From NCBI RefSeq assembly GCF_017094525.1, contig NZ_CP064788.1, forward strand, positions 1,411,030-1,475,029: 64,000 bases of DNA, given 5' to 3'. Below, in pieces: positions 1 through 64,000 of this stretch (positions are counted from its first letter, which is position 1; every line of letters begins with the position of its first letter). Position numbers and translations under genes: made by a program. Below the pieces are notes generated by a model. It did not search any database. It saw nothing but the letters and a program-made list of their open reading frames with translations, and had not been told where the DNA came from. Source of the stretch: Halapricum desulfuricans (lineage in GTDB: Archaea; Halobacteriota; Halobacteria; Halobacteriales; Haloarculaceae).

Positions 1-785
1 CAGTGATCGGTGCCGGCGAGATGGCGACGCTCTCGGCGAAGGCCCTCGACGCCAGAACCGACGTCGATCAACTGTTCGTGGTGAATCGGACGGTCGAACA
101 CGCCGAACGCGTCCTCGATAGTGTCTCAGTCGACGGTGACTCGCTCGATATGAGCGACCTCGAGCAGGCGGTGACGACCGCGGATATCGTCATTTCGGCG
201 ACGGGGACGACCGAACCAGTCGTCGATTCGGCATTGCTGGCCGATGCGGGCGAGACCATCGTGCTCGATCTCGCTCGCCCGCGAGACGTTCCCGAACGGG
301 TCGGCCAGTTATCCGGCGTGACGCGGTACGATCTGGACGCGCTGAAGTCGGTCACCGAGGAGACGCGCGCTCAGCGCCGCGACGCCGCGCTCGAGGTCGA
401 ACAGTTGATCGAGAAGGCGTTCGAAGAACTGCTCACCCAGTACAAGCGCAAGCGAGCGGACGAGGTCATCTCCGCCATGTACGAAGGAGCGGAGCGTCAC
501 AAAGCCGCCGAGCTACAGAAGGCGTTCGCGAAACTCGATCTCGACGAGGGAGAGCGCGAAGTCGTCGAATCGATGGCGGACGCGATCGTCAACAAGTTAC
601 TCGCCCCGCCGACGAGCAGTCTTCGGGACGCGGCCGAAGACGACGACTGGTCGACGATCAACACCGCCCTGCGACTGTTCGATCCCTCTCTCGAGGGCGA
701 AACGCCGCCGATCGAGGAGTTCGTGACGGACGCGCCGGGGTCGGAGACGGACCGCGAGATCGTGCAGGATCGATTCGACGATTGA
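1..785 (+). CDS. hemA: Glutamyl-tRNA reductase, C-terminal part (cut by window start)
   Basis: Reduces glutamyl-tRNA(Glu) to glutamate-1-semialdehyde with NADPH, the first step of tetrapyrrole (heme, siroheme, cobamide) synthesis in the cytoplasm. The visible 260 residues start inside the Rossmann NADPH domain, with the dinucleotide loop VIGAGEMATLSAKAL, and continue through the long helical spine (AQRRDAALEVEQLIEKAFEE) and the dimerisation domain. The N-terminal catalytic domain with its cysteine lies upstream of the window. The reading frame is open to base 1, so the GTG at 3 is not a start. The TGA stop (783-785) is directly followed by a degraded copy of the TGA-flanked palindromic element. 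Confidence 0.95.
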   Translation, partial: VIGAGEMATLSAKALDARTDVDQLFVVNRTVEHAERVLDSVSVDGDSLDMSDLEQAVTTADIVISATGTTEPVVDSALLADAGETIVLDLARPRDVPERVGQLSGVTRYDLDALKSVTEETRAQRRDAALEVEQLIEKAFEELLTQYKRKRADEVISAMYEGAERHKAAELQKAFAKLDLDEGEREVVESMADAIVNKLLAPPTSSLRDAAEDDDWSTINTALRLFDPSLEGETPPIEEFVTDAPGSETDREIVQDRFDD

Positions 786-832
786 TACGGATCGTCGTGT
801 GCCGCTCTGACCAGCCTGTCGGTACGGAATAG
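786..832 (+). repeat. Degraded TGA-flanked palindromic element (copy G)
   Basis: Directly after the hemA stop codon TGA the sequence runs TACGGATCGTCGTGT, then after about 18 bases GGAATAGACTTACACGA. Both parts resemble the complete copy at 41626-41704, which begins TACGGTCGGTTGTAA and contains GGAACAGACTTACAACC. The right arm has decayed and no second TGA is seen at the far edge. Read as an old copy inserted at a stop codon; by itself it is weak evidence. Confidence 0.45.
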
Positions 833-905
833 ACTTACACGAGAGGGGTTGGGAATATTTGCCAAGGTCGCCATTGTTTTGCCGTGCTGGGGAGTAACTC
901 TACAC

Positions 906-1643
906 ATGACGGCAAAAACCTGTGTCGTGACGGGATCCTCGAGCGGAATCGGGCGGGCTATCGCCGAGCGGTTCGGCGAGGAAGGACACAACGTCGCAGT
1001 GAATTACAGAAGTTCCAGAGAGGGGGCCGAGCGGACGGCGGCCGCCGTCGAAGCGGCCGGTGGCTCGGCGTTGATCGCTCAGGCCGACGTGACCGACATC
1101 GAGGCTGTCCAACGGATGGGTGAGAAGGTCCACAGGGAGTTCGGATCGGTAGACGTGCTGGTGAACAACGCCGGGATCAATCAGGACGTCAAGTTCACCG
1201 AGATGACCCACGAGGAGTGGGATACGGTTCTGGACGTGCATCTCGACGGCGCGTTCCACGCCACCCAGACGTTCTACGACGACCTGGCCGCGTCCGAGGA
1301 GGGTCGGTTGATCAACATCTCCAGTATCATCGGCAAAGGCGGGAATTTCGGACAGGCGAACTACGCGACGGCCAAGGCAGGAATGTTCGGGTTCACGCGG
1401 ACGCTCGCGCTCGAACTCGCTCCCAAGGGATCGACCGCGAACTGTGTCGCGCCCGGCTTCATCGCGACCAGAATGGTCGAGGACCTCCCCGAGCATATCA
1501 AAGATCAGATCCGGGAGGACACGCCGCTCGGCCGGCTGGGTACGCCCGAGGAAATCGCGGAAATCGTCGCGTTTCTGGCGAGCGACCGATCGTCGTTCAT
1601 CACCGGTGAGGTCATCGACGCTAACGGGGGCAAGGACCTGTAG
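906..1643 (+). CDS. SDR-family 3-oxoacyl-ACP/acetoacetyl-CoA reductase (FabG/PhaB-like)
   Basis: NAD(P)H-dependent reductase of the classical short-chain dehydrogenase fold, 245 residues. Visible motifs are the cofactor loop TGSSSGIG near residue 9, NNAG near residue 87, the catalytic serine in INISSIIG and the YATAK active-site pair, plus the C-terminal ITGEVIDANGGKDL typical of FabG/PhaB. The ATG at 906 starts the conserved MTAKTCVVTG; the open frame reaches 849 but the extra residues do not look like protein. In haloarchaea, which lack a bacterial type II fatty-acid synthase, such enzymes usually serve polyhydroxyalkanoate or CoA-ester metabolism. No phaC or phaE is seen nearby, so the substrate stays open. 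Confidence 0.88.
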   Translation: MTAKTCVVTGSSSGIGRAIAERFGEEGHNVAVNYRSSREGAERTAAAVEAAGGSALIAQADVTDIEAVQRMGEKVHREFGSVDVLVNNAGINQDVKFTEMTHEEWDTVLDVHLDGAFHATQTFYDDLAASEEGRLINISSIIGKGGNFGQANYATAKAGMFGFTRTLALELAPKGSTANCVAPGFIATRMVEDLPEHIKDQIREDTPLGRLGTPEEIAEIVAFLASDRSSFITGEVIDANGGKDL

Positions 1644-1669
1644 CTCCCGACGAGCGAGAGTGGTTTCCG

Positions 1670-2749
1670 TCAGGTCGCAGGATCCGGATGATCGCCGTCA
1701 GCAGCCGGCTCGGATAGTTCCGTTGCCGCGCTGTCATCGGGTGCTTCTGCCGGGTCGTCGTCTCCCGGTTTCTCTTCGTCGGGTTCGTCTACAGCGGACG
1801 CGTCTTCGACGGGTCCGTCGTCCTCGGCGACTGGAGTCGATGCAGCTTCCATCTCGGCGGCCATCTCGGCCATCGCCTCGGCGTCCTCGTCGGGGTCGTT
1901 GAGCACGTCCGCGGTATGCAACTTGATCTCCCCGCCGGCGCGGATCGTTCCGTCGACGGTCGCGTTCTCGTGCAGGCGGACGTTCTCGGCCGCGACGTCG
2001 CCCCAGATCTTGACGCCCGGCCCGACCGCCAGATCGCCGTTGCGTGTCGTGACGTTCCCCTTGATCTCCGATCCGCGACCGACGACGACGTCGTCTTTGC
2101 CCCGGAGGCTCCCGAAGAGGACGTTGTCCCGGCCGACAGTCACCGACTCGGCCCGGACGTTGCCGTGGATCCGGCAGTCGTCACCGACCCGCGCGGGCGT
2201 CGAGACGCGCCAGGCGTCGTCGCCGACGGTCGCACCCCGCGGGATGACGACCGGCTCCTCGTCGTGGTCGCCATCGAGCAACTCCGAGAGGGCGTCCTCG
2301 GCGGCCTCCTGCTCGCCGATCCGCAACAGCTGGCCGAGATAGACGAACAGGAAGACGATCGTCGGCATGGGATTGCGGATGACGATCCAGCCGTTGGCCT
2401 CGAACCCCTCCTCGATGTCGACGTCGTCGCCGATGTCGATATCGCCTGCGACCTTCAACTGGCCGCCGACGTGGACGCGCTCGCCGAGATAGGCGTCCTC
2501 GCCGACGAGCACGTTGTCCGCGACATCACACCACATGTCCAGCCGACAGTCGCCCTCGGCCTCGATGTGGCCCCCGAAACGGACGCGCTCGCCCGCGATC
2601 ACGTTCCGTCCGCGGACGCCGAACTCCACGGTCGACTGGCCGCCGACCAGTACGTCGCCGTCGGTGACGAGGTCGTGTTCCTCGACGGTCGTTCCGTCGG
2701 GAATCGCCAGTTCCTCGAGCGGGTCCGATCGAAACAGCACACGTATCAT
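1670..2749 (-). CDS. Bactofilin-like polymer-forming protein
   Basis: A 359-residue protein made of short beta-rung repeats of the polymer-forming (bactofilin/left-handed-helix) type, such as NVIAGERVRFGGHIEAEG and VKIWGDVAAENVRLHENA. In bactofilins these stack into a beta-helix that polymerises and scaffolds envelope proteins. A hydrophobic stretch (PMPTIVFLFVYLGQLL, about residues 129-144) between two repeat blocks could anchor it in the membrane. The last about 60 residues are a very acidic Asp/Glu/Ala/Pro tail. The start at 2749 (MIRVLFRSDP) is chosen because upstream residues are Arg-rich and unlike protein. Its role in this organism is unknown. Confidence 0.75.
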   Translation of the reverse strand: MIRVLFRSDPLEELAIPDGTTVEEHDLVTDGDVLVGGQSTVEFGVRGRNVIAGERVRFGGHIEAEGDCRLDMWCDVADNVLVGEDAYLGERVHVGGQLKVAGDIDIGDDVDIEEGFEANGWIVIRNPMPTIVFLFVYLGQLLRIGEQEAAEDALSELLDGDHDEEPVVIPRGATVGDDAWRVSTPARVGDDCRIHGNVRAESVTVGRDNVLFGSLRGKDDVVVGRGSEIKGNVTTRNGDLAVGPGVKIWGDVAAENVRLHENATVDGTIRAGGEIKLHTADVLNDPDEDAEAMAEMAAEMEAASTPVAEDDGPVEDASAVDEPDEEKPGDDDPAEAPDDSAATELSEPAADGDHPDPAT

Positions 2750-2861
2750 ACGTCGATCGTCCGTATTAAAGCCATAGCACGCGTCTGCCGCGCGTCTGCC
2801 GCGCGTCTGACGTGCGATCGGATCGCGCTCGTTTTGAGGGTCGGGACCCAACCCGAAAGTA

Positions 2862-3074
2862 ATGACAGTACTTTCGTTCGACGAACAGGGCGTGGACGTG
2901 ATCTACGAAGGCCACGAGTTCCGCCTGGAGAAGTCCCTCATTGAGGACGCCATCGAGAAGCCCTATCCGGACGTGACCGACCACGAGGTGCTCAGGATCG
3001 TCGAGGAAAACCCGTCGCTGTCAGGAGAGCCACGGCGGATCAGCGAGGTGCTGGAGTCACCGACCGACGAGTGA
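2862..3074 (+). CDS. Small conserved haloarchaeal protein (DUF5800-like)
   Basis: A 70-residue acidic cytoplasmic protein (MTVLSFDEQGVDVIYEGHEF at the N-terminus) without membrane segment or cysteine motif. I recognise it as a short haloarchaeal family of unknown function, probably DUF5800; the family number is from memory. It is divergent from the bactofilin-like gene and has an AT-poor, short upstream region. The clean codon pattern and acidic composition support a real gene. Confidence 0.7.
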   Translation: MTVLSFDEQGVDVIYEGHEFRLEKSLIEDAIEKPYPDVTDHEVLRIVEENPSLSGEPRRISEVLESPTDE

Positions 3075-3126
3075 CCCGGGCGTTGCGACTCGTCTCGGGT
3101 CGAGCCGCGGGGCCGCGACGAGGAAA

Positions 3127-3363
3127 TCAGTCCGCGCTGGCAGAAAGAGGTTCTTTGACTTCCGATTCCAGTTCGGACGTCAGCCCGTCAGCGAGAGCGA
3201 AGACGGCCGCCTTGTGGTCGGTTTTCGACTTGTGAATCGATGTCGGTCGAACGCCCTGGTCGAGGTATTCGTCGTGTTCGACGGTGTTTCCGGTGTGCTC
3301 CTCGTAGTGTTCCTGTACCTGTGCGAGCAGGCCGTGAAGGTGAATGAGTTCCTGCTTTTTCAT
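3127..3363 (-). CDS. UPF0058 family protein
   Basis: A 78-residue protein starting MKKQELIHLHGLLAQVQEHY, the typical beginning of the archaeal UPF0058 family (uncharacterised, helical, cytoplasmic). The His-rich N-terminus is conserved in the family. An in-frame ATG two codons upstream (3369) is possible, but the family start MKKQELIHLH favours 3363. It has its own promoter region upstream (3364-3550). Confidence 0.8.
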   Translation of the reverse strand: MKKQELIHLHGLLAQVQEHYEEHTGNTVEHDEYLDQGVRPTSIHKSKTDHKAAVFALADGLTSELESEVKEPLSASAD

Positions 3364-3553
3364 GGTCATCCATCCCTACCAACTGGAGGGTTATAGTAGT
3401 ATCCCGAGAATAGTTAACACACACCTCCCGTATTTCGGCGTTTTATTAGGTTCTATTACCCGATATGAAGGTAGACGAAAAACTACCTCACAGACTCGGG
3501 ACGGGAACCGGTGGTCACGCCGACCGTCGACGATATTCGCTCCTTGCAGATCA

Positions 3554-3631
3554 TACTGATGGCGATCCCCTTTCGAACTGATCTGGCACGCCGGCGTGCC
3601 AGATATCCTCACGAACGTCTAGCCACCAGTA
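3554..3631 (+). repeat. TGA-flanked palindromic element, complete copy (beta-1)
   Basis: A 78-bp element with outer arms TACTGATGGC and GCCACCAGTA and a perfect 20-bp centre, CTGGCACGCC/GGCGTGCCAG. TCA lies on both sides (3551-3553 and 3632-3634). The right TCA is, on the minus strand, the TGA stop codon of the ABC permease. It has the same length and shape as the copy at 13915-13992, and the two share ATATC(C/T)T(C/T)ACGAAC right of centre. Confidence 0.8.
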
Positions 3632-4420
3632 TCAATCCGTTTGTGGCAGTGCCAGTGCCCCGACCGCCAGCGCGAGCACGGCCAGTCCGGTCAGGATCGC
3701 GAGGTTCACGAGCGGGTCCTCCCGGCCGTAAGAGGCGAGCACGACGCCGTCGGCCAGCGCCGGGGTTTCGAACGTGGCCGCTCGCACGCCCCGGGAGAAG
3801 TACGTCAGCGGCGACAGTTCCAGCAGCGGTCGGAACCACGCCGGCAGCAGCGACGGCGGAACGAACGTCTCCGAGAGGAACAGAAGCGGGAGCGCGATCG
3901 CGTTGCTGGCGGCGATGACGCCGTCCTGTGAGTCGGCGAGCGCGCCGAGTATCGCTCCGATCCCGCAGAACAGCGCCACAGCGGCGACGACGAACGGAAC
4001 CAAAAGCGGCGACAGGACGATCTCGGCACCCGTCACGGCGAGCAACAGACCGAGCAACAGTAACGCGGCCAGTCCGATGACCGCGACGTTGACGACCGTC
4101 TGTGCGAGCAGCCACTCCCAGCGCCGCAGCGGCGTGGTCGCGAGTTTCTCGAAGCGGTTGCCCTCGCGGTGGCGAGCCACTTCGCTGCCGACCCGCGAGA
4201 GCGGCGTGAATAGCACGACGACGGCGAGATAGCCGGGCACGTAGTAGCCGGGCGGTTCGGTGAATAGCCCACCGCCGGTCGGCTGGGTCTCGACTAGCGC
4301 GCCGAAGATGAGGACGATCAACAGTGGAAACAGGAACGTGAAGAACACGGCCGTCCGCCGCCGGAGAAACGACAGTGCCGCCGCCCGCGAGGCGGCGTGG
4401 ACCCGTCCGAACCGGCTCAT
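3632..4420 (-). CDS. ABC-2 type exporter permease
   Basis: Membrane subunit (262 residues, about six helices) of an ABC-2 exporter. It starts with a basic cytoplasmic segment (MSRFGRVHAASRAAALSFLRRR) followed by the hydrophobic TAVFFTFLFPLLIVLIFGAL, then the ABC-2 core LAVVVLFTPLSRVGSEVARHREGNRFEKL. It overlaps the upstream ATPase gene by four bases (ATGA), so the two are translated together as one exporter. The substrate cannot be read from the sequence; drug, lipid or polymer export is typical of the family. The TGA stop is shared with the flank of the palindromic element at 3554-3631. Confidence 0.85.
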   Translation of the reverse strand: MSRFGRVHAASRAAALSFLRRRTAVFFTFLFPLLIVLIFGALVETQPTGGGLFTEPPGYYVPGYLAVVVLFTPLSRVGSEVARHREGNRFEKLATTPLRRWEWLLAQTVVNVAVIGLAALLLLGLLLAVTGAEIVLSPLLVPFVVAAVALFCGIGAILGALADSQDGVIAASNAIALPLLFLSETFVPPSLLPAWFRPLLELSPLTYFSRGVRAATFETPALADGVVLASYGREDPLVNLAILTGLAVLALAVGALALPQTD

Positions 4421-5376
4421 GGCTGGCCTCCGTCGGCCGCGATCGGACCTGCCGCGTCCAGCTCTGCCGGATCGAGCGGATCGCCCCCGTGGCCGACCGC
4501 CGTGCCGGTCAGACCCAGATAGACGTCCTCCATATCGGGTTCGCGCCAGGTGAGCGATCCGGGTGTGATCCCGGCTGAACTCAACCGATCGACGACCGTC
4601 CCAATCTCCGTCGGCGCGATGTCCATCACGACGAGTTGCCCGTCCCGCCTGGTTGTCTCGAACCCGATCGAGAGCGGCTCTGATGGCTCGCCATCGACGT
4701 CGATCACGAGCCGGGTCCGCCCGCCGTATTCCCCGATCAGCGCCCGCGGGGAATCCAGCGCGAGCAGTTCGCCGTCCGCGAGCAGCCCAACCCGGTCGGC
4801 CAGCCGCTCGACCTCGGCCATGTAGTGGGTCGTCAGCACGATCGTCGTCCCGCCGTCCGCGAGCCCCTCCAGCAGTCGCCAGACAGCGCGGCGACCCGAC
4901 GGGTCGATCCCGGTCGTCGGCTCGTCGAGCACGAGCAGTTCAGGGTCGTTGACCAGCGCCGTTCCGACGCAGACCCGGCGCTGCTGGCCGCCGGAGAGGT
5001 GCTCGTAGGCGGTGTCGGTCGCGTCCTCGAGGCCGACGTCCGAGAGGACAGCCGTCGCGTCCCGGGCGTGGTCGTAGAGGCCGGCGTAGTACTCTAGCAG
5101 TTCCCGCGCGGTGAGCCGAGCAGGCGGGTCGAACGACTGGGGGAGCAGGCCGATGCGCGATCGGTCGACCGACCGCGGCGACTCGCCGAACAGCTCGACC
5201 GTGCCCTCTGCGTCGGTCGTACCCGTCAGCGCGCGCACGAGCGTCGTCTTGCCCGCACCGTTCGGGCCGACCAGCCCCAGTACCTCGCCCTCGCCGACCG
5301 AGAGCGAGACGCCCGCGAGCGCGACCGTGTCGCCGTACGTGCGGGCGAGGTCGCGCGCGAGGAGTACGTCAGTCAT
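4417..5376 (-). CDS. ABC exporter ATP-binding protein
   Basis: Cytoplasmic ATPase (319 residues) that powers the adjacent ABC-2 permease. Walker A is GLVGPNGAGKTTLVRAL near residue 36, the signature LSGGQQRRVCVG, Walker B LLVLDEPTTGID and the switch histidine in LTTHYMAE. About 90 extra C-terminal residues with an EPSEPLSIGFETT-type domain resemble the regulatory tail of DrrA/CcmA-like ATPases. It is first in a two-gene operon with the permease. Substrate unknown. Confidence 0.9.
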   Translation of the reverse strand: MTDVLLARDLARTYGDTVALAGVSLSVGEGEVLGLVGPNGAGKTTLVRALTGTTDAEGTVELFGESPRSVDRSRIGLLPQSFDPPARLTARELLEYYAGLYDHARDATAVLSDVGLEDATDTAYEHLSGGQQRRVCVGTALVNDPELLVLDEPTTGIDPSGRRAVWRLLEGLADGGTTIVLTTHYMAEVERLADRVGLLADGELLALDSPRALIGEYGGRTRLVIDVDGEPSEPLSIGFETTRRDGQLVVMDIAPTEIGTVVDRLSSAGITPGSLTWREPDMEDVYLGLTGTAVGHGGDPLDPAELDAAGPIAADGGQP

Positions 5377-5452
5377 GTGTCTCTCTCAGAGCACGCGCGG
5401 GAAAGCCAGTTCGGTTCCGGCAGAGCCACACACCCACGAACAGCAACCGCGG

Positions 5453-6121
5453 TCACACTGTCGGCCGCCAGTACAATAGCCCGACAGTGACGACGAACAC
5501 GGCGACCGAGAGGTCGTATCCGCCGGCGTAGACCGCGCCGGCGATCGCCGCACCGCCACCGATCGTCCCCGTGACGAAGGCGGCGACGATCGGCCACGTA
5601 CAGGAGATACACGAGAACAGTCCGAGCACGCCCGCGATGGCCGATCCGGCGGCATCGATGACCGTCGCATAGACCAGATAGGCCAGCGCGAGGTAGCCGA
5701 CCAGCTTGTAGGGGAGGACGGTCAGCTTCAACATCGCTCCGTCGTACAGTAGGGCCGGGCTGAATCCGGGCGGGGTCCCGAGCGCCACCTGTGGAGTGAC
5801 GACGTGATGGGTGGCTGTGCCGAACAACCCGCCGACGTACGCCAATAGCAGGAGGTATCCGGCCGCGAGCGCGCCGGCGAGATACCGTCGGCGCGGCGGG
5901 GCCGGCGCGGGCGTCGTCCGCCAGAGCGCCCACAGCCCGACGTTGATCCAGACGAACGGATAGAGCACGTACCGCGCCCCGAGCAGCGAAGCGAACGTCG
6001 GTCGCGCCGTCACGAACCACAGCCACAGCACGAGCAACTCGGCGTTGACGACGAGAAACGCCCAGCGCGCGGTCTCGGGGGCCGGTCGCAGGCGGGCCGT
6101 CAAGGTGGTCGCGTTGTGCAT
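5453..6121 (-). CDS. Multi-pass membrane protein of the oxidase/heme locus
   Basis: A 222-residue protein with about six or seven transmembrane helices (for example ARYVLYPFVWINVGLWALW and YLAGALAAGYLLLLAYVGGL). The stretch GLFSCISCTWPIVAAFVTG contains a CISC cysteine pair in or near a membrane helix, which might bind a metal. It starts one base after the stop of the heme O synthase fusion, so it belongs to that operon. The family is found next to ctaB in haloarchaea, but I know no defined function. A role in heme-copper oxidase assembly is inferred from context only. Confidence 0.7.
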   Translation of the reverse strand: MHNATTLTARLRPAPETARWAFLVVNAELLVLWLWFVTARPTFASLLGARYVLYPFVWINVGLWALWRTTPAPAPPRRRYLAGALAAGYLLLLAYVGGLFGTATHHVVTPQVALGTPPGFSPALLYDGAMLKLTVLPYKLVGYLALAYLVYATVIDAAGSAIAGVLGLFSCISCTWPIVAAFVTGTIGGGAAIAGAVYAGGYDLSVAVFVVTVGLLYWRPTV

Positions 6122-6122
6122 C

Positions 6123-7499
6123 TTAGATCGCCAGGGCGTCGATCACGACGGCCACGAGGAACGCCCCGAGGTAGGCGTTCGAGGCGTGAAACGCTCGAAA
6201 CGCGGCCGATTCAGTTCGCTCGCGGTGCAACCGGACGACCATCCACAGGAAGACGGCTCCCAGCACCACCGTCGTCGCGCCGACGAGCGCGCCCAGATCG
6301 GCGATCGCGGTCACGACCGTCGCAGCCAGCAGCGTCGCCGCCAGATACCAGAGGATGTGCTTGCGCGTGGTCGCTTCCCCGCGAACGACGGGCATCATCG
6401 GGAAACCGCCCCGGGCGTAGTCGTCCTTATACGCCAGCGCGAGGTTGTAGAAGTGTGCGGGCGTCCACAGGAAGATCAGCGTCGCCAGCGCCAGCCCGGC
6501 AGGTCCGATCGTCCCCGTGACGGCCGCCGACCCGATCAGCGCCGGGAGCGCACCGGCGAACCCGCCGATGACGGTGTTCTGGACGGTGTTGGGTTTCAAA
6601 ACGAGCGTGTATATCACGCTGTAGAAGACGATCGCGACCAGCCCCAGCACGGCAACGAGGACGTTGACCGTCAGGAAGGCCGCAAGCGAGAGCGCGCCGA
6701 GCGCGAACCCGAACGCCAGCGCGTTCGTTACCGGGACCTGTTCGGTCGTCAGCGGTCGGTCCGCCGTCCGGTTCATCCGGCGGTCGACGTCGCGTTCGAG
6801 GATGTGATTGAAAGTGCCACTGGAGCCGATCGCAAGCACCCCGCCGCCGATCGTCGCGAGGATCGTCTCGATCGGGATCGAGCCGTCGGCAGCGAGCGCC
6901 ATCCCGGCGGCGGCGACGAGACTGAGCAGCCACATCAGTCGCGGCTTGGTCAGGCTGACGTACGCACGAACTGTCTCGACGAGGCCGCTTGGACGGGTAA
7001 CCGTCACGTCTCCGACCGGCTCGGACACGGGTCCAGGGTCGGTCGTCACCGGCTGGTCGTCGGCACCGGCCTCCAGATGCCAGGCCAGCGCGGCGACGAG
7101 CGCGCCGAAGATCGACGCCGCGACGCCGAGGTGAACCGAGGGGATCTCGCCGGCTGCGCCGGTCGTCGCGACGGCCGCACCGACGCCGATCTGGACCGGA
7201 AACAGCGCGAGGGCAACCGCCAGCGCGTATTTCACCCGGCGTCGCCGTGCGACGCGCCAGCCGACGACGGCCGTCGCGATCACGAGCAGGCCGACCAGCA
7301 GCGCAGTCACGCGATGCCCCCAGGCGATCATCAGTGCTGGCTCGGTCAGCGACGGCGGCTGCGAACAGGTCGGCCAGCTCGAACAGGCACTGGCCGCGTC
7401 TGCGATAGCCGCCGTCGCGCCGGCGACGATCAGCGCGTAGACGCCGATCACCGCCCCGGTGAGCAACGCCGTGAACGTCCGTGTGTCTGTCTCCCGCAC
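6123..7499 (-). CDS. ctaB: Heme O synthase with N-terminal CtaA-like domain (CtaA-CtaB fusion)
   Basis: Protoheme IX farnesyltransferase, 458 residues, made of two membrane domains. Residues 1-150 resemble half of heme A synthase (CtaA/Cox15), with paired histidine positions in MIAWGHRVTALLVG and IPSVHLGVAAS and a Cys pair in ASACSSWPTCSQPP. Residues 165-458 are a UbiA-type prenyltransferase with SLTKPRLMWL, the first Asp motif NHILERDVDRRMNRT and the second YKDDYARGG. It converts heme B to heme O for cytochrome oxidase. It is divergent from coxB and co-transcribed with the following membrane protein. A CtaA-like N-terminus fused to CtaB is known in haloarchaea. Confidence 0.9.
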   Translation of the reverse strand: MRETDTRTFTALLTGAVIGVYALIVAGATAAIADAASACSSWPTCSQPPSLTEPALMIAWGHRVTALLVGLLVIATAVVGWRVARRRRVKYALAVALALFPVQIGVGAAVATTGAAGEIPSVHLGVAASIFGALVAALAWHLEAGADDQPVTTDPGPVSEPVGDVTVTRPSGLVETVRAYVSLTKPRLMWLLSLVAAAGMALAADGSIPIETILATIGGGVLAIGSSGTFNHILERDVDRRMNRTADRPLTTEQVPVTNALAFGFALGALSLAAFLTVNVLVAVLGLVAIVFYSVIYTLVLKPNTVQNTVIGGFAGALPALIGSAAVTGTIGPAGLALATLIFLWTPAHFYNLALAYKDDYARGGFPMMPVVRGEATTRKHILWYLAATLLAATVVTAIADLGALVGATTVVLGAVFLWMVVRLHRERTESAAFRAFHASNAYLGAFLVAVVIDALAI

Positions 7500-7668
7500 G
7501 GGATCTGTCTCACCTATCAGGTCCGGCTCTGGATATTTAATTCTCGCGTTACCCCTCGTCCTATGTAGGGTTTTGTATATAAGGTACCAGAATAGTAGGG
7601 GTGAAAAGTCAAGGATAAAACCGCAGGGGAAGCAGGTTATTTATACCCAAGTTCCCAACACAGTGGCA
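7500..7668. promoter_or_regulatory. Divergent promoter region ctaB / coxB
   Basis: Intergenic region of 169 bp between two divergent genes. Toward coxB, TTATTTATA (7637-7645) lies about 24-32 bases before the ATG. Toward ctaB, TTAAATATCC (minus strand, about 7531-7540) lies about 32 bases before its start. Both spacings fit archaeal TATA boxes of leaderless or nearly leaderless transcripts. Confidence 0.55.
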
Positions 7669-8370
7669 ATGACGCGCAACCGTGCAGGGGTCGTCGCGGT
7701 GCTATCGGGCGCGCTGGTCGCCGTCGGCAGTCAGCCCGCGCTCGCTCAGTCGACGGCCAGTTCCTCGACGGAAGAGGCGATCTGGGGGCTGAACTTCGAG
7801 TTGCTCGCGGTCGCGATCCCGATCACGATCCTCGTCGAGGCGATCCTCTTCTATACCGTCTGGCGGTTTCGGTCGAGCAACGTCGAGGAGGCAAAACCGA
7901 CGAAAGAGAACCGACGGCTCGAGATCACCTGGACGGTCGCGACGGCGATCGTCCTGCTGTTCGTCGGTATCGGGGCCTACGGCGTCCTCGCGCAGGACGA
8001 CGTCTCCGGGCAAGGCGAGGCGGACATGGAAGTACAGGTCTTCGCCGAGCGGTACGCCTGGAGTTACGAGTATCCCGAACAGAACGTCTCGAGCAGCGAT
8101 CAACTCGTCATTCCGGTCAACCAGACGGTGAAGTTGAACATCACCTCGAAAGACTGGTTGCATGCCTTCCACGTGCCCGAACTCGGGCTGAAATCAGACG
8201 CGTTCCCCGCGCAGTCGAACTACCTCGTCACGACCCCACAGGAGACCGGCACCTATCAGGTCTACTGTGCCGAGTACTGCGGGGCGGGTCACTCGCTGAT
8301 GATGTCGGAGGTCAACGTGACGACTCAGGAGAGATACGAGTCCTGGCTGGCTTCCCAGCAGGCCGAGTAA
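7669..8370 (+). CDS. coxB: Cytochrome c oxidase subunit II
   Basis: Copper A subunit of a heme-copper terminal oxidase, 233 residues. It has an N-terminal signal/membrane segment, a second helix (LLAVAIPITILVEAILFYTV), a third (VATAIVLLFVGIGAYGVLA) and an external cupredoxin domain. CuA ligands are visible: the His in LHAFHVPELGLKSDAFP and the cluster VYCAEYCGAGHSLMMSEV (C-x3-C-x3-H-x2-M). The ATG at 7669 is used because a TATA box lies at the right distance; the longer open frame upstream is not protein-like. Subunit I is not in the window. The neighbouring heme O synthase supplies its heme. Confidence 0.93.
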   Translation: MTRNRAGVVAVLSGALVAVGSQPALAQSTASSSTEEAIWGLNFELLAVAIPITILVEAILFYTVWRFRSSNVEEAKPTKENRRLEITWTVATAIVLLFVGIGAYGVLAQDDVSGQGEADMEVQVFAERYAWSYEYPEQNVSSSDQLVIPVNQTVKLNITSKDWLHAFHVPELGLKSDAFPAQSNYLVTTPQETGTYQVYCAEYCGAGHSLMMSEVNVTTQERYESWLASQQAE

Positions 8371-8428
8371 TAACGCGCAAACGAGCTAGCGGCAACCTTT
8401 TTCTACCTACCCCGTGTGATACGTACAC

Positions 8429-8608
8429 ATGGAGGAAGCGTACGTACGGCTATTATGTCCCGAATGTTCCAAAGACTGGCAGTCGACGCCCCGTGACCTG
8501 CCGGAGCCGAGCGAAACCTATCACTGCCCGAACTGTCACGCTTCACGTCGTCTCTCGGAGTTCATGCGGACTGATCAGGACCTCCAGACGCTCAAGGAAT
8601 TGCAGTAG
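8429..8608 (+). CDS. Small zinc-ribbon protein (59 aa)
   Basis: A 59-residue protein with two CxxC pairs, LLCPECSKDW (residues 9-18) and YHCPNCHASR (31-40), forming a likely zinc ribbon, followed by a short charged helix. The start ATG 8429 follows a T-rich tract (CCTTTTTCTACCTACC) and is the only in-frame start. Small proteins of this form are widespread in haloarchaea, with no assigned function. Confidence 0.75.
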   Translation: MEEAYVRLLCPECSKDWQSTPRDLPEPSETYHCPNCHASRRLSEFMRTDQDLQTLKELQ

Positions 8609-8646
8609 TTCCAGCACGCTCCCGTCTACGACCGAACCCGAGTCGT

Positions 8647-9051
8647 TCACCCGCTCGTGGACGACCGGGCCCCGCAGGCCTCACATTGCAACAGCACCGC
8701 CCCTTTTTCTCGGATGAGCTTCGTGTCTGGCAGGCCACACTCCGAACAGAGGACGAACTCCGAGACGTAGGCGTCGATCGCCTCCGAGATCCGGCGTTCG
8801 CTGAAGCTCCCCGTCAGACGCGCGCGCCCGCTCTCGTCGATGTGACCACTGGTCCCCAGTTCGTTCTGGAGGAACTTGACCACGTGGCCGTCCTCGCGTC
8901 CGAGCCGATCCACGGTCGTCTGGAAGTTCTCGTAGACGGTGACGTTCCCCTCCTGTCGGATGTCGGGATCCGGTACGTCGAAGCGCTCGTTTCCGCCCTC
9001 GATGTCCGGCGTCTCCGAAATCGCACGGTCGAGCATGTCGTCGTAATCCAT
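8647..9051 (-). CDS. Translation initiation factor aIF2 subunit beta
   Basis: Beta subunit (134 residues) of the archaeal initiation factor aIF2, which brings initiator tRNA to the 30S subunit. It starts MDYDDMLDRAISETPD, has the alpha-beta domain with VVKFLQNELGTSGHIDE and RARLTGSFSERRI, and ends in the zinc ribbon VLCSECGLPDT ... LLQCEACGARS (C-x2-C, C-x2-C). Full family length for archaea. The start at 9051 gives the conserved N-terminus; the longer open frame upstream runs through the repeats at 9089-9204 and is not protein. Confidence 0.95.
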   Translation of the reverse strand: MDYDDMLDRAISETPDIEGGNERFDVPDPDIRQEGNVTVYENFQTTVDRLGREDGHVVKFLQNELGTSGHIDESGRARLTGSFSERRISEAIDAYVSEFVLCSECGLPDTKLIREKGAVLLQCEACGARSSTSG

Positions 9052-9088
9052 ACCTGACCGTATCCGGCCGTCGAGTAAAAGCCTTTCA

Positions 9089-9160
9089 TAGTGGCCGTTG
9101 TACGTCCCTTTCGGATCAACCGCACGACCTCGTGCGGTCGCACCGCTACAACGGTCACTG
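9089..9160 (+). repeat. TGA-flanked palindromic element, complete copy (A)
   Basis: A 72-bp element. Outer arms TAGTGGCCGTTGTA and TACAACGGTCACTG are inverted repeats; the inner hairpin is ACCGCACGA/TCGTGCGGT. TCA is directly repeated at both edges (9086-9088 and 9161-9163). Left of the hairpin it carries GTACGTCCCTTTCGGATC, matching the conserved box of the copies at 12719 and 41626. The other spacer is about 8 bases shorter than in those copies. It lies upstream of aIF2-beta. Confidence 0.8.
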
Positions 9161-9163
9161 TCA

Positions 9164-9204
9164 TCCTTGCTGCTGTATGTCTGTTCCGGGTCGACCGCAC
9201 GCCG
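9164..9204 (+). repeat. Half copy of the palindromic element (E), tandem to copy A
   Basis: Starts directly after the TCA that ends copy A, with TCCTTGCTGCTGTATGTC, then TGTTCCGGGTCGACCGCACG. This matches the conserved box and the first arm of the inner hairpin of the family. The right half is missing. The pair A-E therefore looks like two insertions that share one TCA. Confidence 0.6.
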
Positions 9205-9256
9205 TCGAAGATGTGACGGAGTTTTCAACCTCCAACCCTAACAGACGATACAACGA

Positions 9257-10318
9257 ATGGCAGACACTTCGGAAGCCGTCGACCCAGCGACGATAGAGAG
9301 CGATCTCGCCTGGAGCCACGAGATCGTCCAGGAGGTCTCCCGAACCTTCGCTATCACGATCGACATCCTCGAGGAGCCGATGTCTTCGTCTATCTGTGTC
9401 GGGTATCTCCTGTGTCGGATCCCGGATACGATCGAAGACGCCGGACACATCCCTCCCGAAACGAAGGCGTCACTGCTGGAGACGTACGATTCGATACTCG
9501 ACCCGGCGGAGAGCACGTCCGTTGAAGCGTTCGAGCGAGACGTCGCGGAGTGGATTCCGGAGGATGGGGGTGCTGACTGGGAACTGGTCGCACAGACGGA
9601 CCGTGTCCTGCGAGTGTTCGAGTCCCGGCCCGAGCGGATCCGGGAAGCGATCCGGCCACCGGCGCGGGAGTTAGTCGGCGGGATGGTGACGTTCGTCAGG
9701 CGGTACGCCTCGGAGGGCGGGCTGCGCCTGCAGGCGCGCGAGGAACTACACGAGTACTGTCACTACGCCGCCGGGACTGTCGGCGAACTCGTGACGAACC
9801 TCGTCACGGACGAGGAGACGCCCGCCGAAACCCGCGAACCACTGGAAGACAACGCCGAGTCGTTCGGGCTCGCGCTCCAGCTCGTCAACATCGCCAAAGA
9901 CGTCGGCGCGGACTTTCACAAGGAGGACAACGTCTACCTGCCCGCCGACGAACTGAACGCACAGGGCGTCGATCAGGACGCGCTCGACAACCCGGACAAC
10001 GCCGACGGCGTAGTCGCAGTCGTCAGGCGAACGATCGACGACGCCCGCGGGTATCTCGATGACGCCCAGACGTGGCTCGAACACGTCCCCGAGCGGGCGG
10101 GCAACCGCACCGCTGCGTGGGCGATTCCCTACCTGCTCGCGGTGGGCACGCTCAGAGAAGTCGAATCCCGGCCCGAGGACGTGCTCAGACCGGAGGGCGT
10201 GAAAGTCTCTCGACAGGAGGTCGGTGCCGTCATCGAGGCCTCTCTCGGCGGACTCGACGCTGACACGCTCGGGGAACTCCGTCGGCAAATCGCCGACGAA
10301 CCGCTCGTTTCCCTCTGA
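9257..10318 (+). CDS. Squalene/phytoene synthase family enzyme
   Basis: Head-to-head prenyl synthase of 353 residues. The two Asp-rich motifs are present: CRIPDTIEDAGHIPP (about residues 54-68) and VNIAKDVGADFHKEDNVYLP (about 211-230). The second, with the following YLP, resembles squalene synthases more than phytoene synthases. It condenses two farnesyl (or geranylgeranyl) diphosphates at the membrane face. Squalene and bacterioruberin are abundant in haloarchaeal membranes. No carotenoid genes are adjacent, which also favours squalene. Confidence 0.85.
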   Translation: MADTSEAVDPATIESDLAWSHEIVQEVSRTFAITIDILEEPMSSSICVGYLLCRIPDTIEDAGHIPPETKASLLETYDSILDPAESTSVEAFERDVAEWIPEDGGADWELVAQTDRVLRVFESRPERIREAIRPPARELVGGMVTFVRRYASEGGLRLQAREELHEYCHYAAGTVGELVTNLVTDEETPAETREPLEDNAESFGLALQLVNIAKDVGADFHKEDNVYLPADELNAQGVDQDALDNPDNADGVVAVVRRTIDDARGYLDDAQTWLEHVPERAGNRTAAWAIPYLLAVGTLREVESRPEDVLRPEGVKVSRQEVGAVIEASLGGLDADTLGELRRQIADEPLVSL

Positions 10319-10362
10319 TTCTCTGACGATTTCTACGGCTCGCGGTTTGCTCGCCGCAAGAA

Positions 10363-10436
10363 GGTCCGGGTGCGAGAATCGAACCCGCGTCCCAGCCTCC
10401 ACAAGGCTGGAGGATAACCACTACCCCAACCCGGAC
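10363..10436 (-). tRNA. tRNA-His (anticodon GTG)
   Basis: On the minus strand the acceptor stem is GTCCGGG/CCCGGAC, the anticodon arm CAGCC-TTGTGGA-GGCTG with anticodon GTG, and the T arm GCGGGTTCGAATCTCGC. The discriminator base is C, as expected for tRNA-His; the extra G-1 is not encoded (T at that position) and would be added after transcription. CCA is not encoded. The gene has no intron. Confidence 0.95.
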
Positions 10437-10561
10437 ACGCGTTGGGTACCTCATTGTAGCCGGAGTGCGATTGATATAGGTTACGCTCCTGAACGGGTAC
10501 GCCACGCCGTCACGAGGTTCCCGGAGAAACCTCTATACGGTATCACGCCACACATACAAAC

Positions 10562-10696
10562 ATGGTAACCACGACTGAGAAGGACGGCGAGACGTGGTAT
10601 CAATGCGAGAAATGCGGGATGCTGTTCGACAGCCGTTCGGACGCCGAACAGCACGAACAGAACTGCGACGCGGAAGACCCGTCGTACATCCAGTGA
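10562..10696 (+). CDS. Tiny zinc-finger protein (44 aa)
   Basis: A 44-residue protein with a C2HC-like finger: WYQCEKCGMLFDSRSDAEQH followed by EQNCD (C-x2-C, H, C). I recognise it as a short haloarchaeal family (DUF7128-like, number from memory). An A/T-rich TATA-like stretch (CTATACGG, 10533-10540) lies about 25 bases upstream. The role is unknown, possibly nucleic-acid or protein binding. Confidence 0.75.
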   Translation: MVTTTEKDGETWYQCEKCGMLFDSRSDAEQHEQNCDAEDPSYIQ

Positions 10697-10754
10697 TCGC
10701 GGGCCGGCTCACGCGACGCCGTTCGACCGTCGGATCGGAGAAGCGACGACGCCG

Positions 10755-11345
10755 TTATTTGCCGCGTCCTTTGCCGCTGTTGTTCGAAGGACGCGTGTGC
10801 TCGGTGCCTTTGCCCTTCTGCTGGAGGCCGCGATTGGACTGGCCGGCGCTGGTTAGCCCGCGCAGCGCGCGGTTGTCGTGTGCGTCGTCGCAGATCCAGT
10901 TGAGGTCGTCGTCGGTCTCGATCGCCGGGTGGTTCGGGTCGACCAGAATGACCTCGAACCACTTCTGGCTGCCGTCTTCGCCGACCCAGTAGGAGTTGAG
11001 TACACGCAGGTTGCGGTACTTGCGAGTCGCGCGCTCCTCGGCGACGCGCTGGAGGTTCTTCCGGCGCGTGATCCGGGTGACGCCCTGCCGCTTCGAGCGT
11101 CGTCCGGCCTTGTGGCGAACTTTGCGAGCGCTGCCCTTGCGGACGCTGACACGTGCGACGACGACACCCTGCTTGGCCTTGTAGCCGAGCGAACGCGCCT
11201 TGTCCAGCCGCGTCGGGCGCTCGACCCGCTCGATCGCGCCCTGCTGGCGCCATTCCTGCATGCGCTGCCACTGTAGTTCCGCGACTTTGCCGTCGTCCGG
11301 GTCCTTCCAGGCGTCCCGGATGTGTGAGTAGAAGCTCTTTGCCAT
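10755..11345 (-). CDS. rpl15e: 50S ribosomal protein L15e
   Basis: Archaeal/eukaryotic-type large-subunit protein of 196 residues. It starts [19 protein letters not shown] and carries the basic core [20 protein letters not shown] and [20 protein letters not shown]; the end [12 protein letters not shown] is typical. The ATG at 11345 is the conserved start; the open frame to 11570 is Arg-rich noise. It is a single gene with its own promoter. Confidence 0.97.
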
Positions 11346-11521
11346 GGTTTCACCGCGGGCGTCGAGTGGTTCAGTCGGTTGCCCGACCACATTCCAGCCT
11401 GCGACTCGCCGGTCGCGCGACCGACGACGGCAGGTGCCCGCTGGAGCCCGCCACCAGCGAGTTGGCGAATCTTCTGCGCTGGTGCGCTTAAGGGCTTCGA
11501 ACCCGATCGACGGTCGGATAG

Positions 11522-12658
11522 CTACCGTCGTGTGAACTCGATCGCGGCCCCTTGCCCGAAGCCGACACACTCGGTCGCCAGCCCCAGTTCGGCATCGCGC
11601 CTGCGCATCTCGTGCAGCAACGTCACGGGCAGGCGCGCACCCGATGCTCCGAGCGGATGGCCGAGCGCGATCGCCCCGCCGTTGACGTTGAGCACGTCGT
11701 CGTCGAACCCGAGTTCGCGCTGGCAGTACAGCGTCTGGGAGGCGAACGCCTCGTTCAACTCCACGAGGTCGTAATCAGCGGGATCGTGACCGGTCCGCTC
11801 GCCGAGTTGCCGTACCGCCGGCACGGGACCGACCCCCATCTCCGTCGGATCGACGCCGACCACCTCGTGGGCACCCACTTCCGCCAGAATCGGCAACCCG
11901 CGGTCCTCGGCGACAGACCTTGAGGTCATCAGCACGCCGGCAGCGCCGTCGCTGACCTGTGAGGCGTTGCCCGGCGTGACCGTCCCGTCGGACTTGAACA
12001 CCGTCGGCAATCCGGCGAGCGTCTCCAGATCAGTCTCCCGGCGGATCCCCTCGTCTTCCTCGACGAGCCCCTCCGCCGTCTCGATCGGGACGATTTCGTC
12101 GTCGAATCGGCCGGAATCGGTCGCTTCGGCGGCCCGTTCGTGGCTCCTGAGCGCGTACTCGTCCTGAGCCTCCCTGCTGATGTCGTACCTCTCGGCGACC
12201 GTCTCGGCGGTCATCCCCATCTGGAGCTCGCCGACGTTGTACAGCTCTGCGAGTCGCGGGTGGACGTTGTGGGTGTTCTCGCCCATCTTCACCCGGGACA
12301 TCGACTCGACGCCGCCAGCGATCACGCAGTCGCGCTGGCCGGCGGCGATGGCGTCCGCCCCGCGCATAATCGCTTCCGCGGAAGACGCACACCACCGGTT
12401 GATCGTCGTCGCCGGCACCGACTCGCCGAGTTCCGAGAGCAACGCGATCACTCGCGCGACGTTGTTGCCCTGTTCGCCGCGCTGCTGGGCACAGCCCCAC
12501 AGCAGGTCGTCTACGTCCTCACTGCCCAGCCCCGTCGCCGCGAGCAACTTGTCGATCAACGGGACCGACAGGTCCTCGCTCCTGACGTCCGCGTAGACGC
12601 CGTCTTCCGTTCCCTGCGGCGTTCGCACCGCCTGCACGATCACGGGTGCCTGATCCAT
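11522..12658 (-). CDS. Thiolase family protein (acetyl-CoA C-acyltransferase)
   Basis: Condenses or cleaves acyl-CoA (beta-oxidation or acetoacetyl-CoA formation), 378 residues from [16 protein letters not shown]. The acylated cysteine is in [14 protein letters not shown] (about residue 88), the histidine in [16 protein letters not shown] and the second cysteine in [14 protein letters not shown]. These are the full catalytic set of degradative/biosynthetic thiolases. It is monocistronic, and no hydroxyacyl-CoA dehydrogenase is nearby, so the chain length used is not known. Confidence 0.92.
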
Positions 12659-12718
12659 AATCATCTATCAATCGAATACTGGCCTGTTAACAGTTATCCA
12701 ACCGGAAACGGATTGTCA

Positions 12719-12798
12719 TATGGGTTATTGTACGTCTGTTCCGGATCGGTCGCCCGATGCAGGGCAGCCGGAGCGGTAAATCGTTACAGTAATCTGTA
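12719..12798 (+). repeat. TGA-flanked palindromic element, complete copy (D)
   Basis: An 80-bp element with imperfect outer arms TATGGGTTATTGTA and TTACAGTAATCTGTA. It has the conserved boxes GTCTGTTCCGGATC and GGTAAATCGTTACA, and an imperfect inner stem around GGTCGCCCGATGCAGGGCAG. The left edge is TCA (12716-12718), the right edge TCG (12799-12801), so the direct repeat has one mismatch. It lies between the thiolase and M42 peptidase genes. Confidence 0.7.
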
Positions 12799-12846
12799 TC
12801 GGGGGGCAGGCGTGACACTCTTGGTCGCCTCGGTCCGAGTGATCGT

Positions 12847-13914
12847 ATGGAGGACTACCAGCGGGAGTTTCTCGACAGCCTGCTCGAGACGGCATCACCG
12901 TCGGGGTTCGAGACGGCGAGCCAGCGTGTCTGGGTCGAGTACGTCTCGGAGTTCGCCGACGACGTGCGCGTCGACGACTACGGGAACGCCGTCGCTGTCC
13001 ACGAGGGCGACGCGACCAAGGTAATGATCGCGGGTCACGGCGACGAGATCGGGTTCATGGTTCGGGACGTCACCGACGATGGCTATCTCAGGTTGGCCCG
13101 GATCGGCGTCTCCGACCGGACGGTCACGCGAGGCCAGCACGTCACCGTCCACACTGACGGCGGTCCGGTCAACGGCGTCATCGGCCAGACGGCAATCCAC
13201 CTCCGCGAGCGCGAGGACGAGAGCGTCGACGACGTGGCCGAGCAGTACGTCGACATCGGCGTCGCGGACGGCGACGCGGCCCGCGAGCGAGTCTCGATCG
13301 GCGATCCGATCACGTTCGCCTCGGGGGTACGATCGCTCGCCGGGGCCCGACTGGCCGGCCGGGGGATGGACAACCGCGTCGGGATCTGGACGGCCGCGGA
13401 GGCGCTGCGCCGGGCCAGCGACTGCGACGCGGACGCGACGGTCTATGCCGTCAGCACCGTGCAGGAAGAGGTCGGGCTCAAGGGCGCGAAGATGGTCGGG
13501 TTCGATATCGATCCGGATGTCGCCGTGGCCGTGGACGTCACGCACGCGACCGATACGTTGGGTGTGCCCGAGAAACAGTCCAGCGCGATCGAGCTCGGCG
13601 GCGGCCCGGTCGTCGCTCGCGGGAGCGCGAACCACCCGCAACTCGTCGAGGCGCTTCGATCCGTGGCCGACGCCAACGCGGTGTCGATCCAGCTCGAGGC
13701 GGCCGGTATCAGCACGGGAACCGACGCCGACGCGTTCTACACCCAGCGCGGCGGTGTCCCGTCTGTGAATCTCGGGCTCCCCAACCGGTACATGCACACG
13801 CCCGTCGAAGTCGTCGACACCGAGGATCTGGACGCGGCCGCCGACCTGCTTGGCGCGTTTGCCACGTCTGTCGGCGAGTTCGAGCCGTTCACTGTCGATC
13901 TGACCAGTGAGTGA
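12847..13914 (+). CDS. M42 family metallopeptidase
   Basis: Dinuclear zinc/cobalt aminopeptidase of the TET/M42 type, 355 residues. It starts MEDYQREFLDSLLETASPSG. Metal and catalytic sites visible are IAGHGDEIGFMV (first His-x-Asp), RGMDNRVGIW (bridging Asp), STVQEEVGLKGAK (catalytic Glu pair), VAVDVTHATDT (Asp) and PNRYMHTPVEV (His). These enzymes form dodecameric shells that trim peptides after the proteasome. The TGA stop is directly followed by a palindromic element. Confidence 0.93.
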   Translation: MEDYQREFLDSLLETASPSGFETASQRVWVEYVSEFADDVRVDDYGNAVAVHEGDATKVMIAGHGDEIGFMVRDVTDDGYLRLARIGVSDRTVTRGQHVTVHTDGGPVNGVIGQTAIHLREREDESVDDVAEQYVDIGVADGDAARERVSIGDPITFASGVRSLAGARLAGRGMDNRVGIWTAAEALRRASDCDADATVYAVSTVQEEVGLKGAKMVGFDIDPDVAVAVDVTHATDTLGVPEKQSSAIELGGGPVVARGSANHPQLVEALRSVADANAVSIQLEAAGISTGTDADAFYTQRGGVPSVNLGLPNRYMHTPVEVVDTEDLDAAADLLGAFATSVGEFEPFTVDLTSE

Positions 13915-13992
13915 TACTGCTGGCTGTAACAAACTGAAGGAATTCGCCACCCCGGGGTGGCGAATATCTTTACGAACTTACAGCCGGTAGTA
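13915..13992 (+). repeat. TGA-flanked palindromic element, complete copy (beta-2)
   Basis: A 78-bp element with outer arms TACTGCTGGCTGTAA and TTACAGCCGGTAGTA and a perfect inner palindrome ATTCGCCACCCC/GGGGTGGCGAAT. TGA is directly repeated at both edges: the left TGA (13912-13914) is the M42 peptidase stop codon, the right is 13993-13995. It has the same length as the copy at 3554-3631. Confidence 0.85.
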
Positions 13993-13995
13993 TGA

Positions 13996-14113
13996 GCAGT
14001 CTGTCATCGATCCCCCGGGGGGTACGGGGCTGTTGAGGGTGGTAGTGTCACGATGGAAACGCTGCTACGCCATGAGAGCGTGAGCCAAGATATGGGTCGT
14101 GTTGCAAAGTGCC
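13996..14113. other. Intergenic remainder, no gene seen
   Basis: Holds the downstream edge of the palindromic element, then a stretch without a credible gene. The minus-strand frame entering from moeA would read CNTTHILAHALMA after that gene's stop, but has no start. I see no promoter or terminator that I could support. Confidence 0.3.
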
Positions 14114-16021
14114 CTATAATACGCCGTCGGTAGCGTATCCCGGCGTCGAATCAGCGACCGAGTCGAGTTCGCGTTCAAGCACTGATTGGAGCGTCCGCAT
14201 ACCGGACTTGCCGAGACGGTCGGGGGCCGCGACAACGCTGAGCCGTTGTGTTCCGATCGGCACGAAATCAACATCAAGCACTGTTTCGGCGAATCGAAGC
14301 CCGAGCCCGACTGTCGCCGACCCATCGGCCACACGACGGGCCGGACTCCGAATGCCGGACACCGTCCGGTCGTAGCCGTGGATCTGATCGGCGAGATCGC
14401 GTCCTGACACACCGGATTCGGCGGCTATCTCGCTGAGGGCGTCGTCGAGAGTCGACCGCAAGGCCGACGACTGCGGGAGGTTGTAGAACCCTTCCACCTC
14501 GAAGAGGTCGGTGAGTTCCGACACGTCGTTGGGATTGCCCGCCGGGACGATCAGCCCCCATTCACGGGTGTACGTGGCGAGGGTATCGCCATCAGCGGCA
14601 TCGGCGTCGTCCTCGTCAAGCAGGGCGAAATCCGGGACCCCATCGCGCAGACGGCGACGCCCCTCGGCACTTCCGTGCGGGAGATAGCGCGGCCCGTCGA
14701 GCCGATCAAGCAACCGCGAGAGCAGCGGGTCAGGCTCGCCAATAGCGAGTATCGACGGCGGGCGCGTCTCCGCGGAGAACAGCTCGACAGTGACGGACTC
14801 GCCCCGGTCGAGCAGTTCGGTCTCGGGCGCCATCTCGACGACGCCGTCGGCCTCGGTGAGACTTGTGATCGCCCCGCTGCCCTTGTCGACCGGATAGACG
14901 AGAACGTCGCCCGCCTCGTCTTCAATGACGGCGACCGGGAGCAGGTAGGTCCGACCTTCGGTGTAGCGCTTGGAGGCGACCATCTCCCCTGCAAGCGTTG
15001 GCGCGGATTCCGGGGGTCGGCCGGCAGCCTCCCGGATCGCGGGCGCGACGAAGGTCCGGAAGATACTCAGCGCCGAGACGGGGTTGCCGGGGAGCCCGAC
15101 GTAGGGAGTGTCGGCGATTTCCCCGACGATCGTCGGGCGTCCGGGCTTGACCGCCACGCCGTGGAGATCGAGCGATCCGTGGTCGTCGACGACCCGATAG
15201 AGTACGTCGGTGTCACTCGCGCTCGTCGAGCCCGAAGAGAGGACGAGTTCACACCGCTCGCCGACCGACTGTAGCGTCTCGTGCATCTTCTCGTAATCGT
15301 CGGCGATGTGTGGAACGACCTCCGGTCGGCCACCGGCCGCTCGTACTGCCGCCGCCAGCGCGTACGTGTTGAGGTCGTAGATCTGGCCGCGCTCGGCTTC
15401 GAGGGGCTCGCCCGGTCGCACGAGTTCGTTCCCGGTCGAGACGATTCCGACCGACGGCGGCTCGACGACCGGGACCGTCTCGACGCCGAGCGCAGCAAGC
15501 AGGCCCACATCCCGCGTCGTCAGCACCGTCCCCGGACCGACGGCCCGGTCGCCGGCGGCCACGTCGTCGCCGCTGTGCATGACGTTGTCCCCCGGCGCGA
15601 CGGCCGTTCGGATCTCGACGACGGTGCTATCGTCGGTCGCACGTCGGGTCGTGCGCTCGACCGGGACCACTGCGTCAGCACCCTGGGACAGCGGCGCACC
15701 CGTCGCGACGCTGACAACGGTTCCCGCGGAGACGTCCGTCTCGGGGCGCTCCCCGGCGTCGACGGCGCCGGCGAGGTCGGCCACCAGCGGATCACCCTCG
15801 GAGGCGTCGAACGTGTCGGTAGCCTGGACGGCGTATCCGTCCATCGTCGAGCGATCGAACCCCGGTACGTCGATAGCGGCGTCGACCCGCTCGGCCGCGA
15901 CGCGACCGTCGGCGTCCAGTAGCTCGACCGATTCCGTCCCAGCCCCAATATCCAGCGCCTCTATTGCCAAACGGAGTTCAGACGGCGTCGCAAGGTCGCG
16001 GAACTGCTTGCGCTCGGTCAC
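14114..16021 (-). CDS. moeA: MoeA-type molybdopterin molybdotransferase with C-terminal periplasmic-binding-like domain
   Basis: Inserts molybdate (or tungstate) into adenylylated molybdopterin. Residues 1-400 are the MoeA fold: DVPGFDRSTMDGYAVQA near residue 53, a GDNVMHSGDDVAAGD loop and SSGSTSASDTDVLYRV plus KPGRPTIVGEIADTPYVGLP. Residues about 420-635 form a binding-protein-like domain (COG1910 type: SILAIGEPDPLLSRLLDRL, HGYDRTVSGIRSPARRVADG), thought to sense the oxyanion or cofactor. The start overlaps the end of the second moeA by four bases, so the two are one operon. The two-domain form is common in archaea. Confidence 0.9.
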   Translation of the reverse strand: MTERKQFRDLATPSELRLAIEALDIGAGTESVELLDADGRVAAERVDAAIDVPGFDRSTMDGYAVQATDTFDASEGDPLVADLAGAVDAGERPETDVSAGTVVSVATGAPLSQGADAVVPVERTTRRATDDSTVVEIRTAVAPGDNVMHSGDDVAAGDRAVGPGTVLTTRDVGLLAALGVETVPVVEPPSVGIVSTGNELVRPGEPLEAERGQIYDLNTYALAAAVRAAGGRPEVVPHIADDYEKMHETLQSVGERCELVLSSGSTSASDTDVLYRVVDDHGSLDLHGVAVKPGRPTIVGEIADTPYVGLPGNPVSALSIFRTFVAPAIREAAGRPPESAPTLAGEMVASKRYTEGRTYLLPVAVIEDEAGDVLVYPVDKGSGAITSLTEADGVVEMAPETELLDRGESVTVELFSAETRPPSILAIGEPDPLLSRLLDRLDGPRYLPHGSAEGRRRLRDGVPDFALLDEDDADAADGDTLATYTREWGLIVPAGNPNDVSELTDLFEVEGFYNLPQSSALRSTLDDALSEIAAESGVSGRDLADQIHGYDRTVSGIRSPARRVADGSATVGLGLRFAETVLDVDFVPIGTQRLSVVAAPDRLGKSGMRTLQSVLERELDSVADSTPGYATDGVL

Positions 16022-17238
16022 GGCTGGGCCTCCCAGAACTCGACTGTGACGCGATCGCCCGCGTCGTACCCCTCGATCGACTCGGGCACCTGCACCCAGC
16101 CGTCGGCAAGCGAAACACTCGAGAGAATGCTCGCGCCGCTTTCGTGGACCGGTTCGGCGATAGCGCCCTCGTCAGTCTCGCTGACGGTCACTCGAACGCA
16201 ACTCCGGATCCCGGGTTCGCTCCGGATCTTCCGGTCGAGTTCGGCCTCGACCCGGGCTGGCTCGTCGGGTTCCGTGTCGGCTGTCCAGTTGAGGACCGGT
16301 CGGACGAACTGCCAGGCGTTGACGATACAGGCGACGGGATACCCCGGCAACATAAGCACCGGCGTGTCCTCGACCTGGCCGAGCGCGACCGGATGACCTG
16401 GCTTGAGTGCGACGCCGTGGACGAGCAATTCGCCACGGTCCTCGACGACGGCCGGCAGCAGGTCCCGCTTGCCGATCGAAGAGCCGCCGGTCGTCACGAT
16501 CACGTCCGCGTCGAGATCGGCCTCGATCGCGTCCACGAGCGCGTCCCGGTCGTCGGTCACGACGTCGCGATACCGGGTGTCGCCGCCCCAGCGCTCGGCC
16601 AGCGAGGAGACCATCAGCCCGTTGGTCTCGATCGCCTCTCCAGGGTCTGGGTCGCTCTCGACCAGCTCCTCGCCGGTCGGGATCACGGCGACTGAGGGCC
16701 GTTCCCGAACCGTGACCGACTCGATGCCGACCGACCGCAGCAGCGCCAGATCCGACGGTCGGAGCCGATGCCCTGAGTCGAACAGGTGCTGGTCGGCCTC
16801 GATGTCCTCGCCGACCTCGCTGACGTTCTGGCCGACCGCGGCGGCGCTGGTGACCTCTATGGAGTCGCCCACTTCCCGTGCGTTCTCGGTCTTGACGACG
16901 GCGTCGGCCGGCTCCGCGACGGGACTGCCCGTGTGAACCCAGGTCGCCCGTTGCGGGCCAGCACTGTCACCGACGGCGAGGGTGGCGGGCGATCGGTCGG
17001 CCGCGCCGAAGGTATCCTCGGCTCTGACCGCGTAGCCGTCCATCGCCGCCCGCGGGAAGTCCGGGACGTTCCGTGGCGATGTCACTGTCTCGGCAAGGAC
17101 ACGTCCGTCCGCCGCCGCGAGCGCGAGTGTCCGCGTGCCCGTCGAGACGTTCATTGCCGCTCTGAGGGTTTCGAGTGCCTCACGGACCCGCGTCCGCTCG
17201 ACGAATCCTGCTCCTCGAACTGACTCGGCATCTCCCAT
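16018..17238 (-). CDS. moeA: MoeA-type molybdopterin molybdotransferase
   Basis: Second MoeA paralogue, 406 residues, single MoeA module without the binding-protein domain. Motifs are PDFPRAAMDGYAVRAEDTFG, GQNVSEVGEDIEADQ, VTTGGSSIGKRDLLP and ALKPGHPVALGQVEDTPVLM. It is first in a two-gene operon with the longer MoeA downstream (four-base overlap). Pairs of MoeA proteins in archaea are thought to separate molybdenum from tungsten insertion; which does which cannot be read here. Confidence 0.92.
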   Translation of the reverse strand: MGDAESVRGAGFVERTRVREALETLRAAMNVSTGTRTLALAAADGRVLAETVTSPRNVPDFPRAAMDGYAVRAEDTFGAADRSPATLAVGDSAGPQRATWVHTGSPVAEPADAVVKTENAREVGDSIEVTSAAAVGQNVSEVGEDIEADQHLFDSGHRLRPSDLALLRSVGIESVTVRERPSVAVIPTGEELVESDPDPGEAIETNGLMVSSLAERWGGDTRYRDVVTDDRDALVDAIEADLDADVIVTTGGSSIGKRDLLPAVVEDRGELLVHGVALKPGHPVALGQVEDTPVLMLPGYPVACIVNAWQFVRPVLNWTADTEPDEPARVEAELDRKIRSEPGIRSCVRVTVSETDEGAIAEPVHESGASILSSVSLADGWVQVPESIEGYDAGDRVTVEFWEAQP

Positions 17239-17288
17239 AGTAGAACCGAATGCCGGCCGGAACCAAAAACCCGTGTCTCCGACGACGC

Positions 17289-18341
17289 CTACTCGACGAA
17301 CCGATCGTCCGACGTCCGGCGGTGTTCGTTGTCGATTGCGCCCTCAAGCCACCCGATCCGGGCGTCTTCGACCCCGTTGAACTCGGGGACAAACGGTTTG
17401 ATATCGAGCAGCGGCGTCCCGTCGAGTACGTCGACCCCGGAGACGAACAGCGAGCCATCCGAGACGTTCTCCAACTCGAGGACGGACATCCCGAGCGGGT
17501 TCGGTCGTCGCGGGGCCCGCGTCGCGAAGACGCCGTGGACCTCGTCTTCCATAAACGGCTGGGGCTGCAGGTCGTAGTCCTCGGCGGCGTGGAACTGATA
17601 GAGCACGACGATATGGGAGAACTCCGCCAGATCGAGCAGCCCAGGTTCGTACTCGGGGTCGACCTCGACGACACCCATCGCCTCGGAGAAGGCACCCTGG
17701 ATCGGCATCCCTGTCTCCTCGGTGTACGGCGAGTGGATGGTGCCGATCGGCTGGGTTGACCCGTCCGACGATCGGGTCGAATCGAGTCCGGCGGTCGAAG
17801 CCGTCACGCCGCTGCCGTCGGTCGTCGCCGGCGTCGTGACTTCCCTGAGGACGGCGGCGAGCCAGTCGGCCACGTCGGAGTAATCCCGGGCCGTAATCAG
17901 GTTGCCGTCGACGACGCCCGCATCGTTCACGAACGTCCCACCGGCGGCCTCGACGTCGTCTTTGATCGAGGGATGGCAGGCCAGTCGCCGCCCCTCGACG
18001 ACGCCGGCACTGACGAGCAACTGTGCGCCGTGACAGACCGACGCGATCGGTTTGTCCCGCTCGTCGAACGAGCGAACGATATCGATGGCCTCGGGGGCTT
18101 GCATCCGGATCGCCTCCGAGGAGTACCCGCCCGGAAGCACGAGCAGGTCGTAGGCCGCCGCGTCGGCCTCCGCGATCGGCAGGTCGGCTTCGAAGTCGAT
18201 CCCGTTGAGCCCGGTGATCGGCTGTCCGCCGGGAGCGGCGATATCGACGGTGTGGCCGGCCTCCTGGAGGCGGTAGTAGGGGTAACTGAGCGAGCGATCG
18301 CCGAATCGATCCGCCGCGAGTGCGAGTGCGTTCAGTGTCAT
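17289..18341 (-). CDS. Fusion of DJ-1/PfpI domain and TrmO-like tRNA methyltransferase domain
   Basis: 350 residues in two parts. Residues 1-170 are a DJ-1/PfpI (class I glutamine amidotransferase-like) domain with LLVLPGGYSSEAIRM, the nucleophile cysteine in IASVCHGAQLLVSAG and an LITARDYSDVADWL end. A Ser/Thr-rich linker follows (about 170-200). Residues about 200-350 match TrmO/TsaA (YaeB), the SAM-dependent enzyme that methylates t6A37 of tRNA: IGTIHSPYTEETGMPIQGA, FATRAPRRPNPLGMSVLELE and VDVLDGTPLLDIKPFVPEFN. It is downstream of the ABC uptake genes and upstream of the moeA pair. Each domain is well supported. Why they are joined is unknown. Confidence 0.85.
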   Translation of the reverse strand: MTLNALALAADRFGDRSLSYPYYRLQEAGHTVDIAAPGGQPITGLNGIDFEADLPIAEADAAAYDLLVLPGGYSSEAIRMQAPEAIDIVRSFDERDKPIASVCHGAQLLVSAGVVEGRRLACHPSIKDDVEAAGGTFVNDAGVVDGNLITARDYSDVADWLAAVLREVTTPATTDGSGVTASTAGLDSTRSSDGSTQPIGTIHSPYTEETGMPIQGAFSEAMGVVEVDPEYEPGLLDLAEFSHIVVLYQFHAAEDYDLQPQPFMEDEVHGVFATRAPRRPNPLGMSVLELENVSDGSLFVSGVDVLDGTPLLDIKPFVPEFNGVEDARIGWLEGAIDNEHRRTSDDRFVE

Positions 18342-18394
18342 AGGTTATTTGGGTGGTGTCTGGTGAGTGTCTGGATTATCTGTGCGTTGTTCAG

Positions 18395-19210
18395 TCAGTG
18401 TCTTGGCTTGGTGGTGTGTTTTTCGGAGCGTCGAGCAGTCGACTGGTCGGTTCCCCGGCTGTCCCGAATCGTGTTTCGGATGGCGCTCACGTAGGGGTCG
18501 AACCGGTCGGTCTCGAAGTCCCGCGGCCGATCGAGATCAACATCGACGACAGTCCCAATCGTCCCGCGCCCGTCGAAGACGACGACCGCATCCGAGAGTC
18601 GAACCGCCTCGCCGACGGTGTGTGTCACGAGGACGACTGTCTTGTCCAGGTCGTTCCAAATCCCGAGCAGATCCTCCTGCAGTGACTCCCGGGTCGCCAC
18701 GTCGAGATCCGAGAACGGCTCGTCAAGCAGCAGGACCTCGGGATCGGGAGCGAGCGCCCGAGAGATCCCGACACGGGTTCGCATACCGCCGCTGAGTTCG
18801 GAGGGATAGGCGTCGGCCCGGTCGGCAAGCCCGACCATCGAAAGGAGCCGCTCGACTCGCCGGTCAGCCACAGTCGCGCTCGTGTCATCGACCTCCAGTC
18901 CGAAGCGAACGTTCTCGGCCACCGTCCGCCAGGGATACAGCGTCGTCGACTGGAAGACGAGTCCCCGGTCGGGGTCCGGCCCGGTGACCACGTCGCCGTC
19001 GACGCGGACGCGCCCGGAGGACGGCGATTCCAGACCCGCGACCAGCCGGAGAAGCGTCGTCTTCCCACAGCCGGAGGGGCCGACGAGACTCACGAACCCG
19101 CCCTCGTGGACTGAGAGGTCGATCCCCTTGAGTGCGGCGATAGTCCCCTCGCCGGTCTCGTAACGCTTCGAGACGTTTTCGAGGGCGAGAAACGTGTCCT
19201 CGTCAGTCAC
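18395..19210 (-). CDS. NitT/TauT-type ABC transporter ATP-binding protein
   Basis: ATPase (271 residues) of an uptake transporter of the nitrate/taurine/sulfonate class. Walker A LVGPSGCGKTTLLRLVAGLE, Q-loop LVFQSTTLYPWRTVAENV, signature LSGGMRTRVGISRAL, Walker B EVLLLDEPFSDLD and LVTHTVGEAVRLSD are present. The start is GTG at 19210 (MTDEDTFLALENVSKRYETG), overlapping the permease stop by four bases. The family's TauB/SsuB look is clear. The substrate (sulfonate, nitrate, thiamine precursor or an oxyanion) is not fixed by sequence. Confidence 0.9.
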   Translation of the reverse strand: MTDEDTFLALENVSKRYETGEGTIAALKGIDLSVHEGGFVSLVGPSGCGKTTLLRLVAGLESPSSGRVRVDGDVVTGPDPDRGLVFQSTTLYPWRTVAENVRFGLEVDDTSATVADRRVERLLSMVGLADRADAYPSELSGGMRTRVGISRALAPDPEVLLLDEPFSDLDVATRESLQEDLLGIWNDLDKTVVLVTHTVGEAVRLSDAVVVFDGRGTIGTVVDVDLDRPRDFETDRFDPYVSAIRNTIRDSRGTDQSTARRSEKHTTKPRH

Positions 19211-20070
19211 GGGGCAACCACCTCGCGAGTGACCTGAAAGAGCGCGTCCGTGGCCAGATACGCAAGCCCGAGCGCGAGCATATAGGCCATACTGACGTCC
19301 ATCGCGAGACTCTGGGCCGTGTGGATGATTCGATAGCCGAGCCCCGGCGCGCCGAACAGTTCGGCGGCGACGATGATCATCCAGCTTCGGCCGAGGCTGG
19401 TTCGGACGGCGGTGAAAACCGACGGCGCAACGCCAGGAACCACGACCTTCCGAAGCATCGTAGTGTGATCCTGGACGCCGAGACTCTCCCCGACCTCGAT
19501 CCACTCCGTCGGGAGTTCCCGGACTCCGTCGTGGGCGCCAAGCAGTGTGATCCAGAACGAACCGATGGCGACGATGACCGCCGCGCCGGCGTGGCCGATG
19601 CCGACCCAGGCGATGACAAAGCCCATCCACGCCAGCGGTGGGATCGGTCGCAGCAGCCCCACAGCAGGCGTGAAATACTCGTCCAGCCGCGTCGAATACC
19701 CCAATGCGATGCCCAGCGGCGTCCCCAGCCCAACACCGAGAAGCAAGCCGGGGACGTAATGCAGCAGGCTCTGCAAAAGGACGGCCGAAAGTTCCGTCAA
19801 CTGGAGTGTAACGCCGGCGAACGCGAACGTCGCCGGCGTCGTCAGCTCCGTGACGAACGCCCCAAGGACAGCCGCAGGTGTCGGAAGCAGGTACGACGGG
19901 ACCGTACCCGCGAGCGACCACCAGCCGGCCACGAAGACGACCGCGCCGACGAGACCGCGCCCTACTCGACCCGAAATGAGCGACGATCGGTCGACCGCCC
20001 CGAACGCGACAGTGGCGGATTCGCGCGTGGCCGACAATACGTCATTGCGATCGGACGGCCGACTAGCCAT
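19207..20070 (-). CDS. NitT/TauT-type ABC transporter permease
   Basis: Inner-membrane permease of 287 residues with about six helices. The type I (BPD_transp_1) core includes YVPGLLLGVGLGTPLGIALG, LRPIPPLAWMGFVIAWVGIG and the EAA-loop EVGESLGVQDHTTMLRKVVV. It overlaps the ATPase start (GTGA) and the upstream DUF2061 gene, so the operon is translationally coupled. With the ATPase and lipoprotein it completes one uptake system. Confidence 0.9.
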   Translation of the reverse strand: MASRPSDRNDVLSATRESATVAFGAVDRSSLISGRVGRGLVGAVVFVAGWWSLAGTVPSYLLPTPAAVLGAFVTELTTPATFAFAGVTLQLTELSAVLLQSLLHYVPGLLLGVGLGTPLGIALGYSTRLDEYFTPAVGLLRPIPPLAWMGFVIAWVGIGHAGAAVIVAIGSFWITLLGAHDGVRELPTEWIEVGESLGVQDHTTMLRKVVVPGVAPSVFTAVRTSLGRSWMIIVAAELFGAPGLGYRIIHTAQSLAMDVSMAYMLALGLAYLATDALFQVTREVVAP

Positions 20071-20317
20071 CGCTGCCCCCCTCGAATCGGAAGCGGTCCC
20101 AGATTCGCTCGTAGGCGTAGTACGTCCCCGTCTTGAGGATATTGGTGACGACCCCGATCTGTAGCGAGGCCGTCGAGTCGGCCGTGACGGCGTAGGCGAC
20201 GACGACAGTCAGGACGATCATAAACAGCCGGTAGACCAGCGCTTTAAGGAGCGACTCACTCCAACTGCGGCGCGGATCGTCGACCGTGATCGGTAACAGC
20301 GATCTGCCAGCCATCAC
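20063..20317 (-). CDS. DUF2061 small membrane protein inside the ABC operon
   Basis: An 84-residue protein with two predicted helices (LVYRLFMIVLTVVVAYAVTA and LQIGVVTNILKTGTYYAYER) and the DUF2061 hallmark YYAYERIWDRFRFE. Function unknown; family members are often encoded next to sulfur assimilation and sulfonate transport genes, which would favour a sulfur compound as substrate of the transporter. The start can be 20317 or 20314; the gene overlaps its neighbours on both sides, so it is co-translated with the permease and binding protein. Confidence 0.85.
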   Translation of the reverse strand: MMAGRSLLPITVDDPRRSWSESLLKALVYRLFMIVLTVVVAYAVTADSTASLQIGVVTNILKTGTYYAYERIWDRFRFEGGSDG

Positions 20318-21339
20318 TGATCCCCGACGGCTTGGTCGTAATGAGACATATCGAACAACTCATCGGCCGTAAGACGCGAATCAGTTTTCCCGAGTCGGTG
20401 GGCATACTCGGCCAGCACCTCGGCCCCGGACGTAATATCGTGTGGGTCGGTGGTGTACTGCGTCGCCGGTGAGTCGAGCGCGGCCCGCGCTGTCGAGGCG
20501 TCGAGGGCATTTTCGCCACCGTAGACGTCGCTCATATACGTCGCGGCCTGGTCGGGATTGTCGTGGATGAACTGGGTTGCCGATGCGTGCCGATCGATGA
20601 ACGCCGCAACGGCATCGGGACGCTTCTCCGCGAACGCGTCCCGGACGACAGTCACGCCGGCCGGTTCGCCGGGAATGAACTGCTCGACGCGTGCGACGCG
20701 CTGGTAGGGGGCGTCCGTACGCTCCTCGATCAGCGTCGGCGTCGGCTCCGGGATAACGGCCCCGTCGACCTCACCGGCGAGTAAGGCCTGCCGGGCAGCG
20801 CCCGGTCCGCCGAGATGGACGAGTTCGACGTCCTCGAGCGACGCTTCACGTTCGTTGCTGATCCAGTATCGAGCAGTGATGTCCGAGACACTCCCTTTCG
20901 GATACGTGCCGAGTGTGAACCGTCGCCCGTCTACCGCGTCGAACCCACCGCTGTCGGCCGCGAACCGGTCGGCGACCGACTCCGCGATCAGCACGACGAA
21001 GCCGTTTTTCGAACTCGCCGAGACGACGTGCGCCTCGGCGTCCGAATCCGCGACGACGAGTGCCGGAACCACACCGATCATCCCGATATCAGCTTTGCCA
21101 GTCGTAAGCAGCTGGACGATACTATTGCAGCTGGCTTCGTCGGTCTCGAAGTCGGCATCCATCGCCTCGAACCAGCCTTCCCGATCCATAACGACTGCCT
21201 GGAAGTGAGGTGGTGCCGCGTCGTAGGCCAGCTGGACCGGCCCAGTAGCGCCGCTGTTTTGCCCGAACACCGTACAACCTGAAAGGGCGGTCGTGCTGGC
21301 AACACCGAGACTCCCAAGGAACGCACGCCGATTCATCAT
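20314..21339 (-). CDS. Substrate-binding lipoprotein of the NitT/TauT-type transporter
   Basis: Extracellular, membrane-anchored binding protein of 341 residues (MMNRRAFLGSLGVASTTALS then GC). The signal has RR in a Tat-like context and a lipobox ALSGC. The mature part resembles SsuA/TauA: QLAYDAAPPHFQAVVMDREG, FTLGTYPKGSVSDITARYW and EVDGAVIPEPTPTLIEERTD. It is first in the operon binding protein - DUF2061 - permease - ATPase. The real start is at 21339 (or 21336); the longer open frame upstream is non-coding. Confidence 0.9.
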   Translation of the reverse strand: MMNRRAFLGSLGVASTTALSGCTVFGQNSGATGPVQLAYDAAPPHFQAVVMDREGWFEAMDADFETDEASCNSIVQLLTTGKADIGMIGVVPALVVADSDAEAHVVSASSKNGFVVLIAESVADRFAADSGGFDAVDGRRFTLGTYPKGSVSDITARYWISNEREASLEDVELVHLGGPGAARQALLAGEVDGAVIPEPTPTLIEERTDAPYQRVARVEQFIPGEPAGVTVVRDAFAEKRPDAVAAFIDRHASATQFIHDNPDQAATYMSDVYGGENALDASTARAALDSPATQYTTDPHDITSGAEVLAEYAHRLGKTDSRLTADELFDMSHYDQAVGDQ

Positions 21340-21354
21340 ACCCGAATATCGGAG

Positions 21355-21390
21355 AATATTGCCATAAGAGTAACGATTATAGCCAATATC
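21355..21390. promoter_or_regulatory. Inverted repeat upstream of the ABC uptake operon
   Basis: AATATTGCCATAA (21355-21367) and TTATAGCCAATATC (21377-21390) form an imperfect inverted repeat 16-51 bases before the start of the binding-protein gene. In addition GTTACTC occurs twice on the minus strand nearby. The position over the promoter suggests an operator; no regulator can be named. Confidence 0.4.
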
Positions 21391-21439
21391 TTGCGAGGGA
21401 GTAACCATAATCGGCAACAATTTTCGGATCTTTCCATAG

Positions 21440-21556
21440 CGGTCCGATCGCGTTCGAGTCGGCTCGTCTGATCTCAAGACTCTCGATGAGGTCATTGAGG
21501 AACTCTCGAAGGAGTGCAACGACTCCGGTTCGAACCGATCGTGGAACGCTGCATAG
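21440..21556 (+). pseudogene. Short remnant resembling a VapB/RHH-type antitoxin end
   Basis: An open stretch of 38 codons after a stop reads RVRVGSSDLKTLDEVIEELS and ends at TAG (21554-21556). The TLDEVIEEL part is like the helical region of haloarchaeal antitoxins. There is no start codon and no toxin beside it. It lies between the ABC operon and the first IS, so it may be debris at the island edge. Weak call. Confidence 0.25.
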
Positions 21557-21631
21557 GAGGGTTGCGTAACAGCTACGAAAATCGAAAATATTAAGCAGTA
21601 AACAGCATTAAACAGCAGTAATGGCAAAGGT

Positions 21632-23092
21632 CGTTACTTCCCGAACGAGTCGAGAGGATGCTGCCTGAACGCCGCGAAACAATCACTTTCTGTATGATTT
21701 GGCGGTCAGTCTCGGCTGCTACCGCTGCGTAGATCAAGACAAGTCTAATTCACCACTCCAAACAGACGATCTCACCCGGACTTCGACGGTCTCTGCCGAC
21801 AGCTGTTGCTCACCGCCCAACGAATAGGCTGTGGGCTGACCCCAGTCAGCCCGCTGCCGTTGCCTGTGACGCCCGCACACCAACCCCGTTCGCTTTGATC
21901 TTCCACCGGCGGTGTAACTCCTCTTCCAGTTCGTGCCGAATCCAGTCACAGAACGTCTTGAACGTGAACTCCTCGGGCAGGTCGCGCCCGCCCCGCCGCG
22001 GGCGGGCGACGACCGCCCACCTCAGCACGAGCCACAGGTTCTCCAGCAGTGCCGCGACGAGCATAATCGCAAACCGCACGATTGGATCACGTGTCGTCGT
22101 GATCCCGCGTGCTTGCCGCAGCAAGCGATAGGTTGTTTCAATGCCTGACCGCTTCCTGTAGAGGCGTTCGACCTGCTTGGCCGAGCGATCAGTAACGCCG
22201 CACGCGACGTAGCCACGGACAACCTCACCGTGCTTGCCGCGATCACCGTTTTGGTAGGAGACAGCGACCACGAGCGGGAAGCGCAGTTCCCGCTCGCTGT
22301 CTTTGTACATACGATAGGTCGTCATGTACGACTTGTGGACGTCGAGTTTGTCCTTCATACGTTCGCCCTTCTTGGGCACGTGAACGACCGTTGCGGCGAT
22401 ATCACGAGCACGGCGGATGACGCGTTCGTTGTAGAATCCGCTGTCGGCAAGCAGCAGGTCGATCTCGAAGGGGTAGTTCTCGACGCGGGCGAGCACGCGC
22501 TCGACCGCGTCAGCCTCATCTTCGTCACTGCGGACATACGTCATCGCCAGCGTCACCGGCTTCTTGTTGGAGACGACGTAGGCCGTGCAATAGCGGTGGC
22601 AGGTAGTTGTCCCGTCCTTGGGAGCCATCGAGCAGAGTTCGCCGTCGTCGGCGTAGTGCTCGCCATGATAGGGGTTATCGATGAAGTCGATGGAGACGAT
22701 TCTCGACCGGTCAGGGTCGAGAATCGTCATGGCGAGGCGTCCGAGCAGACGGTTAGCGACGAACTCGAGCCACGCTCGGTCGAGCGTATGGAGCCATGTG
22801 AAGACAGTGTCGTCACACGGCGTTCCGTTGGTGTCGTTGCAGGTTTCCCAGATTGAGGTCTGGTTGACGCAAGCCAAGATGACGACGAGCCAGATGTCGC
22901 CGGGGTCGAGGGGGCTCCCCTCGACACCCGGCAACGGGAGTGGAGTAATGACTTCTTCCGCTACGTCTTTCACGTCCGATGCCGAAAGGTAACCGTCTGG
23001 ATCGGGGATCTTGAACACATCCAGATCCAGACACTTTCTCGTTGTTAACTCGGCGATTCAATTCCGCTGATTACGCCGGTTGGGAAGTACCG
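21632..23092 (-). mobile_element. ISH3-family insertion sequence, copy 1
   Basis: A 1461-bp insertion sequence. Ends are CGTTACTTCCCGAAC (left) and, inverted at the right, CGGTACTTCCCAACC, about 15 bp with four mismatches. It encodes one transposase on the minus strand. Flanking five bases are AAGGT (left) and AAGCT (right), a possible imperfect 5-bp target duplication. The right about 530 bp are identical to the copy at 27056-28516 while the left part differs by many bases. Confidence 0.85.
21846..23018 (-). CDS. Transposase of IS copy 1 (IS4 superfamily, ISH3 group)
   Basis: DDE transposase of 390 residues (GTG start, MFKIPDPDGYLSASDVKDVA). Catalytic landmarks are the first Asp region VSIDFIDNPYHGEHYADD, the second Asp in LLLADSGFYNERVIRRARD, and the Glu in RLYRKRSGIETTYRLLRQ, followed by VARPRRGGRDLPEEFTFKTF, close to ISH3/ISH51-type enzymes. 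No frameshift is visible, so it may be active. It differs from the other copy at six residues, all in the C-terminal two thirds. Confidence 0.9.
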   Translation of the reverse strand: MFKIPDPDGYLSASDVKDVAEEVITPLPLPGVEGSPLDPGDIWLVVILACVNQTSIWETCNDTNGTPCDDTVFTWLHTLDRAWLEFVANRLLGRLAMTILDPDRSRIVSIDFIDNPYHGEHYADDGELCSMAPKDGTTTCHRYCTAYVVSNKKPVTLAMTYVRSDEDEADAVERVLARVENYPFEIDLLLADSGFYNERVIRRARDIAATVVHVPKKGERMKDKLDVHKSYMTTYRMYKDSERELRFPLVVAVSYQNGDRGKHGEVVRGYVACGVTDRSAKQVERLYRKRSGIETTYRLLRQARGITTTRDPIVRFAIMLVAALLENLWLVLRWAVVARPRRGGRDLPEEFTFKTFCDWIRHELEEELHRRWKIKANGVGVRASQATAAG

Positions 23093-23862
23093 AAGCTGCA
23101 TACGGAAAGTATGGTACTGATTCCTGTTTTGCGGTTCCCCGGGTTGAGAAGAACGGACAGGTGATCGATGACTACGATCTTCAGAATAATCCGATCGTCC
23201 GATATTCCAGTTGGGTCGACAAGGACAGCACAGACAATAGGAACGTTGATTACGGTGATGTCGAGGCCAGGTTTGCTGTTGCTTTCTACATGGAGGAGGC
23301 GGTTCATTACGGGACTTACTACGGTGTGCAGCAGTGCTACGGGCCGTTCAATAATTACGTCCTGGATGTGCCGTTTGACGAAATCTCGATGACTACTGAT
23401 GCCCCTGAAAACGTGACTGAGGGGGAGCCAGTAGAGGTTGATGTCCGGTTTGAGAACGATTGGAAGCCGTTAGAGGCAGATCTGAATGGAGAAGCCTGTA
23501 TTTCTGGTTACTGTAGTGAGTTCTCCAGGGAGAACGTTTCTATCCCGACCGGTGGTAGAACGATAGATGTTGAAGTGGCGGAGCCGGTGTCGAACTTCAC
23601 TGGCGATGTCTCAGTGGATATGGGTGGTACTCTTGGCTTGGATATGGAGGAGTTCCGGACGGAGAATGTGGCTACTGATTGTGACGGCGACGGCGAGAAA
23701 GAGGATGCTTCAACGTGTAGCACGGTGAAGATTGCAGATTTGGAAGGTAGTCAAGTGGTGAACGTTGTTCGGGCTCCGGAGGAGCCACCTGAGGATTCCG
23801 GGCTCTTCGAGGAGGTCTTGCAAATGCTGCAACCCGTAATCAAGATCCTGACCTTCGGGTGA
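23093..23862 (+). pseudogene. C-terminal part of a cysteine-rich secreted protein, cut by IS copy 1
   Basis: About 255 residues remain; the frame enters from the IS and its own start is lost. The first part has Cys pairs (GTDSCFAVPRVEKNG, YGVQQCYGPFNNYVLDVPF). The middle is like an Ig/CARDB beta-domain (TTDAPENVTEGEPVEVDVRF, then CISGYCSEFSRENVSIP), with several N-glycosylation sequons. The end is amphipathic (GLFEEVLQMLQPVIKILTFG). Codon use is GC-poorer than core genes. I do not recognise the family. A viral spike or a fusexin-like ectodomain are conceivable, unproven readings. The two-TM gene follows 18 bases downstream. Confidence 0.65.
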
Positions 23863-23880
23863 TGTTGTATAGTAAGTAAT

Positions 23881-24174
23881 GTGTCGGAAGCCGTGGCTTC
23901 GGCTGGGAATTATACGGGATCGTTGAATTACAGTGAGGCGATTCAGGTGTTGTCGAGTCCGGAGTCGGCGGAGCAGGCGTTGATGTTGTTTCAGTTGGAG
24001 AGTTCTTTGGCGGTGGCGTTGACCTTGCTGGCGTTTGTTCCGTCGGTTGCGTTATTTGCAGCAGGGGGTGCCTTGGAGATGTATGAGGATTCCCGGTTCT
24101 GGCTGCTGTTGTTGGTCGAGGTTTTCTTTTCGGTGGTGGTGCTGGGTTCGGTGCCGTTCCTAATCTCGATGTAG
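23881..24174 (+). CDS. Small membrane protein with two helices
   Basis: A 97-residue protein starting at GTG. An N-terminal external part (SAGNYTGSLNYSEAIQVLSS) is followed by two membrane helices (LAVALTLLAFVPSVALFAAG and FWLLLLVEVFFSVVVLGSVP). It is in line with the truncated secreted protein just upstream, so the two may act together; small two-helix proteins next to a spike-like protein also occur in haloarchaeal pleolipoviruses, but sequence similarity to those is not visible to me. Confidence 0.6.
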   Translation: MSEAVASAGNYTGSLNYSEAIQVLSSPESAEQALMLFQLESSLAVALTLLAFVPSVALFAAGGALEMYEDSRFWLLLLVEVFFSVVVLGSVPFLISM

Positions 24175-24258
24175 GAACTGTGTTCGGCTTTCGGTGAACC
24201 CTTTTAAATGTCGGGTGAGGTATAGTTCTTAGAGGATCTGTTTTAGGGGTGGATTGAT

Positions 24259-24531
24259 GTGGAATACTTAGTACTGAGGAGTTCGGTGATCGGCAAACTG
24301 AATGAGACGAATCGAGAGATGTTGGAAGAGTTGAAAATGGCTGACAGTGAAGGGATGCGGGTGAAGGATTTGGCCGGGTCTCTGGATAAGAGTAAGGGTC
24401 ATATCTCTGATCAGGTCTCCAAGCTTGAGAACTATGATTTGGTGGAGAAACGAGTTGCTGATGATGGAAAGCAGCGTGTCTTCCTTGGTGACGACATTCG
24501 GTTCCTGCAGGAAGCCAACTTCCCCCGGTGA
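24259..24531 (+). CDS. Winged-helix transcriptional regulator
   Basis: A 90-residue protein (GTG start) with a winged helix-turn-helix: LNETNREMLEELKMADSEGM, RVKDLAGSLDKSKGHISDQV (recognition helix) and KLENYDLVEKRVADDGKQRV (wing). It looks like a MarR/ArsR-type chromatin-level switch of the sort used by archaeal mobile elements. A promoter-like CCTTTTAAATG lies about 55 bases upstream. It may control the surrounding island genes; the target is unknown. Confidence 0.7.
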   Translation: MEYLVLRSSVIGKLNETNREMLEELKMADSEGMRVKDLAGSLDKSKGHISDQVSKLENYDLVEKRVADDGKQRVFLGDDIRFLQEANFPR

Positions 24532-24588
24532 GTTCTCCGGGCCATATACTTTTTACATCTGATTCTTCTCAATTTACTCAAGGGTTCT

Positions 24589-24623
24589 CCCGTTCCTTCG
24601 AAACGGGTTTCCCTAGAGGGAAA
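24589..24623. promoter_or_regulatory. Two adjacent hairpins before the coiled-coil gene
   Basis: CCCGTT-ccttcga-AACGGG (24589-24607) is directly followed by TTTCCCT-AG-AGGGAAA (24608-24623), ending 16 bases before the GTG start at 24640. The pair could act in the 5' leader of the following transcript or end the regulator's transcript. No U-tract follows. Confidence 0.35.
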
Positions 24624-24639
24624 GGGGTGCAGTAGTTGA

Positions 24640-25017
24640 GTGGTTGATGACGATCTGTACGATGAATTGGAGCCATCAGAGGATGGTGAGCGGTATTCTT
24701 GGGGTGATGTCGTTGAGGAGTTGGAAGAGCCTCGGATGAAGAAGCTGGCAAGGAAGATACGGAAGCGGAGGGACGACGTCGTTGAGGATTTGGATGATGC
24801 GATCGAGGAGAATCGTGAACAGCTTCGTAGATCTCAGGGCTTTGCGGGCGGTGATACCGAAGAGTTCCGTGAAAGGATACGAGAATTAGAGCGGGAGAAG
24901 CGGGATAAGAAGCAGCGTTTTGCTGACCGAGTTGACGAGATCCGGGACGAGATCTTGGAAATCCAGGAAGAGATTGAGAAGCTGGAGGACATCAAGCCAG
25001 TCGACGAACTACTATAA
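24640..25017 (+). CDS. Coiled-coil protein
   Basis: A 125-residue, highly charged protein (GTG start) that is almost entirely predicted coiled coil, for example KKLARKIRKRRDDVVEDLDD and IRELEREKRDKKQRFADRVD. No signal, membrane helix or cysteine. It stops only a few bases before the secreted-protein gene. I do not recognise a family; a structural or assembly role is a guess. Confidence 0.6.
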   Translation: MVDDDLYDELEPSEDGERYSWGDVVEELEEPRMKKLARKIRKRRDDVVEDLDDAIEENREQLRRSQGFAGGDTEEFRERIRELEREKRDKKQRFADRVDEIRDEILEIQEEIEKLEDIKPVDELL

Positions 25018-25057
25018 TTCGTGCGTAGCGATCTCATCAGCACTCCAGCTCGTACTC

Positions 25058-26041
25058 GTGACACTGGTAGGTGGAACCGTGATGGGAGTCGTCGCCGGGC
25101 CCATGATGGGACAGATCGAGGACGGCTTCTCCGTACTCGGAGAGATGACTACCAGCACAACACTGAACATCTCGGACGAAGCAACTTTCTCCGCAGCAGC
25201 GGACTACGTCTACCATAGAGCATCAAACGATGGATGCAGAGACCCGGATGAGACAGGAAAGACCACCGTACAGGACCGGATAAACGAAGGTAAATACGAC
25301 GCTCTAGAAGACACATTCCTCACCTCCCAACCACCGTGTGTGGCGACAGACGACCCACAGGGAGGAGATCAGGAAGGAAAACTCTCCCGCGTAGAATTCG
25401 TCATAGACGAGACCAGTGAGGGGATCACACTGAACACAAGCGGGCAGCTTTGGATAGAGAAAAACCGACGTATAATGGGCGTCAGAGATGCCGGATTCTA
25501 CGATGCAACAAGAGAACAGTGCAGTAGAGATGTTTGGGAAAATGGACTACAAGCAGGTGGACACGCAGCAGTTATGGGTGCTGCAGTGAGTAGTGGCAAC
25601 CTAGCTGTAACGGTAGCCAGTGGAGGAGTAGGATTTTTCACTGGTGCAGCAACGTCAGCCATAGCTGGAGAAAGATTCGTGGGCAACAAAGACAAATACA
25701 TTATCTATGTAAATGATGGAGAAGCATCAGAAATCAGCGACGATATACTTGACGATAGCACCGGTTTCGGAAATTCAATCTATTGTTACGCTGTAACCGA
25801 CCAGTTGACAGGATTTAGCTTAAGTGGGGACGACGGAGTCCAATTTCTGGCTTCTCCTCTTAAACAGACCTATGATAATGAGTTTGGAGGCAAGGTGGAT
25901 GTAAAACTCTGTCCCGGGACTCGAGGATATATTCAGGTCAATAAAGAAAAGCCCCAGAACGATGGAGAGGCCGGGGAGAGCATCTGGGGATGGGCTCAGA
26001 AATACCCATTTATTCAGATAACCGAAATGGGGGAGTGTTAG
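25058..26041 (+). CDS. Secreted cysteine-containing protein S1
   Basis: About 327 residues. An N-terminal hydrophobic segment (VTLVGGTVMGVVAGPMMGQ) is the likely signal/anchor. The start is uncertain: GTG 25058 is chosen, ATG 25082 is possible, and the frame is open further upstream. The external part has conserved cysteines (QPPCVATD, REQCSRD, SIYCYAV, KLCPGTRGYIQ, a final GEC) and a central Gly/Ala-rich hydrophobic stretch (AAVMGAAVSSGNLAVTVASG). It is about half identical to the truncated copy at 28517. Its 3' end overlaps by four bases the end of a convergent lipoprotein gene. No known family recognised. Confidence 0.65.
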   Translation: MTLVGGTVMGVVAGPMMGQIEDGFSVLGEMTTSTTLNISDEATFSAAADYVYHRASNDGCRDPDETGKTTVQDRINEGKYDALEDTFLTSQPPCVATDDPQGGDQEGKLSRVEFVIDETSEGITLNTSGQLWIEKNRRIMGVRDAGFYDATREQCSRDVWENGLQAGGHAAVMGAAVSSGNLAVTVASGGVGFFTGAATSAIAGERFVGNKDKYIIYVNDGEASEISDDILDDSTGFGNSIYCYAVTDQLTGFSLSGDDGVQFLASPLKQTYDNEFGGKVDVKLCPGTRGYIQVNKEKPQNDGEAGESIWGWAQKYPFIQITEMGEC

Positions 26042-27003
26042 AAGAGTTTCACTCCCAAGTGTCCCAAGTCATAGGTGTCATCCGGCATCCCGATTCCTCT
26101 TACATCTTCTTCTGTCTCAGTGATCTGACCATTACTTTCTATAACAAAGTTGTCTACTTCTACACCCTCTGATTGATAGTCAAAATTAGCTCCCGGATAT
26201 CTTCCCTCTGATTCACTTATAGGCGATGAACCTCTTACATTCTCTTCTAGATATATATCAAAACCATCGGAAATATCCCTCTTGGAGAGCCCATCTAATA
26301 TTGGGGTGCCATCAACGAGGGAAGTAGGATTTTCTGATTGTATTGTCTCTACAATCGGAATAATTGTTTCTTCACTATAATTTTCTGGAAGACTTGCTCC
26401 AAGGCCTTCTACTACTATTTCTCCATCATAGGCTATTACAAAATCACCTTCTTCACCATCACTGAGTTCTTCTGTTCCTTGATAGATATCGAAGCCATTA
26501 TACTCTTCAGCAGAGCCAAATGATTCCTCCAACTCTTTTGTTACATCTTCATCCACGACCCAGATTGTCGCTGGCCAAGCCGCTAATCCCTCAGATACTT
26601 GTTCCATACCTATATCAGTCCAGTATTGAGGACTAAACACTCCTTGATCATCGTATTCAGAGACTGCCTGAGCACCTATATCTTCAGCTATATCACTCGG
26701 CCTTGCATATATGAAATTTGCAATATCTTGATTCCTTGTTTCTGGAATCCATGTCAGCATGTCCAGACCGTATCCTTCCAGGTCCTGTGATGTTTCCGTC
26801 GTGGTCTCTTCTTCTGTCGTTTCCTCGCCTTCGGTAGTATTTTCTTCTGTTGTGGGATCGCTGGATGTTGTTTCGGGTGTGTCGGTGGCGGTGTTGGTCG
26901 GCGTTTCTTCGTCTTCTCCGCCTCCGAGGCATCCTGCGGCTCCGACTACTCCTGCTGCGATTCCAAAGTCCTTCAGGTATTCACGACGGGTGCGTTCTGA
27001 CAT
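26038..27003 (-). CDS. Tat-type lipoprotein L1, paralogous family
   Basis: 321 residues. The signal is MSERTRREYLKDFGIAAGVV followed by GAAGCLGGG (lipobox AAGC), so it is probably exported by Tat and lipid-anchored outside. A Thr/Glu-rich linker runs to about residue 72. The outer domain starts GYGLDMLTWIPETRNQDIAN and has ARPSDIAEDIGAQAVSEYDD and WVVDEDVTKELEESFGSAEE. It shares its first about 67 residues almost exactly with the lipoprotein at 29355, but its outer domain is closer to the one at 45617. It is convergent with the secreted protein S1. Function unknown; a binding or immunity role is a hypothesis. Confidence 0.75.
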   Translation of the reverse strand: MSERTRREYLKDFGIAAGVVGAAGCLGGGEDEETPTNTATDTPETTSSDPTTEENTTEGEETTEEETTTETSQDLEGYGLDMLTWIPETRNQDIANFIYARPSDIAEDIGAQAVSEYDDQGVFSPQYWTDIGMEQVSEGLAAWPATIWVVDEDVTKELEESFGSAEEYNGFDIYQGTEELSDGEEGDFVIAYDGEIVVEGLGASLPENYSEETIIPIVETIQSENPTSLVDGTPILDGLSKRDISDGFDIYLEENVRGSSPISESEGRYPGANFDYQSEGVEVDNFVIESNGQITETEEDVRGIGMPDDTYDLGHLGVKLF

Positions 27004-27054
27004 ACCATCGTTTTAGAAGGATATTGACTTAAAATCCATCAAACAACCCAAATA
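26803..27054 (+). repeat. 252-bp direct repeat (first copy), lipoprotein leader and promoter
   Basis: This block encodes the signal and linker of lipoprotein L1 and its upstream region including GACTTAAAATCC. It recurs at 30093-30344 with only a few base differences, while the coding sequence beyond it differs strongly. The second IS starts two bases after its end. Confidence 0.8.
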
Positions 27055-27055
27055 T

Positions 27056-28516
27056 CGTTACTTCCCAAATGAGTCGAGAGGGGCCTGTCTGAACGGCCCG
27101 AAAAAGTCACTTTCTGTATGATTTGACTATCAGTTTCGGCTGCTCCCGCGGTGTAGATCGAGATGATTCCGATTCACCGCTCCGAACAGACGATAGCAAC
27201 CAAATCTCGCCGGTGTCTGCCGACAGCTGTCGCTCACCGCCCAGTGAACAGGCCGTGGGCTGACCCCGGTCAGCCCGCGGCCGTTGCCTGTGACGCCCGC
27301 ACACCAACCCCGTTCGCTTTGACTTTCCACCGGCGTCGTAACTCTTCTTCCAGCTCGTGCCGAATCCAGTCACGGAACGTCTTGAATGTGAACTCCTCGG
27401 GCAGGTCGCGCCCGCCCCGGCGCGGGCGGGCGACGACCGCCCACCTGAGCACGAGCCACAGGTTCTCCAGCAATGCTGCGACCAACATGATGGCAAACCG
27501 CACGACAGGATCACGCGTCGTCGTGATCCCGCGTGCTTGCCGGAGTAAGCGGTAGGTTGTTTCAATGCCAGAGCGTTTCCTGTAGAGGCGTTCGATTTGC
27601 TTGGCCGAGCGATCAGTAACGCCGCACGCGACGTAGCCACGGACAACCTCACCGTGCTTGCCACGATCACCGTTCTGGTAGGAGACAGCGACCGCGAGCG
27701 GGAAGCGCAGTTCCCGCTCGCTGTCTTTGTACATGCGATAGGTCGTCATGTACGACTTGTGGACGTCGAGTTTGTCTTTCATGCGCTCGCCCTTCTTCGG
27801 AACGTGGACGACCGTTGCGGCGATATCGCGAGCACGGCGGATGACGCGCTCGTTGTAGAAGCCGCTGTCGGCAAGCAGCAGGTCGATCTCGAAGGGGTAG
27901 TTCTCGACGCGGGCGAGCACGCGCTCGACCGCGTCAGCCTCATCTTCGTCACTGCGGACATACGTCATCGCCAGCGTCACCGGCTTCTCGTTGGAGACGA
28001 CGTAGGCCGTGCAATAGCGGTGGCAGGTAGTTGTCCCGTCCTTGGGAGCCATCGAGCAGAGTTCGCCGTCGTCGGCGTAGTGCTCGCCATGATAGGGGTT
28101 ATCGATGAAGTCGATGGAGACGATTCTCGACCGGTCAGGGTCGAGAATCGTCATGGCGAGGCGTCCGAGCAGACGGTTAGCGACGAACTCGAGCCACGCT
28201 CGGTCGAGCGTATGGAGCCATGTGAAGACAGTGTCGTCACACGGCGTTCCGTTGGTGTCGTTGCAGGTTTCCCAGATTGAGGTCTGGTTGACGCAAGCCA
28301 AGATGACGACGAGCCAGATGTCGCCGGGGTCGAGGGGGCTCCCCTCGACACCCGGCAACGGGAGTGGAGTAATGACTTCTTCCGCTACGTCTTTCACGTC
28401 CGATGCCGAAAGGTAACCGTCTGGATCGGGGATCTTGAACACATCCAGATCCAGACACTTTCTCGTTGTTAACTCGGCGATTCAATTCCGCTGATTACGC
28501 CGGTTGGGAAGTACCG
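27056..28516 (-). mobile_element. ISH3-family insertion sequence, copy 2
   Basis: A 1461-bp IS in the same orientation as copy 1. Ends are CGTTACTTCCCAAAT and, inverted, CGGTACTTCCCAACC. It has cut the 5' part of the second secreted-protein gene. Flanks are AATAT (left) and AAGCT (right), so no target duplication; the right flank AAGCT is the same as that of copy 1. This suggests recombination between the copies. Confidence 0.85.
27270..28442 (-). CDS. Transposase of IS copy 2 (ISH3 group)
   Basis: 390-residue DDE transposase, same family and length as the one at 21846. It is identical in the N-terminal third and differs at six positions further on (for example SNEKPV instead of SNKKPV, and EELRRRWKVKAN instead of EELHRRWKIKAN). 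Catalytic regions are intact. The frame is complete. Confidence 0.9.
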   Translation of the reverse strand: MFKIPDPDGYLSASDVKDVAEEVITPLPLPGVEGSPLDPGDIWLVVILACVNQTSIWETCNDTNGTPCDDTVFTWLHTLDRAWLEFVANRLLGRLAMTILDPDRSRIVSIDFIDNPYHGEHYADDGELCSMAPKDGTTTCHRYCTAYVVSNEKPVTLAMTYVRSDEDEADAVERVLARVENYPFEIDLLLADSGFYNERVIRRARDIAATVVHVPKKGERMKDKLDVHKSYMTTYRMYKDSERELRFPLAVAVSYQNGDRGKHGEVVRGYVACGVTDRSAKQIERLYRKRSGIETTYRLLRQARGITTTRDPVVRFAIMLVAALLENLWLVLRWAVVARPRRGGRDLPEEFTFKTFRDWIRHELEEELRRRWKVKANGVGVRASQATAAG

Positions 28517-29332
28517 AAGCTACCTACCGTACCAGCACAAAATGATCCTGACATAGATCTTGGTAATGAGTTAAATGAGCCAGCCCGTCGCCAAGAAGGC
28601 TACCCCAAACTCAAGAATACCTTCTTAACTGAAAAACCACCTTGCGTGGCCACCGATGAAGCAGAAGGTGCAGATCAGGAGGGAACACTCTCCCGGGTAG
28701 AATTCGTCATAGACGAGACAGAAGGACCAATTGTTCTCAAGAAAGGAGGTCAAACATGGATCGAACAACGTATGCGAGGCGCTAGACAGAAAGGTTTCTA
28801 TGAAGCAACCCAAGAAGAATGCTCAAGAGACATTTTCGGAAACGGAGCTAATGCAGCCGCGATGGGTGCAGCATTAGCTTATCAATCTACAGGAAACCCT
28901 TATCTCACCGCAGGAGCAGCTGCAGGAGGATTCATTATAGCAGGATCTGCTGAAGCAATAGCAGGGGAACGTTTCGTGGGAGCAGGAAATAGATACCTAA
29001 TATTCTTCAAAGACGACGTATCTGACTCTAGAACGAGCGCTTGGTTATCAAATACAGATGCTGAAGATTTCTCCGACCGGATTTATTGTTATGCTTTCTT
29101 GGACGAACTTAATTTCCCTTGGTCCGACTATCAGTTACATAGCTCCCCTCTAGACCAGACACAACAGGATTTCAACGATAACTACGAAATTAAGTTATGT
29201 CCGGGAGACCGAGGATACATCCAGATGAACAAGATGAAACCTCAAAATGACGGAGAAGCCGGAGAGAAGTGGGGAAATGCCCACAATTTCCCATTCATCC
29301 ATGTGACCCAGACCAAGACAGACTCATGTTAA
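28517..29332 (+). pseudogene. Secreted protein S2, 5' end lost to IS copy 2
   Basis: 271 codons remain, in frame with the IS end. It is paralogous to S1 over its whole length: KPPCVATDEAEGADQEGTLS, SRVEFVIDET, YEATQEECSRDIFGNGA, the Gly/Ala stretch YLTAGAAAGGFIIAGSAEAI, AGERFVGAGNRYLIFF, KLCPGDRGYIQMNKMKPQND and a last Cys. The signal segment is missing. It could still be made from a start supplied by the IS, but export would fail. The convergent lipoprotein L2 follows, repeating the arrangement S1-L1. Confidence 0.75.
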
Positions 29333-29354
29333 ACCTTCCAAATACGAACCTCTG

Positions 29355-30293
29355 TCAGAGTTGACCCGCATATTTACCCGGATCGTAATTCTCGGTAGCT
29401 GTAACGCTTACATCTCCATCCTCACTGAGTTCTATTCTCTCCATCTGGAGTTCATCTTCCCCAAACACGTATCTCGCTCCTCCAGCGACAACGTCTTCCC
29501 AACCTTCTGAACCTATTTCTGTTGCATCTTTGTAATCTATCTCAGTCAGAGCCTGACCTAGACTGGTTTCATCCACAAACCTATTCGCTTCTCCTTCTGA
29601 AGCATCTACTAAGGTCTTCAAAGTATTGTAAAATCTTTCCTCATCACCAGGCATCGTTACACTCATTGCGTATTCTCCGTCTGTCAGAACTAACCTATCT
29701 ATGGTATCATCTGAGAAAGGTTGCTCTGCATCCTCTAAATATAGGATATCAAAACCTTCATACTCTCCTCTTTTTTCCATCTCACTGTTCAGACTCTGGG
29801 AGATATCTTCATTAAACTTCCAAATCGGAATCCAATCTACTCCCTTAATATCTGCTACAACTTCTTGTTCGACCTGAGACATGTCTACGTCAGCAAAATC
29901 GTATGGAATAAATGTGCCTCGTTCTTCATAGCCCTGCTGAATTTGATTAGAAATATTTCCCGCGATCTGGCTGGGAAAACCTACACCTATTGCCGTTACT
30001 GGGGTCTCACCATCGTATTCAGAACTGTTTATCTCATCCGCCGTAGGAACAAAATCCATTACCTCTGGTACACTTTCATCATGAGAATTACCGGTCTCTT
30101 CTTCTGTCGTTTCCTCGCCTTCGGTAGTATTTTCTTCTGTTGTGGGATCGCTGGAGGTTGTTCCGGGTGTGTCGGTGGTGGTGTTGGTCGGCGTTTCTTC
30201 GTCTTCTCCGCCTCCAAGGCATCCTGCGGCTCCGACTACTCCTGCTGCGATTCCAAAGTCCTTCAAGTATTCACGGCGAGTGCGTTCTGACAT
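29355..30293 (-). CDS. Tat-type lipoprotein L2, paralogous family
   Basis: 312 residues. The first about 67 residues (MSERTRREYLKDFGIAAGVV, GAAGCLGGG and the acidic Thr-rich linker) are nearly identical to lipoprotein L1. The outer domain is different: VMDFVPTADEINSSEYDGET, VGFPSQIAGNISNQIQQGYE, IWKFNEDISQSLNSEMEKRG, GFDILYLEDAEQPFSDDTID. Distant similarity to L1 remains (a GFDI-Y--- segment and the same order of blocks). Convergent with secreted protein S2, 22 bases apart. Role unknown. Confidence 0.75.
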   Translation of the reverse strand: MSERTRREYLKDFGIAAGVVGAAGCLGGGEDEETPTNTTTDTPGTTSSDPTTEENTTEGEETTEEETGNSHDESVPEVMDFVPTADEINSSEYDGETPVTAIGVGFPSQIAGNISNQIQQGYEERGTFIPYDFADVDMSQVEQEVVADIKGVDWIPIWKFNEDISQSLNSEMEKRGEYEGFDILYLEDAEQPFSDDTIDRLVLTDGEYAMSVTMPGDEERFYNTLKTLVDASEGEANRFVDETSLGQALTEIDYKDATEIGSEGWEDVVAGGARYVFGEDELQMERIELSEDGDVSVTATENYDPGKYAGQL

Positions 30294-30344
30294 ACCATCG
30301 TTTTAGAAGGATATTGACTTAAAATCCATCAAATAACCCAAATA
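30093..30344 (+). repeat. 252-bp direct repeat (second copy)
   Basis: Second copy of the block at 26803-27054: signal and linker of lipoprotein L2 plus its promoter region. The exact length and high identity show that the duplication, or a later conversion, covered only leader and promoter, not the outer domain. Confidence 0.8.
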
Positions 30345-30597
30345 CGGGAGCTTTTGATACCCTTGATCCACAATTTCGAGAGGTCGATCGCTGCCATTTA
30401 GTAGACTAATCAATACAAAAACCACGATATTAGAGGTAGGACGAAGGGTCGATTAACATGGACGCTTCCCCGGTGTTTTATTGAATTGGCTGCATAACAC
30501 TACTCCTACGGAGTACAGCGCTGACTGCCGGAAAATCGGGGACAGCGAAGGGATCCCGGCCGTGGATGGAAATCTGTGAATCTGAGACGCCAGAATT
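30345..30597. other. Intergenic, no gene seen
   Basis: About 250 bases of mixed composition between lipoprotein L2's promoter and the HNH remnant. I see no credible reading frame, tRNA or clear repeat. Confidence 0.4.
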
Positions 30598-31101
30598 CTA
30601 TTGATGCTTGTGTAGTTGTCGGTGGCAGTCTGCGCAGAGCCAGGTGACATCTAACGGTCTGCTGTAGTCTTCATGGTGGGCGTGAACGTTCTCCGTAGAA
30701 CCGCATTCTTCGCAGGGTTGTCTTTCTAGACGTCCGGATCGAAGTGCGTGGTGGACTTTTTTCCTGGCAGCTACTTTTTCGGGGTGTCGCTGTTTGGCTC
30801 GTTTCTTGTACCGGTAGTGGTTCTGGGAGATTCCTCCTTTCCAGTTTGGGTTGTTGGCTCCTTCGAGGCCGTGTTCGGCGTTGCGTTTCTTGGCTCCGAG
30901 TGTTCCGGCGCAGGATCTGCTACAGGTCTTTCCGTTTCCCTGTTTTAGGTTGTCGAGTCGTGCTAGGTATGGGTCGTTGCAGATGACGCAGTATCTCAGG
31001 AGGTAGCGTCTGAATTCGCCGTCAACCTTGGCTGCGTGGACGAATTGTCCTTGAAAGGTTGCTGTGGTCAGTACTGTAGCTTGTATTGGCGAGTCACCTT
31101 T
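30598..31101 (-). pseudogene. HNH-nuclease-like zinc protein without a start codon
   Basis: An open frame of 167 codons ending at TAG (30598-30600). The C-terminal part is HNH-like: CEECGSTENVHAHHEDYSRP then LDVTWLCADCHRQLHKHQ (two CxxC pairs, HAHHED core, H-x3-H). Upstream it has YCVICNDPYLARL and TCSRSCAGTLGAKK (second zinc pair) and NNPNWKGGI, as in phage-type HNH/NUMOD proteins. No ATG, GTG or TTG precedes the conserved part in frame; a GTG in another frame at the top suggests a frameshift or a lost 5' end. Probably a phage or plasmid remnant at the right edge of the island. Confidence 0.65.
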
Positions 31102-31389
31102 CTACGGTTACCTGGTGACTCGATTTTTATTAGGGTAAGGAGGGGAGGTGCTGCGGGTGAGTCGGTTTGATTTATTGAATATCTGTTGCCGAAAGGCTTA
31201 GTAAGTAGACGTGCGTGTTGCTTTCCGCCTATGCTTGGCACCAAAGGTGTGGCCTCGGCACTCACAGGGATCGTCATCGCCGGGTGTCGAAGCCGGCTCG
31301 GAACGCGGGGTCGTCCCGCGCTGGAGTCGTCATCGGCCATCGAGACGTTGTGCGGCAGGGAAAATGAGCGCACCGCTCTCGACGCGCGG
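31102..31389. other. Island edge, no gene seen
   Basis: AT-richer sequence (CGATTTTTATTAGGG) changes to core-like GC-rich DNA after about 31200. No tRNA, integrase or clear attachment repeat is visible, so the right border of the island is placed only by composition. Confidence 0.35.
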
Positions 31390-31902
31390 TCACAGCGCGT
31401 GGAAGGGAATCGGGTGACGGATCTCGCCGCTGACGCCCTCGAGCGCCCCCGGCCGACACGGCCAGACCTGAAAGGCCCCCGGCGGCGGATCGAGGTCGCT
31501 CTCCAGCCCGTAGGTCGACGCAGGTTCGAAGCCGAACCGCTCGTAGAAGGCGGGGTCACCCTCCAGAACGACGGCGGCACAGCCGGCGCGGACACAGCAG
31601 CGCATGGCCGTGCGCACGAGTTCCGAGCCGATCCCCTCGCCCTGACGATCGGGAACGACGCCAACTGGCCCGATGACGGCGACGTCCACGCCGGGCGCGT
31701 CCGGGAGATCGGCGTCCGAGACAGCCGCGAACCCGGTGGGTTCGCCGTCCACCCTGGCGAGTACCGAACAGTCCTCACGGAGCGTTCCCTCCTCGCGCAA
31801 CACGTCGACGAGTTCGGCCTCGGTTTCGTCTCCGAACGCCGCCGCCAACACGGCGTGGATCGTCTCGCGGTCGGCAGTCGCCGCTGGTTCGATATCGACC
31901 AC
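31390..31902 (-). CDS. GNAT family N-acetyltransferase (YhbS-like)
   Basis: 170 residues with the GNAT fold: IGPVGVVPDRQGEGIGSELV contains the acetyl-CoA loop (R/Q-x-x-G-x-G), followed by GCAAVVLEGDPAFYERFGFE (the typical beta5-alpha4 end of YhbS-like members). It transfers an acetyl group to an unknown amine or protein. It is the first clear core gene right of island 1. Confidence 0.85.
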   Translation of the reverse strand: MVDIEPAATADRETIHAVLAAAFGDETEAELVDVLREEGTLREDCSVLARVDGEPTGFAAVSDADLPDAPGVDVAVIGPVGVVPDRQGEGIGSELVRTAMRCCVRAGCAAVVLEGDPAFYERFGFEPASTYGLESDLDPPPGAFQVWPCRPGALEGVSGEIRHPIPFHAL

Positions 31903-31969
31903 GCCGGGGGCTTCTGTCGGCGGGTGTATTTATATGTCGATTCGAGCGCCGGGGACCGACGGGGCGCGA

Positions 31970-32428
31970 TCACGCCGATTCGACGACGACTGCCCCTTTC
32001 ATGCCGTATCGTCTGTGTGGCGAACAGTAGTACGTGTACGTGCCGGGGTCTTCGAACGTGTGCTCGAACGTCAGGTTGGTCCCGAGATCCGACTCGAAGG
32101 TGCCGTCGGTGTCGATGACGTTGTGGCTGCCGCGAATCCACTCCCAGACGACCGTCGTCCCGGGCGAAATCTGGATCGCCGGTGGGCTGTAAGCGTTGTT
32201 TCCGCTATTGCCTTCAGCCCCGACGGCGACGTCCACTGCCTCACGGTCCGTGAGATCGAGTGCCTCACCCTCGAAATGTCCGGTATCCGAGAGGTACGAA
32301 CGCACTTCCTCGGGCACGGGAACGGTCGGGGCGTCGTAGCTCGGCGTCTGTGCACCGCCGGTCGAACAGCCGGCGACCGCGGCAGTGCCGCCGACGAGTG
32401 CCAGATACGTGCGTCGCGAGAGCGCCAT
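31970..32428 (-). CDS. Halocyanin-like blue copper lipoprotein
   Basis: Small electron carrier on the outer face of the membrane, 152 residues. It has MALSRRTYLALVGGTAAVAG (RR, Tat-like) and lipobox VAGC. The cupredoxin domain holds the type 1 copper ligands His (IRGSHNVIDTDG) and the loop YYCSPHRRYGMKGAVVV (C, H, M). It may serve respiratory electron transport, for example donating to a heme-copper oxidase. Confidence 0.92.
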   Translation of the reverse strand: MALSRRTYLALVGGTAAVAGCSTGGAQTPSYDAPTVPVPEEVRSYLSDTGHFEGEALDLTDREAVDVAVGAEGNSGNNAYSPPAIQISPGTTVVWEWIRGSHNVIDTDGTFESDLGTNLTFEHTFEDPGTYTYYCSPHRRYGMKGAVVVESA

Positions 32429-32481
32429 ACCAGGCTATTCGTTCGGCGGAAGGTGCGACTGTCGCCCCCGGCGAATATTGG

Positions 32482-34677
32482 TCATACCCACTCGACGCCG
32501 GTAAACTCGAACCGCGCGCCGCCGGCGTCGCTTTCGGTCACGTTGACGTCCCACCCGTGGGCCGTCGCGACCTGCTCAACGATGCTCAGCCCGAATCCCG
32601 TCCCCGTCTCGGTCGTCGAATACCCTGCCTCGAAGACCCGCTCGCGCACGTCCGGCGGGATACCGGGACCGTCGTCCCCGACGTAGAACCCGCCTTCCAG
32701 TTCGCCGATCCGGATCGTGACGCCACGGGTCGGGGAGCCCTGATCGGCCTGTGTGCCGGCACTCGATCCGCGCACCAGCTCCGGGGAAGCGCCGATGTCG
32801 CTGCCGGCCGATCCGTGCTCGACGGCGTTCCTGAACAGGTTTTCGAACAGTTGCCGGAGGCGGTTCCGATCGGCACTGACAGTTCGATCGATCGCGACCT
32901 GCAGGGTGGCGACGCTGTCGACGTTCCGCCAGCAGCTTTCGACGAGCGAGGCCAGATCGATGTGTTCGCGCTCGTTCACTTGATCGTCCTCACGTGCTAG
33001 CGTCAGCAGATCGTCGATCAGCGTGTCCATCCGATCGAGGGCGTCGACGATCGTTTCGTGGTGTTCGCTGTCGCAGTCCTCGCTGGCCAGTTCGAGCCGC
33101 CCGCGGGCAACGTGAAGCGGGTTCCGGAGGTCGTGGCTGACGACATTCGCGAATTCCTCGAAGCGGTCACGCTCGCGCTTGAGGGTTCGCTCGCGCTCTT
33201 TCTGCTCGGTGACGTCCCGATACATCCACAGGTGACCGCTTCCGTCCGGGAGTTCGAGCGGTCGATAACTCAGGGCGAATGTCCGGTCGTCTTCGAGCAC
33301 GAACTCCACGTCGTCGACGGGATTGCGCGTCTCGATTCGGTGCTCAATTTCGGCAATGAAGGCCTCCGTGTCCGCAAATATGCCTCCCGCGTCTTCTGCC
33401 AGTCGCTCGCAGTCGGCACCGACGATGTCGCTCGGCGTCTCCTTAATGTCGAACAGTTCGAACAGTCGTTCGTTCGCCGCGAGTACCTGTCGGGATTCGT
33501 CTTCGGCGAGTACGCCGACCGGCAGGGCCTCGAACAGCGTCGAAAGCAGTGCGTTCGTCTCCTCGAGTTGCTGCTCGTATTCGCGCTGCTCGGTCACCTC
33601 GCGCGTGACGCCGACGACGCCCTCGACGTCGCCGTCGACTATCAGCGGTGTCAGCCGGTAATCGAGGACCTGATACCCGCCTTCCGGAAACTCGCCGGCG
33701 ACTTCGCCCGTGAGTTCCTCCCGCTCGCCGGTGAACAACTCCCCGAACGCGTCGTCGTCGTACTGGGCGTTGATTCTCGGCACGAGGTTGCTCTTCTCGC
33801 CGACGAGGTCGTCCGGAGTCGTATCGTAAAAATCGGCCAGGTACTCATTGACGGCCTCGAAACGCGCGTCCTCGTCGTAGATGCAGGCCGATTCCTGCAT
33901 CGTGTTGACCATCCGTTCGTACTGGCGTCGTTCGCGTTTGCGGCGCTCGCGCTCGGTGATGTCTCGCACCGTATACAGTCTCGTCCCAACCGGGATGTCG
34001 ACCTGTTTGACCGTCACCAGTACCGTTCGTCGGTCGCCCTCTGCCGTCGTGATTTCCGTCTCAATGTTTTCGATTTCGCCGCGTTCGTCGAGTTCACCCG
34101 GCTCGAACAGCGGCTCCTCGAACAGTGCATCGACAGTACCGAGATCGGTCACCTCGCCCGCAGAGTACCCGAAGACGTGGCTGACGTTCGGGCAAACGTA
34201 AGAGAAAGCCCCGTTTTCGTCAGTCATCAACACAGTGTCGGAGATGTCCGCCAGGAGCATCTCGTATCGCTGGATGGCCGAGGCCTGCTGTTGGCGGTCG
34301 CGATAGTCAGCACAGGCTCGCTGGATCCGCTCGGCAACGTCCGAAAGCCGATCCGACTCCTCTCGCGGGAGGTAGTCCGCCGCACCTGCTGCAAGCGCGT
34401 CGCTCGCGAGACGCTCGGAGCCGTGTGCGGGCCAGAACACGACCGGCAGGTCCGGGTGAGTTTCCTTGAGTGTCGAGAGAACATCGAGGCCGTTTCCGTC
34501 CGGGAGTTCGTATGCACTGAGAACGCAGTCGAAACCGCCTTCGCTGAGTGTGTCGAGCGCGCGTTCCGGAGTCGATGTGACGACAACGTCCAGCCGGTCG
34601 TCGACGTCCGAGAGCGACGCTGCGCTCGGGGTCAGACTCTCGGGCTCGACTGCGAGCACCCGGACCGGCTGGTCCAT
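32482..34677 (-). CDS. Multi-PAS sensor histidine kinase with N-terminal pseudo-receiver
   Basis: 731 residues, no membrane helices. Domains: receiver-like 1-120 (RVLAVEPESLTPSAASLSDV; FDCVLSAYELPDGNGLDVLS), three PAS regions (AIQRYEMLLADISDTVLMTD; YERMVNTMQESACIYDEDAR; LLSTLFEALPVGVLAEDESR), HisKA with the phosphorylated His in FANVVSHDLRNPLHVARGRL, and HATPase with GDDGPGIPPDVRERVFEAGY and TGTGFGLSIVEQVA. In the receiver the usual phospho-Asp position reads Ala (VLSAYELP instead of VLSDYxxP). It is a cytoplasmic sensor of unknown signal. The start 34677 follows the RVLAVEPES alignment. Confidence 0.88.
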   Translation of the reverse strand: MDQPVRVLAVEPESLTPSAASLSDVDDRLDVVVTSTPERALDTLSEGGFDCVLSAYELPDGNGLDVLSTLKETHPDLPVVFWPAHGSERLASDALAAGAADYLPREESDRLSDVAERIQRACADYRDRQQQASAIQRYEMLLADISDTVLMTDENGAFSYVCPNVSHVFGYSAGEVTDLGTVDALFEEPLFEPGELDERGEIENIETEITTAEGDRRTVLVTVKQVDIPVGTRLYTVRDITERERRKRERRQYERMVNTMQESACIYDEDARFEAVNEYLADFYDTTPDDLVGEKSNLVPRINAQYDDDAFGELFTGEREELTGEVAGEFPEGGYQVLDYRLTPLIVDGDVEGVVGVTREVTEQREYEQQLEETNALLSTLFEALPVGVLAEDESRQVLAANERLFELFDIKETPSDIVGADCERLAEDAGGIFADTEAFIAEIEHRIETRNPVDDVEFVLEDDRTFALSYRPLELPDGSGHLWMYRDVTEQKERERTLKRERDRFEEFANVVSHDLRNPLHVARGRLELASEDCDSEHHETIVDALDRMDTLIDDLLTLAREDDQVNEREHIDLASLVESCWRNVDSVATLQVAIDRTVSADRNRLRQLFENLFRNAVEHGSAGSDIGASPELVRGSSAGTQADQGSPTRGVTIRIGELEGGFYVGDDGPGIPPDVRERVFEAGYSTTETGTGFGLSIVEQVATAHGWDVNVTESDAGGARFEFTGVEWV

Positions 34678-34767
34678 ACCTACGCAGACACATTCAGAAC
34701 GTATATTTCCACCGACAGACTCGTATACTGCCGACACGTCCTTTGTTCGACAATGACGAGTTTCGGT

Positions 34768-35703
34768 CTACCGGTTCGATTCGTCGCCGGGCTGGACCAG
34801 TCGATCGACCTCGTCGTCTGCCTTCCACTCGCCGAGTTCCCTCGGATCGACGTGGACGAACACGTCGTCGACCTCCGGCAACGCCTGGATCGACTGGATG
34901 ACCGCCGTCTCGATGTCGTGAGCTTCCCGGAGCGTTCGGTCGCCCTCGACCTCGATGTGGAGGCTCACGTCGATCTCGGGGCCGACGTAGTGGGCGATCA
35001 CGTCGTGCGCTCCTTCCACGTCTGGGTGTGAGAGGGCGCGCCTGACGATCCGCTTTCGGAGGTCTTCCGGTGGTGCTCGACCGACCAGGTAATCGACGTT
35101 GTCCTGGACGATCTCGACGCCGGTGTAAAGGATCCCGAACGCGACGACGAACGCGGCGATCGGGTCCAGCAGCGGGAAGCCGAGCGTGGCCCCGACGACG
35201 CCAGCGAGCGCGGCGCTGGCAGTGAGCACGTCCGCGCGGTTGTCGGCCGCCGTGGCCCGCAACGCCGGCGAGCCGTGCTCCCGGCCGATGGCGTCGACGT
35301 ATCGATAGAGACCGTACTTGACGACGACGGTCCCGGCGAGAACGGCGACCGCCGCGAGGTTGCGCGTGACGGAGACGTTCCCGCTGAGCACGGTCCGACC
35401 GGCCTGATAGAGGACGCCGATCCCGGCCGCGAACACCCCCAGCGCGACGAACAGCGAGACGAACGGCTCGATTCGCTCGTGGCCATGCGGGTGTTCGAAA
35501 TCGGGCGGCTGGGTCGTCAGGTAGAGCCCGCCGACCGTGACGACGCTGTAGACCGAATCGGCGAGGCTGTTGACGGCCTCCGACTGGACGGCCAGACTGC
35601 CCGTGTACCACCAGACAGTCCCCTTCGCGAGCACGAGGGCCACGTTGCTCGCGAGCACGAGCAGCCCGACCCGGCGTAGCGTTGCCCGACGGGACCTCGA
35701 CAT
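34768..35703 (-). CDS. Cation diffusion facilitator (CDF) transporter
   Basis: Divalent metal/proton antiporter, 311 residues. About six helices, with metal-site regions VQSEAVNSLADSVYSVV (TM2) and RATAADNRADVLTASAALAG (TM5), the HPHGHERIEP loop, and a cytoplasmic C-terminal domain ending VDDVFVHVDPRELGEWKADD with His sites (DVSLHIEVEGD, LREAHDIETAV). The D-N-R-x-D pattern in TM5 differs from the HxxxD of zinc-specific members, so manganese or iron efflux is possible. Confidence 0.88.
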   Translation of the reverse strand: MSRSRRATLRRVGLLVLASNVALVLAKGTVWWYTGSLAVQSEAVNSLADSVYSVVTVGGLYLTTQPPDFEHPHGHERIEPFVSLFVALGVFAAGIGVLYQAGRTVLSGNVSVTRNLAAVAVLAGTVVVKYGLYRYVDAIGREHGSPALRATAADNRADVLTASAALAGVVGATLGFPLLDPIAAFVVAFGILYTGVEIVQDNVDYLVGRAPPEDLRKRIVRRALSHPDVEGAHDVIAHYVGPEIDVSLHIEVEGDRTLREAHDIETAVIQSIQALPEVDDVFVHVDPRELGEWKADDEVDRLVQPGDESNR

Positions 35704-35727
35704 CGGTGTCGGCTTCGATGCGAACGG

Positions 35728-36288
35728 TCAAATCGGCTTCGACGTCGTCTCGATCTCGACCGCGGTGTCGTCGCCGTGCGTCGTCGCGCCCTCCTGGGCG
35801 GCGAACGCGTCGTGGAGCCGATCGTAGGTGTCCTCGATGGCCTCGACGATGACGGTCGTCTCCGCGATGACGGCCATGAAGTTGGCGTCACCGTTCCAGC
35901 GCGGGACGACGTGCGTGTGGAGATGGTCGTCGATCGAACCGCCGGCAGCGCCCCCGCCGAGGTTCATGCCGACGTTCAACCCGTCGGGTTCGAGGGCCGT
36001 CTCGATCGCCTCGACGGTCCGCTGTTGCAGTCTGGCGTGATCGAACAGTACCTCGGAACTCAATTCCTCGTATGCGCCCGTGTGCTCGTAGGGAACCACC
36101 ATCGCGTGCCCCGGGTTGTACGGGTAGTTGTTCAGCAAGACGTAGGCGTGGTCGCTCCGGGCGACGAGGTGGTACTCGCGGTCCGCGCCGAGTTCCGGGA
36201 GTTCACAGAACACGCACTCGTCGATTCCGGGATCGTCGTGTGGACGTTCTACCCACTCGATTCGCCATGGCGCGAACACCTGCTCCAT
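35728..36288 (-). CDS. HIT family hydrolase
   Basis: 186 residues. The histidine triad is DHLHTHVVPRW (H-phi-H-phi-H), preceded by NVGMNLGGGAAGGSIDDHLH. The N-terminal C-x2-C (DECVFCELPELGADREYHLV) is typical of archaeal and Ap4A-phosphorylase-like HIT proteins. It hydrolyses or transfers nucleotidyl groups such as diadenosine polyphosphates. The gene is directly upstream of the CDF transporter, 24 bases apart, perhaps in one transcript. Confidence 0.9.
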   Translation of the reverse strand: MEQVFAPWRIEWVERPHDDPGIDECVFCELPELGADREYHLVARSDHAYVLLNNYPYNPGHAMVVPYEHTGAYEELSSEVLFDHARLQQRTVEAIETALEPDGLNVGMNLGGGAAGGSIDDHLHTHVVPRWNGDANFMAVIAETTVIVEAIEDTYDRLHDAFAAQEGATTHGDDTAVEIETTSKPI

Positions 36289-36526
36289 GTGGTCCGTTGT
36301 GTCACCCCGACAGATATGCGTGCTGTTCGGCGGCTGAAGTACGTACTTAACTATTTCGGCCGTTTTCGAAGTAATACCATCAAAACGGTCTCAAATAGAG
36401 CAATAAACAGTCTGCATCTGTCTGAGGCTATAACACCGAATACGCCTCCAATCCGTCGATTATCCCGTAAACAGTTCCTAACAGTCAGCCGTTTTTATAC
36501 CCCGTACGGCGGAACGAGTAACCACG

Positions 36527-36727
36527 ATGGCAACGAACGCGGGGGCTCCGACCGAACGATCCGAGTTCTGTGAGCACTGTGGGCGGGAAACCATTCATTC
36601 CGTCTCGCTGCAGCTCGTGACCGAGAGCGACCGCTCCGACAACGCGGAGTTCTCGCGAGAGCCGTATCGCGTCACGGAGTGTCTGGTCTGTGGGGAACAG
36701 ACGGCCGTACGGATGAACAACGCGTGA
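36527..36727 (+). CDS. Small zinc beta-ribbon protein (66 aa)
   Basis: Two CxxC pairs, EFCEHCGRETIHSVSLQLV and TECLVCGEQTAV, form a zinc ribbon. A TATA-like TTTTTATACC (36490-36499) lies about 28 bases upstream of the ATG, which fits a leaderless transcript. The family is common in haloarchaea, without assigned function. Confidence 0.8.
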   Translation: MATNAGAPTERSEFCEHCGRETIHSVSLQLVTESDRSDNAEFSREPYRVTECLVCGEQTAVRMNNA

Positions 36728-36789
36728 CACCCCAGTACAGCACGCGGCTGGCGTCGAGTGCAGGGCAATGCGTAGCCGGCGCGTACTGA

Positions 36790-37686
36790 TTATCGCGATC
36801 GGGTCGTCACTTCACAGCCGTCTTCGGTGACGATGATCGTATGCTCTTTCTGGCTGACGTAGTAGCCGTCGTCTTCCTTCAGGACGGGATAGCCGTGGAC
36901 GATGTCCTGCTGTTTGAGACGGCGTAGCGCCATCTTCGGCCGGGAGACGTCGAGCCATCGAGTGGCGAACGGGAGGGTTCGGAACTCCTCGACGATCTGG
37001 TTGAGCGCCTGCCGGGCTGTCCGATCGCGGACCGACCCCTCGCTGTCGAGCGCGAAGATCTCCTCGTCGCTGCCCTCGCTGACCTTGCCGCTGCCGTCGG
37101 TCGCGAACGGTTCGATCGCCACCACGTCGCCGACCTCCAGTGTCGTGCTCTGGGACACCTCGCGGTTCGGGATGTTCGGCGTCGTGTGCTGCTCCCAGTG
37201 GCCCAGTCCGTGGCCGGTGAGGTTCACGACCGGGTTGAAACCGTATCCGTCGATGACCGACTCGACGGCCGCGCCGATCTCGCCGGTTTCGACGCCGGGT
37301 TCGACCAGTTCGAGGGCGGCGTCGAGCGCTTCTTCGGAGGCGCGGGTCAGTTCGTCGTGGCCGGAGAGATCGACCGTGACGGCGGTGTCGGCCAGCCAGC
37401 CGTCGACGTGGACGCCGATGTCGAGATTGACCATCTCCTCGCCGAAGGTGCTGTCGTCGTCGATCTTCGGCGTCGCGTGGGCGGCCTCCTCGTCAATCGA
37501 GATGTTCACCGGGAACGCGGGCTCGCCGCCGAGTTCGCGGATGCGCTGTTCGGCCCACTCGGCGACTTCGAGGTGTGACGCACCGACCTCAACCATCTCG
37601 GCGGCCTCGTCGCGCACCTCCGCGAGGATCTCGCCGGCCTCGCGACACTTCTCGTACTGTTCGCTCGTCAGGTCGACCTCGCTCAT
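36790..37686 (-). CDS. map: Methionine aminopeptidase, type II
   Basis: Removes the initiator methionine from nascent proteins; 298 residues. The metal ligands are visible: MVNLDIGVHVDGWLADTAVT (two Asp), NLTGHGLGHWEQHTTPNIPN (His), DVVAIEPFATDGSGKVSEGS (Glu) and KEHTIIVTEDGCEV (Glu). The inserted helical part between them marks type II. It is monocistronic. Confidence 0.95.
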   Translation of the reverse strand: MSEVDLTSEQYEKCREAGEILAEVRDEAAEMVEVGASHLEVAEWAEQRIRELGGEPAFPVNISIDEEAAHATPKIDDDSTFGEEMVNLDIGVHVDGWLADTAVTVDLSGHDELTRASEEALDAALELVEPGVETGEIGAAVESVIDGYGFNPVVNLTGHGLGHWEQHTTPNIPNREVSQSTTLEVGDVVAIEPFATDGSGKVSEGSDEEIFALDSEGSVRDRTARQALNQIVEEFRTLPFATRWLDVSRPKMALRRLKQQDIVHGYPVLKEDDGYYVSQKEHTIIVTEDGCEVTTRSR

Positions 37687-37755
37687 GTCGATGGCGTTCG
37701 ACCCCCGCGACCGAAAGCGTTTGTGTTCCGCCCCGTGGTTCGGAGTCGCCGCCGA

Positions 37756-38607
37756 CTAGAAACGGTCTCTGGCAGTCTGCATCGATTCCCCGCAGTGAGC
37801 ACGCCCGGCGTCGCCGTCCGTATCCATGACGATCACGCCGGCGACGCTGTCGTGGCTGTTCTCGAATTCGGCGATCGTCCGATCTGCAGCGGTCTGTGGG
37901 CCCGCCCCTTCCTCGAGGTGGCGAACGGCCCGCCTGGCGAGCGTCTCGCGGGCGATGTCCTCACCGGCACCGGTGGCGCTGGCTCCGCCCGTCTCGCTGG
38001 CGTAGAACCCCGCACCGATCTGGGGGACGTCACCGACCCGACCGGCCAGTGCGAACCACCGACCCCCCGTCGAGGTTGCGGTCGCAACCCGTTCGCCGTC
38101 CGACGCGACTGCACCGACCGTGTCGTGCCCGGTGAAGTGATCTTGGACCCATGCGAGCTGATCGGCGGTGCCCGTCATCGGCGGGTCGACCTCGTTCCAG
38201 CGTCGCCGCGTCCGTTCGGTCCAGAGATCGACGCGCGTGTTGACTCCGAACGACGCGGCCAGATCGACGGCGTGCTCGCCGGAGATGAGCACGTGTGGCG
38301 TCGAGGTCATGACGGCGCGTGCGACCTCCACGGCGTGTTCGACACCCGGCATCGAACAGGCCGCACCCGCCGACCCGTGGCCGGTCATGATTCCCGCGTC
38401 CGTCCGGATCGTCCCGTCGCTCTGGACGACGCTCCCGACGCCCGCGTTGAACGCCGGAGCCGACTCCAGCCAGCGAACGGCGGCGACGACGGCGTCGACC
38501 GGTGACGCGGCTTCCGAGCCCCTGCTGGCCGCCGTTTCCAGCACCGAAAGCCGTTCGGACGGCTGTTCCGGCTGTGTGCCTGCCCCGCCGTGCACGATCA
38601 CGTCCAT
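37756..38607 (-). CDS. Isoaspartyl peptidase/L-asparaginase (Ntn hydrolase)
   Basis: 283 residues starting MDVIVHGGAGTQPEQPSERL. The self-cleavage site and threonine nucleophile are in HDTVGAVASDG, after which GRVGDVPQIGAGFYA and GAGEDIARETLARRAVRHLE follow the family. It cleaves asparagine and beta-aspartyl dipeptides after autoprocessing into two subunits. The length before the nucleophile is typical of archaeal members. Confidence 0.92.
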   Translation of the reverse strand: MDVIVHGGAGTQPEQPSERLSVLETAASRGSEAASPVDAVVAAVRWLESAPAFNAGVGSVVQSDGTIRTDAGIMTGHGSAGAACSMPGVEHAVEVARAVMTSTPHVLISGEHAVDLAASFGVNTRVDLWTERTRRRWNEVDPPMTGTADQLAWVQDHFTGHDTVGAVASDGERVATATSTGGRWFALAGRVGDVPQIGAGFYASETGGASATGAGEDIARETLARRAVRHLEEGAGPQTAADRTIAEFENSHDSVAGVIVMDTDGDAGRAHCGESMQTARDRF

Positions 38608-38722
38608 ACCCCGTGTTTTCGCCCGTCTGACTTAACTCTCCACGTCGGCACGTGACGCCACGAGCAGCCGATGCGCGCGCATCGACGCAATTACTATAAT
38701 GTTCTATAATTAATGTACTTGT

Positions 38723-38827
38723 ATGACGCCACAACGAGTCAGTGAGCGTCTCGAGCAACTCCAGGAACGGGTCGACCGGGAGCAATATTACCGGGCGCTT
38801 GAGTACGTCCACGACGACGGTCGCTGA
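38723..38827 (+). CDS. Very small ORF (34 aa)
   Basis: MTPQRVSERLEQLQERVDRE then QYYRALEYVHDDGR. It is charged and helical and preceded by an AT-rich tract (ATTACTATAATGTTCTATAATTAATG is split over 38690-38716) that includes a good TATA box about 25 bases before the ATG. No homologue known to me. The promoter makes it more likely than chance. Confidence 0.45.
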   Translation: MTPQRVSERLEQLQERVDREQYYRALEYVHDDGR

Positions 38828-38919
38828 GAGTCGGGAACAGACGCACGATGGTCACACCAGACGACAGCAGCCGCTGGCGCGTCAGTCGGCAAAAAAACGG
38901 GTCCGTCTAGAAGCGTCAG

Positions 38920-39087
38920 TTACAGGTCGCGCGGCTGGACCGTCTTGCGGTCGTTGGCCTCGGCACGACGAGCGGCGTCTTCGAGCAGCTCGTCGACTTC
39001 CTCGTCGAGGGCATCGTAGAAGTCCGAGGCGACGTTCATGTCATCGAGCGCTTCCTTGACAGCGGCTTTGACGATTAGGTCTGCCAT
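38920..39087 (-). CDS. Histone-fold-like protein (DUF1931-type, 55 aa)
   Basis: 55 residues, MADLIVKAAVKEALDDMNVA ... ARRAEANDRKTVQPRDL. The pattern of helix, long acidic helix and a closing ARRAEANDRKTVQPRD is that of NFYB/archaeal histone-like proteins, where K-TV-P-D is the conserved loop 2 to helix 3 segment. It probably binds DNA or pairs with another histone-fold protein. The start at 39087 leaves a normal core. Confidence 0.8.
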   Translation of the reverse strand: MADLIVKAAVKEALDDMNVASDFYDALDEEVDELLEDAARRAEANDRKTVQPRDL

Positions 39088-39282
39088 ACAGGACTGGTAT
39101 TCCAGAGGGGAGTTTATAAACGTTCCCGTTTTCGACCGGTCTCGAACTCGCTCGCGGCGGTTTGTGGGCCGATGATTCGGTCGCCAACACTCTCGCCGAT
39201 CGACATACCCAACTATATCGGGCCAAGGGTATTCCCCTCGCATCTCCAACGAATACGTGCCGGCGGTGGCCGGCGGAGTCGA

Positions 39283-39444
39283 ATGCCAAAGTGTAATCAC
39301 TGCAACGCACACGTTTCAGACCAGTTCGCACGCGTCTTCGCCAACGAGTACGGCGAGGTGCTCGCATGCCCGAATTGCTCGGCGAACGCGGGAATCGCGG
39401 AAGTCGCTCAACAGCGCGCCCGCGAAGCGTCGAATGTCGGATAG
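39283..39444 (+). CDS. Small zinc-finger protein (53 aa)
   Basis: [20 protein letters not shown] followed by [20 protein letters not shown]: two CxxC pairs around a beta-hairpin. The TATA-like ACTATATCGG (39211-39220) is about 65 bases upstream. It overlaps the following GIY-YIG gene by 11 bases, so the two are co-translated. A haloarchaeal family (DUF7563-like, from memory). Confidence 0.78.
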
Positions 39445-39682
39445 TCACTACGTTTACGTTCTCGAGTGCGCCGACGGGACCTTCTATACGGGATACACGA
39501 CCGATGTCCAGCGGCGGGTCTCCGATCATCAGGCTGGAGAGGGTGCGAAATACACGCGCGGGCGCACACCGGTCGAACTCGTCCACGTGGAATCGTACGA
39601 CGACAGGGGCGAAGCGATGTCCCGCGAGTACGAGGTCAAACAGCTCTCGCGGGCAGCCAAAGAGCGGCTGGTCGAGGCCTAA
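39434..39682 (+). CDS. GIY-YIG nuclease-like protein (UPF0213/YhbQ type)
   Basis: 82 residues, the minimal GIY-YIG domain. Motifs are [20 protein letters not shown] (the GIY and YIG strands appear as VYVLE and FYTGY), [18 protein letters not shown] (Arg and the KYTRGR element) and [20 protein letters not shown] (catalytic Glu region). Such single-domain proteins are thought to act in DNA repair. Start ATG 39434 overlaps the zinc-finger gene. Confidence 0.9.
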
Positions 39683-39800
39683 CGTCCATCAGACGAGTGT
39701 TTCGAACCTCGTTCGGCCGTGACCGGGCGGTCGGCACGAGCGCGATCTCCGGGAAATCGTCGAACGGGTCGTCACACGGGACCGTCTATTTGATCGTTGA

Positions 39801-39832
39801 TACGATCTCGAAAATCGTTACAACCGACCGTA
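39801..39832 (+). repeat. Short deletion form of the palindromic element (F)
   Basis: TGA (39798-39800) is followed by TACGATCTCGAAAATCGTT and ACAACCGACCGTA, then TGA (39833-39835). The right arm TTACAACCGACCGTA is the same as in the complete copy at 41626-41704. The middle and most of the left arm are gone, but both outer ends with TGA remain. Confidence 0.6.
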
Positions 39833-39881
39833 TGATCGCAGCACCGAGGACTTTTTCACCTGCGGGCCCCGATCCGAGGGT

Positions 39882-40076
39882 ATGAACGAGGACCTGCTTG
39901 ACATCATCTGTTGCCCGCTGGACAAGGCCGAACTCGAACTCGATGTCGACGACCGCGACGACGGCGAGATCGTCAGCGGAACGCTAACTTGCACGGACTG
40001 TGGCGAGACGTTCCCGATCGAGGACGGCATCCCGAACCTCCTGCCGCCGGACATGCGAGAGGAAACACCTGCGTAA
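39882..40076 (+). CDS. Trm112-like methyltransferase activator
   Basis: 64 residues: DLLDIICCPLDKAELELDVD, GTLTCTDCGETFPIEDGIPN, LLPPDM. The Cys pattern and the closing PIEDGIPNLLPPDM are those of Trm112/UPF0434 proteins, which in archaea stabilise several tRNA, rRNA and protein methyltransferases. Its stop codon TAA (40074-40076) coincides with the first conserved TAACGATTT of a truncated palindromic element. Confidence 0.9.
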   Translation: MNEDLLDIICCPLDKAELELDVDDRDDGEIVSGTLTCTDCGETFPIEDGIPNLLPPDMREETPA

Positions 40077-40141
40077 CGATTTATCGGTGCGACCACACGC
40101 CCTCGTGTGGTCGACCCAGAAGGGGCGTACAACGGTCACTG
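40074..40141 (+). repeat. Palindromic element, left arm lost (B)
   Basis: TAACGATTTATCGGTGCGA, inner hairpin GACCACACG/CGTGTGGTC, then CAGAAGGGGC and the right arm GTACAACGGTCACTG followed by TGA (40142-40144). The right arm is the same as in copy A. The left outer arm is missing: the element fuses directly to the trm112 stop codon. Confidence 0.7.
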
Positions 40142-40172
40142 TGAAGGCGATCCCTGCACCGACGTGACGGTG

Positions 40173-40940
40173 TCACAACCCCGTCGGTTCGTGAATGAAC
40201 GTCGTTTTCAATCCCCACTCTTCCAGCCGGTCCTGGAGGGCCTTGACGCCGAACGTTTCGGTCGCGTAGTGGCCGGCGAGGAAGACGTGTATCCCGTGTT
40301 CCTTCGCCAGGTGATAGGCTTTCTGCTTGCCCTCGCCGGTGATGAACGCGTCGACGCCGTTCTCGGCGGCGTCTTCGAGCCAGTCGACGCCGCTCCCGGT
40401 GACGATGGCGATGTCTTTGATCTCGGTCGGGCCGAACTCGAGTACCTGCACGCCCTCGCCGCCGTGGACGAGTTCGCCCGCGAGGAGATTGCGCAGCGCG
40501 TCGACGCTGTAGGCGTCGGGGGCGGTTCCCCGCTGGCCGACGTGGACGGCTCCGAGTTCGCCGAACGGCTCGGTGTCCGTCAGTTCGAGTAGGTCGGCCA
40601 GTCCGGCAGCGTTCCCGAGCGTCTGGTGACCGTCCAGCGGGAGATGAGCCGCGTACAGCGCCAGCCCGTTTTCCATCAGGGGGGCGAGTCGCCGGTAGGC
40701 CGTCCCGGTCACGCGGTCGATGCCGCCCCAGGAGATTCCGTGATGGGCAATCAGGAGGTCTGCCTGCGCGTCGACGGCCTGCTCGACCGTCGAGACGGCC
40801 GCATCGACCGTGACGGCGACGCGGGCGACCTCCCGGTCGGCCGGACCGACCTGAAGTCCGTTAGCACTCGCGTCGATGTCCGCGTACTCGTCGATCCGCA
40901 GCCGTTCGTCCAGCCGTTCGGCGAGCTCACCACAGCGCAT
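40173..40940 (-). CDS. Nif3-like dinuclear metal centre protein
   Basis: 255 residues of the Nif3/YbgI (DUF34) family. Metal-binding parts are ADLLIAHHGISWGG (paired His), AAHLPLDGHQTLGN and the C-terminal HVFLAGHYATETFGVKALQD (His and Glu). Members bind two metals and may be GTP cyclohydrolase-like or metal chaperones; the reaction is unknown. Start 40940 (MRCGELAERLDERLRIDEY) fits the family. Confidence 0.9.
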   Translation of the reverse strand: MRCGELAERLDERLRIDEYADIDASANGLQVGPADREVARVAVTVDAAVSTVEQAVDAQADLLIAHHGISWGGIDRVTGTAYRRLAPLMENGLALYAAHLPLDGHQTLGNAAGLADLLELTDTEPFGELGAVHVGQRGTAPDAYSVDALRNLLAGELVHGGEGVQVLEFGPTEIKDIAIVTGSGVDWLEDAAENGVDAFITGEGKQKAYHLAKEHGIHVFLAGHYATETFGVKALQDRLEEWGLKTTFIHEPTGL

Positions 40941-41004
40941 GGTCTCCGATTGACCGCCCGGTAGTGTAGTGGTTGCGGTCACGAACGCGCCGACGCACTC
41001 GCGA

Positions 41005-41782
41005 TCAGGCGCGAACGAGTTCGTCGCCCCGGTCCTCGAGGATCTCGTTCTCGATCAGCGCGCTGAGAATCGCGTGTGTCGTATCTCGGTCGATCCCGTA
41101 CGCGCTGCGTGCAACGACCGTGATCTCCTCGATCTCGACGGGGAACTCCCGGTTCTGGAGCAGGCGCACGACTTTGTTGTACTCGCTACGCCGGAAGTCG
41201 TCGTCAGCGGTCCCCGTCTGACCCACAGTCCCCTCGCTGTCTCCCGAGTCCGTTGTCTCTCCGTCATCGAGGACTGCCGTTTCGCTCTCGCTGCCGCCCG
41301 CTATTCGGGTTTCATTGTCGTCGCTCTCGTCAATCTGAACGTCGTTTTCGTCAGCCTGAACGTCGTCTGCGTCGTGTCCGTCTGCTGGATCTCCTGAACC
41401 GTCCGATGACTCGTCGCCCAGGGAGTCGACCGACGCGCTGTCTGCTGCAGCCATCGCGTCCGGAGCGGACGCTTCGAGCGTCTCCAGTGGGTCGCCGTCG
41501 AGATCGACCGACTGCGAGTCAGGCGACTCGGTCGCAGCGTCCAACACTTCCTCGACGACGGCCGTGAGTTTGCGTCGACATGACGGACAGAGGACGACGG
41601 ACGTGCCGGTCTCGACGCTGTCTGATACGGTCGGTTGTAACGATTTACCGGTACGATCGCATAACGGATGCGATCGATCTGGAACAGACTTACAACCGAC
41701 CGTATGAGGTGACGAGCGGATACTCCTCAAGCTGGGCGTCGACGGCGTCACCGCAAAAGTAACACGAGACGAGGTTGTCCAT
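41005..41782 (-). pseudogene. Zinc-ribbon regulator-like gene interrupted by an 79-bp palindromic element
   Basis: The start ATG (41780-41782) encodes MDNLVSCYFCGDAVDAQLEE and YPLVTS, then enters the element and stops at TAA 41690-41692. The rest resumes at 41622 with DSVETGTSVVLCPSCRRKL. Removing 41623-41704 (element plus one TGA repeat) joins TCA to GAC in frame and rebuilds a CxxC ... CxxC zinc ribbon in a protein of 231 residues. The middle is an acidic disordered linker; the end (SEYNKVVRLLQNREFPVEIE, GIDRDTTHAILSALIENEIL) looks like a small winged-helix domain. The C-terminal part may still be made from an internal start. Function unknown. Confidence 0.8.
41626..41704 (+). repeat. TGA-flanked palindromic element, complete copy inside a gene (C)
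   Basis: 79 bp. The outer arms TACGGTCGGTTGTAA and TTACAACCGACCGTA are a perfect 15-bp inverted repeat; the inner hairpin is GATCGCAT-aacgg-ATGCGATC. Conserved boxes are CGATTTACCGG and CTGGAACAGAC. TGA is directly repeated at both edges (41623-41625 and 41705-41707). Confidence 0.9.
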
Positions 41783-41819
41783 GTCCACGATCAGAACGGC
41801 GCGGATCAAAAGCTATATG

Positions 41820-42635
41820 TCAGCGATATGTTCTGGCGTCGGCGTGCGCGAAGACAACTGATCGAGCGAGCTTCGCCCCGAGGACGGCGGCCTGGTCGTC
41901 GTCCTGGTCGTTGACTTCGACGACGTCGGCACCGACGGCCTGTGGCGCGACCGTTCGCACGACCCGTTCCATCGTGGCCGGGTCGAGACCGAACGGTTCG
42001 AGCGTCCCGGTCCCCGGCGCGAACCCGGGATCCGCCGCGTCGATGTCGACGCTGAGGTAGACCTCGCGGTCGAACGCGGGGTCCCAGTCGGGCACCTCCT
42101 CCGGCGGAACGACCGTCACGTCGGCCGCGGCTGTGCGCTCCCACTCGCGTTTGCTGCCGGCGCGCGCACCGAGGATCACGGCCTCCTCGGCGACCGAAAG
42201 CGCGTGACGGGTGACGGTCGAGTGACTGTACGGATCACCGCCGAACTCCTCGCGGAGGTCGAGATGCGCGTCCAGACAGACGAACACGTCCGGTTCCAGC
42301 GCCCGGACGGCCGCGACGGTGACGGTATGCTCGCCGCCGAGCAAGAGGGGAACTGCGCCGTCCCGGTCGGCGTCGCCGACGACTCCCTCGAGAAACGTCA
42401 GGTACTCTTCGACGTCCCCGCCGGGGTGGACGTCACCGTGGTCGTGAACGTCGAGGGCAGTGAAGCGACTGTCGGTGTGGTGGTCGTAGTCCTCGAAAGA
42501 TTCGGCGACGGCGCGGATCCGCCGCGGTCCGAACCGCGTCCCCGGCTGGTAGGTCGTCGAGCGGTCGAGTGGCGCACCGACGACGACGTAGTCGGCGTCC
42601 GATCGCTCGGCGTGTGCGCCAGGGAACCCCGCCAT
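41820..42635 (-). CDS. speB: Agmatinase (arginase/ureohydrolase family)
   Basis: 271 residues, hydrolyses agmatine to putrescine and urea. The binuclear manganese site is visible: LLLGGEHTVTVA (His), VFVCLDAHLDLREEF (D-x-H-x-D) and VYLSVDIDAADPGFAPGTGT (D-x-D). It starts directly next to the aIF5A stop, so both are one transcript. The pairing makes sense: archaeal aIF5A carries (deoxy)hypusine, made from polyamine or agmatine precursors. Confidence 0.92.
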   Translation of the reverse strand: MAGFPGAHAERSDADYVVVGAPLDRSTTYQPGTRFGPRRIRAVAESFEDYDHHTDSRFTALDVHDHGDVHPGGDVEEYLTFLEGVVGDADRDGAVPLLLGGEHTVTVAAVRALEPDVFVCLDAHLDLREEFGGDPYSHSTVTRHALSVAEEAVILGARAGSKREWERTAAADVTVVPPEEVPDWDPAFDREVYLSVDIDAADPGFAPGTGTLEPFGLDPATMERVVRTVAPQAVGADVVEVNDQDDDQAAVLGAKLARSVVFAHADARTYR

Positions 42636-43010
42636 TCAGACGATCTTGCGCTGCCCCTCGTACTCAAGGAACTCGATATCGTCGTCGGGACTCAGATTGA
42701 CGTCGTCAGGGCTGACCATCACGAACGTCTCGTAGGTGTCCAGGTCCATGACCTGAATCTCGTCGTCTTCGACGTTAACGACCTGTCCCTGCTTGCGCTC
42801 GATGATCGGGACCCACACCTTCGCGTCCACAGGTTGAGAGAGCGATCGCTTCTTGCTGTCGAAGACGCCCTTGCCTTCGATTCGGGCCTTTGCGCTACCG
42901 TGTTTGCCCGGCTTGGCCGTGCTGTAACTGGTGATCTTGCACGGCGTCTCGTCCATCATGACGTAACTCCCTTCGTCGAGGTCACGCACCTCGTTCTGCT
43001 CTTTCGCCAT
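42636..43010 (-). CDS. Translation factor aIF5A
   Basis: 124 residues. The hypusination loop is [19 protein letters not shown] with the modified Lys at KPGKHG. An N-terminal SH3-like and C-terminal OB-fold domain ([20 protein letters not shown]) complete the factor. It relieves ribosome stalling at proline-rich stretches. It is the first gene of an operon with agmatinase. Confidence 0.96.
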
Positions 43011-43070
43011 GTAGCGTCGTTGCCTCCCGCCCAGTATAAACGGTTTGGAACGCCGCGGGAACGACAGTCG

Positions 43071-43622
<552 letters not shown>

Positions 43623-43764
43623 GGGAATCACTGACGGGCCGGGCGGCATAACAGTGGCGATGCGACCGGCGACGGAGCGCCGGAAAGCGATCGGGTTAAT
43701 GACGCTTTTCTAATCGGTAGCCAGAAACTTTTTCATTATCCGGGAAAGTTACTCACGTATTCAC

Positions 43765-44364
43765 ATGGCATCCGGTGACACACAGACCGTACTCGTCGTC
43801 GACGACGAACCGGACGTCGCCGACGCCTACGCCGCACAGTTACGCGATCGGTATACTGTGTGGACGGCGTATAGCGGCCAGCAGGCGCTCGAGGCGGTCG
43901 ACGAGACGGTCGACGTCGTGTTACTGGATCGACGAATGCCGGAGCAGTCCGGCGACGACGTGCTCGAATCGCTGCGATCGAAGGGAATCGAGACGCGGGT
44001 TGCGATGGTGACGGCCGTCGATCCGGATTTCGACATCATCGAGATGCCGTTCGACGACTATCTCACGAAGCCGGTCTCGCGCACGGAGTTGTTCGACACG
44101 GTCGAGCGCTTGCTCACCTGTGCGAAGTACGACGAGCAGTTTCAGGAGTTCTATTCGCTGACGAGCAAACTCGCGACGCTGCAGGCCAACAAGAGCCAGT
44201 CCGAACTCGAAAACAGCGAGGAATTCGCCGAGCTCACCGAGCGGCGTGAGAACGTCCGCGAGCAACTCGACCGGACGCTCTCGGAGTTCAACGACGACGC
44301 GTTCGCCGCGATGTTCCGCGAGTTGAATCCGAGGCCGCCGCTCACAGACGAGTTGATCGATTGA
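43765..44364 (+). CDS. Response regulator with HalX domain
   Basis: 199 residues. The receiver has acidic VVDDEPDVADAY, the phospho-Asp in VDVVLLDRRMPEQSGDDV, the Thr region VAMVTAVDPDFD and Lys in DDYLTKPVSRTEL. The C-terminal HalX domain (ARYDEQ-like AKYDEQFQEFYSLTSKLATL and SQSELENSEEFAELTERREN) is helical and found only in haloarchaeal regulators. No histidine kinase is adjacent. The output partner is unknown. Confidence 0.92.
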   Translation: MASGDTQTVLVVDDEPDVADAYAAQLRDRYTVWTAYSGQQALEAVDETVDVVLLDRRMPEQSGDDVLESLRSKGIETRVAMVTAVDPDFDIIEMPFDDYLTKPVSRTELFDTVERLLTCAKYDEQFQEFYSLTSKLATLQANKSQSELENSEEFAELTERRENVREQLDRTLSEFNDDAFAAMFRELNPRPPLTDELID

Positions 44365-44439
44365 CCTTCCGCTGTCGGCTGTCCCGGATAGTGTCGCTTC
44401 CGAAAGCACTAACGTCGGTTCGTCCCTAGGACTGTTCGA

Positions 44440-45378
44440 ATGAGTGAGCAGTTGCCGGACGTCCAGGCGACAAGCCCGGACGTTACAGTCGGATTGAATC
44501 GGGTCGGCGTCACGGGTGTCGAGAAACTCGTCAAACTCGGGCGCGAGGATAAACGGCCGATCGTCCTGATGGCCGAGTTCGAGGTGTTCGTCGATCTCCC
44601 GTCCTGGCGGAAAGGTGCCGATATGTCCCGGAACATGGAGGTTATCGACGAGACGCTTGAGGCCGCCGTCGCCGAGGAGGTCTACCGGGTCGAGAACGTC
44701 TGCGGCGAGGCCGCGGAGCGCCTGCTGGAGAAACACGACTACACCGAGGAGGCCGAAGTGCGCATGGAGGCCGAGTACGTCACGCGGGATCGGACGCCCG
44801 AGAGTGACAAGCCGACTCAGTCGACGGCCACTATCATCGCGTCCGCGACTGCTACCGAGGACGGCACCAGAGAGGAGATCGGTGCCGAGGTTACGGGCAT
44901 GACGGTCTGTCCCTGCAGTCAGGGGATGTCCGTCGCCCGTGCCCGGCAGACGCTGACCGATCTCGACGTCGAGGAGGACGTCATCGACGAGTTCCTCGAG
45001 AAGGTGCCCCAGCCGGGACACTCCCAGCGCGGCCACGCCACGCTGACGGTCGAGACCGACGGCGACCCGCCAGTGGATCTCAACGAACTCATCGAGATCG
45101 CCCGTGAGTCGATGAGCGCTCGGATCTACAACCTGGCCAAGCGCCCCGACGAGGACTATATGACCTACCAGTCACACAGCGACGCCAAGTTCGTCGAGGA
45201 CTGCGTCCGCTCGATGGCCGAGGGCATCGTCGATCAGTACCCCGACCTGGACGACGACGCGGTCGTCCGCATGAAACAGTCTAACGACGAGTCGATCCAC
45301 CAGCACAACGCCCACGCCGAACGGATCGCGACCGCCGAGGACCTGAGAGGCGAAGTCAACGGCGACGGCAGCGAGTGA
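44440..45378 (+). CDS. mptA: GTP cyclohydrolase MptA
   Basis: Iron-dependent GTP cyclohydrolase IV (312 residues), the first step toward the pterin of tetrahydromethanopterin-like and folate cofactors in archaea. Visible family stretches: [60 protein letters not shown] (with the Cys pair) and [15 protein letters not shown] (metal His). Complete and with its own promoter (ACTAACGTCGG region upstream). Confidence 0.93.
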
Positions 45379-45414
45379 GCGCGGCGATCGAGCAAACGCG
45401 GCCACCAGAGGTTT

Positions 45415-45578
45415 TCAGGACCCGGAAGGTCACCGGGAGACTTCCCTGGGGTCGTCTCCCGAGCCTTTGCTCGCTACGCTCGGAAAGACGCCGGTTCGCT
45501 CGCGCGAACGGATGTGAGCGTGAGGCCGACGAGCGACTAACGCGAGCGAAGCGAGCGGCAGGAGCGAGGACAGCTTTT
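45415..45578 (+). repeat. 164-bp direct repeat delta, copy 1
   Basis: Begins TCAGGACCCGGAAGGTCACC and ends GAGCGAGGACAGCTTTT. It is nearly identical and equal in length to the block at 50689-50852. It is full of short palindromic GC motifs (GCGAGCGAAGCGAGCGG, CTCGCTACGCTCGG). The reading frame through it is open but looks like Arg-rich noise, not protein. It marks the left edge of accessory island 2. Confidence 0.8.
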
Positions 45579-45616
45579 CCTTTATTTTTATCAGGTGCGC
45601 ACTCAGAAGAGTTCTT

Positions 45617-46546
45617 ATGGTGGATGAAGGACGTCGACGAACATTAAAGCAGATCAGTACATCTGTTGGTGTACTAGCTATTGCTGGTTGTTCTGGAAGC
45701 GGAGAAAATGAAGAAGCAGGTTCTGAGACGACAGAGAAACCAAACAAAACTCCCGGGAGTACATCCGAGGGTGCTTCTCAAACCACTCCGGACGATACGG
45801 AAGCACCTGGAAACACCGAGACAGAACAACAGACAGTTTCGGGGTATGGAACCGAGATGTTCAGTTGGCTTCCGGACACCCGCAGTGAAGATGAGATGGG
45901 ATTCATTTCGTATTCCCGTCCGTCGGACATAGCGAAATCTGTGGGGGACACAGTAGCATCTCAGTACCGAGAAAATGGCTATTTTGTGCCGATCTGGGCC
46001 GACATCTCGTTATCTGATATGCCCGAAGCGATCAATTCCAGATACGAGACTATACGGATGATTGATCGGGATATTTCATCACAGTTAGAGGAACGGTTCG
46101 AAACAGTCGGAGAAGAGTATGGCTTTACAATTTATCGAGGACAGGCTGAGAATGACCGGGGTGGTGATAATGATGTGGTAGTCGCATATGACGGTGAAAA
46201 AGCCGTAAGTGAAGCAGTATTCGATCTCCCCGAGAATTATGTACAGAACTATCTGCTGCCCGTACTTGCTAGACTAAATGAAGAGGGCACCCCATTCATT
46301 CAGAACAGACCTGCCGAAGCGGCAGTCGAGCAGGTAGGTTTTGACGATGCACTCCGCGTTATATTTGGGAGAGATCCTGAAGAAGGAGAAATATTGATGC
46401 AAGCTATTGATTTCACGAGTGATGGGTATTCTGTAAGCGTATATGGTGCGACTCAGGATGGAGAAGTTGTCGAGACGACGGGATTAGCAATAGACGGCCA
46501 TAGTGAAACCTTTGAGCTCGGAGAGTATCCAGGAACTCTATTATAG
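45617..46546 (+). CDS. Tat-type lipoprotein L3, same family as L1 and L2
   Basis: 309 residues: MVDEGRRRTLKQISTSVGVL then AIAGCSGSG (RR Tat-like, lipobox IAGC), a Thr/Glu-rich linker, then an outer domain homologous to lipoprotein L1: GYGTEMFSWLPDTRSEDEMG, YSRPSDIAKSVGDTVASQYR, IRMIDRDISSQLEERFETVG, GFTIYRGQAENDRGGDNDVV and the end LGEYPGTLL. Unlike L1 and L2 no secreted S-type gene is beside it. GC is lower than in core genes. Function unknown. Confidence 0.78.
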   Translation: MVDEGRRRTLKQISTSVGVLAIAGCSGSGENEEAGSETTEKPNKTPGSTSEGASQTTPDDTEAPGNTETEQQTVSGYGTEMFSWLPDTRSEDEMGFISYSRPSDIAKSVGDTVASQYRENGYFVPIWADISLSDMPEAINSRYETIRMIDRDISSQLEERFETVGEEYGFTIYRGQAENDRGGDNDVVVAYDGEKAVSEAVFDLPENYVQNYLLPVLARLNEEGTPFIQNRPAEAAVEQVGFDDALRVIFGRDPEEGEILMQAIDFTSDGYSVSVYGATQDGEVVETTGLAIDGHSETFELGEYPGTLL

Positions 46547-46662
46547 ATTGTTCTCTGTTGAAGTGGAGTTGCTGTACCGCTTGATCGACAGCATGTAGCA
46601 CGGACATCCACACCTGACTGGTGTATAACTCCCGGCAGATCTCATCTCGGACTCGTCAGCAC

Positions 46663-47016
46663 CTATTCGAGAACGTGCAGACGTCCCAAACCGCCCGCCG
46701 GATTGGCCGTCGCTACGAACAATCTCCCGTCAGCTACCACCACTGATGACCGGACGTGATCGCCACGCTTGAGTCGGAGTTCCCAGAGGAACTCACCTGT
46801 TGACCGGTCGAACCCAACGACAGTCTCGTTGTCGGTTCCTGCAAAAACGTGACCCTCAGTTACGGCGGGTGAACCAGACACCGGATTGGGTGACCCTGTA
46901 TTTTCGTCCCATTCGAGTTCACCGGTTTCAAGCGACAAGGCTTGGATGTTGCCTGATTCCGAACCGACGTAGACAGTCCCATCGTACACTGTTGGCGAGG
47001 AATCCTCGTGAGTTTC
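46663..47016 (-). pseudogene. Fragment of a PQQ-type beta-propeller protein
   Basis: About 118 codons with two and a half propeller blades: VYDGTVYVGSESGNIQALSL, TGELEWDENTGSPNPVSGSP, VFAGTDNETVVGFDRSTGEF and LFVATANPAGGLGRLHVLE. Full proteins of this type have seven or eight blades and a signal peptide; here the N-terminal part is lost and the frame ends in an unrelated sequence. A remnant. Confidence 0.7.
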
Positions 47017-47031
47017 ATAATAATATGAGCG

Positions 47032-47250
47032 GTGGTGCAGAAGTCTTCACACACTCTGAACTGTCCGATCTCGGTTTTTGAATGGGACAAGCTTTCGCCC
47101 CGATATGAACCGCTATTGCCCTCCGAACATTGGTTCGGTTTATACGAGCCCGCTGATCGAAACGTGCGTGCGCGATCCTGGTATGGCCAATTTCGAGAAC
47201 TCGTCTTGATGTGTGCGGTTCACAACATCAACCAGGCAGTGAAACAGTGA
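47032..47250 (+). pseudogene. C-terminal remnant of an IS transposase (IS5-like)
   Basis: The 72-codon frame ends NVRARSWYGQFRELVLMCAV then HNINQAVKQ. The W-Y/F-x-x-F-R-E-L/I-V-L pattern is the typical end of haloarchaeal IS5-type transposases. The upstream part of the enzyme is absent. It overlaps the start of the propeller fragment on the other strand, so this spot has been rearranged. Confidence 0.5.
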
Positions 47251-47424
47251 AATCAAGCTACGTCTGGCGATTCACCACGGCCGGCGGACCTCATTCCGGT
47301 CTCATTGTCATCGGCAGTAACCGAAATCCGGAGAGAAAGAGGAGCTACTACGGGTAAATCTCATTCAACGATAGACCCTGACTGAAGTGATTTGTATTAT
47401 TTACAGATAGTTCTAGTAACATAC
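47251..47424. other. Intergenic, likely IS end debris
   Basis: No gene or strong motif. It lies between the transposase remnant and the first gamma repeat, and probably contains the old IS terminus. Confidence 0.3.
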
Positions 47425-47488
47425 TTGGAGTGTACGCCCGCAACACTACGGGGCGAGTTTCTACTAGTAGGCTCGGTGAAAGTGAAAT
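47425..47488 (+). repeat. Gamma repeat, copy 1
   Basis: TGTACGCCCGCAACACTACG then GGGCGAGTTTCTACTAGTAGG then a GTGAAAGTGAAAT end. It has a stem GCCCG/CGGGC around CAACACTAC and the palindrome CTACTAGTAG. It lies 54 bases upstream of the antitoxin gene. Direct orientation with the copies at 48185, 50064, 50590 and 50896. Confidence 0.8.
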
Positions 47489-47541
47489 CGGACAGAAATC
47501 CAGTCCAGACGTTCAAGTATGATGGCGGCGTAGCGTACAGT

Positions 47542-47823
47542 ATGAGCCAGGTGACGAGACGTATCGTGCGGGAACTCCACGACGAGCCACATCTCGAAGG
47601 CCGACGGATTACTGTTCAGTTCCTCAAAGAACAAGTCGAAGAGCGGGGGCTCTCCCCGAGAACGGTTGCCGATCGCCACGACCTCGATGTGGCCGATGTC
47701 TATCGGGCGCTCACCTACTATCATGACCATCCTGAGGAGATGCGGACGATCGAACGCCAGCGGCAATCCGCGATCGAAGAACACGACCACTTGACGACCG
47801 ATCCCGACAGTGTGCGTGACTAA
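47542..47823 (+). CDS. DUF433-type antitoxin
   Basis: 93 residues starting MSQVTRRIVRELHDEPHLEG. The core RRITVQFLKEQVEERGLSPR and ADRHDLDVADVYRALTYYHD is the DUF433 helix-turn-helix that recognises DNA and neutralises the toxin. The stop TAA overlaps the toxin start (TAATG), typical of toxin-antitoxin operons. The start at 47542 is chosen because the upstream frame runs through the gamma repeat. Confidence 0.88.
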   Translation: MSQVTRRIVRELHDEPHLEGRRITVQFLKEQVEERGLSPRTVADRHDLDVADVYRALTYYHDHPEEMRTIERQRQSAIEEHDHLTTDPDSVRD

Positions 47824-48164
47824 TGGGGTATCGCATCCTCGCTGACGAAAATGTCGAGCGGGCGACGATCAACTACCTGCGGAAACTCGGTCACGATGTC
47901 GAATGGATCGGCGATATCGAAGAACTCGGCCTCGGGGCTGACGATGGATCGATCGCTACGTACGGACGCGAGACAGACCGCCTCATTCTCACGCAAGATG
48001 ACGACTTCTTCACCCAACTGGATATTGGGGATACTGCCGGCATTCTCTTTCAGAAAGATCAGACGCTTTCGGCTCAAGAGGTCGGGGACATCGTACACGA
48101 ACTCTCCGAATACATAGACCAGTCCGAAGTGACGCTCGAATACGTGAGTCGGAACTGGCTATAG
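47823..48164 (+). CDS. DUF5615 PIN-like toxin
   Basis: 113 residues, MGYRILADENVERATINYLR with the first acidic site (ADENV), then GRETDRLILTQDDDFFTQLD holding the Asp cluster of PIN-like/Mut7-C nucleases. Predicted ribonuclease toxin; the partner is the DUF433 protein upstream, with overlapping start and stop. The pair is flanked by gamma repeats on both sides. Confidence 0.88.
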   Translation: MGYRILADENVERATINYLRKLGHDVEWIGDIEELGLGADDGSIATYGRETDRLILTQDDDFFTQLDIGDTAGILFQKDQTLSAQEVGDIVHELSEYIDQSEVTLEYVSRNWL

Positions 48165-48184
48165 AGCACCTTTTCGTTGAATAT

Positions 48185-48247
48185 CTGAAATGTACGCCCG
48201 CAACACTACCGGGCGAGCAACTACTAGTAGGCACAGCGGAAGTGACA
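48185..48247 (+). repeat. Gamma repeat, copy 2
   Basis: TGAAATGTACGCCCGCAACA, CTACCGGGCGAGCAACTACT, AGTAGGCACAGCGGAAGTGA. It lies 20 bases after the toxin stop. Differs from copy 4 mainly at GCAACT for TTTCT and in the last ten bases. Confidence 0.8.
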
Positions 48248-48301
48248 TTGTGTGGCAGTATCCTTCTCTCAGATGCCGTCGAGCAGGCTGTCGTGAGTCT
48301 T

Positions 48302-48763
48302 TCACTCCTCGCGGTTCCCGTACGCTTGCTCACCCCACCCATGGTCGGACACGTCGTCGTTCCGTTCGATGTAGTTCTTCAGCACCTCCTGTACCACTCG
48401 GCCGAGATCGTCTACTTCATCGTTGATCATCGAAACCGTACTCGAATCGAGCGACGCAGTCGCGTCTCGCTCCCGCCAGTCGTCCGGAATCGTCGGGGCG
48501 TCGAAGCGAAGGCGGTCCTCTGTTGGGTCCCAGTAGAAGTCCAACGCCTGGAACAGGCCGAAGTCGCTCACGATTCGAATCTGCGCTTCGTCGAGGGTTG
48601 TGTACTCGCCCCACTCGTTAAATCCTTCCTCCCACGCCCCCTCCTGGAGCAGGTCCTCGATGTCCTCGCGGTAGAAGTCCTCTGACCCGAGCGTCTCGTC
48701 TTGCCACTCGAATTCTCGCGGCGTCCCTCGGTTCGAGAGGTCCGGCGGTTCTGGAACGTCCAT
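48302..48763 (-). CDS. Conserved hypothetical protein
   Basis: 153 residues, strongly acidic (FEWQDETLGSEDFYREDIED, LLQEGAWEEGFNEWGEYTTL, FYWDPTEDRLRFDAPTIPDD). No membrane segment, cysteine motif or known domain that I recognise. It lies 37 bases downstream of the CBS protein on the same strand, so it may share its transcript. Confidence 0.65.
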   Translation of the reverse strand: MDVPEPPDLSNRGTPREFEWQDETLGSEDFYREDIEDLLQEGAWEEGFNEWGEYTTLDEAQIRIVSDFGLFQALDFYWDPTEDRLRFDAPTIPDDWRERDATASLDSSTVSMINDEVDDLGRVVQEVLKNYIERNDDVSDHGWGEQAYGNREE

Positions 48764-48800
48764 CAGGAATCACCCACAGCCCTTCGGACAACTGAACCGG

Positions 48801-50006
48801 TCATCCGCCGAGCCACCACCCGTAGAGGCGCTGTTGGGCCTCGTTGTCAGGGCGACGCTCCGATTGCGCGTACGTTTTCCCCTTGAGTATCTGTCGCTCG
48901 ACTTTGTTCGCGGCCAGTCTGAGGGCGTGAGAGGCACCGTAACCTTCAGCGTCGGCTGAGAAATAGCCACGATCAGTCACCAGCCGAATCCGTGCGAGCA
49001 CCAGCGACACGCCCCGAGATTGCTCTTTGTGTTCCTGGAGTTCAATGCTGGCTTTGATCACGCTCATCTCAGCGTACTTCGAAGTCATGTCCTCGATCAA
49101 TGCGGAGACAGCGTCGTAGTCCATTCTGTCCAACAGATCGAGCCCGAACACCTGTATTGCGTTCCGGTCGTCCCGTTCCCAGGTGAGTGCCTCGAGAATA
49201 TCCGTTTTGGTGAGTAGGCCGATGGGTTCATCGCCCTCATCGTCGAGGACGACCACCGAGGAGATCCCCCGGTCAAACATCGTTTCGACGACATCGCCGA
49301 GAGTCCCGCTTTGTCGAGCCGTGACGACGACGTCGGACATCAGGTTCCGTATCGGCAGATCGAGCATACGATCGGAATCGCCCTCACGCGCTCCCATTCC
49401 ACCGGGGCTCTCACCGCCACCTCGGATCCCGAAGTCCCCTGATGAGCCGCCCTGGCTCTTGGTTCCGCCCCGCGTCGTGAAATCGACGACATCGTACAAA
49501 CTGACCATCCCAACGGCTTCGCCGTCCTCGATGACGGGCAGGTGGGCGATTCGTCCTTCTCGGAGCGTGTTGAGGGCTTTCCCGATTGTCGTGTCGGGGG
49601 TCGCACTGATCAGTTTCTCCGTGTACGCGTCCGCGACCGATGCGGCACGGAGGAAGGACTGCACTGCCGTAAGGACGCTATCGCCAGTCACGACACCGAC
49701 GATTCGGTCGTCGTCCAAGACAGGGAGCGTTTTGGCACCGCTGCCGATCATGAGTCGCGCGACTTCGCGGACGTCTTCGGTTCGGTTGACAGTCGGGACG
49801 TGCTGTACTCGTGATCCAACCTTCGCCGACGGCTGGTTAGAGGACTCGGCCAACTGTCGGCGGCTCACGACGCCCCGGTACTCGTCACCGTCTGTTACAA
49901 CGACGGCGTCGAGTTCCTGATTCTCGAACGCCCCCGCGACTTTGGAAAGTGGGGTCCCAATATCGAACTCAGTATACTTCGGCGACACGATTTCAGCAAT
50001 GTCCAT
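48801..50006 (-). CDS. Four-CBS-domain protein with HPF-like C-terminal domain
   Basis: 401 residues. Four CBS motifs in two Bateman modules: residues 1-115 (FENQELDAVVVTDGDEYRGV; LMIGSGAKTLPVLDDDRIVG) and 120-285 (LREGRIAHLPVIEDGEAVGM; FDRGISSVVVLDDEGDEPIG), which bind adenosyl ligands. Between CBS 3 and 4 is a Gly-rich loop (RGGTKSQGGSSGDFGIRGGG). Residues about 305-385 (MSVIKASIELQEHKEQSRGV, LARIRLVTDRGYFSADAEGY, ASHALRLAANKVERQI) resemble the ribosome hibernation factor (S30AE) fold. A link from energy state to ribosome silencing is inferred. Confidence 0.8.
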   Translation of the reverse strand: MDIAEIVSPKYTEFDIGTPLSKVAGAFENQELDAVVVTDGDEYRGVVSRRQLAESSNQPSAKVGSRVQHVPTVNRTEDVREVARLMIGSGAKTLPVLDDDRIVGVVTGDSVLTAVQSFLRAASVADAYTEKLISATPDTTIGKALNTLREGRIAHLPVIEDGEAVGMVSLYDVVDFTTRGGTKSQGGSSGDFGIRGGGESPGGMGAREGDSDRMLDLPIRNLMSDVVVTARQSGTLGDVVETMFDRGISSVVVLDDEGDEPIGLLTKTDILEALTWERDDRNAIQVFGLDLLDRMDYDAVSALIEDMTSKYAEMSVIKASIELQEHKEQSRGVSLVLARIRLVTDRGYFSADAEGYGASHALRLAANKVERQILKGKTYAQSERRPDNEAQQRLYGWWLGG

Positions 50007-50063
50007 GTGTGATCCAGCAGGCGGAACCGCACAGTAATGTCGTGCTTAACCGGTCCTGAGGGA

Positions 50064-50130
50064 GTGTGAAAATGTGACCCGCACACTGTCGGGGGAAACT
50101 ACTGGCAGGCATAGTAACAGTGGAGTGTGA
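50064..50130 (+). repeat. Gamma repeat, copy 3 (diverged)
   Basis: GTGTGAAAATGTGACCCGCAC, ACTGTCGGGGGAAACTACTG, GCAGGCATAGTAACAGTGG. Same order of blocks as the other gamma copies with many base changes. Confidence 0.55.
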
Positions 50131-50229
50131 CTACTTAGTCCAGTAAGCTGGTGCAAACAGGACGAGCGTGAATCGTTTGTCGGCGTCACTTTCGTCTGCG
50201 AGATATGTCGCAGTGCTGTACTTGACCAT
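50131..50229 (-). CDS. Very small ORF (32 aa), uncertain
   Basis: MVKYSTATYLADESDADKRF then TLVLFAPAYWTK. It starts at an ATG and stops at the edge of gamma copy 3. It may be a real micro-protein or the remnant of a cassette gene. No family recognised. Confidence 0.3.
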   Translation of the reverse strand: MVKYSTATYLADESDADKRFTLVLFAPAYWTK

Positions 50230-50290
50230 CGTCTCTCACCTGTGTCGTGTCGAGTTCATCGCCCGTCTCGCATTCGCCGTCGATGGGTGA

Positions 50291-50587
50291 GTGGTCCTCG
50301 GGATACTCGCCGATGACATCGGTACCCTCCAGGTTATCGTGAACAACAGTACCCACCCGTTTGCCGACGAGCAGCACGTCGCTGTCGCTATCTCTACGAA
50401 GACATACGACGACTCGCTTCCGCTCAGTGAGGTCATTTGGGAAGTCGGCGGCATTCCACGAGAGTCGTTCGTCTCGCCATGGGCGATCCATTCTCCCCGG
50501 AGCGAGGACCTCGTCGCGTGGCAAGGTCGAGTGACAGATCAGTTCGTGGACCGGGTCGTTGACTCGATAGAGACGTATCTACGGTAG
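50291..50587 (+). pseudogene. PemK/MazF-family toxin, N-terminal part missing
   Basis: The frame from about residue 15 matches haloarchaeal MazF-like toxins: VIVNNSTHPFADEQHVAVAI, STKTYDDSLPLSEVIWEVGG, IPRESFVSPWAIHSPRSEDL and VTDQFVDRVVDSIETYL. The first strand with the conserved RGDVVW and GRPWL parts is absent, and a stop (50288-50290) precedes the GTG directly. No antitoxin gene is beside it. A decayed toxin, flanked by gamma repeats. Confidence 0.7.
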
Positions 50588-50589
50588 TT

Positions 50590-50653
50590 CTGAAATGTAC
50601 GCCCGCAACACTACCGGGCGAGTTTCTACTAGTAGGCGCAGTGGAAATGAAAT
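50590..50653 (+). repeat. Gamma repeat, copy 4
   Basis: TCTGAAATGTACGCCCGCAA, CACTACCGGGCGAGTTTCTA, CTAGTAGGCGCAGTGGAAAT, GAAA. It starts 2 bases after the MazF-like stop. The most complete copy and the reference for the family. Confidence 0.8.
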
Positions 50654-50688
50654 GGTCGAAAGAGAGCATCCGGCGACCGAGCGGTCCG

Positions 50689-50852
50689 TCAGGACCCGGA
50701 AGGTCACCGGGAGACTTCCCTGGGGTCGTCTCCCGAGCCTTTGCTCGCTACGCTCGGAAAGACGCCGGTTCACTCGCGCGAACGGACGTGAGCGCGAGGC
50801 CGACGAGCGACTAACGCGAGCGAAGCGAGCGGCAGGAGCGAGGACGGCTTTT
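50689..50852 (+). repeat. 164-bp direct repeat delta, copy 2
   Basis: Same length and nearly the same sequence as 45415-45578 (few substitutions, for example TTCACTCGCG for TTCGCTCGCG). Direct orientation, 5.3 kb from copy 1. It lies between gamma copies 4 and 5. Confidence 0.8.
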
Positions 50853-50895
50853 GGTCGAGCTTTTGCAAGTGAGCGAAGCGAACGCTGCAAAAGGT

Positions 50896-50920
50896 CGTAA
50901 TGTACGCCCGCAACACTAAC
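50896..50920 (+). repeat. Gamma repeat, copy 5 (left part only)
   Basis: CGTAATGTACGCCCGCAACA then CTAAC; the rest is lost where the GC-rich block begins. Confidence 0.6.
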
Positions 50921-50936
50921 GACCGACATCATCCCT

Positions 50937-51190
50937 GGCGGCGTGCCGGGTCAGCCGGGAAACCCTCGTGGCGGGCGGGTTCTGCTGTCAGGCAGAACCG
51001 ATCGCCGAGACGGCGTCAGCCGTCGAAGCGAGTCGCCCTCCGGGCGACTAGGGGCACGAGCGGCGCGAGCCGCGAGTGCGGGCGACGCTACGCGTCACCG
51101 GATGCCAGGGCGGTAGAACCGCCGAGGCGGGAGATCCCAGTTGGGACCTCCGGATGTGTATGTGCCGTACCTGGGTTCTCCGTGCCGTCA
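50937..51190 (+). other. GC-rich block with many hairpins, possible IS200/IS605-type tnpB 3' remnant
   Basis: Dense short inverted repeats (GGTTCTGCTgtcAGGCAGAACC, GAGACGGCGTCAGCCGTC, GTCGCCCTCCGGGCGAC, GGCGGTAGAACCGCC). One frame reads CRVSRETLVAGGFCCQAEPI and AETASAVEASRPPGD before a stop, which reminds me of the end of haloarchaeal TnpB-type genes, followed by the structured tail that such elements carry. The main part of any tnpB is absent. Weak call from memory. Confidence 0.3.
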
Positions 51191-51277
51191 TCGCACCCGT
51201 TCGGGAACGCTCGGGCGGGGACTGTGGTACGCAGGGTTCTGTTGGCGTCGGCCCCGAATAAGTCCTTCGCGGTGGTG

Positions 51278-52882
51278 TCAAATATCGTCCAGCGTGAACG
51301 CGTCGAAACGCTGAACGGCATACCGGTAGCCGCCCCACGACGCGAGAGCGAGGACGGACACGTACAGGAGCCAGCCGAGCGCGACCGGGAGCAGATATTC
51401 CCCTGATAGCGTCACCGCGAGCAACGCGAACCCGATCACTGCGACGATCGTGCCCCCGAAGAAGAAACCGAGTGACGCCCACTGTGAGGGATGTGCGCGC
51501 TCGACGTTCATGTACTCGTTGCGCTCGAACTTCGGGGCGATCGCACCGAGACCAACGGCGATGCCGACGCTGGCGACGATCAACACGACCGCGAGCAGCG
51601 ATTGCCCGAAGACGTATCCCGGGTCGTGTTCGACCACCGCAAGGGGTGTTCCGATCCCGAGCGCGACGACGGTCCCGAGCGCGCCGCCGGCGACCATCCG
51701 ACCGCGAAGCACGACGTCGACCGAGCGCGTACTGGTCAAAAGGAGCGGGAGTTGATCGCGGTCGTCGCCCATCGGGTTCAGACAGTAGGCACTGCCGGCG
51801 AGCACCGCGCCAGCGACGACCGTCGCGCCCGGACCGATCGTGAGCACGAGACCGGGATCCTGAAACGCCGATCCGGCGAGGCCGAACGCGCCGAACAGGA
51901 TCGGCGTGAGGTGTGCGAGCATCCGGGGATCGCGTCGCGTCCGGACGAGATAGCGCCAGCCGACGCGCACGGTGGGCGACGCATCGAAGACGCGCGGCAC
52001 GCCGTAACTCTCCTCGACGTGGCCGGTCGTCGATGCGTCACTGCCGAGGTCGCTGACGAGTAAATACGTCTCGAGTTTGAGCGCGATGACGACCCCAAGC
52101 GGGATCGCCGCCAGTAACAGGCCCGTGACGACGACCCCGAACGGCCCCGTCGTCGTTCCAAACGGTGCGAACACGACGGCCGCGTAGGACTGCAGCGGCG
52201 TCCCGGGGACGAGCGCCCCCACGGCGAACTGGGTGCCAGTCTCGTATCTCGCGTCGAGCAGGACCTGCGTCCCGAGGAAGATCGCACCCATCACCCCGAG
52301 CAACAGGAGCGCTTTCACCCACATCGATATCTGCAGGCGCTCGTTTCCGTATCTCGCGACCGTCCCGACCACTCGTCCGACGAACAGTCCGACGACCATC
52401 GGGGGCAGCACGGCAAGTAGCACGGCCCCCGCGACGAGCGGGCCGCCGCCGACCGCGACGCCCCCGAGCAACAGTGCACCGACCGGCACGATAAACCAGG
52501 TCGCCCGGACGGTCTGTGTGACGATCCGTCCGAGCGAGACAGCCCGCGGCGGGATCGACGTCCGGGCGAGAGCGGCCACCGTCCCGACCTGTGACTGGTT
52601 GAATCCGCTTGCCGCCCCGAAGTACGCGACGGCTAGTGTCACGGCCCACAGTGCCAGCCCCGCCGTCCCGAGCGGGACCGCCTCCCCGAACTCGTCGCCG
52701 AACGCGATCGAGCCGGGCACGAAACTCAGGCCAAGAAACGCGCCGAATCCGAGTACGCCGACGACTGTGGCGAGCAATCGTCGCCTGTCCGATCGGAGAC
52801 GTCTGAGCTGTGCACGCAACTCGGTCCGGGCGAGCGTCCAGCCGTCCCGCAGGTCCTCGATAGCGTGTGCCCGTGCCGTCAT
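51278..52882 (-). CDS. ABC exporter membrane protein (534 aa)
   Basis: About twelve predicted helices (for example LATVVGVLGFGAFLGLSFVP, AVLLAVLPPMVVGLFVGRVV, ALLLLGVMGAIFLGTQVLLD, LLAVVLIVASVGIAVGLGAI). A cytoplasmic part with VRVGWRYLVRTRRDPRMLAH lies between two membrane halves. It follows the ATPase gene (one base between) on the same strand, so it is the permease of that exporter. Substrate unknown. Confidence 0.82.
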   Translation of the reverse strand: MTARAHAIEDLRDGWTLARTELRAQLRRLRSDRRRLLATVVGVLGFGAFLGLSFVPGSIAFGDEFGEAVPLGTAGLALWAVTLAVAYFGAASGFNQSQVGTVAALARTSIPPRAVSLGRIVTQTVRATWFIVPVGALLLGGVAVGGGPLVAGAVLLAVLPPMVVGLFVGRVVGTVARYGNERLQISMWVKALLLLGVMGAIFLGTQVLLDARYETGTQFAVGALVPGTPLQSYAAVVFAPFGTTTGPFGVVVTGLLLAAIPLGVVIALKLETYLLVSDLGSDASTTGHVEESYGVPRVFDASPTVRVGWRYLVRTRRDPRMLAHLTPILFGAFGLAGSAFQDPGLVLTIGPGATVVAGAVLAGSAYCLNPMGDDRDQLPLLLTSTRSVDVVLRGRMVAGGALGTVVALGIGTPLAVVEHDPGYVFGQSLLAVVLIVASVGIAVGLGAIAPKFERNEYMNVERAHPSQWASLGFFFGGTIVAVIGFALLAVTLSGEYLLPVALGWLLYVSVLALASWGGYRYAVQRFDAFTLDDI

Positions 52883-52883
52883 G

Positions 52884-53639
52884 TTACCACGCCGTCGCCG
52901 GGTCGTCGGTCACCTTGAGGAACGCTTCTTCGAGGTCGGCGTCTCCGTCATTGCCGACGCCGTCAGTGAGTTCCGCGGGCGACCCTTCCGAGACCAGCCG
53001 TCCGTCGTAGAGGACGCCCACCTGATCGGCGATCTCCTCGACGACCGGCAGGATATGCGTCGAGAGGAAGACGGTCGTCCCGTCGTCGGCCAGCTCGACG
53101 ATCAGTTCTCTGAGGGTTCGAGCCGCACGCGGATCGAGCCCGGAGGTCGGCTCGTCGAGAAAGACCACTGCCGGATCGTGCTGGACCGCCTGGACGAAGG
53201 CAGTCTTCTGGCGCATGCCCTTCGAGTAGCCGTCGATCCGTCGATCGAGATCGTCGTCGAGATCGAGACGGTCAGCGAGGCCGAGCGCCCGATCGAAGAT
53301 GCGCTCCCAGGGGATATTCCGGAGATCAGCCGCGAACTGGAGTTGCTCGCGACCGGTGAGTTCGTCGTATAGCGGCGGTTTTTCGGGTAGCAGCCCGATC
53401 CGGTCCACGAGGTGTCGGCGCTCGCTGCAGTGGGTTCCGGCGACGAACCCGTCACCGTCGGTCGGCTCGACCAGCCCGGTCAACATCCGCATCGTCGTCG
53501 TCTTCCCGGCCCCGTTCGGCCCCAGAAAGCCGTAGACGACTCCCGACGGCACCTCGAAGCTCAACCCGTCGACTGCGGTCGTCGAACCGTACTGCTTGGT
53601 CAGCGAACGCGTCGATATTGCCGGCGAGGACCCATCCAT
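52884..53639 (-). CDS. ABC exporter ATP-binding protein
   Basis: 251 residues. Walker A GFLGPNGAGKTTTMRMLTG, signature YSKGMRQKTAFVQAVQHDP, Walker B AVVFLDEPTSGLD and the His switch FLSTHILPVVEEIA. DrrA/CcmA-like class. Together with the downstream 534-residue membrane protein it forms an exporter of unknown substrate. Confidence 0.92.
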   Translation of the reverse strand: MDGSSPAISTRSLTKQYGSTTAVDGLSFEVPSGVVYGFLGPNGAGKTTTMRMLTGLVEPTDGDGFVAGTHCSERRHLVDRIGLLPEKPPLYDELTGREQLQFAADLRNIPWERIFDRALGLADRLDLDDDLDRRIDGYSKGMRQKTAFVQAVQHDPAVVFLDEPTSGLDPRAARTLRELIVELADDGTTVFLSTHILPVVEEIADQVGVLYDGRLVSEGSPAELTDGVGNDGDADLEEAFLKVTDDPATAW

Positions 53640-53699
53640 CGCCCGGGATTTCGGCCGAGGGATATAAAAATGTCGCTGATCCGACCGACTTGCCTCGTG

Positions 53700-54992
53700 C
53701 TACTCGATCGTCAGTGTCGTCTTCTCCGCGACGGCGTCGGCCTCTTCGAAGTCGCCGCCGCCTAGCAGTCCGCGCGCGGCCTTTTTGCCCCACTCGACGG
53801 CCGGTTGGACGAACGTGTCGACATCGTAGAGTTCGCCCGCCATGACGGTCGCGGCCTCCATGCTGTAGAGCAACTCGCCCAGTCCGTACTCGTCGACGCT
53901 GTCGATCTCGATCCGGACGTTCGGCAGATCCGCGGCGGCGAGACTGGCCTCGGTGGCCTCGAACTCCGCGTCGAGCAACCCGCCCAGCGACGAACCGCCG
54001 AGATACGAGAGGCCTTCGAGGTCGGTCTCGGGGATCGCCGTGTCCTCGCGGTCGGTCGCTCGCACGAACGTGACCATCTTGTTGTTGGGTCCGGCCCGGT
54101 ACAGCTGCAGTTGCGAGTGCTGGTCGGTCGCACCGAGTGCCCGGACGGGCGTCTGGCCCAGGCCGTCCTTGCCGAGGCTCTCGGCCCACAACTGGGCGTA
54201 CCACTCGGCGAAAGTCTCCAGGCTCTCCTCGTAGGGCATCATCACGTTCGTTCCCGCGCCGCGAACGTCAAGCGCGTAGGCGATCGCGCCGTAGGCGTAA
54301 GCCGGTGAGTCATACAGCGAGGGCGTGAGGTCAGCCTCGGCGGCCGCGGCACCCTCGACGATCGCGTCGATGTCGTGGCCCTGCAGCGCGGCGGCTGCCA
54401 GCCCGACCGTCGACAGTACCGAAAAGCGGCCGGGGACGCCGTCGGGAACCTTCAGTGACGGGAGGTCGTGTTTCTCGGCCAGATCGCGGAGATTGCCCTC
54501 CTCGCCAGTCGTGACCCACGTGCGCTCGGTCCAGTCGACGCCCGCGTCGTCCATGGCGTCCCGGACGACCAGGAAGTTCGACAGGGTCTCGGCGGTCGTC
54601 CCCGACCGGGAGACGACGTTGACGGCCGTCCTCGAGAGGTCGACCTCCTCGAGGATCGACGCGACCCACTCGGGATCGACGTTATCGAGGTAGTAGGCCT
54701 CGACGTCGCTTTCCAGTCCGGCCGAAAGCGTCGCCGCGCCCAGCGCCGAGCCACCGATCCCGACGTTGAGCAGGTACTCACTGTCCGCGAACGGTTTGAC
54801 GGCTGCCCGAATCTCGTCGGTGTCGACCGTCCCGGGCAGGTTCAGCGCCTCGTACCCGTGTTCGTTGTTCGCACGCCCCTCCTCGATGCGGGCGTGGGCG
54901 TCAGCGACCCGATCGTCGAGTCGGTCCAGCGCGTCCTCGGGGACGCCCGGCGTCGCGACCCGCTCCAGTGCGTTTCCGATATCGACTCGCAT
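53700..54992 (-). CDS. pgi: Glucose-6-phosphate isomerase
   Basis: 430 residues, interconverts glucose-6-P and fructose-6-P. Signature regions: LLNVGIGGSALGAATLSAGL, VVSRSGTTAETLSNFLVVRD (phosphate loop), GRFSVLSTVGLAAAAL, LGATDQHSQLQLYRAGPNNK (catalytic His) and FVQPAVEWGKKAARGLLGG (Lys). The start at 54992 (MRVDIGNALERV) leaves a normal N-terminus. It links the glycogen enzymes at the right of the window to gluconeogenesis and the semiphosphorylative pathway. Confidence 0.95.
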   Translation of the reverse strand: MRVDIGNALERVATPGVPEDALDRLDDRVADAHARIEEGRANNEHGYEALNLPGTVDTDEIRAAVKPFADSEYLLNVGIGGSALGAATLSAGLESDVEAYYLDNVDPEWVASILEEVDLSRTAVNVVSRSGTTAETLSNFLVVRDAMDDAGVDWTERTWVTTGEEGNLRDLAEKHDLPSLKVPDGVPGRFSVLSTVGLAAAALQGHDIDAIVEGAAAAEADLTPSLYDSPAYAYGAIAYALDVRGAGTNVMMPYEESLETFAEWYAQLWAESLGKDGLGQTPVRALGATDQHSQLQLYRAGPNNKMVTFVRATDREDTAIPETDLEGLSYLGGSSLGGLLDAEFEATEASLAAADLPNVRIEIDSVDEYGLGELLYSMEAATVMAGELYDVDTFVQPAVEWGKKAARGLLGGGDFEEADAVAEKTTLTIE

Positions 54993-55044
54993 ACCCGGAC
55001 AGTCGCCGCCCACCTACCTACCTTTATCGGACTCCGGTCGCCGG

Positions 55045-55650
55045 TCACGCGTCCCGATCGATGTCGGCGCGTCCGCTGGTGGCGCTTCGGATCCGATCTC
55101 GAAGGGCGGCCGCGTCCGGTTCGGGCACTCGCACTGCGAAGGAGACGACTTCGCCGTAGTCGGCCTCGAACTCGACGCCCTCGCTCTCGAGGATTCCCCG
55201 CGCCGTTCCGCTGTCGTCGTACTCGACAGTGACCTCGAAGCGTTCGTGCGGGCGCTCGGTGACGACGCCGGCGTCGTCGACGCCCTCCTTGACGGCCCGC
55301 GAGTACGCCCGGGCCAGTCCCCCGACGCCGAGCTCCGTCCCGCCGAAGTACCGGGTGACCACGGCGACGACGTTCTCGACCTCGCGCTGGGCGAGGACGT
55401 TCAGCGCGGGCTTGCCGGCGCTGCCGGAGGGTTCGGCGTCGTCGTTCTGGTACTCGCGCAACGGGTCCGCCCGGACGCGATAGGCGGGGACGTTGTGTGT
55501 CGCGTCGGCGTATTCGTCGCGGATCGACTCGACGAACGCCTCCGCCTCCACGACGGTCGTCGCGGGCGCGACGTGGCCGATGAACTCCGACCCGCGGACC
55601 TCGAAGCGAGCGCGTCCGCGACCGGCGACCGTCTGGTACTGCTCGGACAC
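55045..55650 (-). CDS. YigZ/IMPACT family protein
   Basis: 201 residues. The N-terminal UPF0029 domain shows RARFEVRGSEFIGHVAPATT, YADATHNVPAYRVRADPLRE and YQNDDAEPSGSAGKPALNVL, then VVAVVTRYFGGTELGVGGLA, with a C-terminal ferredoxin-like domain (ERFEVTVEYDDSGTARGILE). The start is GTG at 55650 (MSEQYQTVAGRG). Function in archaea is unknown; relatives interact with translation factors. Confidence 0.85.
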   Translation of the reverse strand: MSEQYQTVAGRGRARFEVRGSEFIGHVAPATTVVEAEAFVESIRDEYADATHNVPAYRVRADPLREYQNDDAEPSGSAGKPALNVLAQREVENVVAVVTRYFGGTELGVGGLARAYSRAVKEGVDDAGVVTERPHERFEVTVEYDDSGTARGILESEGVEFEADYGEVVSFAVRVPEPDAAALRDRIRSATSGRADIDRDA

Positions 55651-55733
55651 GACCGGCCGTTCGTCGGCGAGTGCCAAACGGGTTGTGCTTTGCGGGCTCG
55701 ACGGCGCAGCTGCTCGGGTCGCGCGCCCCGGCG

Positions 55734-56063
55734 CTACGCTCGACCGCCCCACATGCGCTTGTCCGGCACGACGACCGAGCAGTCCGTCGCGAGTTCGATC
55801 TGACACGACAGTCGGGGATAGCCGAACTCCTCGGCCAGTTTGTCGTGCCAGTGGTCGGCGTCGGGCGTGTCCGTCTCGAAGCGAACGCCACAGGTCGCAC
55901 ACAGGCCACGACCCCCGCAGTTTGCCTTCGTTGCGTACCGGCCGTGCGGCGAGATACCGGCTTCGAGCAGGACATCCCGTAGCGTCGCCCCGCGCGTGCT
56001 CTCGATGCGACGGGTCTCGCCGGTCGCTTCCTCGCGAACCCGGACCATGATGCGCTCGTCCAT
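55734..56063 (-). CDS. 2Fe-2S ferredoxin
   Basis: 109 residues. Cluster ligands: ANCGGRGLCATCGVRF (C-x5-C-x2-C) and the fourth Cys in YPRLSCQIELATDCSVVV. The inserted DTPDADHWHDKLAEEFGYPR is typical of a haloarchaeal subgroup. It carries electrons in the cytoplasm; the partner is unknown. Confidence 0.88.
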   Translation of the reverse strand: MDERIMVRVREEATGETRRIESTRGATLRDVLLEAGISPHGRYATKANCGGRGLCATCGVRFETDTPDADHWHDKLAEEFGYPRLSCQIELATDCSVVVPDKRMWGGRA

Positions 56064-56111
56064 ACGGACGTTCGGGCGGCCGACAGGAAAGTTCTCCCGG
56101 CCGCGGTCGGC

Positions 56112-58676
56112 TCATCCGGTCCGGTAGTTCTCCAGCAGTCGCTCGACCTGTGCGTCGAGATCGGTCAGAGCCGTCTCGACGTCGGTGTCGCGGGCATCGA
56201 GATACGCTTCTTCGACGAGCGTCCGAACCGTATCGAAGGGGCCGATCCGGGCTCCGTTGGTTGCCGGGATATCAGAACTCGCGAGCAACTCCTCGAGGGC
56301 GGTCTCGAAGTGGGGGTTCTCCCGGAACCAGCCGTCGGAGCGTAGCGACTCGACCGCGCCGTGGTTGATCGGGAAGTAGCCGGTCTCGCGGTGCCAGCGG
56401 GCCTGCTGGGCGGGCCGGGCCAGCCACGCGAGGAACTCGCCGGCGAGCCGCTGGCGCTCGCGCGACACTGATTCGGGCACCCACAGCGAGGCCCCGCCGA
56501 CGACCAGCCCGTTGCGCTCGTCGGCCACCGGGAGCGGTGCCGTTCCCAGCTCGAAGCCGGCCTCTCGTGCGCTGTCTTCGATCCCGGAAAGCGACGAACT
56601 CGACGCGACGAGCATCGCCGCCGTCCCGTCGAAAAACGCCGATTTGGCCGCTCCGCGCGCCTCGATGCCGGGATTGTGGTAGAGCCCGTCGAGTTCGAGG
56701 TCGCGCCACCACGAGAAGAGTTCGCGGCCCGCTTCGCTGTCGAAATACGACTCTGTGGCATCGCCGTCCCGGCCGTTGCGCCGGTCCACGAGCGGCTGAC
56801 CCGCCTGTGCGAACCACTGCTCGACGTACCAGGCGTAGTTGGCGAACGTGATCCCGTAGTCGGCGACGCCCGCATCGACGAGATCGCTCGCAGCCCTCCG
56901 GACGGCGTCGAACGTCTCGGGCGGACGGTCGGGGTCCAGTCCGGCGCGCTCGAAGGCCGTGCGGTTGTAACAGAGCACCGGCGTCGAGGAATTAAACGGC
57001 AGCGAGTACAGCTGGTGATCCGTCGTGTAGTACGATCGGACGGGATCGAGCAGATCGGTTTCGTCGAAGTCGGCCGGTAACACCGATTCGACGGGGACGA
57101 ACCCGCCGCTGTCCATCGCTCGCTTGGTCCCGATCTCGAAGATCTGGGCGATCGTCGGCGGCCGACCGTTCTCGACGGCGTTAAGCGTCGCATCGAGCGT
57201 CCCGCGGTAGCTCCCCTTTGCGGTCAGCTCGACCGAGACGTCCCCGTCGTGTTCGTCCTCGAACTCGCGGGCCAGCGACTCCAGCAGGACGCCCTTCTGG
57301 CCGCTCATCGCGTGCCACATCTCGATCGTCGTGCTGTCGGCGTCGGCTGCGGCTCGCGTCGTCTCGAACTCGTCGAGCGACTCGATCAGCGTCTCGGTCC
57401 GGTCGGCGAGCGTGTTCGTCGCCGTCTGGACCTCGGTGAGGACGCTGGTCTGGTCGCGGGCGGCCGCGGCGACCTCGTCGGCGGTGTCCGCGGTCTCCTC
57501 GCTGATCTCGCCGACTTCCTCGGCCATGACGGCCACCTGCTGGGTGGACTCGGCCTGGGACTCGGTCGCGTTGCTGATCTCGCCGACTCGGCCGGAGACC
57601 TCCTCGACGTCCTCGACGATGTCCTCCAGGGCCGTCAGCGCCTCGTCGATCGTCTCCCGGCCGGAACCGACCCGATCGCGCGTCTCGCGCATGTCGGCGG
57701 CGGCCTCGTCGGCCTCCTCGCGCACCGCGTCGATCGCACCCTCGATATCATCCAGCGCCGACTGCGTCTCCTCTGCGAGGCTCTTGACCTCGTCGGCGAC
57801 GACCGCGAAGCCGGCACCCTCCTCGCCGGCGCGGGCCGCCTCGATCGAGGCGTTCAGCGCGAGGATGTTCGTCTGCTCGGCGATATCGTCGATCACCTCG
57901 ACGATCGATTCGATGTTCTCGACCGAGTCGGCCAGGCTCTCGACGCTCTCGAGGGTCGTCTCGGTCTTCGTCTCGATCCGCTCGAGTTCGTCGATCGCGG
58001 TCGTCGCGGCCTCGCCGCCGGAACGGGCGCGCTCCGCGGAGACTTCCGCCGCACTGGCGACTTCTTCGGCAGACGACGCGACTTCCTCGACTGTCGCCGA
58101 GAGGTCCTCGACTTCGCCGGCGACATCTTCGATGCGATCGTGCTGGCGGTCGGCGTCGGTCGCGATGTCGCGGATCGACTCGTTGACCTCCCGGCTTTTC
58201 GTCCGGACGGTCTCGGCCGTCGTGGCGACCTGTTCGGTCGCGCCGCTGACCTGCTGGCTGAACTCCTCGACGCGTCTGATGGACGCCGACCACTCGCCGA
58301 TGAGTTCGTTACACGCGGTCTCGAGTTCCTGTGCCGCCGGGTCGTCGGCCGCGATCTCAGCCCGCACGGTCAGGTCGCCGTCGACCGCCCGCTCCATCGT
58401 GTCGGTCGCCGTCGTGATCGCCGTCTCCAGCCGATCGGCCCGCTCCCGTGCTCGATCGCGTTCCTCCCGCAGTCCGTCTCGCTGGTCCTGCAGTTCGTCC
58501 ACCTGCTCGCGCAGACGCGCGAGCTCGTCCGGATCACACTCCTCCCCCTCCACCGTTTCTGATTGTGACACTGATGCTGTCGATGGGTCGTCCCCGCCCT
58601 CGTTTTCGACGTCCGATGCGCTCTTAGAGGTATCGTCCGCCGTCCCGAGGTAGAGACTGGTGAGGAATCCGGTCAT
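56112..58676 (-). CDS. Soluble chemoreceptor-like protein fused to an extracellular-type solute-binding domain
   Basis: 854 residues without any hydrophobic membrane segment. Residues 45-95 are coiled coil, about 95-150 a HAMP-like segment (ERAVDGDLTVRAEIA), and 150-440 an MCP signalling rod with its conserved tip DIAEQTNILALNASIEAARA, GEEGAGFAVVADEVKSLAEE. From about 455 a family 1 solute-binding fold follows (TIEMWHAMSGQKGVLLESLA, LYSLPFNSSTPVLCYNRTAF, GVADYGITFANYAWYVEQWF), like UgpB/MalE. It should signal to CheA/CheW. With no signal peptide or TM, ligand sensing would be in the cytoplasm. Domain calls are firm, the joint function is inferred. Confidence 0.85.
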   Translation of the reverse strand: MTGFLTSLYLGTADDTSKSASDVENEGGDDPSTASVSQSETVEGEECDPDELARLREQVDELQDQRDGLREERDRARERADRLETAITTATDTMERAVDGDLTVRAEIAADDPAAQELETACNELIGEWSASIRRVEEFSQQVSGATEQVATTAETVRTKSREVNESIRDIATDADRQHDRIEDVAGEVEDLSATVEEVASSAEEVASAAEVSAERARSGGEAATTAIDELERIETKTETTLESVESLADSVENIESIVEVIDDIAEQTNILALNASIEAARAGEEGAGFAVVADEVKSLAEETQSALDDIEGAIDAVREEADEAAADMRETRDRVGSGRETIDEALTALEDIVEDVEEVSGRVGEISNATESQAESTQQVAVMAEEVGEISEETADTADEVAAAARDQTSVLTEVQTATNTLADRTETLIESLDEFETTRAAADADSTTIEMWHAMSGQKGVLLESLAREFEDEHDGDVSVELTAKGSYRGTLDATLNAVENGRPPTIAQIFEIGTKRAMDSGGFVPVESVLPADFDETDLLDPVRSYYTTDHQLYSLPFNSSTPVLCYNRTAFERAGLDPDRPPETFDAVRRAASDLVDAGVADYGITFANYAWYVEQWFAQAGQPLVDRRNGRDGDATESYFDSEAGRELFSWWRDLELDGLYHNPGIEARGAAKSAFFDGTAAMLVASSSSLSGIEDSAREAGFELGTAPLPVADERNGLVVGGASLWVPESVSRERQRLAGEFLAWLARPAQQARWHRETGYFPINHGAVESLRSDGWFRENPHFETALEELLASSDIPATNGARIGPFDTVRTLVEEAYLDARDTDVETALTDLDAQVERLLENYRTG

Positions 58677-58831
58677 ACGCGCTGTGTGGGTAACACGTTG
58701 TCCTCTCCTGAATAATAAGTATATTTATTTCTGGCAGTCAATCAACAGTAAACTTCGGGCCACAACCTATCGGGTCGCACGACCGTGGTTCGATCGGCGG
58801 GAAAACAAGTTTGTCGGACTCGACGGGACCG

Positions 58832-60526
58832 TCACTGGGTGTAGGCGTCGTCGAGGTACTCCCGGACCATCCGCTGGGTGTGGTAGTACGGGCCGTTGAA
58901 GGACATCGTATTGCGCATGATATCGATCCACTTCTCGCGGTCTTCGTAGTACATCGGCACGACCGTGTTCTCCAGTTGGTCGTACAGGTCCATCGCGTCC
59001 TGGCGGTCCTCGTCTGCAGCCGCAGTCTCGTCGGGTTCGCTCTCCTCGGCCTCGGGACCGATCTTCCAGCCGGTCTCGTTCTCGATGTGGCCCTCGACCC
59101 ACCAGCCGTCGAGCGTGCCGAGCTGCGGGATCCCGTTGTAAGCGGCTTTCATCCCCGAGGTGCCGCAGGCCTCAAGCGGCCGTCGGGGGTTGTTGAGCCA
59201 GACGTCGACGCCGGAGGTGAGCTTCGCGCCGACCTCCATGTCGTAGTCCTCAACGTACTCGACGTTGATCGCGTCGTTGAGCTGCCAGGCGTCGTGGAAA
59301 ATTTTCTGGATGTTCCCGCTGCCGTCCTCGTCACCGGGGAACGCCTTGCCGGCGAAGACGAGCTGGAACTCGCCGACGTTCTCGGCGATGTGACGCAGGC
59401 GTTCGTGCTCGTAGAAGATCAGGTCCGCGCGCTTGTAGGCGGTCGCTCGGCGAGCGAACCCGATTGTGAGCTTCTCCGGATCGAGATCCGACCCCTCGCG
59501 CTCGTTGATGAACTCGATCGTGTCCCGCTTTTCCTCCATGTGGGCCTCCCAGAGGTCGTCGTCGGGGATGACCGACGCGTGCTTGAGCTTGTAGGGGTTC
59601 TCGCGCCAGCCCTCGACGTACTCGTCGTACAGCTCCTTGAAGGAGTCACCGACCCAGAAGGGCACGTGGACGCCGTTAGTGATGGCGTCGATCTCGTACC
59701 CGGGGAACATGTTCTGGGAGACTTCCTGGTGTTTCTTCGCCACGGAGTTGGCGTACCGCGAGAGGTTCAACGCGAGCAAGGTCATGTGCAGGTCCTGCTC
59801 GCGGCTGTACTTCTTGAGGACGTCCTGGGGAACAAACTCCCCGAGAACCTCGTTGACCAGTCCCCAGTTAAACTGATCGTGGCCGGCCTCGACCGGCGTG
59901 TGGGTCGTGAAGACGGTCTGTTCGCGGACCGGCTCGGGATCCATATCGTTCTCTTTCAGCAGCTCCAGCGTCAGGAGGGCGGCGTGGCCCTCGTTCATGT
60001 GGTACGTGTCGATCTCGTAGCCGAGTTCGGCGAGTATCCGGGTGCCGCCGATTCCGAGGACGATCTCCTGAGCCAGCTGGACGTCCTCGCCGTAGCCGGG
60101 GCTGTACAGCCGCTGGGTGTACTCCCTGGCCTCCGGATCGTTACTTTCGACGTTCGTGTCCAGATAGATGATCGGGACCGTGTGCCCACTTCGTTCGGAG
60201 ACGACGTCGTACTGCCAGGCCGTCACCGTCACGTCTCGCCCGTTGATCGGGACTGTCACTTCGACGTCGAGTTTCTCGCAGTACTCCTCGACCGGCCACG
60301 GGTCCTCCTCGCTGATCTGTGTCCCGTCCTCTTCGAGCGTCTGCTTGCAGTAGCCACGCTCGTTGAGCTGGGCGACACAGACCGCGGGGACGCCCATGTC
60401 CGCGAAAGACCGGATCGTATCGCCCGCCAGCACGCCCAGCCCGCCGCTGTACGTCTTGACGTCGTTTTCGATTCCGATCTCCATCGTGTAATACGCGATC
60501 CGTCCGTCCAGGTTTTCCGACACCAT
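58832..60526 (-). CDS. glgP: Alpha-glucan phosphorylase
   Basis: 564 residues, releases glucose-1-phosphate from glycogen or maltodextrin. It belongs to the shorter archaeal/bacterial GlgP group: RIAYYTMEIGIENDVKTYSG, GGLGVLAGDTIRSFADMGVP, YHMNEGHAALLTLELLKEND, GFARRATAYKRADLIFYEHE, and the pyridoxal-phosphate region SGMKAAYNGIPQLGTLDGWW. It is divergent from the amylase gene and fits with malQ in one pathway. Confidence 0.92.
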   Translation of the reverse strand: MVSENLDGRIAYYTMEIGIENDVKTYSGGLGVLAGDTIRSFADMGVPAVCVAQLNERGYCKQTLEEDGTQISEEDPWPVEEYCEKLDVEVTVPINGRDVTVTAWQYDVVSERSGHTVPIIYLDTNVESNDPEAREYTQRLYSPGYGEDVQLAQEIVLGIGGTRILAELGYEIDTYHMNEGHAALLTLELLKENDMDPEPVREQTVFTTHTPVEAGHDQFNWGLVNEVLGEFVPQDVLKKYSREQDLHMTLLALNLSRYANSVAKKHQEVSQNMFPGYEIDAITNGVHVPFWVGDSFKELYDEYVEGWRENPYKLKHASVIPDDDLWEAHMEEKRDTIEFINEREGSDLDPEKLTIGFARRATAYKRADLIFYEHERLRHIAENVGEFQLVFAGKAFPGDEDGSGNIQKIFHDAWQLNDAINVEYVEDYDMEVGAKLTSGVDVWLNNPRRPLEACGTSGMKAAYNGIPQLGTLDGWWVEGHIENETGWKIGPEAEESEPDETAAADEDRQDAMDLYDQLENTVVPMYYEDREKWIDIMRNTMSFNGPYYHTQRMVREYLDDAYTQ

Positions 60527-60755
60527 GTGCGCGACCTCTTCTATGAGATTGCGTATCTCGGGGTAAAACTGTTGTTGTTTTATTTCATCAACGATCCGAT
60601 CCCAGTAGCGGGCCTGAAACGCCGACAGACGAGAAATAAACCATCGATAATACGATTTATCGAAGGCACACAGTCACGAATAAATATATCTTGCGACGGC
60701 TGCTGTGCGGCTCTGTCCCCTTCTAGTCTGCATATTTGACCAAGGTGTCTCCCCA
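60527..60755. promoter_or_regulatory. Divergent promoter region glgP / amylase
   Basis: 229 bp between the divergent glycogen genes. It contains AT-rich tracts (TTGTTGTTTTATTTCATCAA, 60569-60588; AATAAATATATCTTGC, 60679-60694), candidates for TATA boxes of each side. A shared control is likely because both products act on the same glucan. No operator repeat could be defined. Confidence 0.45.
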
Positions 60756-62747
60756 ATGGTGCAGACCGATGTCGGAAGATTGATTGGAGGTGGTCTCGCT
60801 GACATACATACATACATGCACCACCCAGGCCCACCGCGGTTCATGGCAGTCGGAGAGACACAAGAACTAGCCCCACGCGACCCCGATCCCGGCGAGACCT
60901 ACGTCTGGTCGATCTCGGAGTCGCCGGCGGACAGTTCGGTCGTGCTCGGCGACGAGCCGATCGAGTATCTCACGCCGGACGAACCGGGGACTTACACGGT
61001 CGAACTCGACGCGCCGGACGGAACCCACGAGCTGACCGTCCGCGTCTATCCCGGTGAGAAAGCGGTCTCCCAGCAACCGAGTCGTGCCGGCTACAGCGGC
61101 CAGAGCGGCTACAGCGGTTACAGCGGCTACAGCGGTTACAGCGGCGTCCCGGGTGTCTCCGGGGGACAGAGCGGTAGCGGCGTCGGTTCCGGAATCGCCC
61201 GCGACATTGGCGAACGCGGTCGTCCCCGGATCACGCTCACGGGCGAGCAGGTCGGCGACGAGGTCGTCATCACGGCCCATCCCAAGACTGCGCCAGGCGC
61301 TCCCGAGGAAGACCTCGACGTCGAGTTTTTCGTCGACGACCGTGACGATCTCGAAGAATACGAGATCGACGGCTACGAGTTCCGCGCCCCGCTTGCGGCT
61401 GTCGAGGAGCCGGTTCGGATCCACGGCGTCGCGATCGGCTACCAGTACAGCGTCCCGGACACCGTCAGCGTCCACCCCGACGGCGGCGTCGATCTGCTCA
61501 ACGAACCGCCGGAGTGGACCGACGAGATGTCCGTCTACGAACTGTACGTGCGCGGGTTCGTCGAACCCGAAGACGACGAGTCGATCCTCGAGGCGATCAC
61601 CGACCGGCTCGACGACATCAAGGATCTCGGGCTGAACACGCTGTGGTTCACGCCCGTTCTGCAGAACGACGACTTCGACCACGGCTACAACATCACGGAC
61701 TTCTACTCGATCGCCGACGACCTCGGCGGCGAGGAGGACTTCGAGAAACTTATCGAGGAAGCCCACGAGCGGGACATGAAGGTCCTGTTCGACCTCGTGC
61801 TCAACCACTCCGCGCGCGAGCACGAGTTCTACCAGCGCGCCGTCGAGGGCGATCCGAAGTACCGCGAGTGGTACGACTGGCAGGACGAGGAGAACAACGT
61901 CCCCGACACGTACTTCGACTGGCCGTACATCGCGAACTTCAACTACGACAACCTCGAAGTACGTCGGCACCTGCTGGACGCCGTCGAGAAGTGGGCCGAA
62001 TACGTCGACGGCTTCCGGTGTGACATGGCATGGGCCGTGCCACGGCCGTTCTGGCAGGAGATCCGCGCCCTCACCAAGTCCAAGGACAGCGAGTTCCTGC
62101 TGATGGACGAGACGATCCCCTACGTCGCGGACTTCCACAACCTCTGTTTCGACGTTCACTTCGACGCCGGGCTGTACTTCGATCTGCTCCAGATCGGCCA
62201 GGGTAACCAGCCCGCCGACCAGATATTCGATTCGATCGAGAACCGGTACAAGATCGGCTTCCCGGATCACGCCGGGTTCCTCACCTACATCGAGAACCAC
62301 GACGAGGATCGCTACATCGAGCAGGCCGGTGAAGCGGCCGTCCGGGCGGCTGCAACCGCGTCCTGGACGGTTCCCGGCATCCCCATGATCTACGCCGGCC
62401 AGGAAATCGGCGAACGCCAGCGTCGCGGCCACACCCACTGGGAGTACGCCAACGAGGAACTGCGGGAGTTCTACCACCAGTTGACCGAGACCTGGGAGGA
62501 TATCGACGCGCTGAAAGTCGACGCCGACTTCGAGCGCGTCGATTACGAGAGTGACGACGACGCCGTCACCGCCTTCGCTCGAGACGGCGAGGACGGTCGC
62601 TACGTCGTCGTGCTGAACTTCTCGGGCGAATCAGAGGTCGTCGGACTCGACGAAGAAGTCGAAGCCATCGACCAGATCACCGGCGAGAACGTCGCCGCCG
62701 AGAACGGCGTCACCGTCGAGGACGCGGTCGTCCTCCCCGCAGAATAG
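60756..62747 (+). CDS. GH13 alpha-amylase family enzyme (cyclomaltodextrinase/maltogenic type)
   Basis: 663 residues from MVQTDVGRLIGGGLADIHTY. N-terminal beta-sandwich domains (about 1-110 and 150-245) are joined by a GYSG-repeat linker (about residues 123-136). The catalytic barrel starts WTDEMSVYELYVRGFVEPED. Active-site motifs: VLFDLVLNHSAREH, VDGFRCDMAWAVP (nucleophile Asp), FLLMDETIPYV (acid Glu) and YIENHDEDRYIE (third Asp). No export signal, so it works inside the cell on maltodextrin. Start 60756 or a later ATG (60816) are possible. Confidence 0.88.
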   Translation: MVQTDVGRLIGGGLADIHTYMHHPGPPRFMAVGETQELAPRDPDPGETYVWSISESPADSSVVLGDEPIEYLTPDEPGTYTVELDAPDGTHELTVRVYPGEKAVSQQPSRAGYSGQSGYSGYSGYSGYSGVPGVSGGQSGSGVGSGIARDIGERGRPRITLTGEQVGDEVVITAHPKTAPGAPEEDLDVEFFVDDRDDLEEYEIDGYEFRAPLAAVEEPVRIHGVAIGYQYSVPDTVSVHPDGGVDLLNEPPEWTDEMSVYELYVRGFVEPEDDESILEAITDRLDDIKDLGLNTLWFTPVLQNDDFDHGYNITDFYSIADDLGGEEDFEKLIEEAHERDMKVLFDLVLNHSAREHEFYQRAVEGDPKYREWYDWQDEENNVPDTYFDWPYIANFNYDNLEVRRHLLDAVEKWAEYVDGFRCDMAWAVPRPFWQEIRALTKSKDSEFLLMDETIPYVADFHNLCFDVHFDAGLYFDLLQIGQGNQPADQIFDSIENRYKIGFPDHAGFLTYIENHDEDRYIEQAGEAAVRAAATASWTVPGIPMIYAGQEIGERQRRGHTHWEYANEELREFYHQLTETWEDIDALKVDADFERVDYESDDDAVTAFARDGEDGRYVVVLNFSGESEVVGLDEEVEAIDQITGENVAAENGVTVEDAVVLPAE

Positions 62748-62884
62748 CGTTTCCGGTCAGATCCCGCTGCTTTGCTCGTCGACTTCTAGCCCGTCGCGTC
62801 CCCGACGACGGCCTCGCGACCCACCCGCCCGACCCAGAACATATCGGCGAGGTTGTGAACCTGCCTCGGGGCCAAGTGGTTCTC

Positions 62885-64000
62885 CTAGTCGGTCAGCCGT
62901 CCGGTCGCCTCGGTGATGTCATACAGTCGCTGGGCGACCTCGTCGGTCAGAGCGTCTTCACTGACCCGCCAGGACCAGTTGCCTTCCTCAGTGCCGGGGA
63001 CGTTGAACCGTGCTTCCGAGCCGTAACCCAGCGGATCCTGCACCTGCGCGAGCGTGATGGCCGAGTCCGACCCCCAGACGGTATCGAGGATGTCCCAGTG
63101 GACGTCCCCGCCCTCGTAGTCGACGGCGTAGTGCAGACAGTCGAGCTGTCGATCGTCGAGGTCCTCGTACCAGCCGACGAGCGTGTCGGTGTCGTGGGTT
63201 GAGGTGTAGGCGACGGAGTTCTCGTCGTAGGTCACCGGGTGATAGCGACTATCGCCGTCACACCAGTCGGCGAACGCTGCGACGTTCATGCCCGGATACC
63301 CCAGATCGTCGCGGATCCGGTCCATCTCCTCGGTGATCTCGCCGAGGTCCTCGACGACGATCGGGAGGTCGCCCAGCTGGTCGCGGACAGCATAGAAGAC
63401 CTCCTCGTGTGGTCCGACGACCCACTCGCCCTCACGGGCGGTGTCGGCGTCGGCCGGGATCTCCCAGTAGCTCTCGAATGCCTTGAAGTGGTCGATCCGG
63501 AAGATGTCGACTCGCTGGAGCAGACGCTCGAAGCGACTGACCCACCAGCCGTAATCGCGCTCGGCCAGCGCGGCCCAGTCGTAGACCGGCGTCCCCCACA
63601 TCTGGCCGTCGTCCGAGAACTCGTCCGGCGGGACGCCGGAGACGTACTCGGGTTCGCGCTGTTCGTCGAGTTTGAATATCTCCGGGTTGGCCCAGACGTC
63701 GGCGCTGTCGAGGTCGACGTAGATCGGCACGTCCCCGACCAGCTTGACGCCGCGTTCGTTGGCGTACTCTTTCAGCGCGGACCACTGCTGGTCGAACAGC
63801 CACTGGAGGAACTGCCGGTACTCGATCGTCTCGGCCAGTTCCTCGCGGTACCGTTCGAGGGCGTCTGGATCGCGCATCTTCGCCTCTTCGGGCCAGTCCA
63901 GCCAGGAGACGCCGTCGAAGTGCGTTCGGAGCGCCCGATACAGCGCGTACTCCTCGAGCCACTCGCCGGCGTCGTCCTTGAACTGCTCGAACGCCGCCCG
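62885..64000 (-). CDS. malQ: 4-alpha-glucanotransferase (cut by window end)
   Basis: The C-terminal 371 residues of a GH77 amylomaltase; the frame is open to base 64000. Motifs: VKLVGDVPIYVDLDSADVWA, VDIFRIDHFKAFESYWEIPA (nucleophile Asp), PIVVEDLGEITEEMDRIRDD (acid Glu) and AYTSTHDTDTLVGWY (third Asp). It transfers maltodextrin segments, completing the set with glgP and the amylase. The ATG at 63877 is internal. The gene's start lies outside the window. Confidence 0.95.
   Translation of the reverse strand, partial: RAAFEQFKDDAGEWLEEYALYRALRTHFDGVSWLDWPEEAKMRDPDALERYREELAETIEYRQFLQWLFDQQWSALKEYANERGVKLVGDVPIYVDLDSADVWANPEIFKLDEQREPEYVSGVPPDEFSDDGQMWGTPVYDWAALAERDYGWWVSRFERLLQRVDIFRIDHFKAFESYWEIPADADTAREGEWVVGPHEEVFYAVRDQLGDLPIVVEDLGEITEEMDRIRDDLGYPGMNVAAFADWCDGDSRYHPVTYDENSVAYTSTHDTDTLVGWYEDLDDRQLDCLHYAVDYEGGDVHWDILDTVWGSDSAITLAQVQDPLGYGSEARFNVPGTEEGNWSWRVSEDALTDEVAQRLYDITEATGRLTD

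Follow-up and report, generated by a model that had tools for sequence, protein, structure and literature searches.

A 79-bp hairpin element that splits a zinc-ribbon gene of Halapricum desulfuricans belongs to an abundant MITE-like family of the Halobacteriales

Insertion into the zinc-ribbon gene

In the 64,000-bp stretch of the Halapricum desulfuricans chromosome analysed here (the window), a zinc-ribbon gene has a frame that stops after 30 amino acids and contains a short palindromic unit between two copies of TGA. Is this unit a discrete piece of DNA that was inserted into the gene, and if so, what could have moved it? The features at the locus are as follows (no strand is given where none applies).

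41005..41622, minus strand: split zinc-ribbon gene, 3' part, CPSC motif to stop codon
41623..41625: target duplication TGA, left copy
41626..41704: hairpin MITE-like element, TACGG subfamily, 79 bp (covariance-model match, 83.4 bits)
41626..41640, plus strand: left terminal inverted repeat TACGGTCGGTTGTAA, 15 bp, perfect
41654..41676: inner stem of 9 bp, arms 41654-41662 and 41668-41676, loop of 5 nt (fold and family covariation)
41690..41704, minus strand: right terminal inverted repeat, 15 bp, perfect
41705..41707: target duplication TGA, right copy
41708..41782, minus strand: split zinc-ribbon gene, 5' part, with start codon at 41780-41782 and CYFC motif (orthologues)

The initial annotation had described the TGA pair, the 79-bp unit and its exact 15-bp inverted ends, and all are found at these coordinates. 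The gene is read on the minus strand as ATGGACAACCTC...ACCTCA from position 41782, followed by the 79-bp unit and then by TCAGACAGC, so that the codons around the junction are ATG...ACC TCA, the 79 bp, and TCA GAC... Deletion of 82 bp (the unit and one target duplication) repairs the frame, as had been predicted, and leaves 696 nt, or 231 amino acids and a stop codon. The predicted C-x2-C ribbon is also present, with CYFC and CPSC, but the distance of 35 residues first given for the two motifs must be corrected: they start at C7 and C38, 31 residues apart, and 35 is their total span. No Pfam match was found for the 3' half of the gene or for a full orthologue.

A comparison of the joined protein with orthologues, suggested at the outset as a check, identified an uninterrupted gene in two congeners, each with a single TCA at the exact junction. 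The closest congener (G001) reads GCC TCA GGC CGC GTC GAG and Halapricum hydrolyticum (G002) reads ACG TCA GAC CGC GTC GAG, the insert being absent from both. Since one TCA stands in these genomes without the insert, the two TCA copies here are a target duplication. The orthologue of a remoter congener (G003) has four additional residues in the junction loop, apparently reflecting variability of this protein region rather than a remnant of the element. When the own genome was searched with the joined protein, no second copy of the gene was found, and its function is therefore probably lost here, unless an inner start allows translation of the 3' part.

The unit is short and has no transposase gene, as in a MITE. 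As single-stranded DNA it folds at -28.3 kcal/mol, compared with -10.1 kcal/mol (sd 2.0) in shuffled sequences, and none of 200 shuffles folded as well.

A family of covarying hairpins

The exactness of the repair had been taken to mean that the unit is not a product of chance and moved as a discrete piece. The chromosome (2.89 Mb, one contig) agrees with this: some 28 complete or nearly complete copies of the TACGG subfamily were located in it, four of them identical across all 85 query bases and nearly all flanked on both sides by TCA, TGA or TAA. Sister subfamilies, recovered in a looser end search, end in TACTGCCGG, TACTGTCGG, TACTGGTGG or TAGTGACCG, and copies of the family are nested in one another at TTA. 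A covariance model built from 22 diverse elements located at least 109 distinct sites in the chromosome, which is a lower bound because scoring was limited to 150 candidates and three weaker full-length matches in the window are missing from the resulting list. Exact TNA repeats, in which the middle base agrees between the two copies, flank 95 of the 109 sites (TCA 46, TGA 40, TAA 5, TTA 4); together with the two empty sites, this bears out the proposed insertion with a 3-bp duplication. The remaining 14 sites are truncated, interrupted, or differ in at least one flank or end base. Element length is mostly 77-80 bp. Two further members lie in the window.

13915..13992: second full family member, with TGA duplications
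39801..39832: remnant of 32 bp from the TACGG subfamily, internally deleted, with TGA on both sides

Weaker or partial members of the window lie at 3554-3631, 9089-9160, 12719-12798 and 40073-40130, and the chromosomal total thus exceeds the 109 sites counted. Elsewhere, a 24-bp internally deleted remnant (L214, 2439-2462) resembles the 32-bp one in having kept both ends and its TGA/TCA duplications. Two longer forms were also encountered, both with TNA duplications: a 98-bp relative with TAGGGATTAGCGTAG ends in two Halapricum genomes (L009, 1184-1281; L084, 1941-2038), and a longer class, of some 102-109 bp, whose ends are TACTGTCGG (L336-L338 and L101).

The gene context of the 95 sites was assessed with a simple, annotation-free codon-usage score. 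Four, the zinc-ribbon insertion included, lie inside an open coding frame; at 24 the duplicated triplet stands where an adjacent gene has its stop codon, as it also does in two annotated Haloarcula plasmid copies, and 67 are in neither position. Covariance-model matches were found in 71 of 145 genomes sampled at class level, many of which have at least 32, and in 12 of 197 genomes of a phylum sample, where the matches listed are all within the same order. The TNA rule holds in nearly all cases (one representative per genome). Plasmid copies occur in Haloarcula, Halomicrobium, Natrinema and others, among them copies on pHH400 of Haloarcula hispanica. When Haloarcula plasmids were compared, one site was empty in H. 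marismortui, with intergenic flanks too diverged for an exact junction. The family is abundant and widespread in the Halobacteriales.

Comparison of family members showed two-sided changes in 19 of 25 base pairs. Both stems, the outer one and a distinct inner one, thus covary, and the signal disappeared when the structure was slid. For a structure-independent sample, elements were chosen solely by their outer arms and TNA flanks and were paired by symmetry. In the 28 representatives left at the 80% identity level, which lean towards loci found by a model that itself includes the inner stem, inner positions 28-36 are 84% Watson-Crick, compared with 43% expected from independent columns. Positions 16-26 of the internal loop are near chance (48% versus 45% expected). 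The same inner stem is present in the first subfamilies, which were located by end sequence or plain similarity. Within the element ends, the terminal TA and parts such as TAC.G and TGTA are conserved. Because G-T pairs are not enriched in the inner stem (4% versus 8% expected), the pattern of substitution points to a DNA-level cause of stem conservation and not to RNA structure. The need of a transposase for two equal ends could account for the outer arms; it does not account for the inner stem.

Partner search and known systems

A transposase acting in trans, possibly of the IS5 family, had been offered as one option for movement of the unit. That is still the preferred reading, the TNA duplication being compatible with the IS5-family idea, but the cognate transposase was not found. 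In the own genome, nearby hairpin elements aside, cognate ends are absent from 21 PF01609 loci and 8 PF13358 loci, and the complete sequence yielded no long element whose ends match. In genome G164, which has about 58 copies of one subfamily, end matches number 58 forward and 59 reverse, and most of 100 end matches listed stand in 78-bp pairs. Of 16 unpaired ends that were fetched, nearly all proved to be paired when one mismatch was allowed; three had a single end, and no transposase was seen near these by eye in the listed frames. Neither the ends listed for G164 nor the other fetched loci revealed a transposase-bearing element that shares these ends. Viral contigs gave 44 and 1 matches, all single-ended and at about chance level (an estimate), with no pair bearing family ends, and phages gave no relevant match.

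Several longer arrangements were rejected. At L034, TACTGCCGGCTGTAA ends lie 1491 bp apart and might have marked an autonomous partner, but a 1403-bp insertion sequence has landed inside a hairpin element there; it encodes a DDE_Tnp_1 transposase and has a 10-bp duplication, CTTTACGAAC. The long end pairs at L082, L098, L176, L205, L291, L292 and L346 were taken as ends of neighbouring short elements, a reading backed by element coordinates for L291 and L292. The window also contains two near-identical 403-aa DDE_Tnp_1 genes (about 22098-22574 and 27519-27998), with three further chromosomal copies.

During the partner search an IS630-type element of 1113 bp with ends GAGTGGTC/GACCACTC was met, with copies in the own genome (G000; L354-L357) and on haloarchaeal plasmids (L362-L369). 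Of 12 copies examined, 10 occupy the apex of an inverted repeat (score of at least 6, compared with 1.6% of random window sites), and copy L355 lies inside the loop of a TAGTG-type member of the hairpin family. No obvious target duplication was seen for this element. Its placement is a hint that family hairpins are recognised as DNA in cells.

Among known mobile elements, the IS1031 group of the IS5 family likewise makes 3-bp TNA duplications, although its end sequences are different. The bacterial hairpin MITEs RUP, Correia/NEMIS and ERIC are small, near-fully palindromic, intergenic and numerous, with IS630-type elements as partners in the known cases; the family described here is similar in its size, near-full palindrome, intergenic placement and copy number, but duplicates TNA where they duplicate TA. 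It also differs in its TNA duplications from REP/REPIN sequences, which are not known to duplicate their target and are mobilised by a RAYT transposase.

Closer in host are the MITEs of Haloquadratum walsbyi, which are also short, non-coding and numerous, with inverted ends and target duplications, but whose ends match known transposons (PMC3119063); the present element is smaller, has a second covarying stem and is without a partner among the loci searched. The SMRs of Haloquadratum are similar in being about 100 bp long and numerous, with inverted ends unrelated to known transposons; however, they make no target duplication, SMR-A favouring palindromes (PMC3119063), and the TNA-duplicating hairpins are therefore not SMRs. 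PMC3852290 counts 19 orphan archaeal MITE-like structures, with inverted repeats, sometimes direct repeats, and no autonomous partner identified, apparently without treating them at family level; the likeness to the present family is by description only. The unit is MITE-like by its structure, duplication and copy number, and is an orphan if ends of a known transposon are required (cf. PMC3852290, PMC3119063). No earlier description of the hairpin family was found in the openly accessible papers that were searched.

How the element may have moved

The unit is very probably a non-autonomous, MITE-like DNA transposon that was moved by a transposase in trans. Such an enzyme, encoded elsewhere, would cut TNA with a 3-nt stagger and join to it the element ends, which start TAC or TAG; its putative class (DDE) is suggested by the duplication alone, no partner having been found in the loci searched. 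Insertion at TCA (TGA on the plus strand) in the zinc-ribbon gene duplicated the 3-bp target and split the gene, whose product is probably lost or shortened. The inner stem may have been kept because folded DNA, as a cruciform or hairpin, aids mobilisation, for instance by pairing ends that lie 78 bp apart. Two explanations of its maintenance are retained, namely shape-aided end pairing and arm copying by template switching.

Arm copying belongs to a reading in which these are ordinary MITEs, each subfamily having a cognate IS and transposase of its own and the symmetry of the inner stem arising from template switching. This is a credible account, if somewhat short of an even chance. The subfamilies are defined by distinct end sequences, and TNA duplications are known from some IS5-family groups. 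PMC3852290 also lists an IS5-related MITE from archaea that has a 3-bp duplication. However, no cognate IS was found for the subfamilies tested, and arm copying should have made the internal loop symmetrical too, yet the loop is at chance.

Alternatively, the enzyme could read the folded hairpin or cruciform in preference to fixed ends, so that the arms are free to drift if they remain complementary. The covariation of arms and inner stem across subfamilies, the length held near 78-80 bp and the lack of a same-ended long element in the loci searched are consistent with this, and a further hint comes from the IS630-type element of the own genome, which inserts at the tips of hairpins and in one case has entered the loop of a family member. 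Conservation of the terminal TA, TAC.G and TGTA makes some sequence recognition likely, and shape-guided transposition is at present rather unlikely. The broader proposal, of a haloarchaea-wide 77-80-bp class whose mobility is set by a stem/internal-loop/stem DNA shape and whose transposase has no same-ended IS of its own, is put forward with similar reserve.

A hairpin that serves the host, as a terminator or in a REP-like role, and spreads incidentally is improbable: copies do lie mostly outside coding frames, with the triplet on a stop codon in 24 of 95 cases, but selection against gene breaks would give the same bias, and the covarying pairs have no G-U preference, unlike an RNA function. 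An RNA intron spliced from the mRNA, named in the initial annotation as a lesser option, can be set aside as extremely improbable, since repair of the frame by removal of the unit and one duplication is outweighed by copies mostly outside genes, by target duplications and nesting as marks of DNA insertion, by stems without G-U preference, by a predicted stem closed to its tip without the bulge-helix-bulge that archaeal introns have at exon-intron junctions, and by the lack of anything near the gathering score in Rfam.

Movement as a MITE-like transposon explains the broken zinc-ribbon gene and uncovers a repeat family that is abundant in this haloarchaeon and in related ones, at whose insertions gene finders are prone to mis-start or split genes. 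The gene insertion itself is ordinary; the interest lies in a covarying, length-constrained hairpin family for which no partner was found. Its covarying arms, near-fixed length, exact TNA and lack of a visible partner raise the question of whether DNA shape can replace terminal sequence in transposition, and because pHH400 of Haloarcula hispanica bears copies, tests are feasible in a culturable archaeon.
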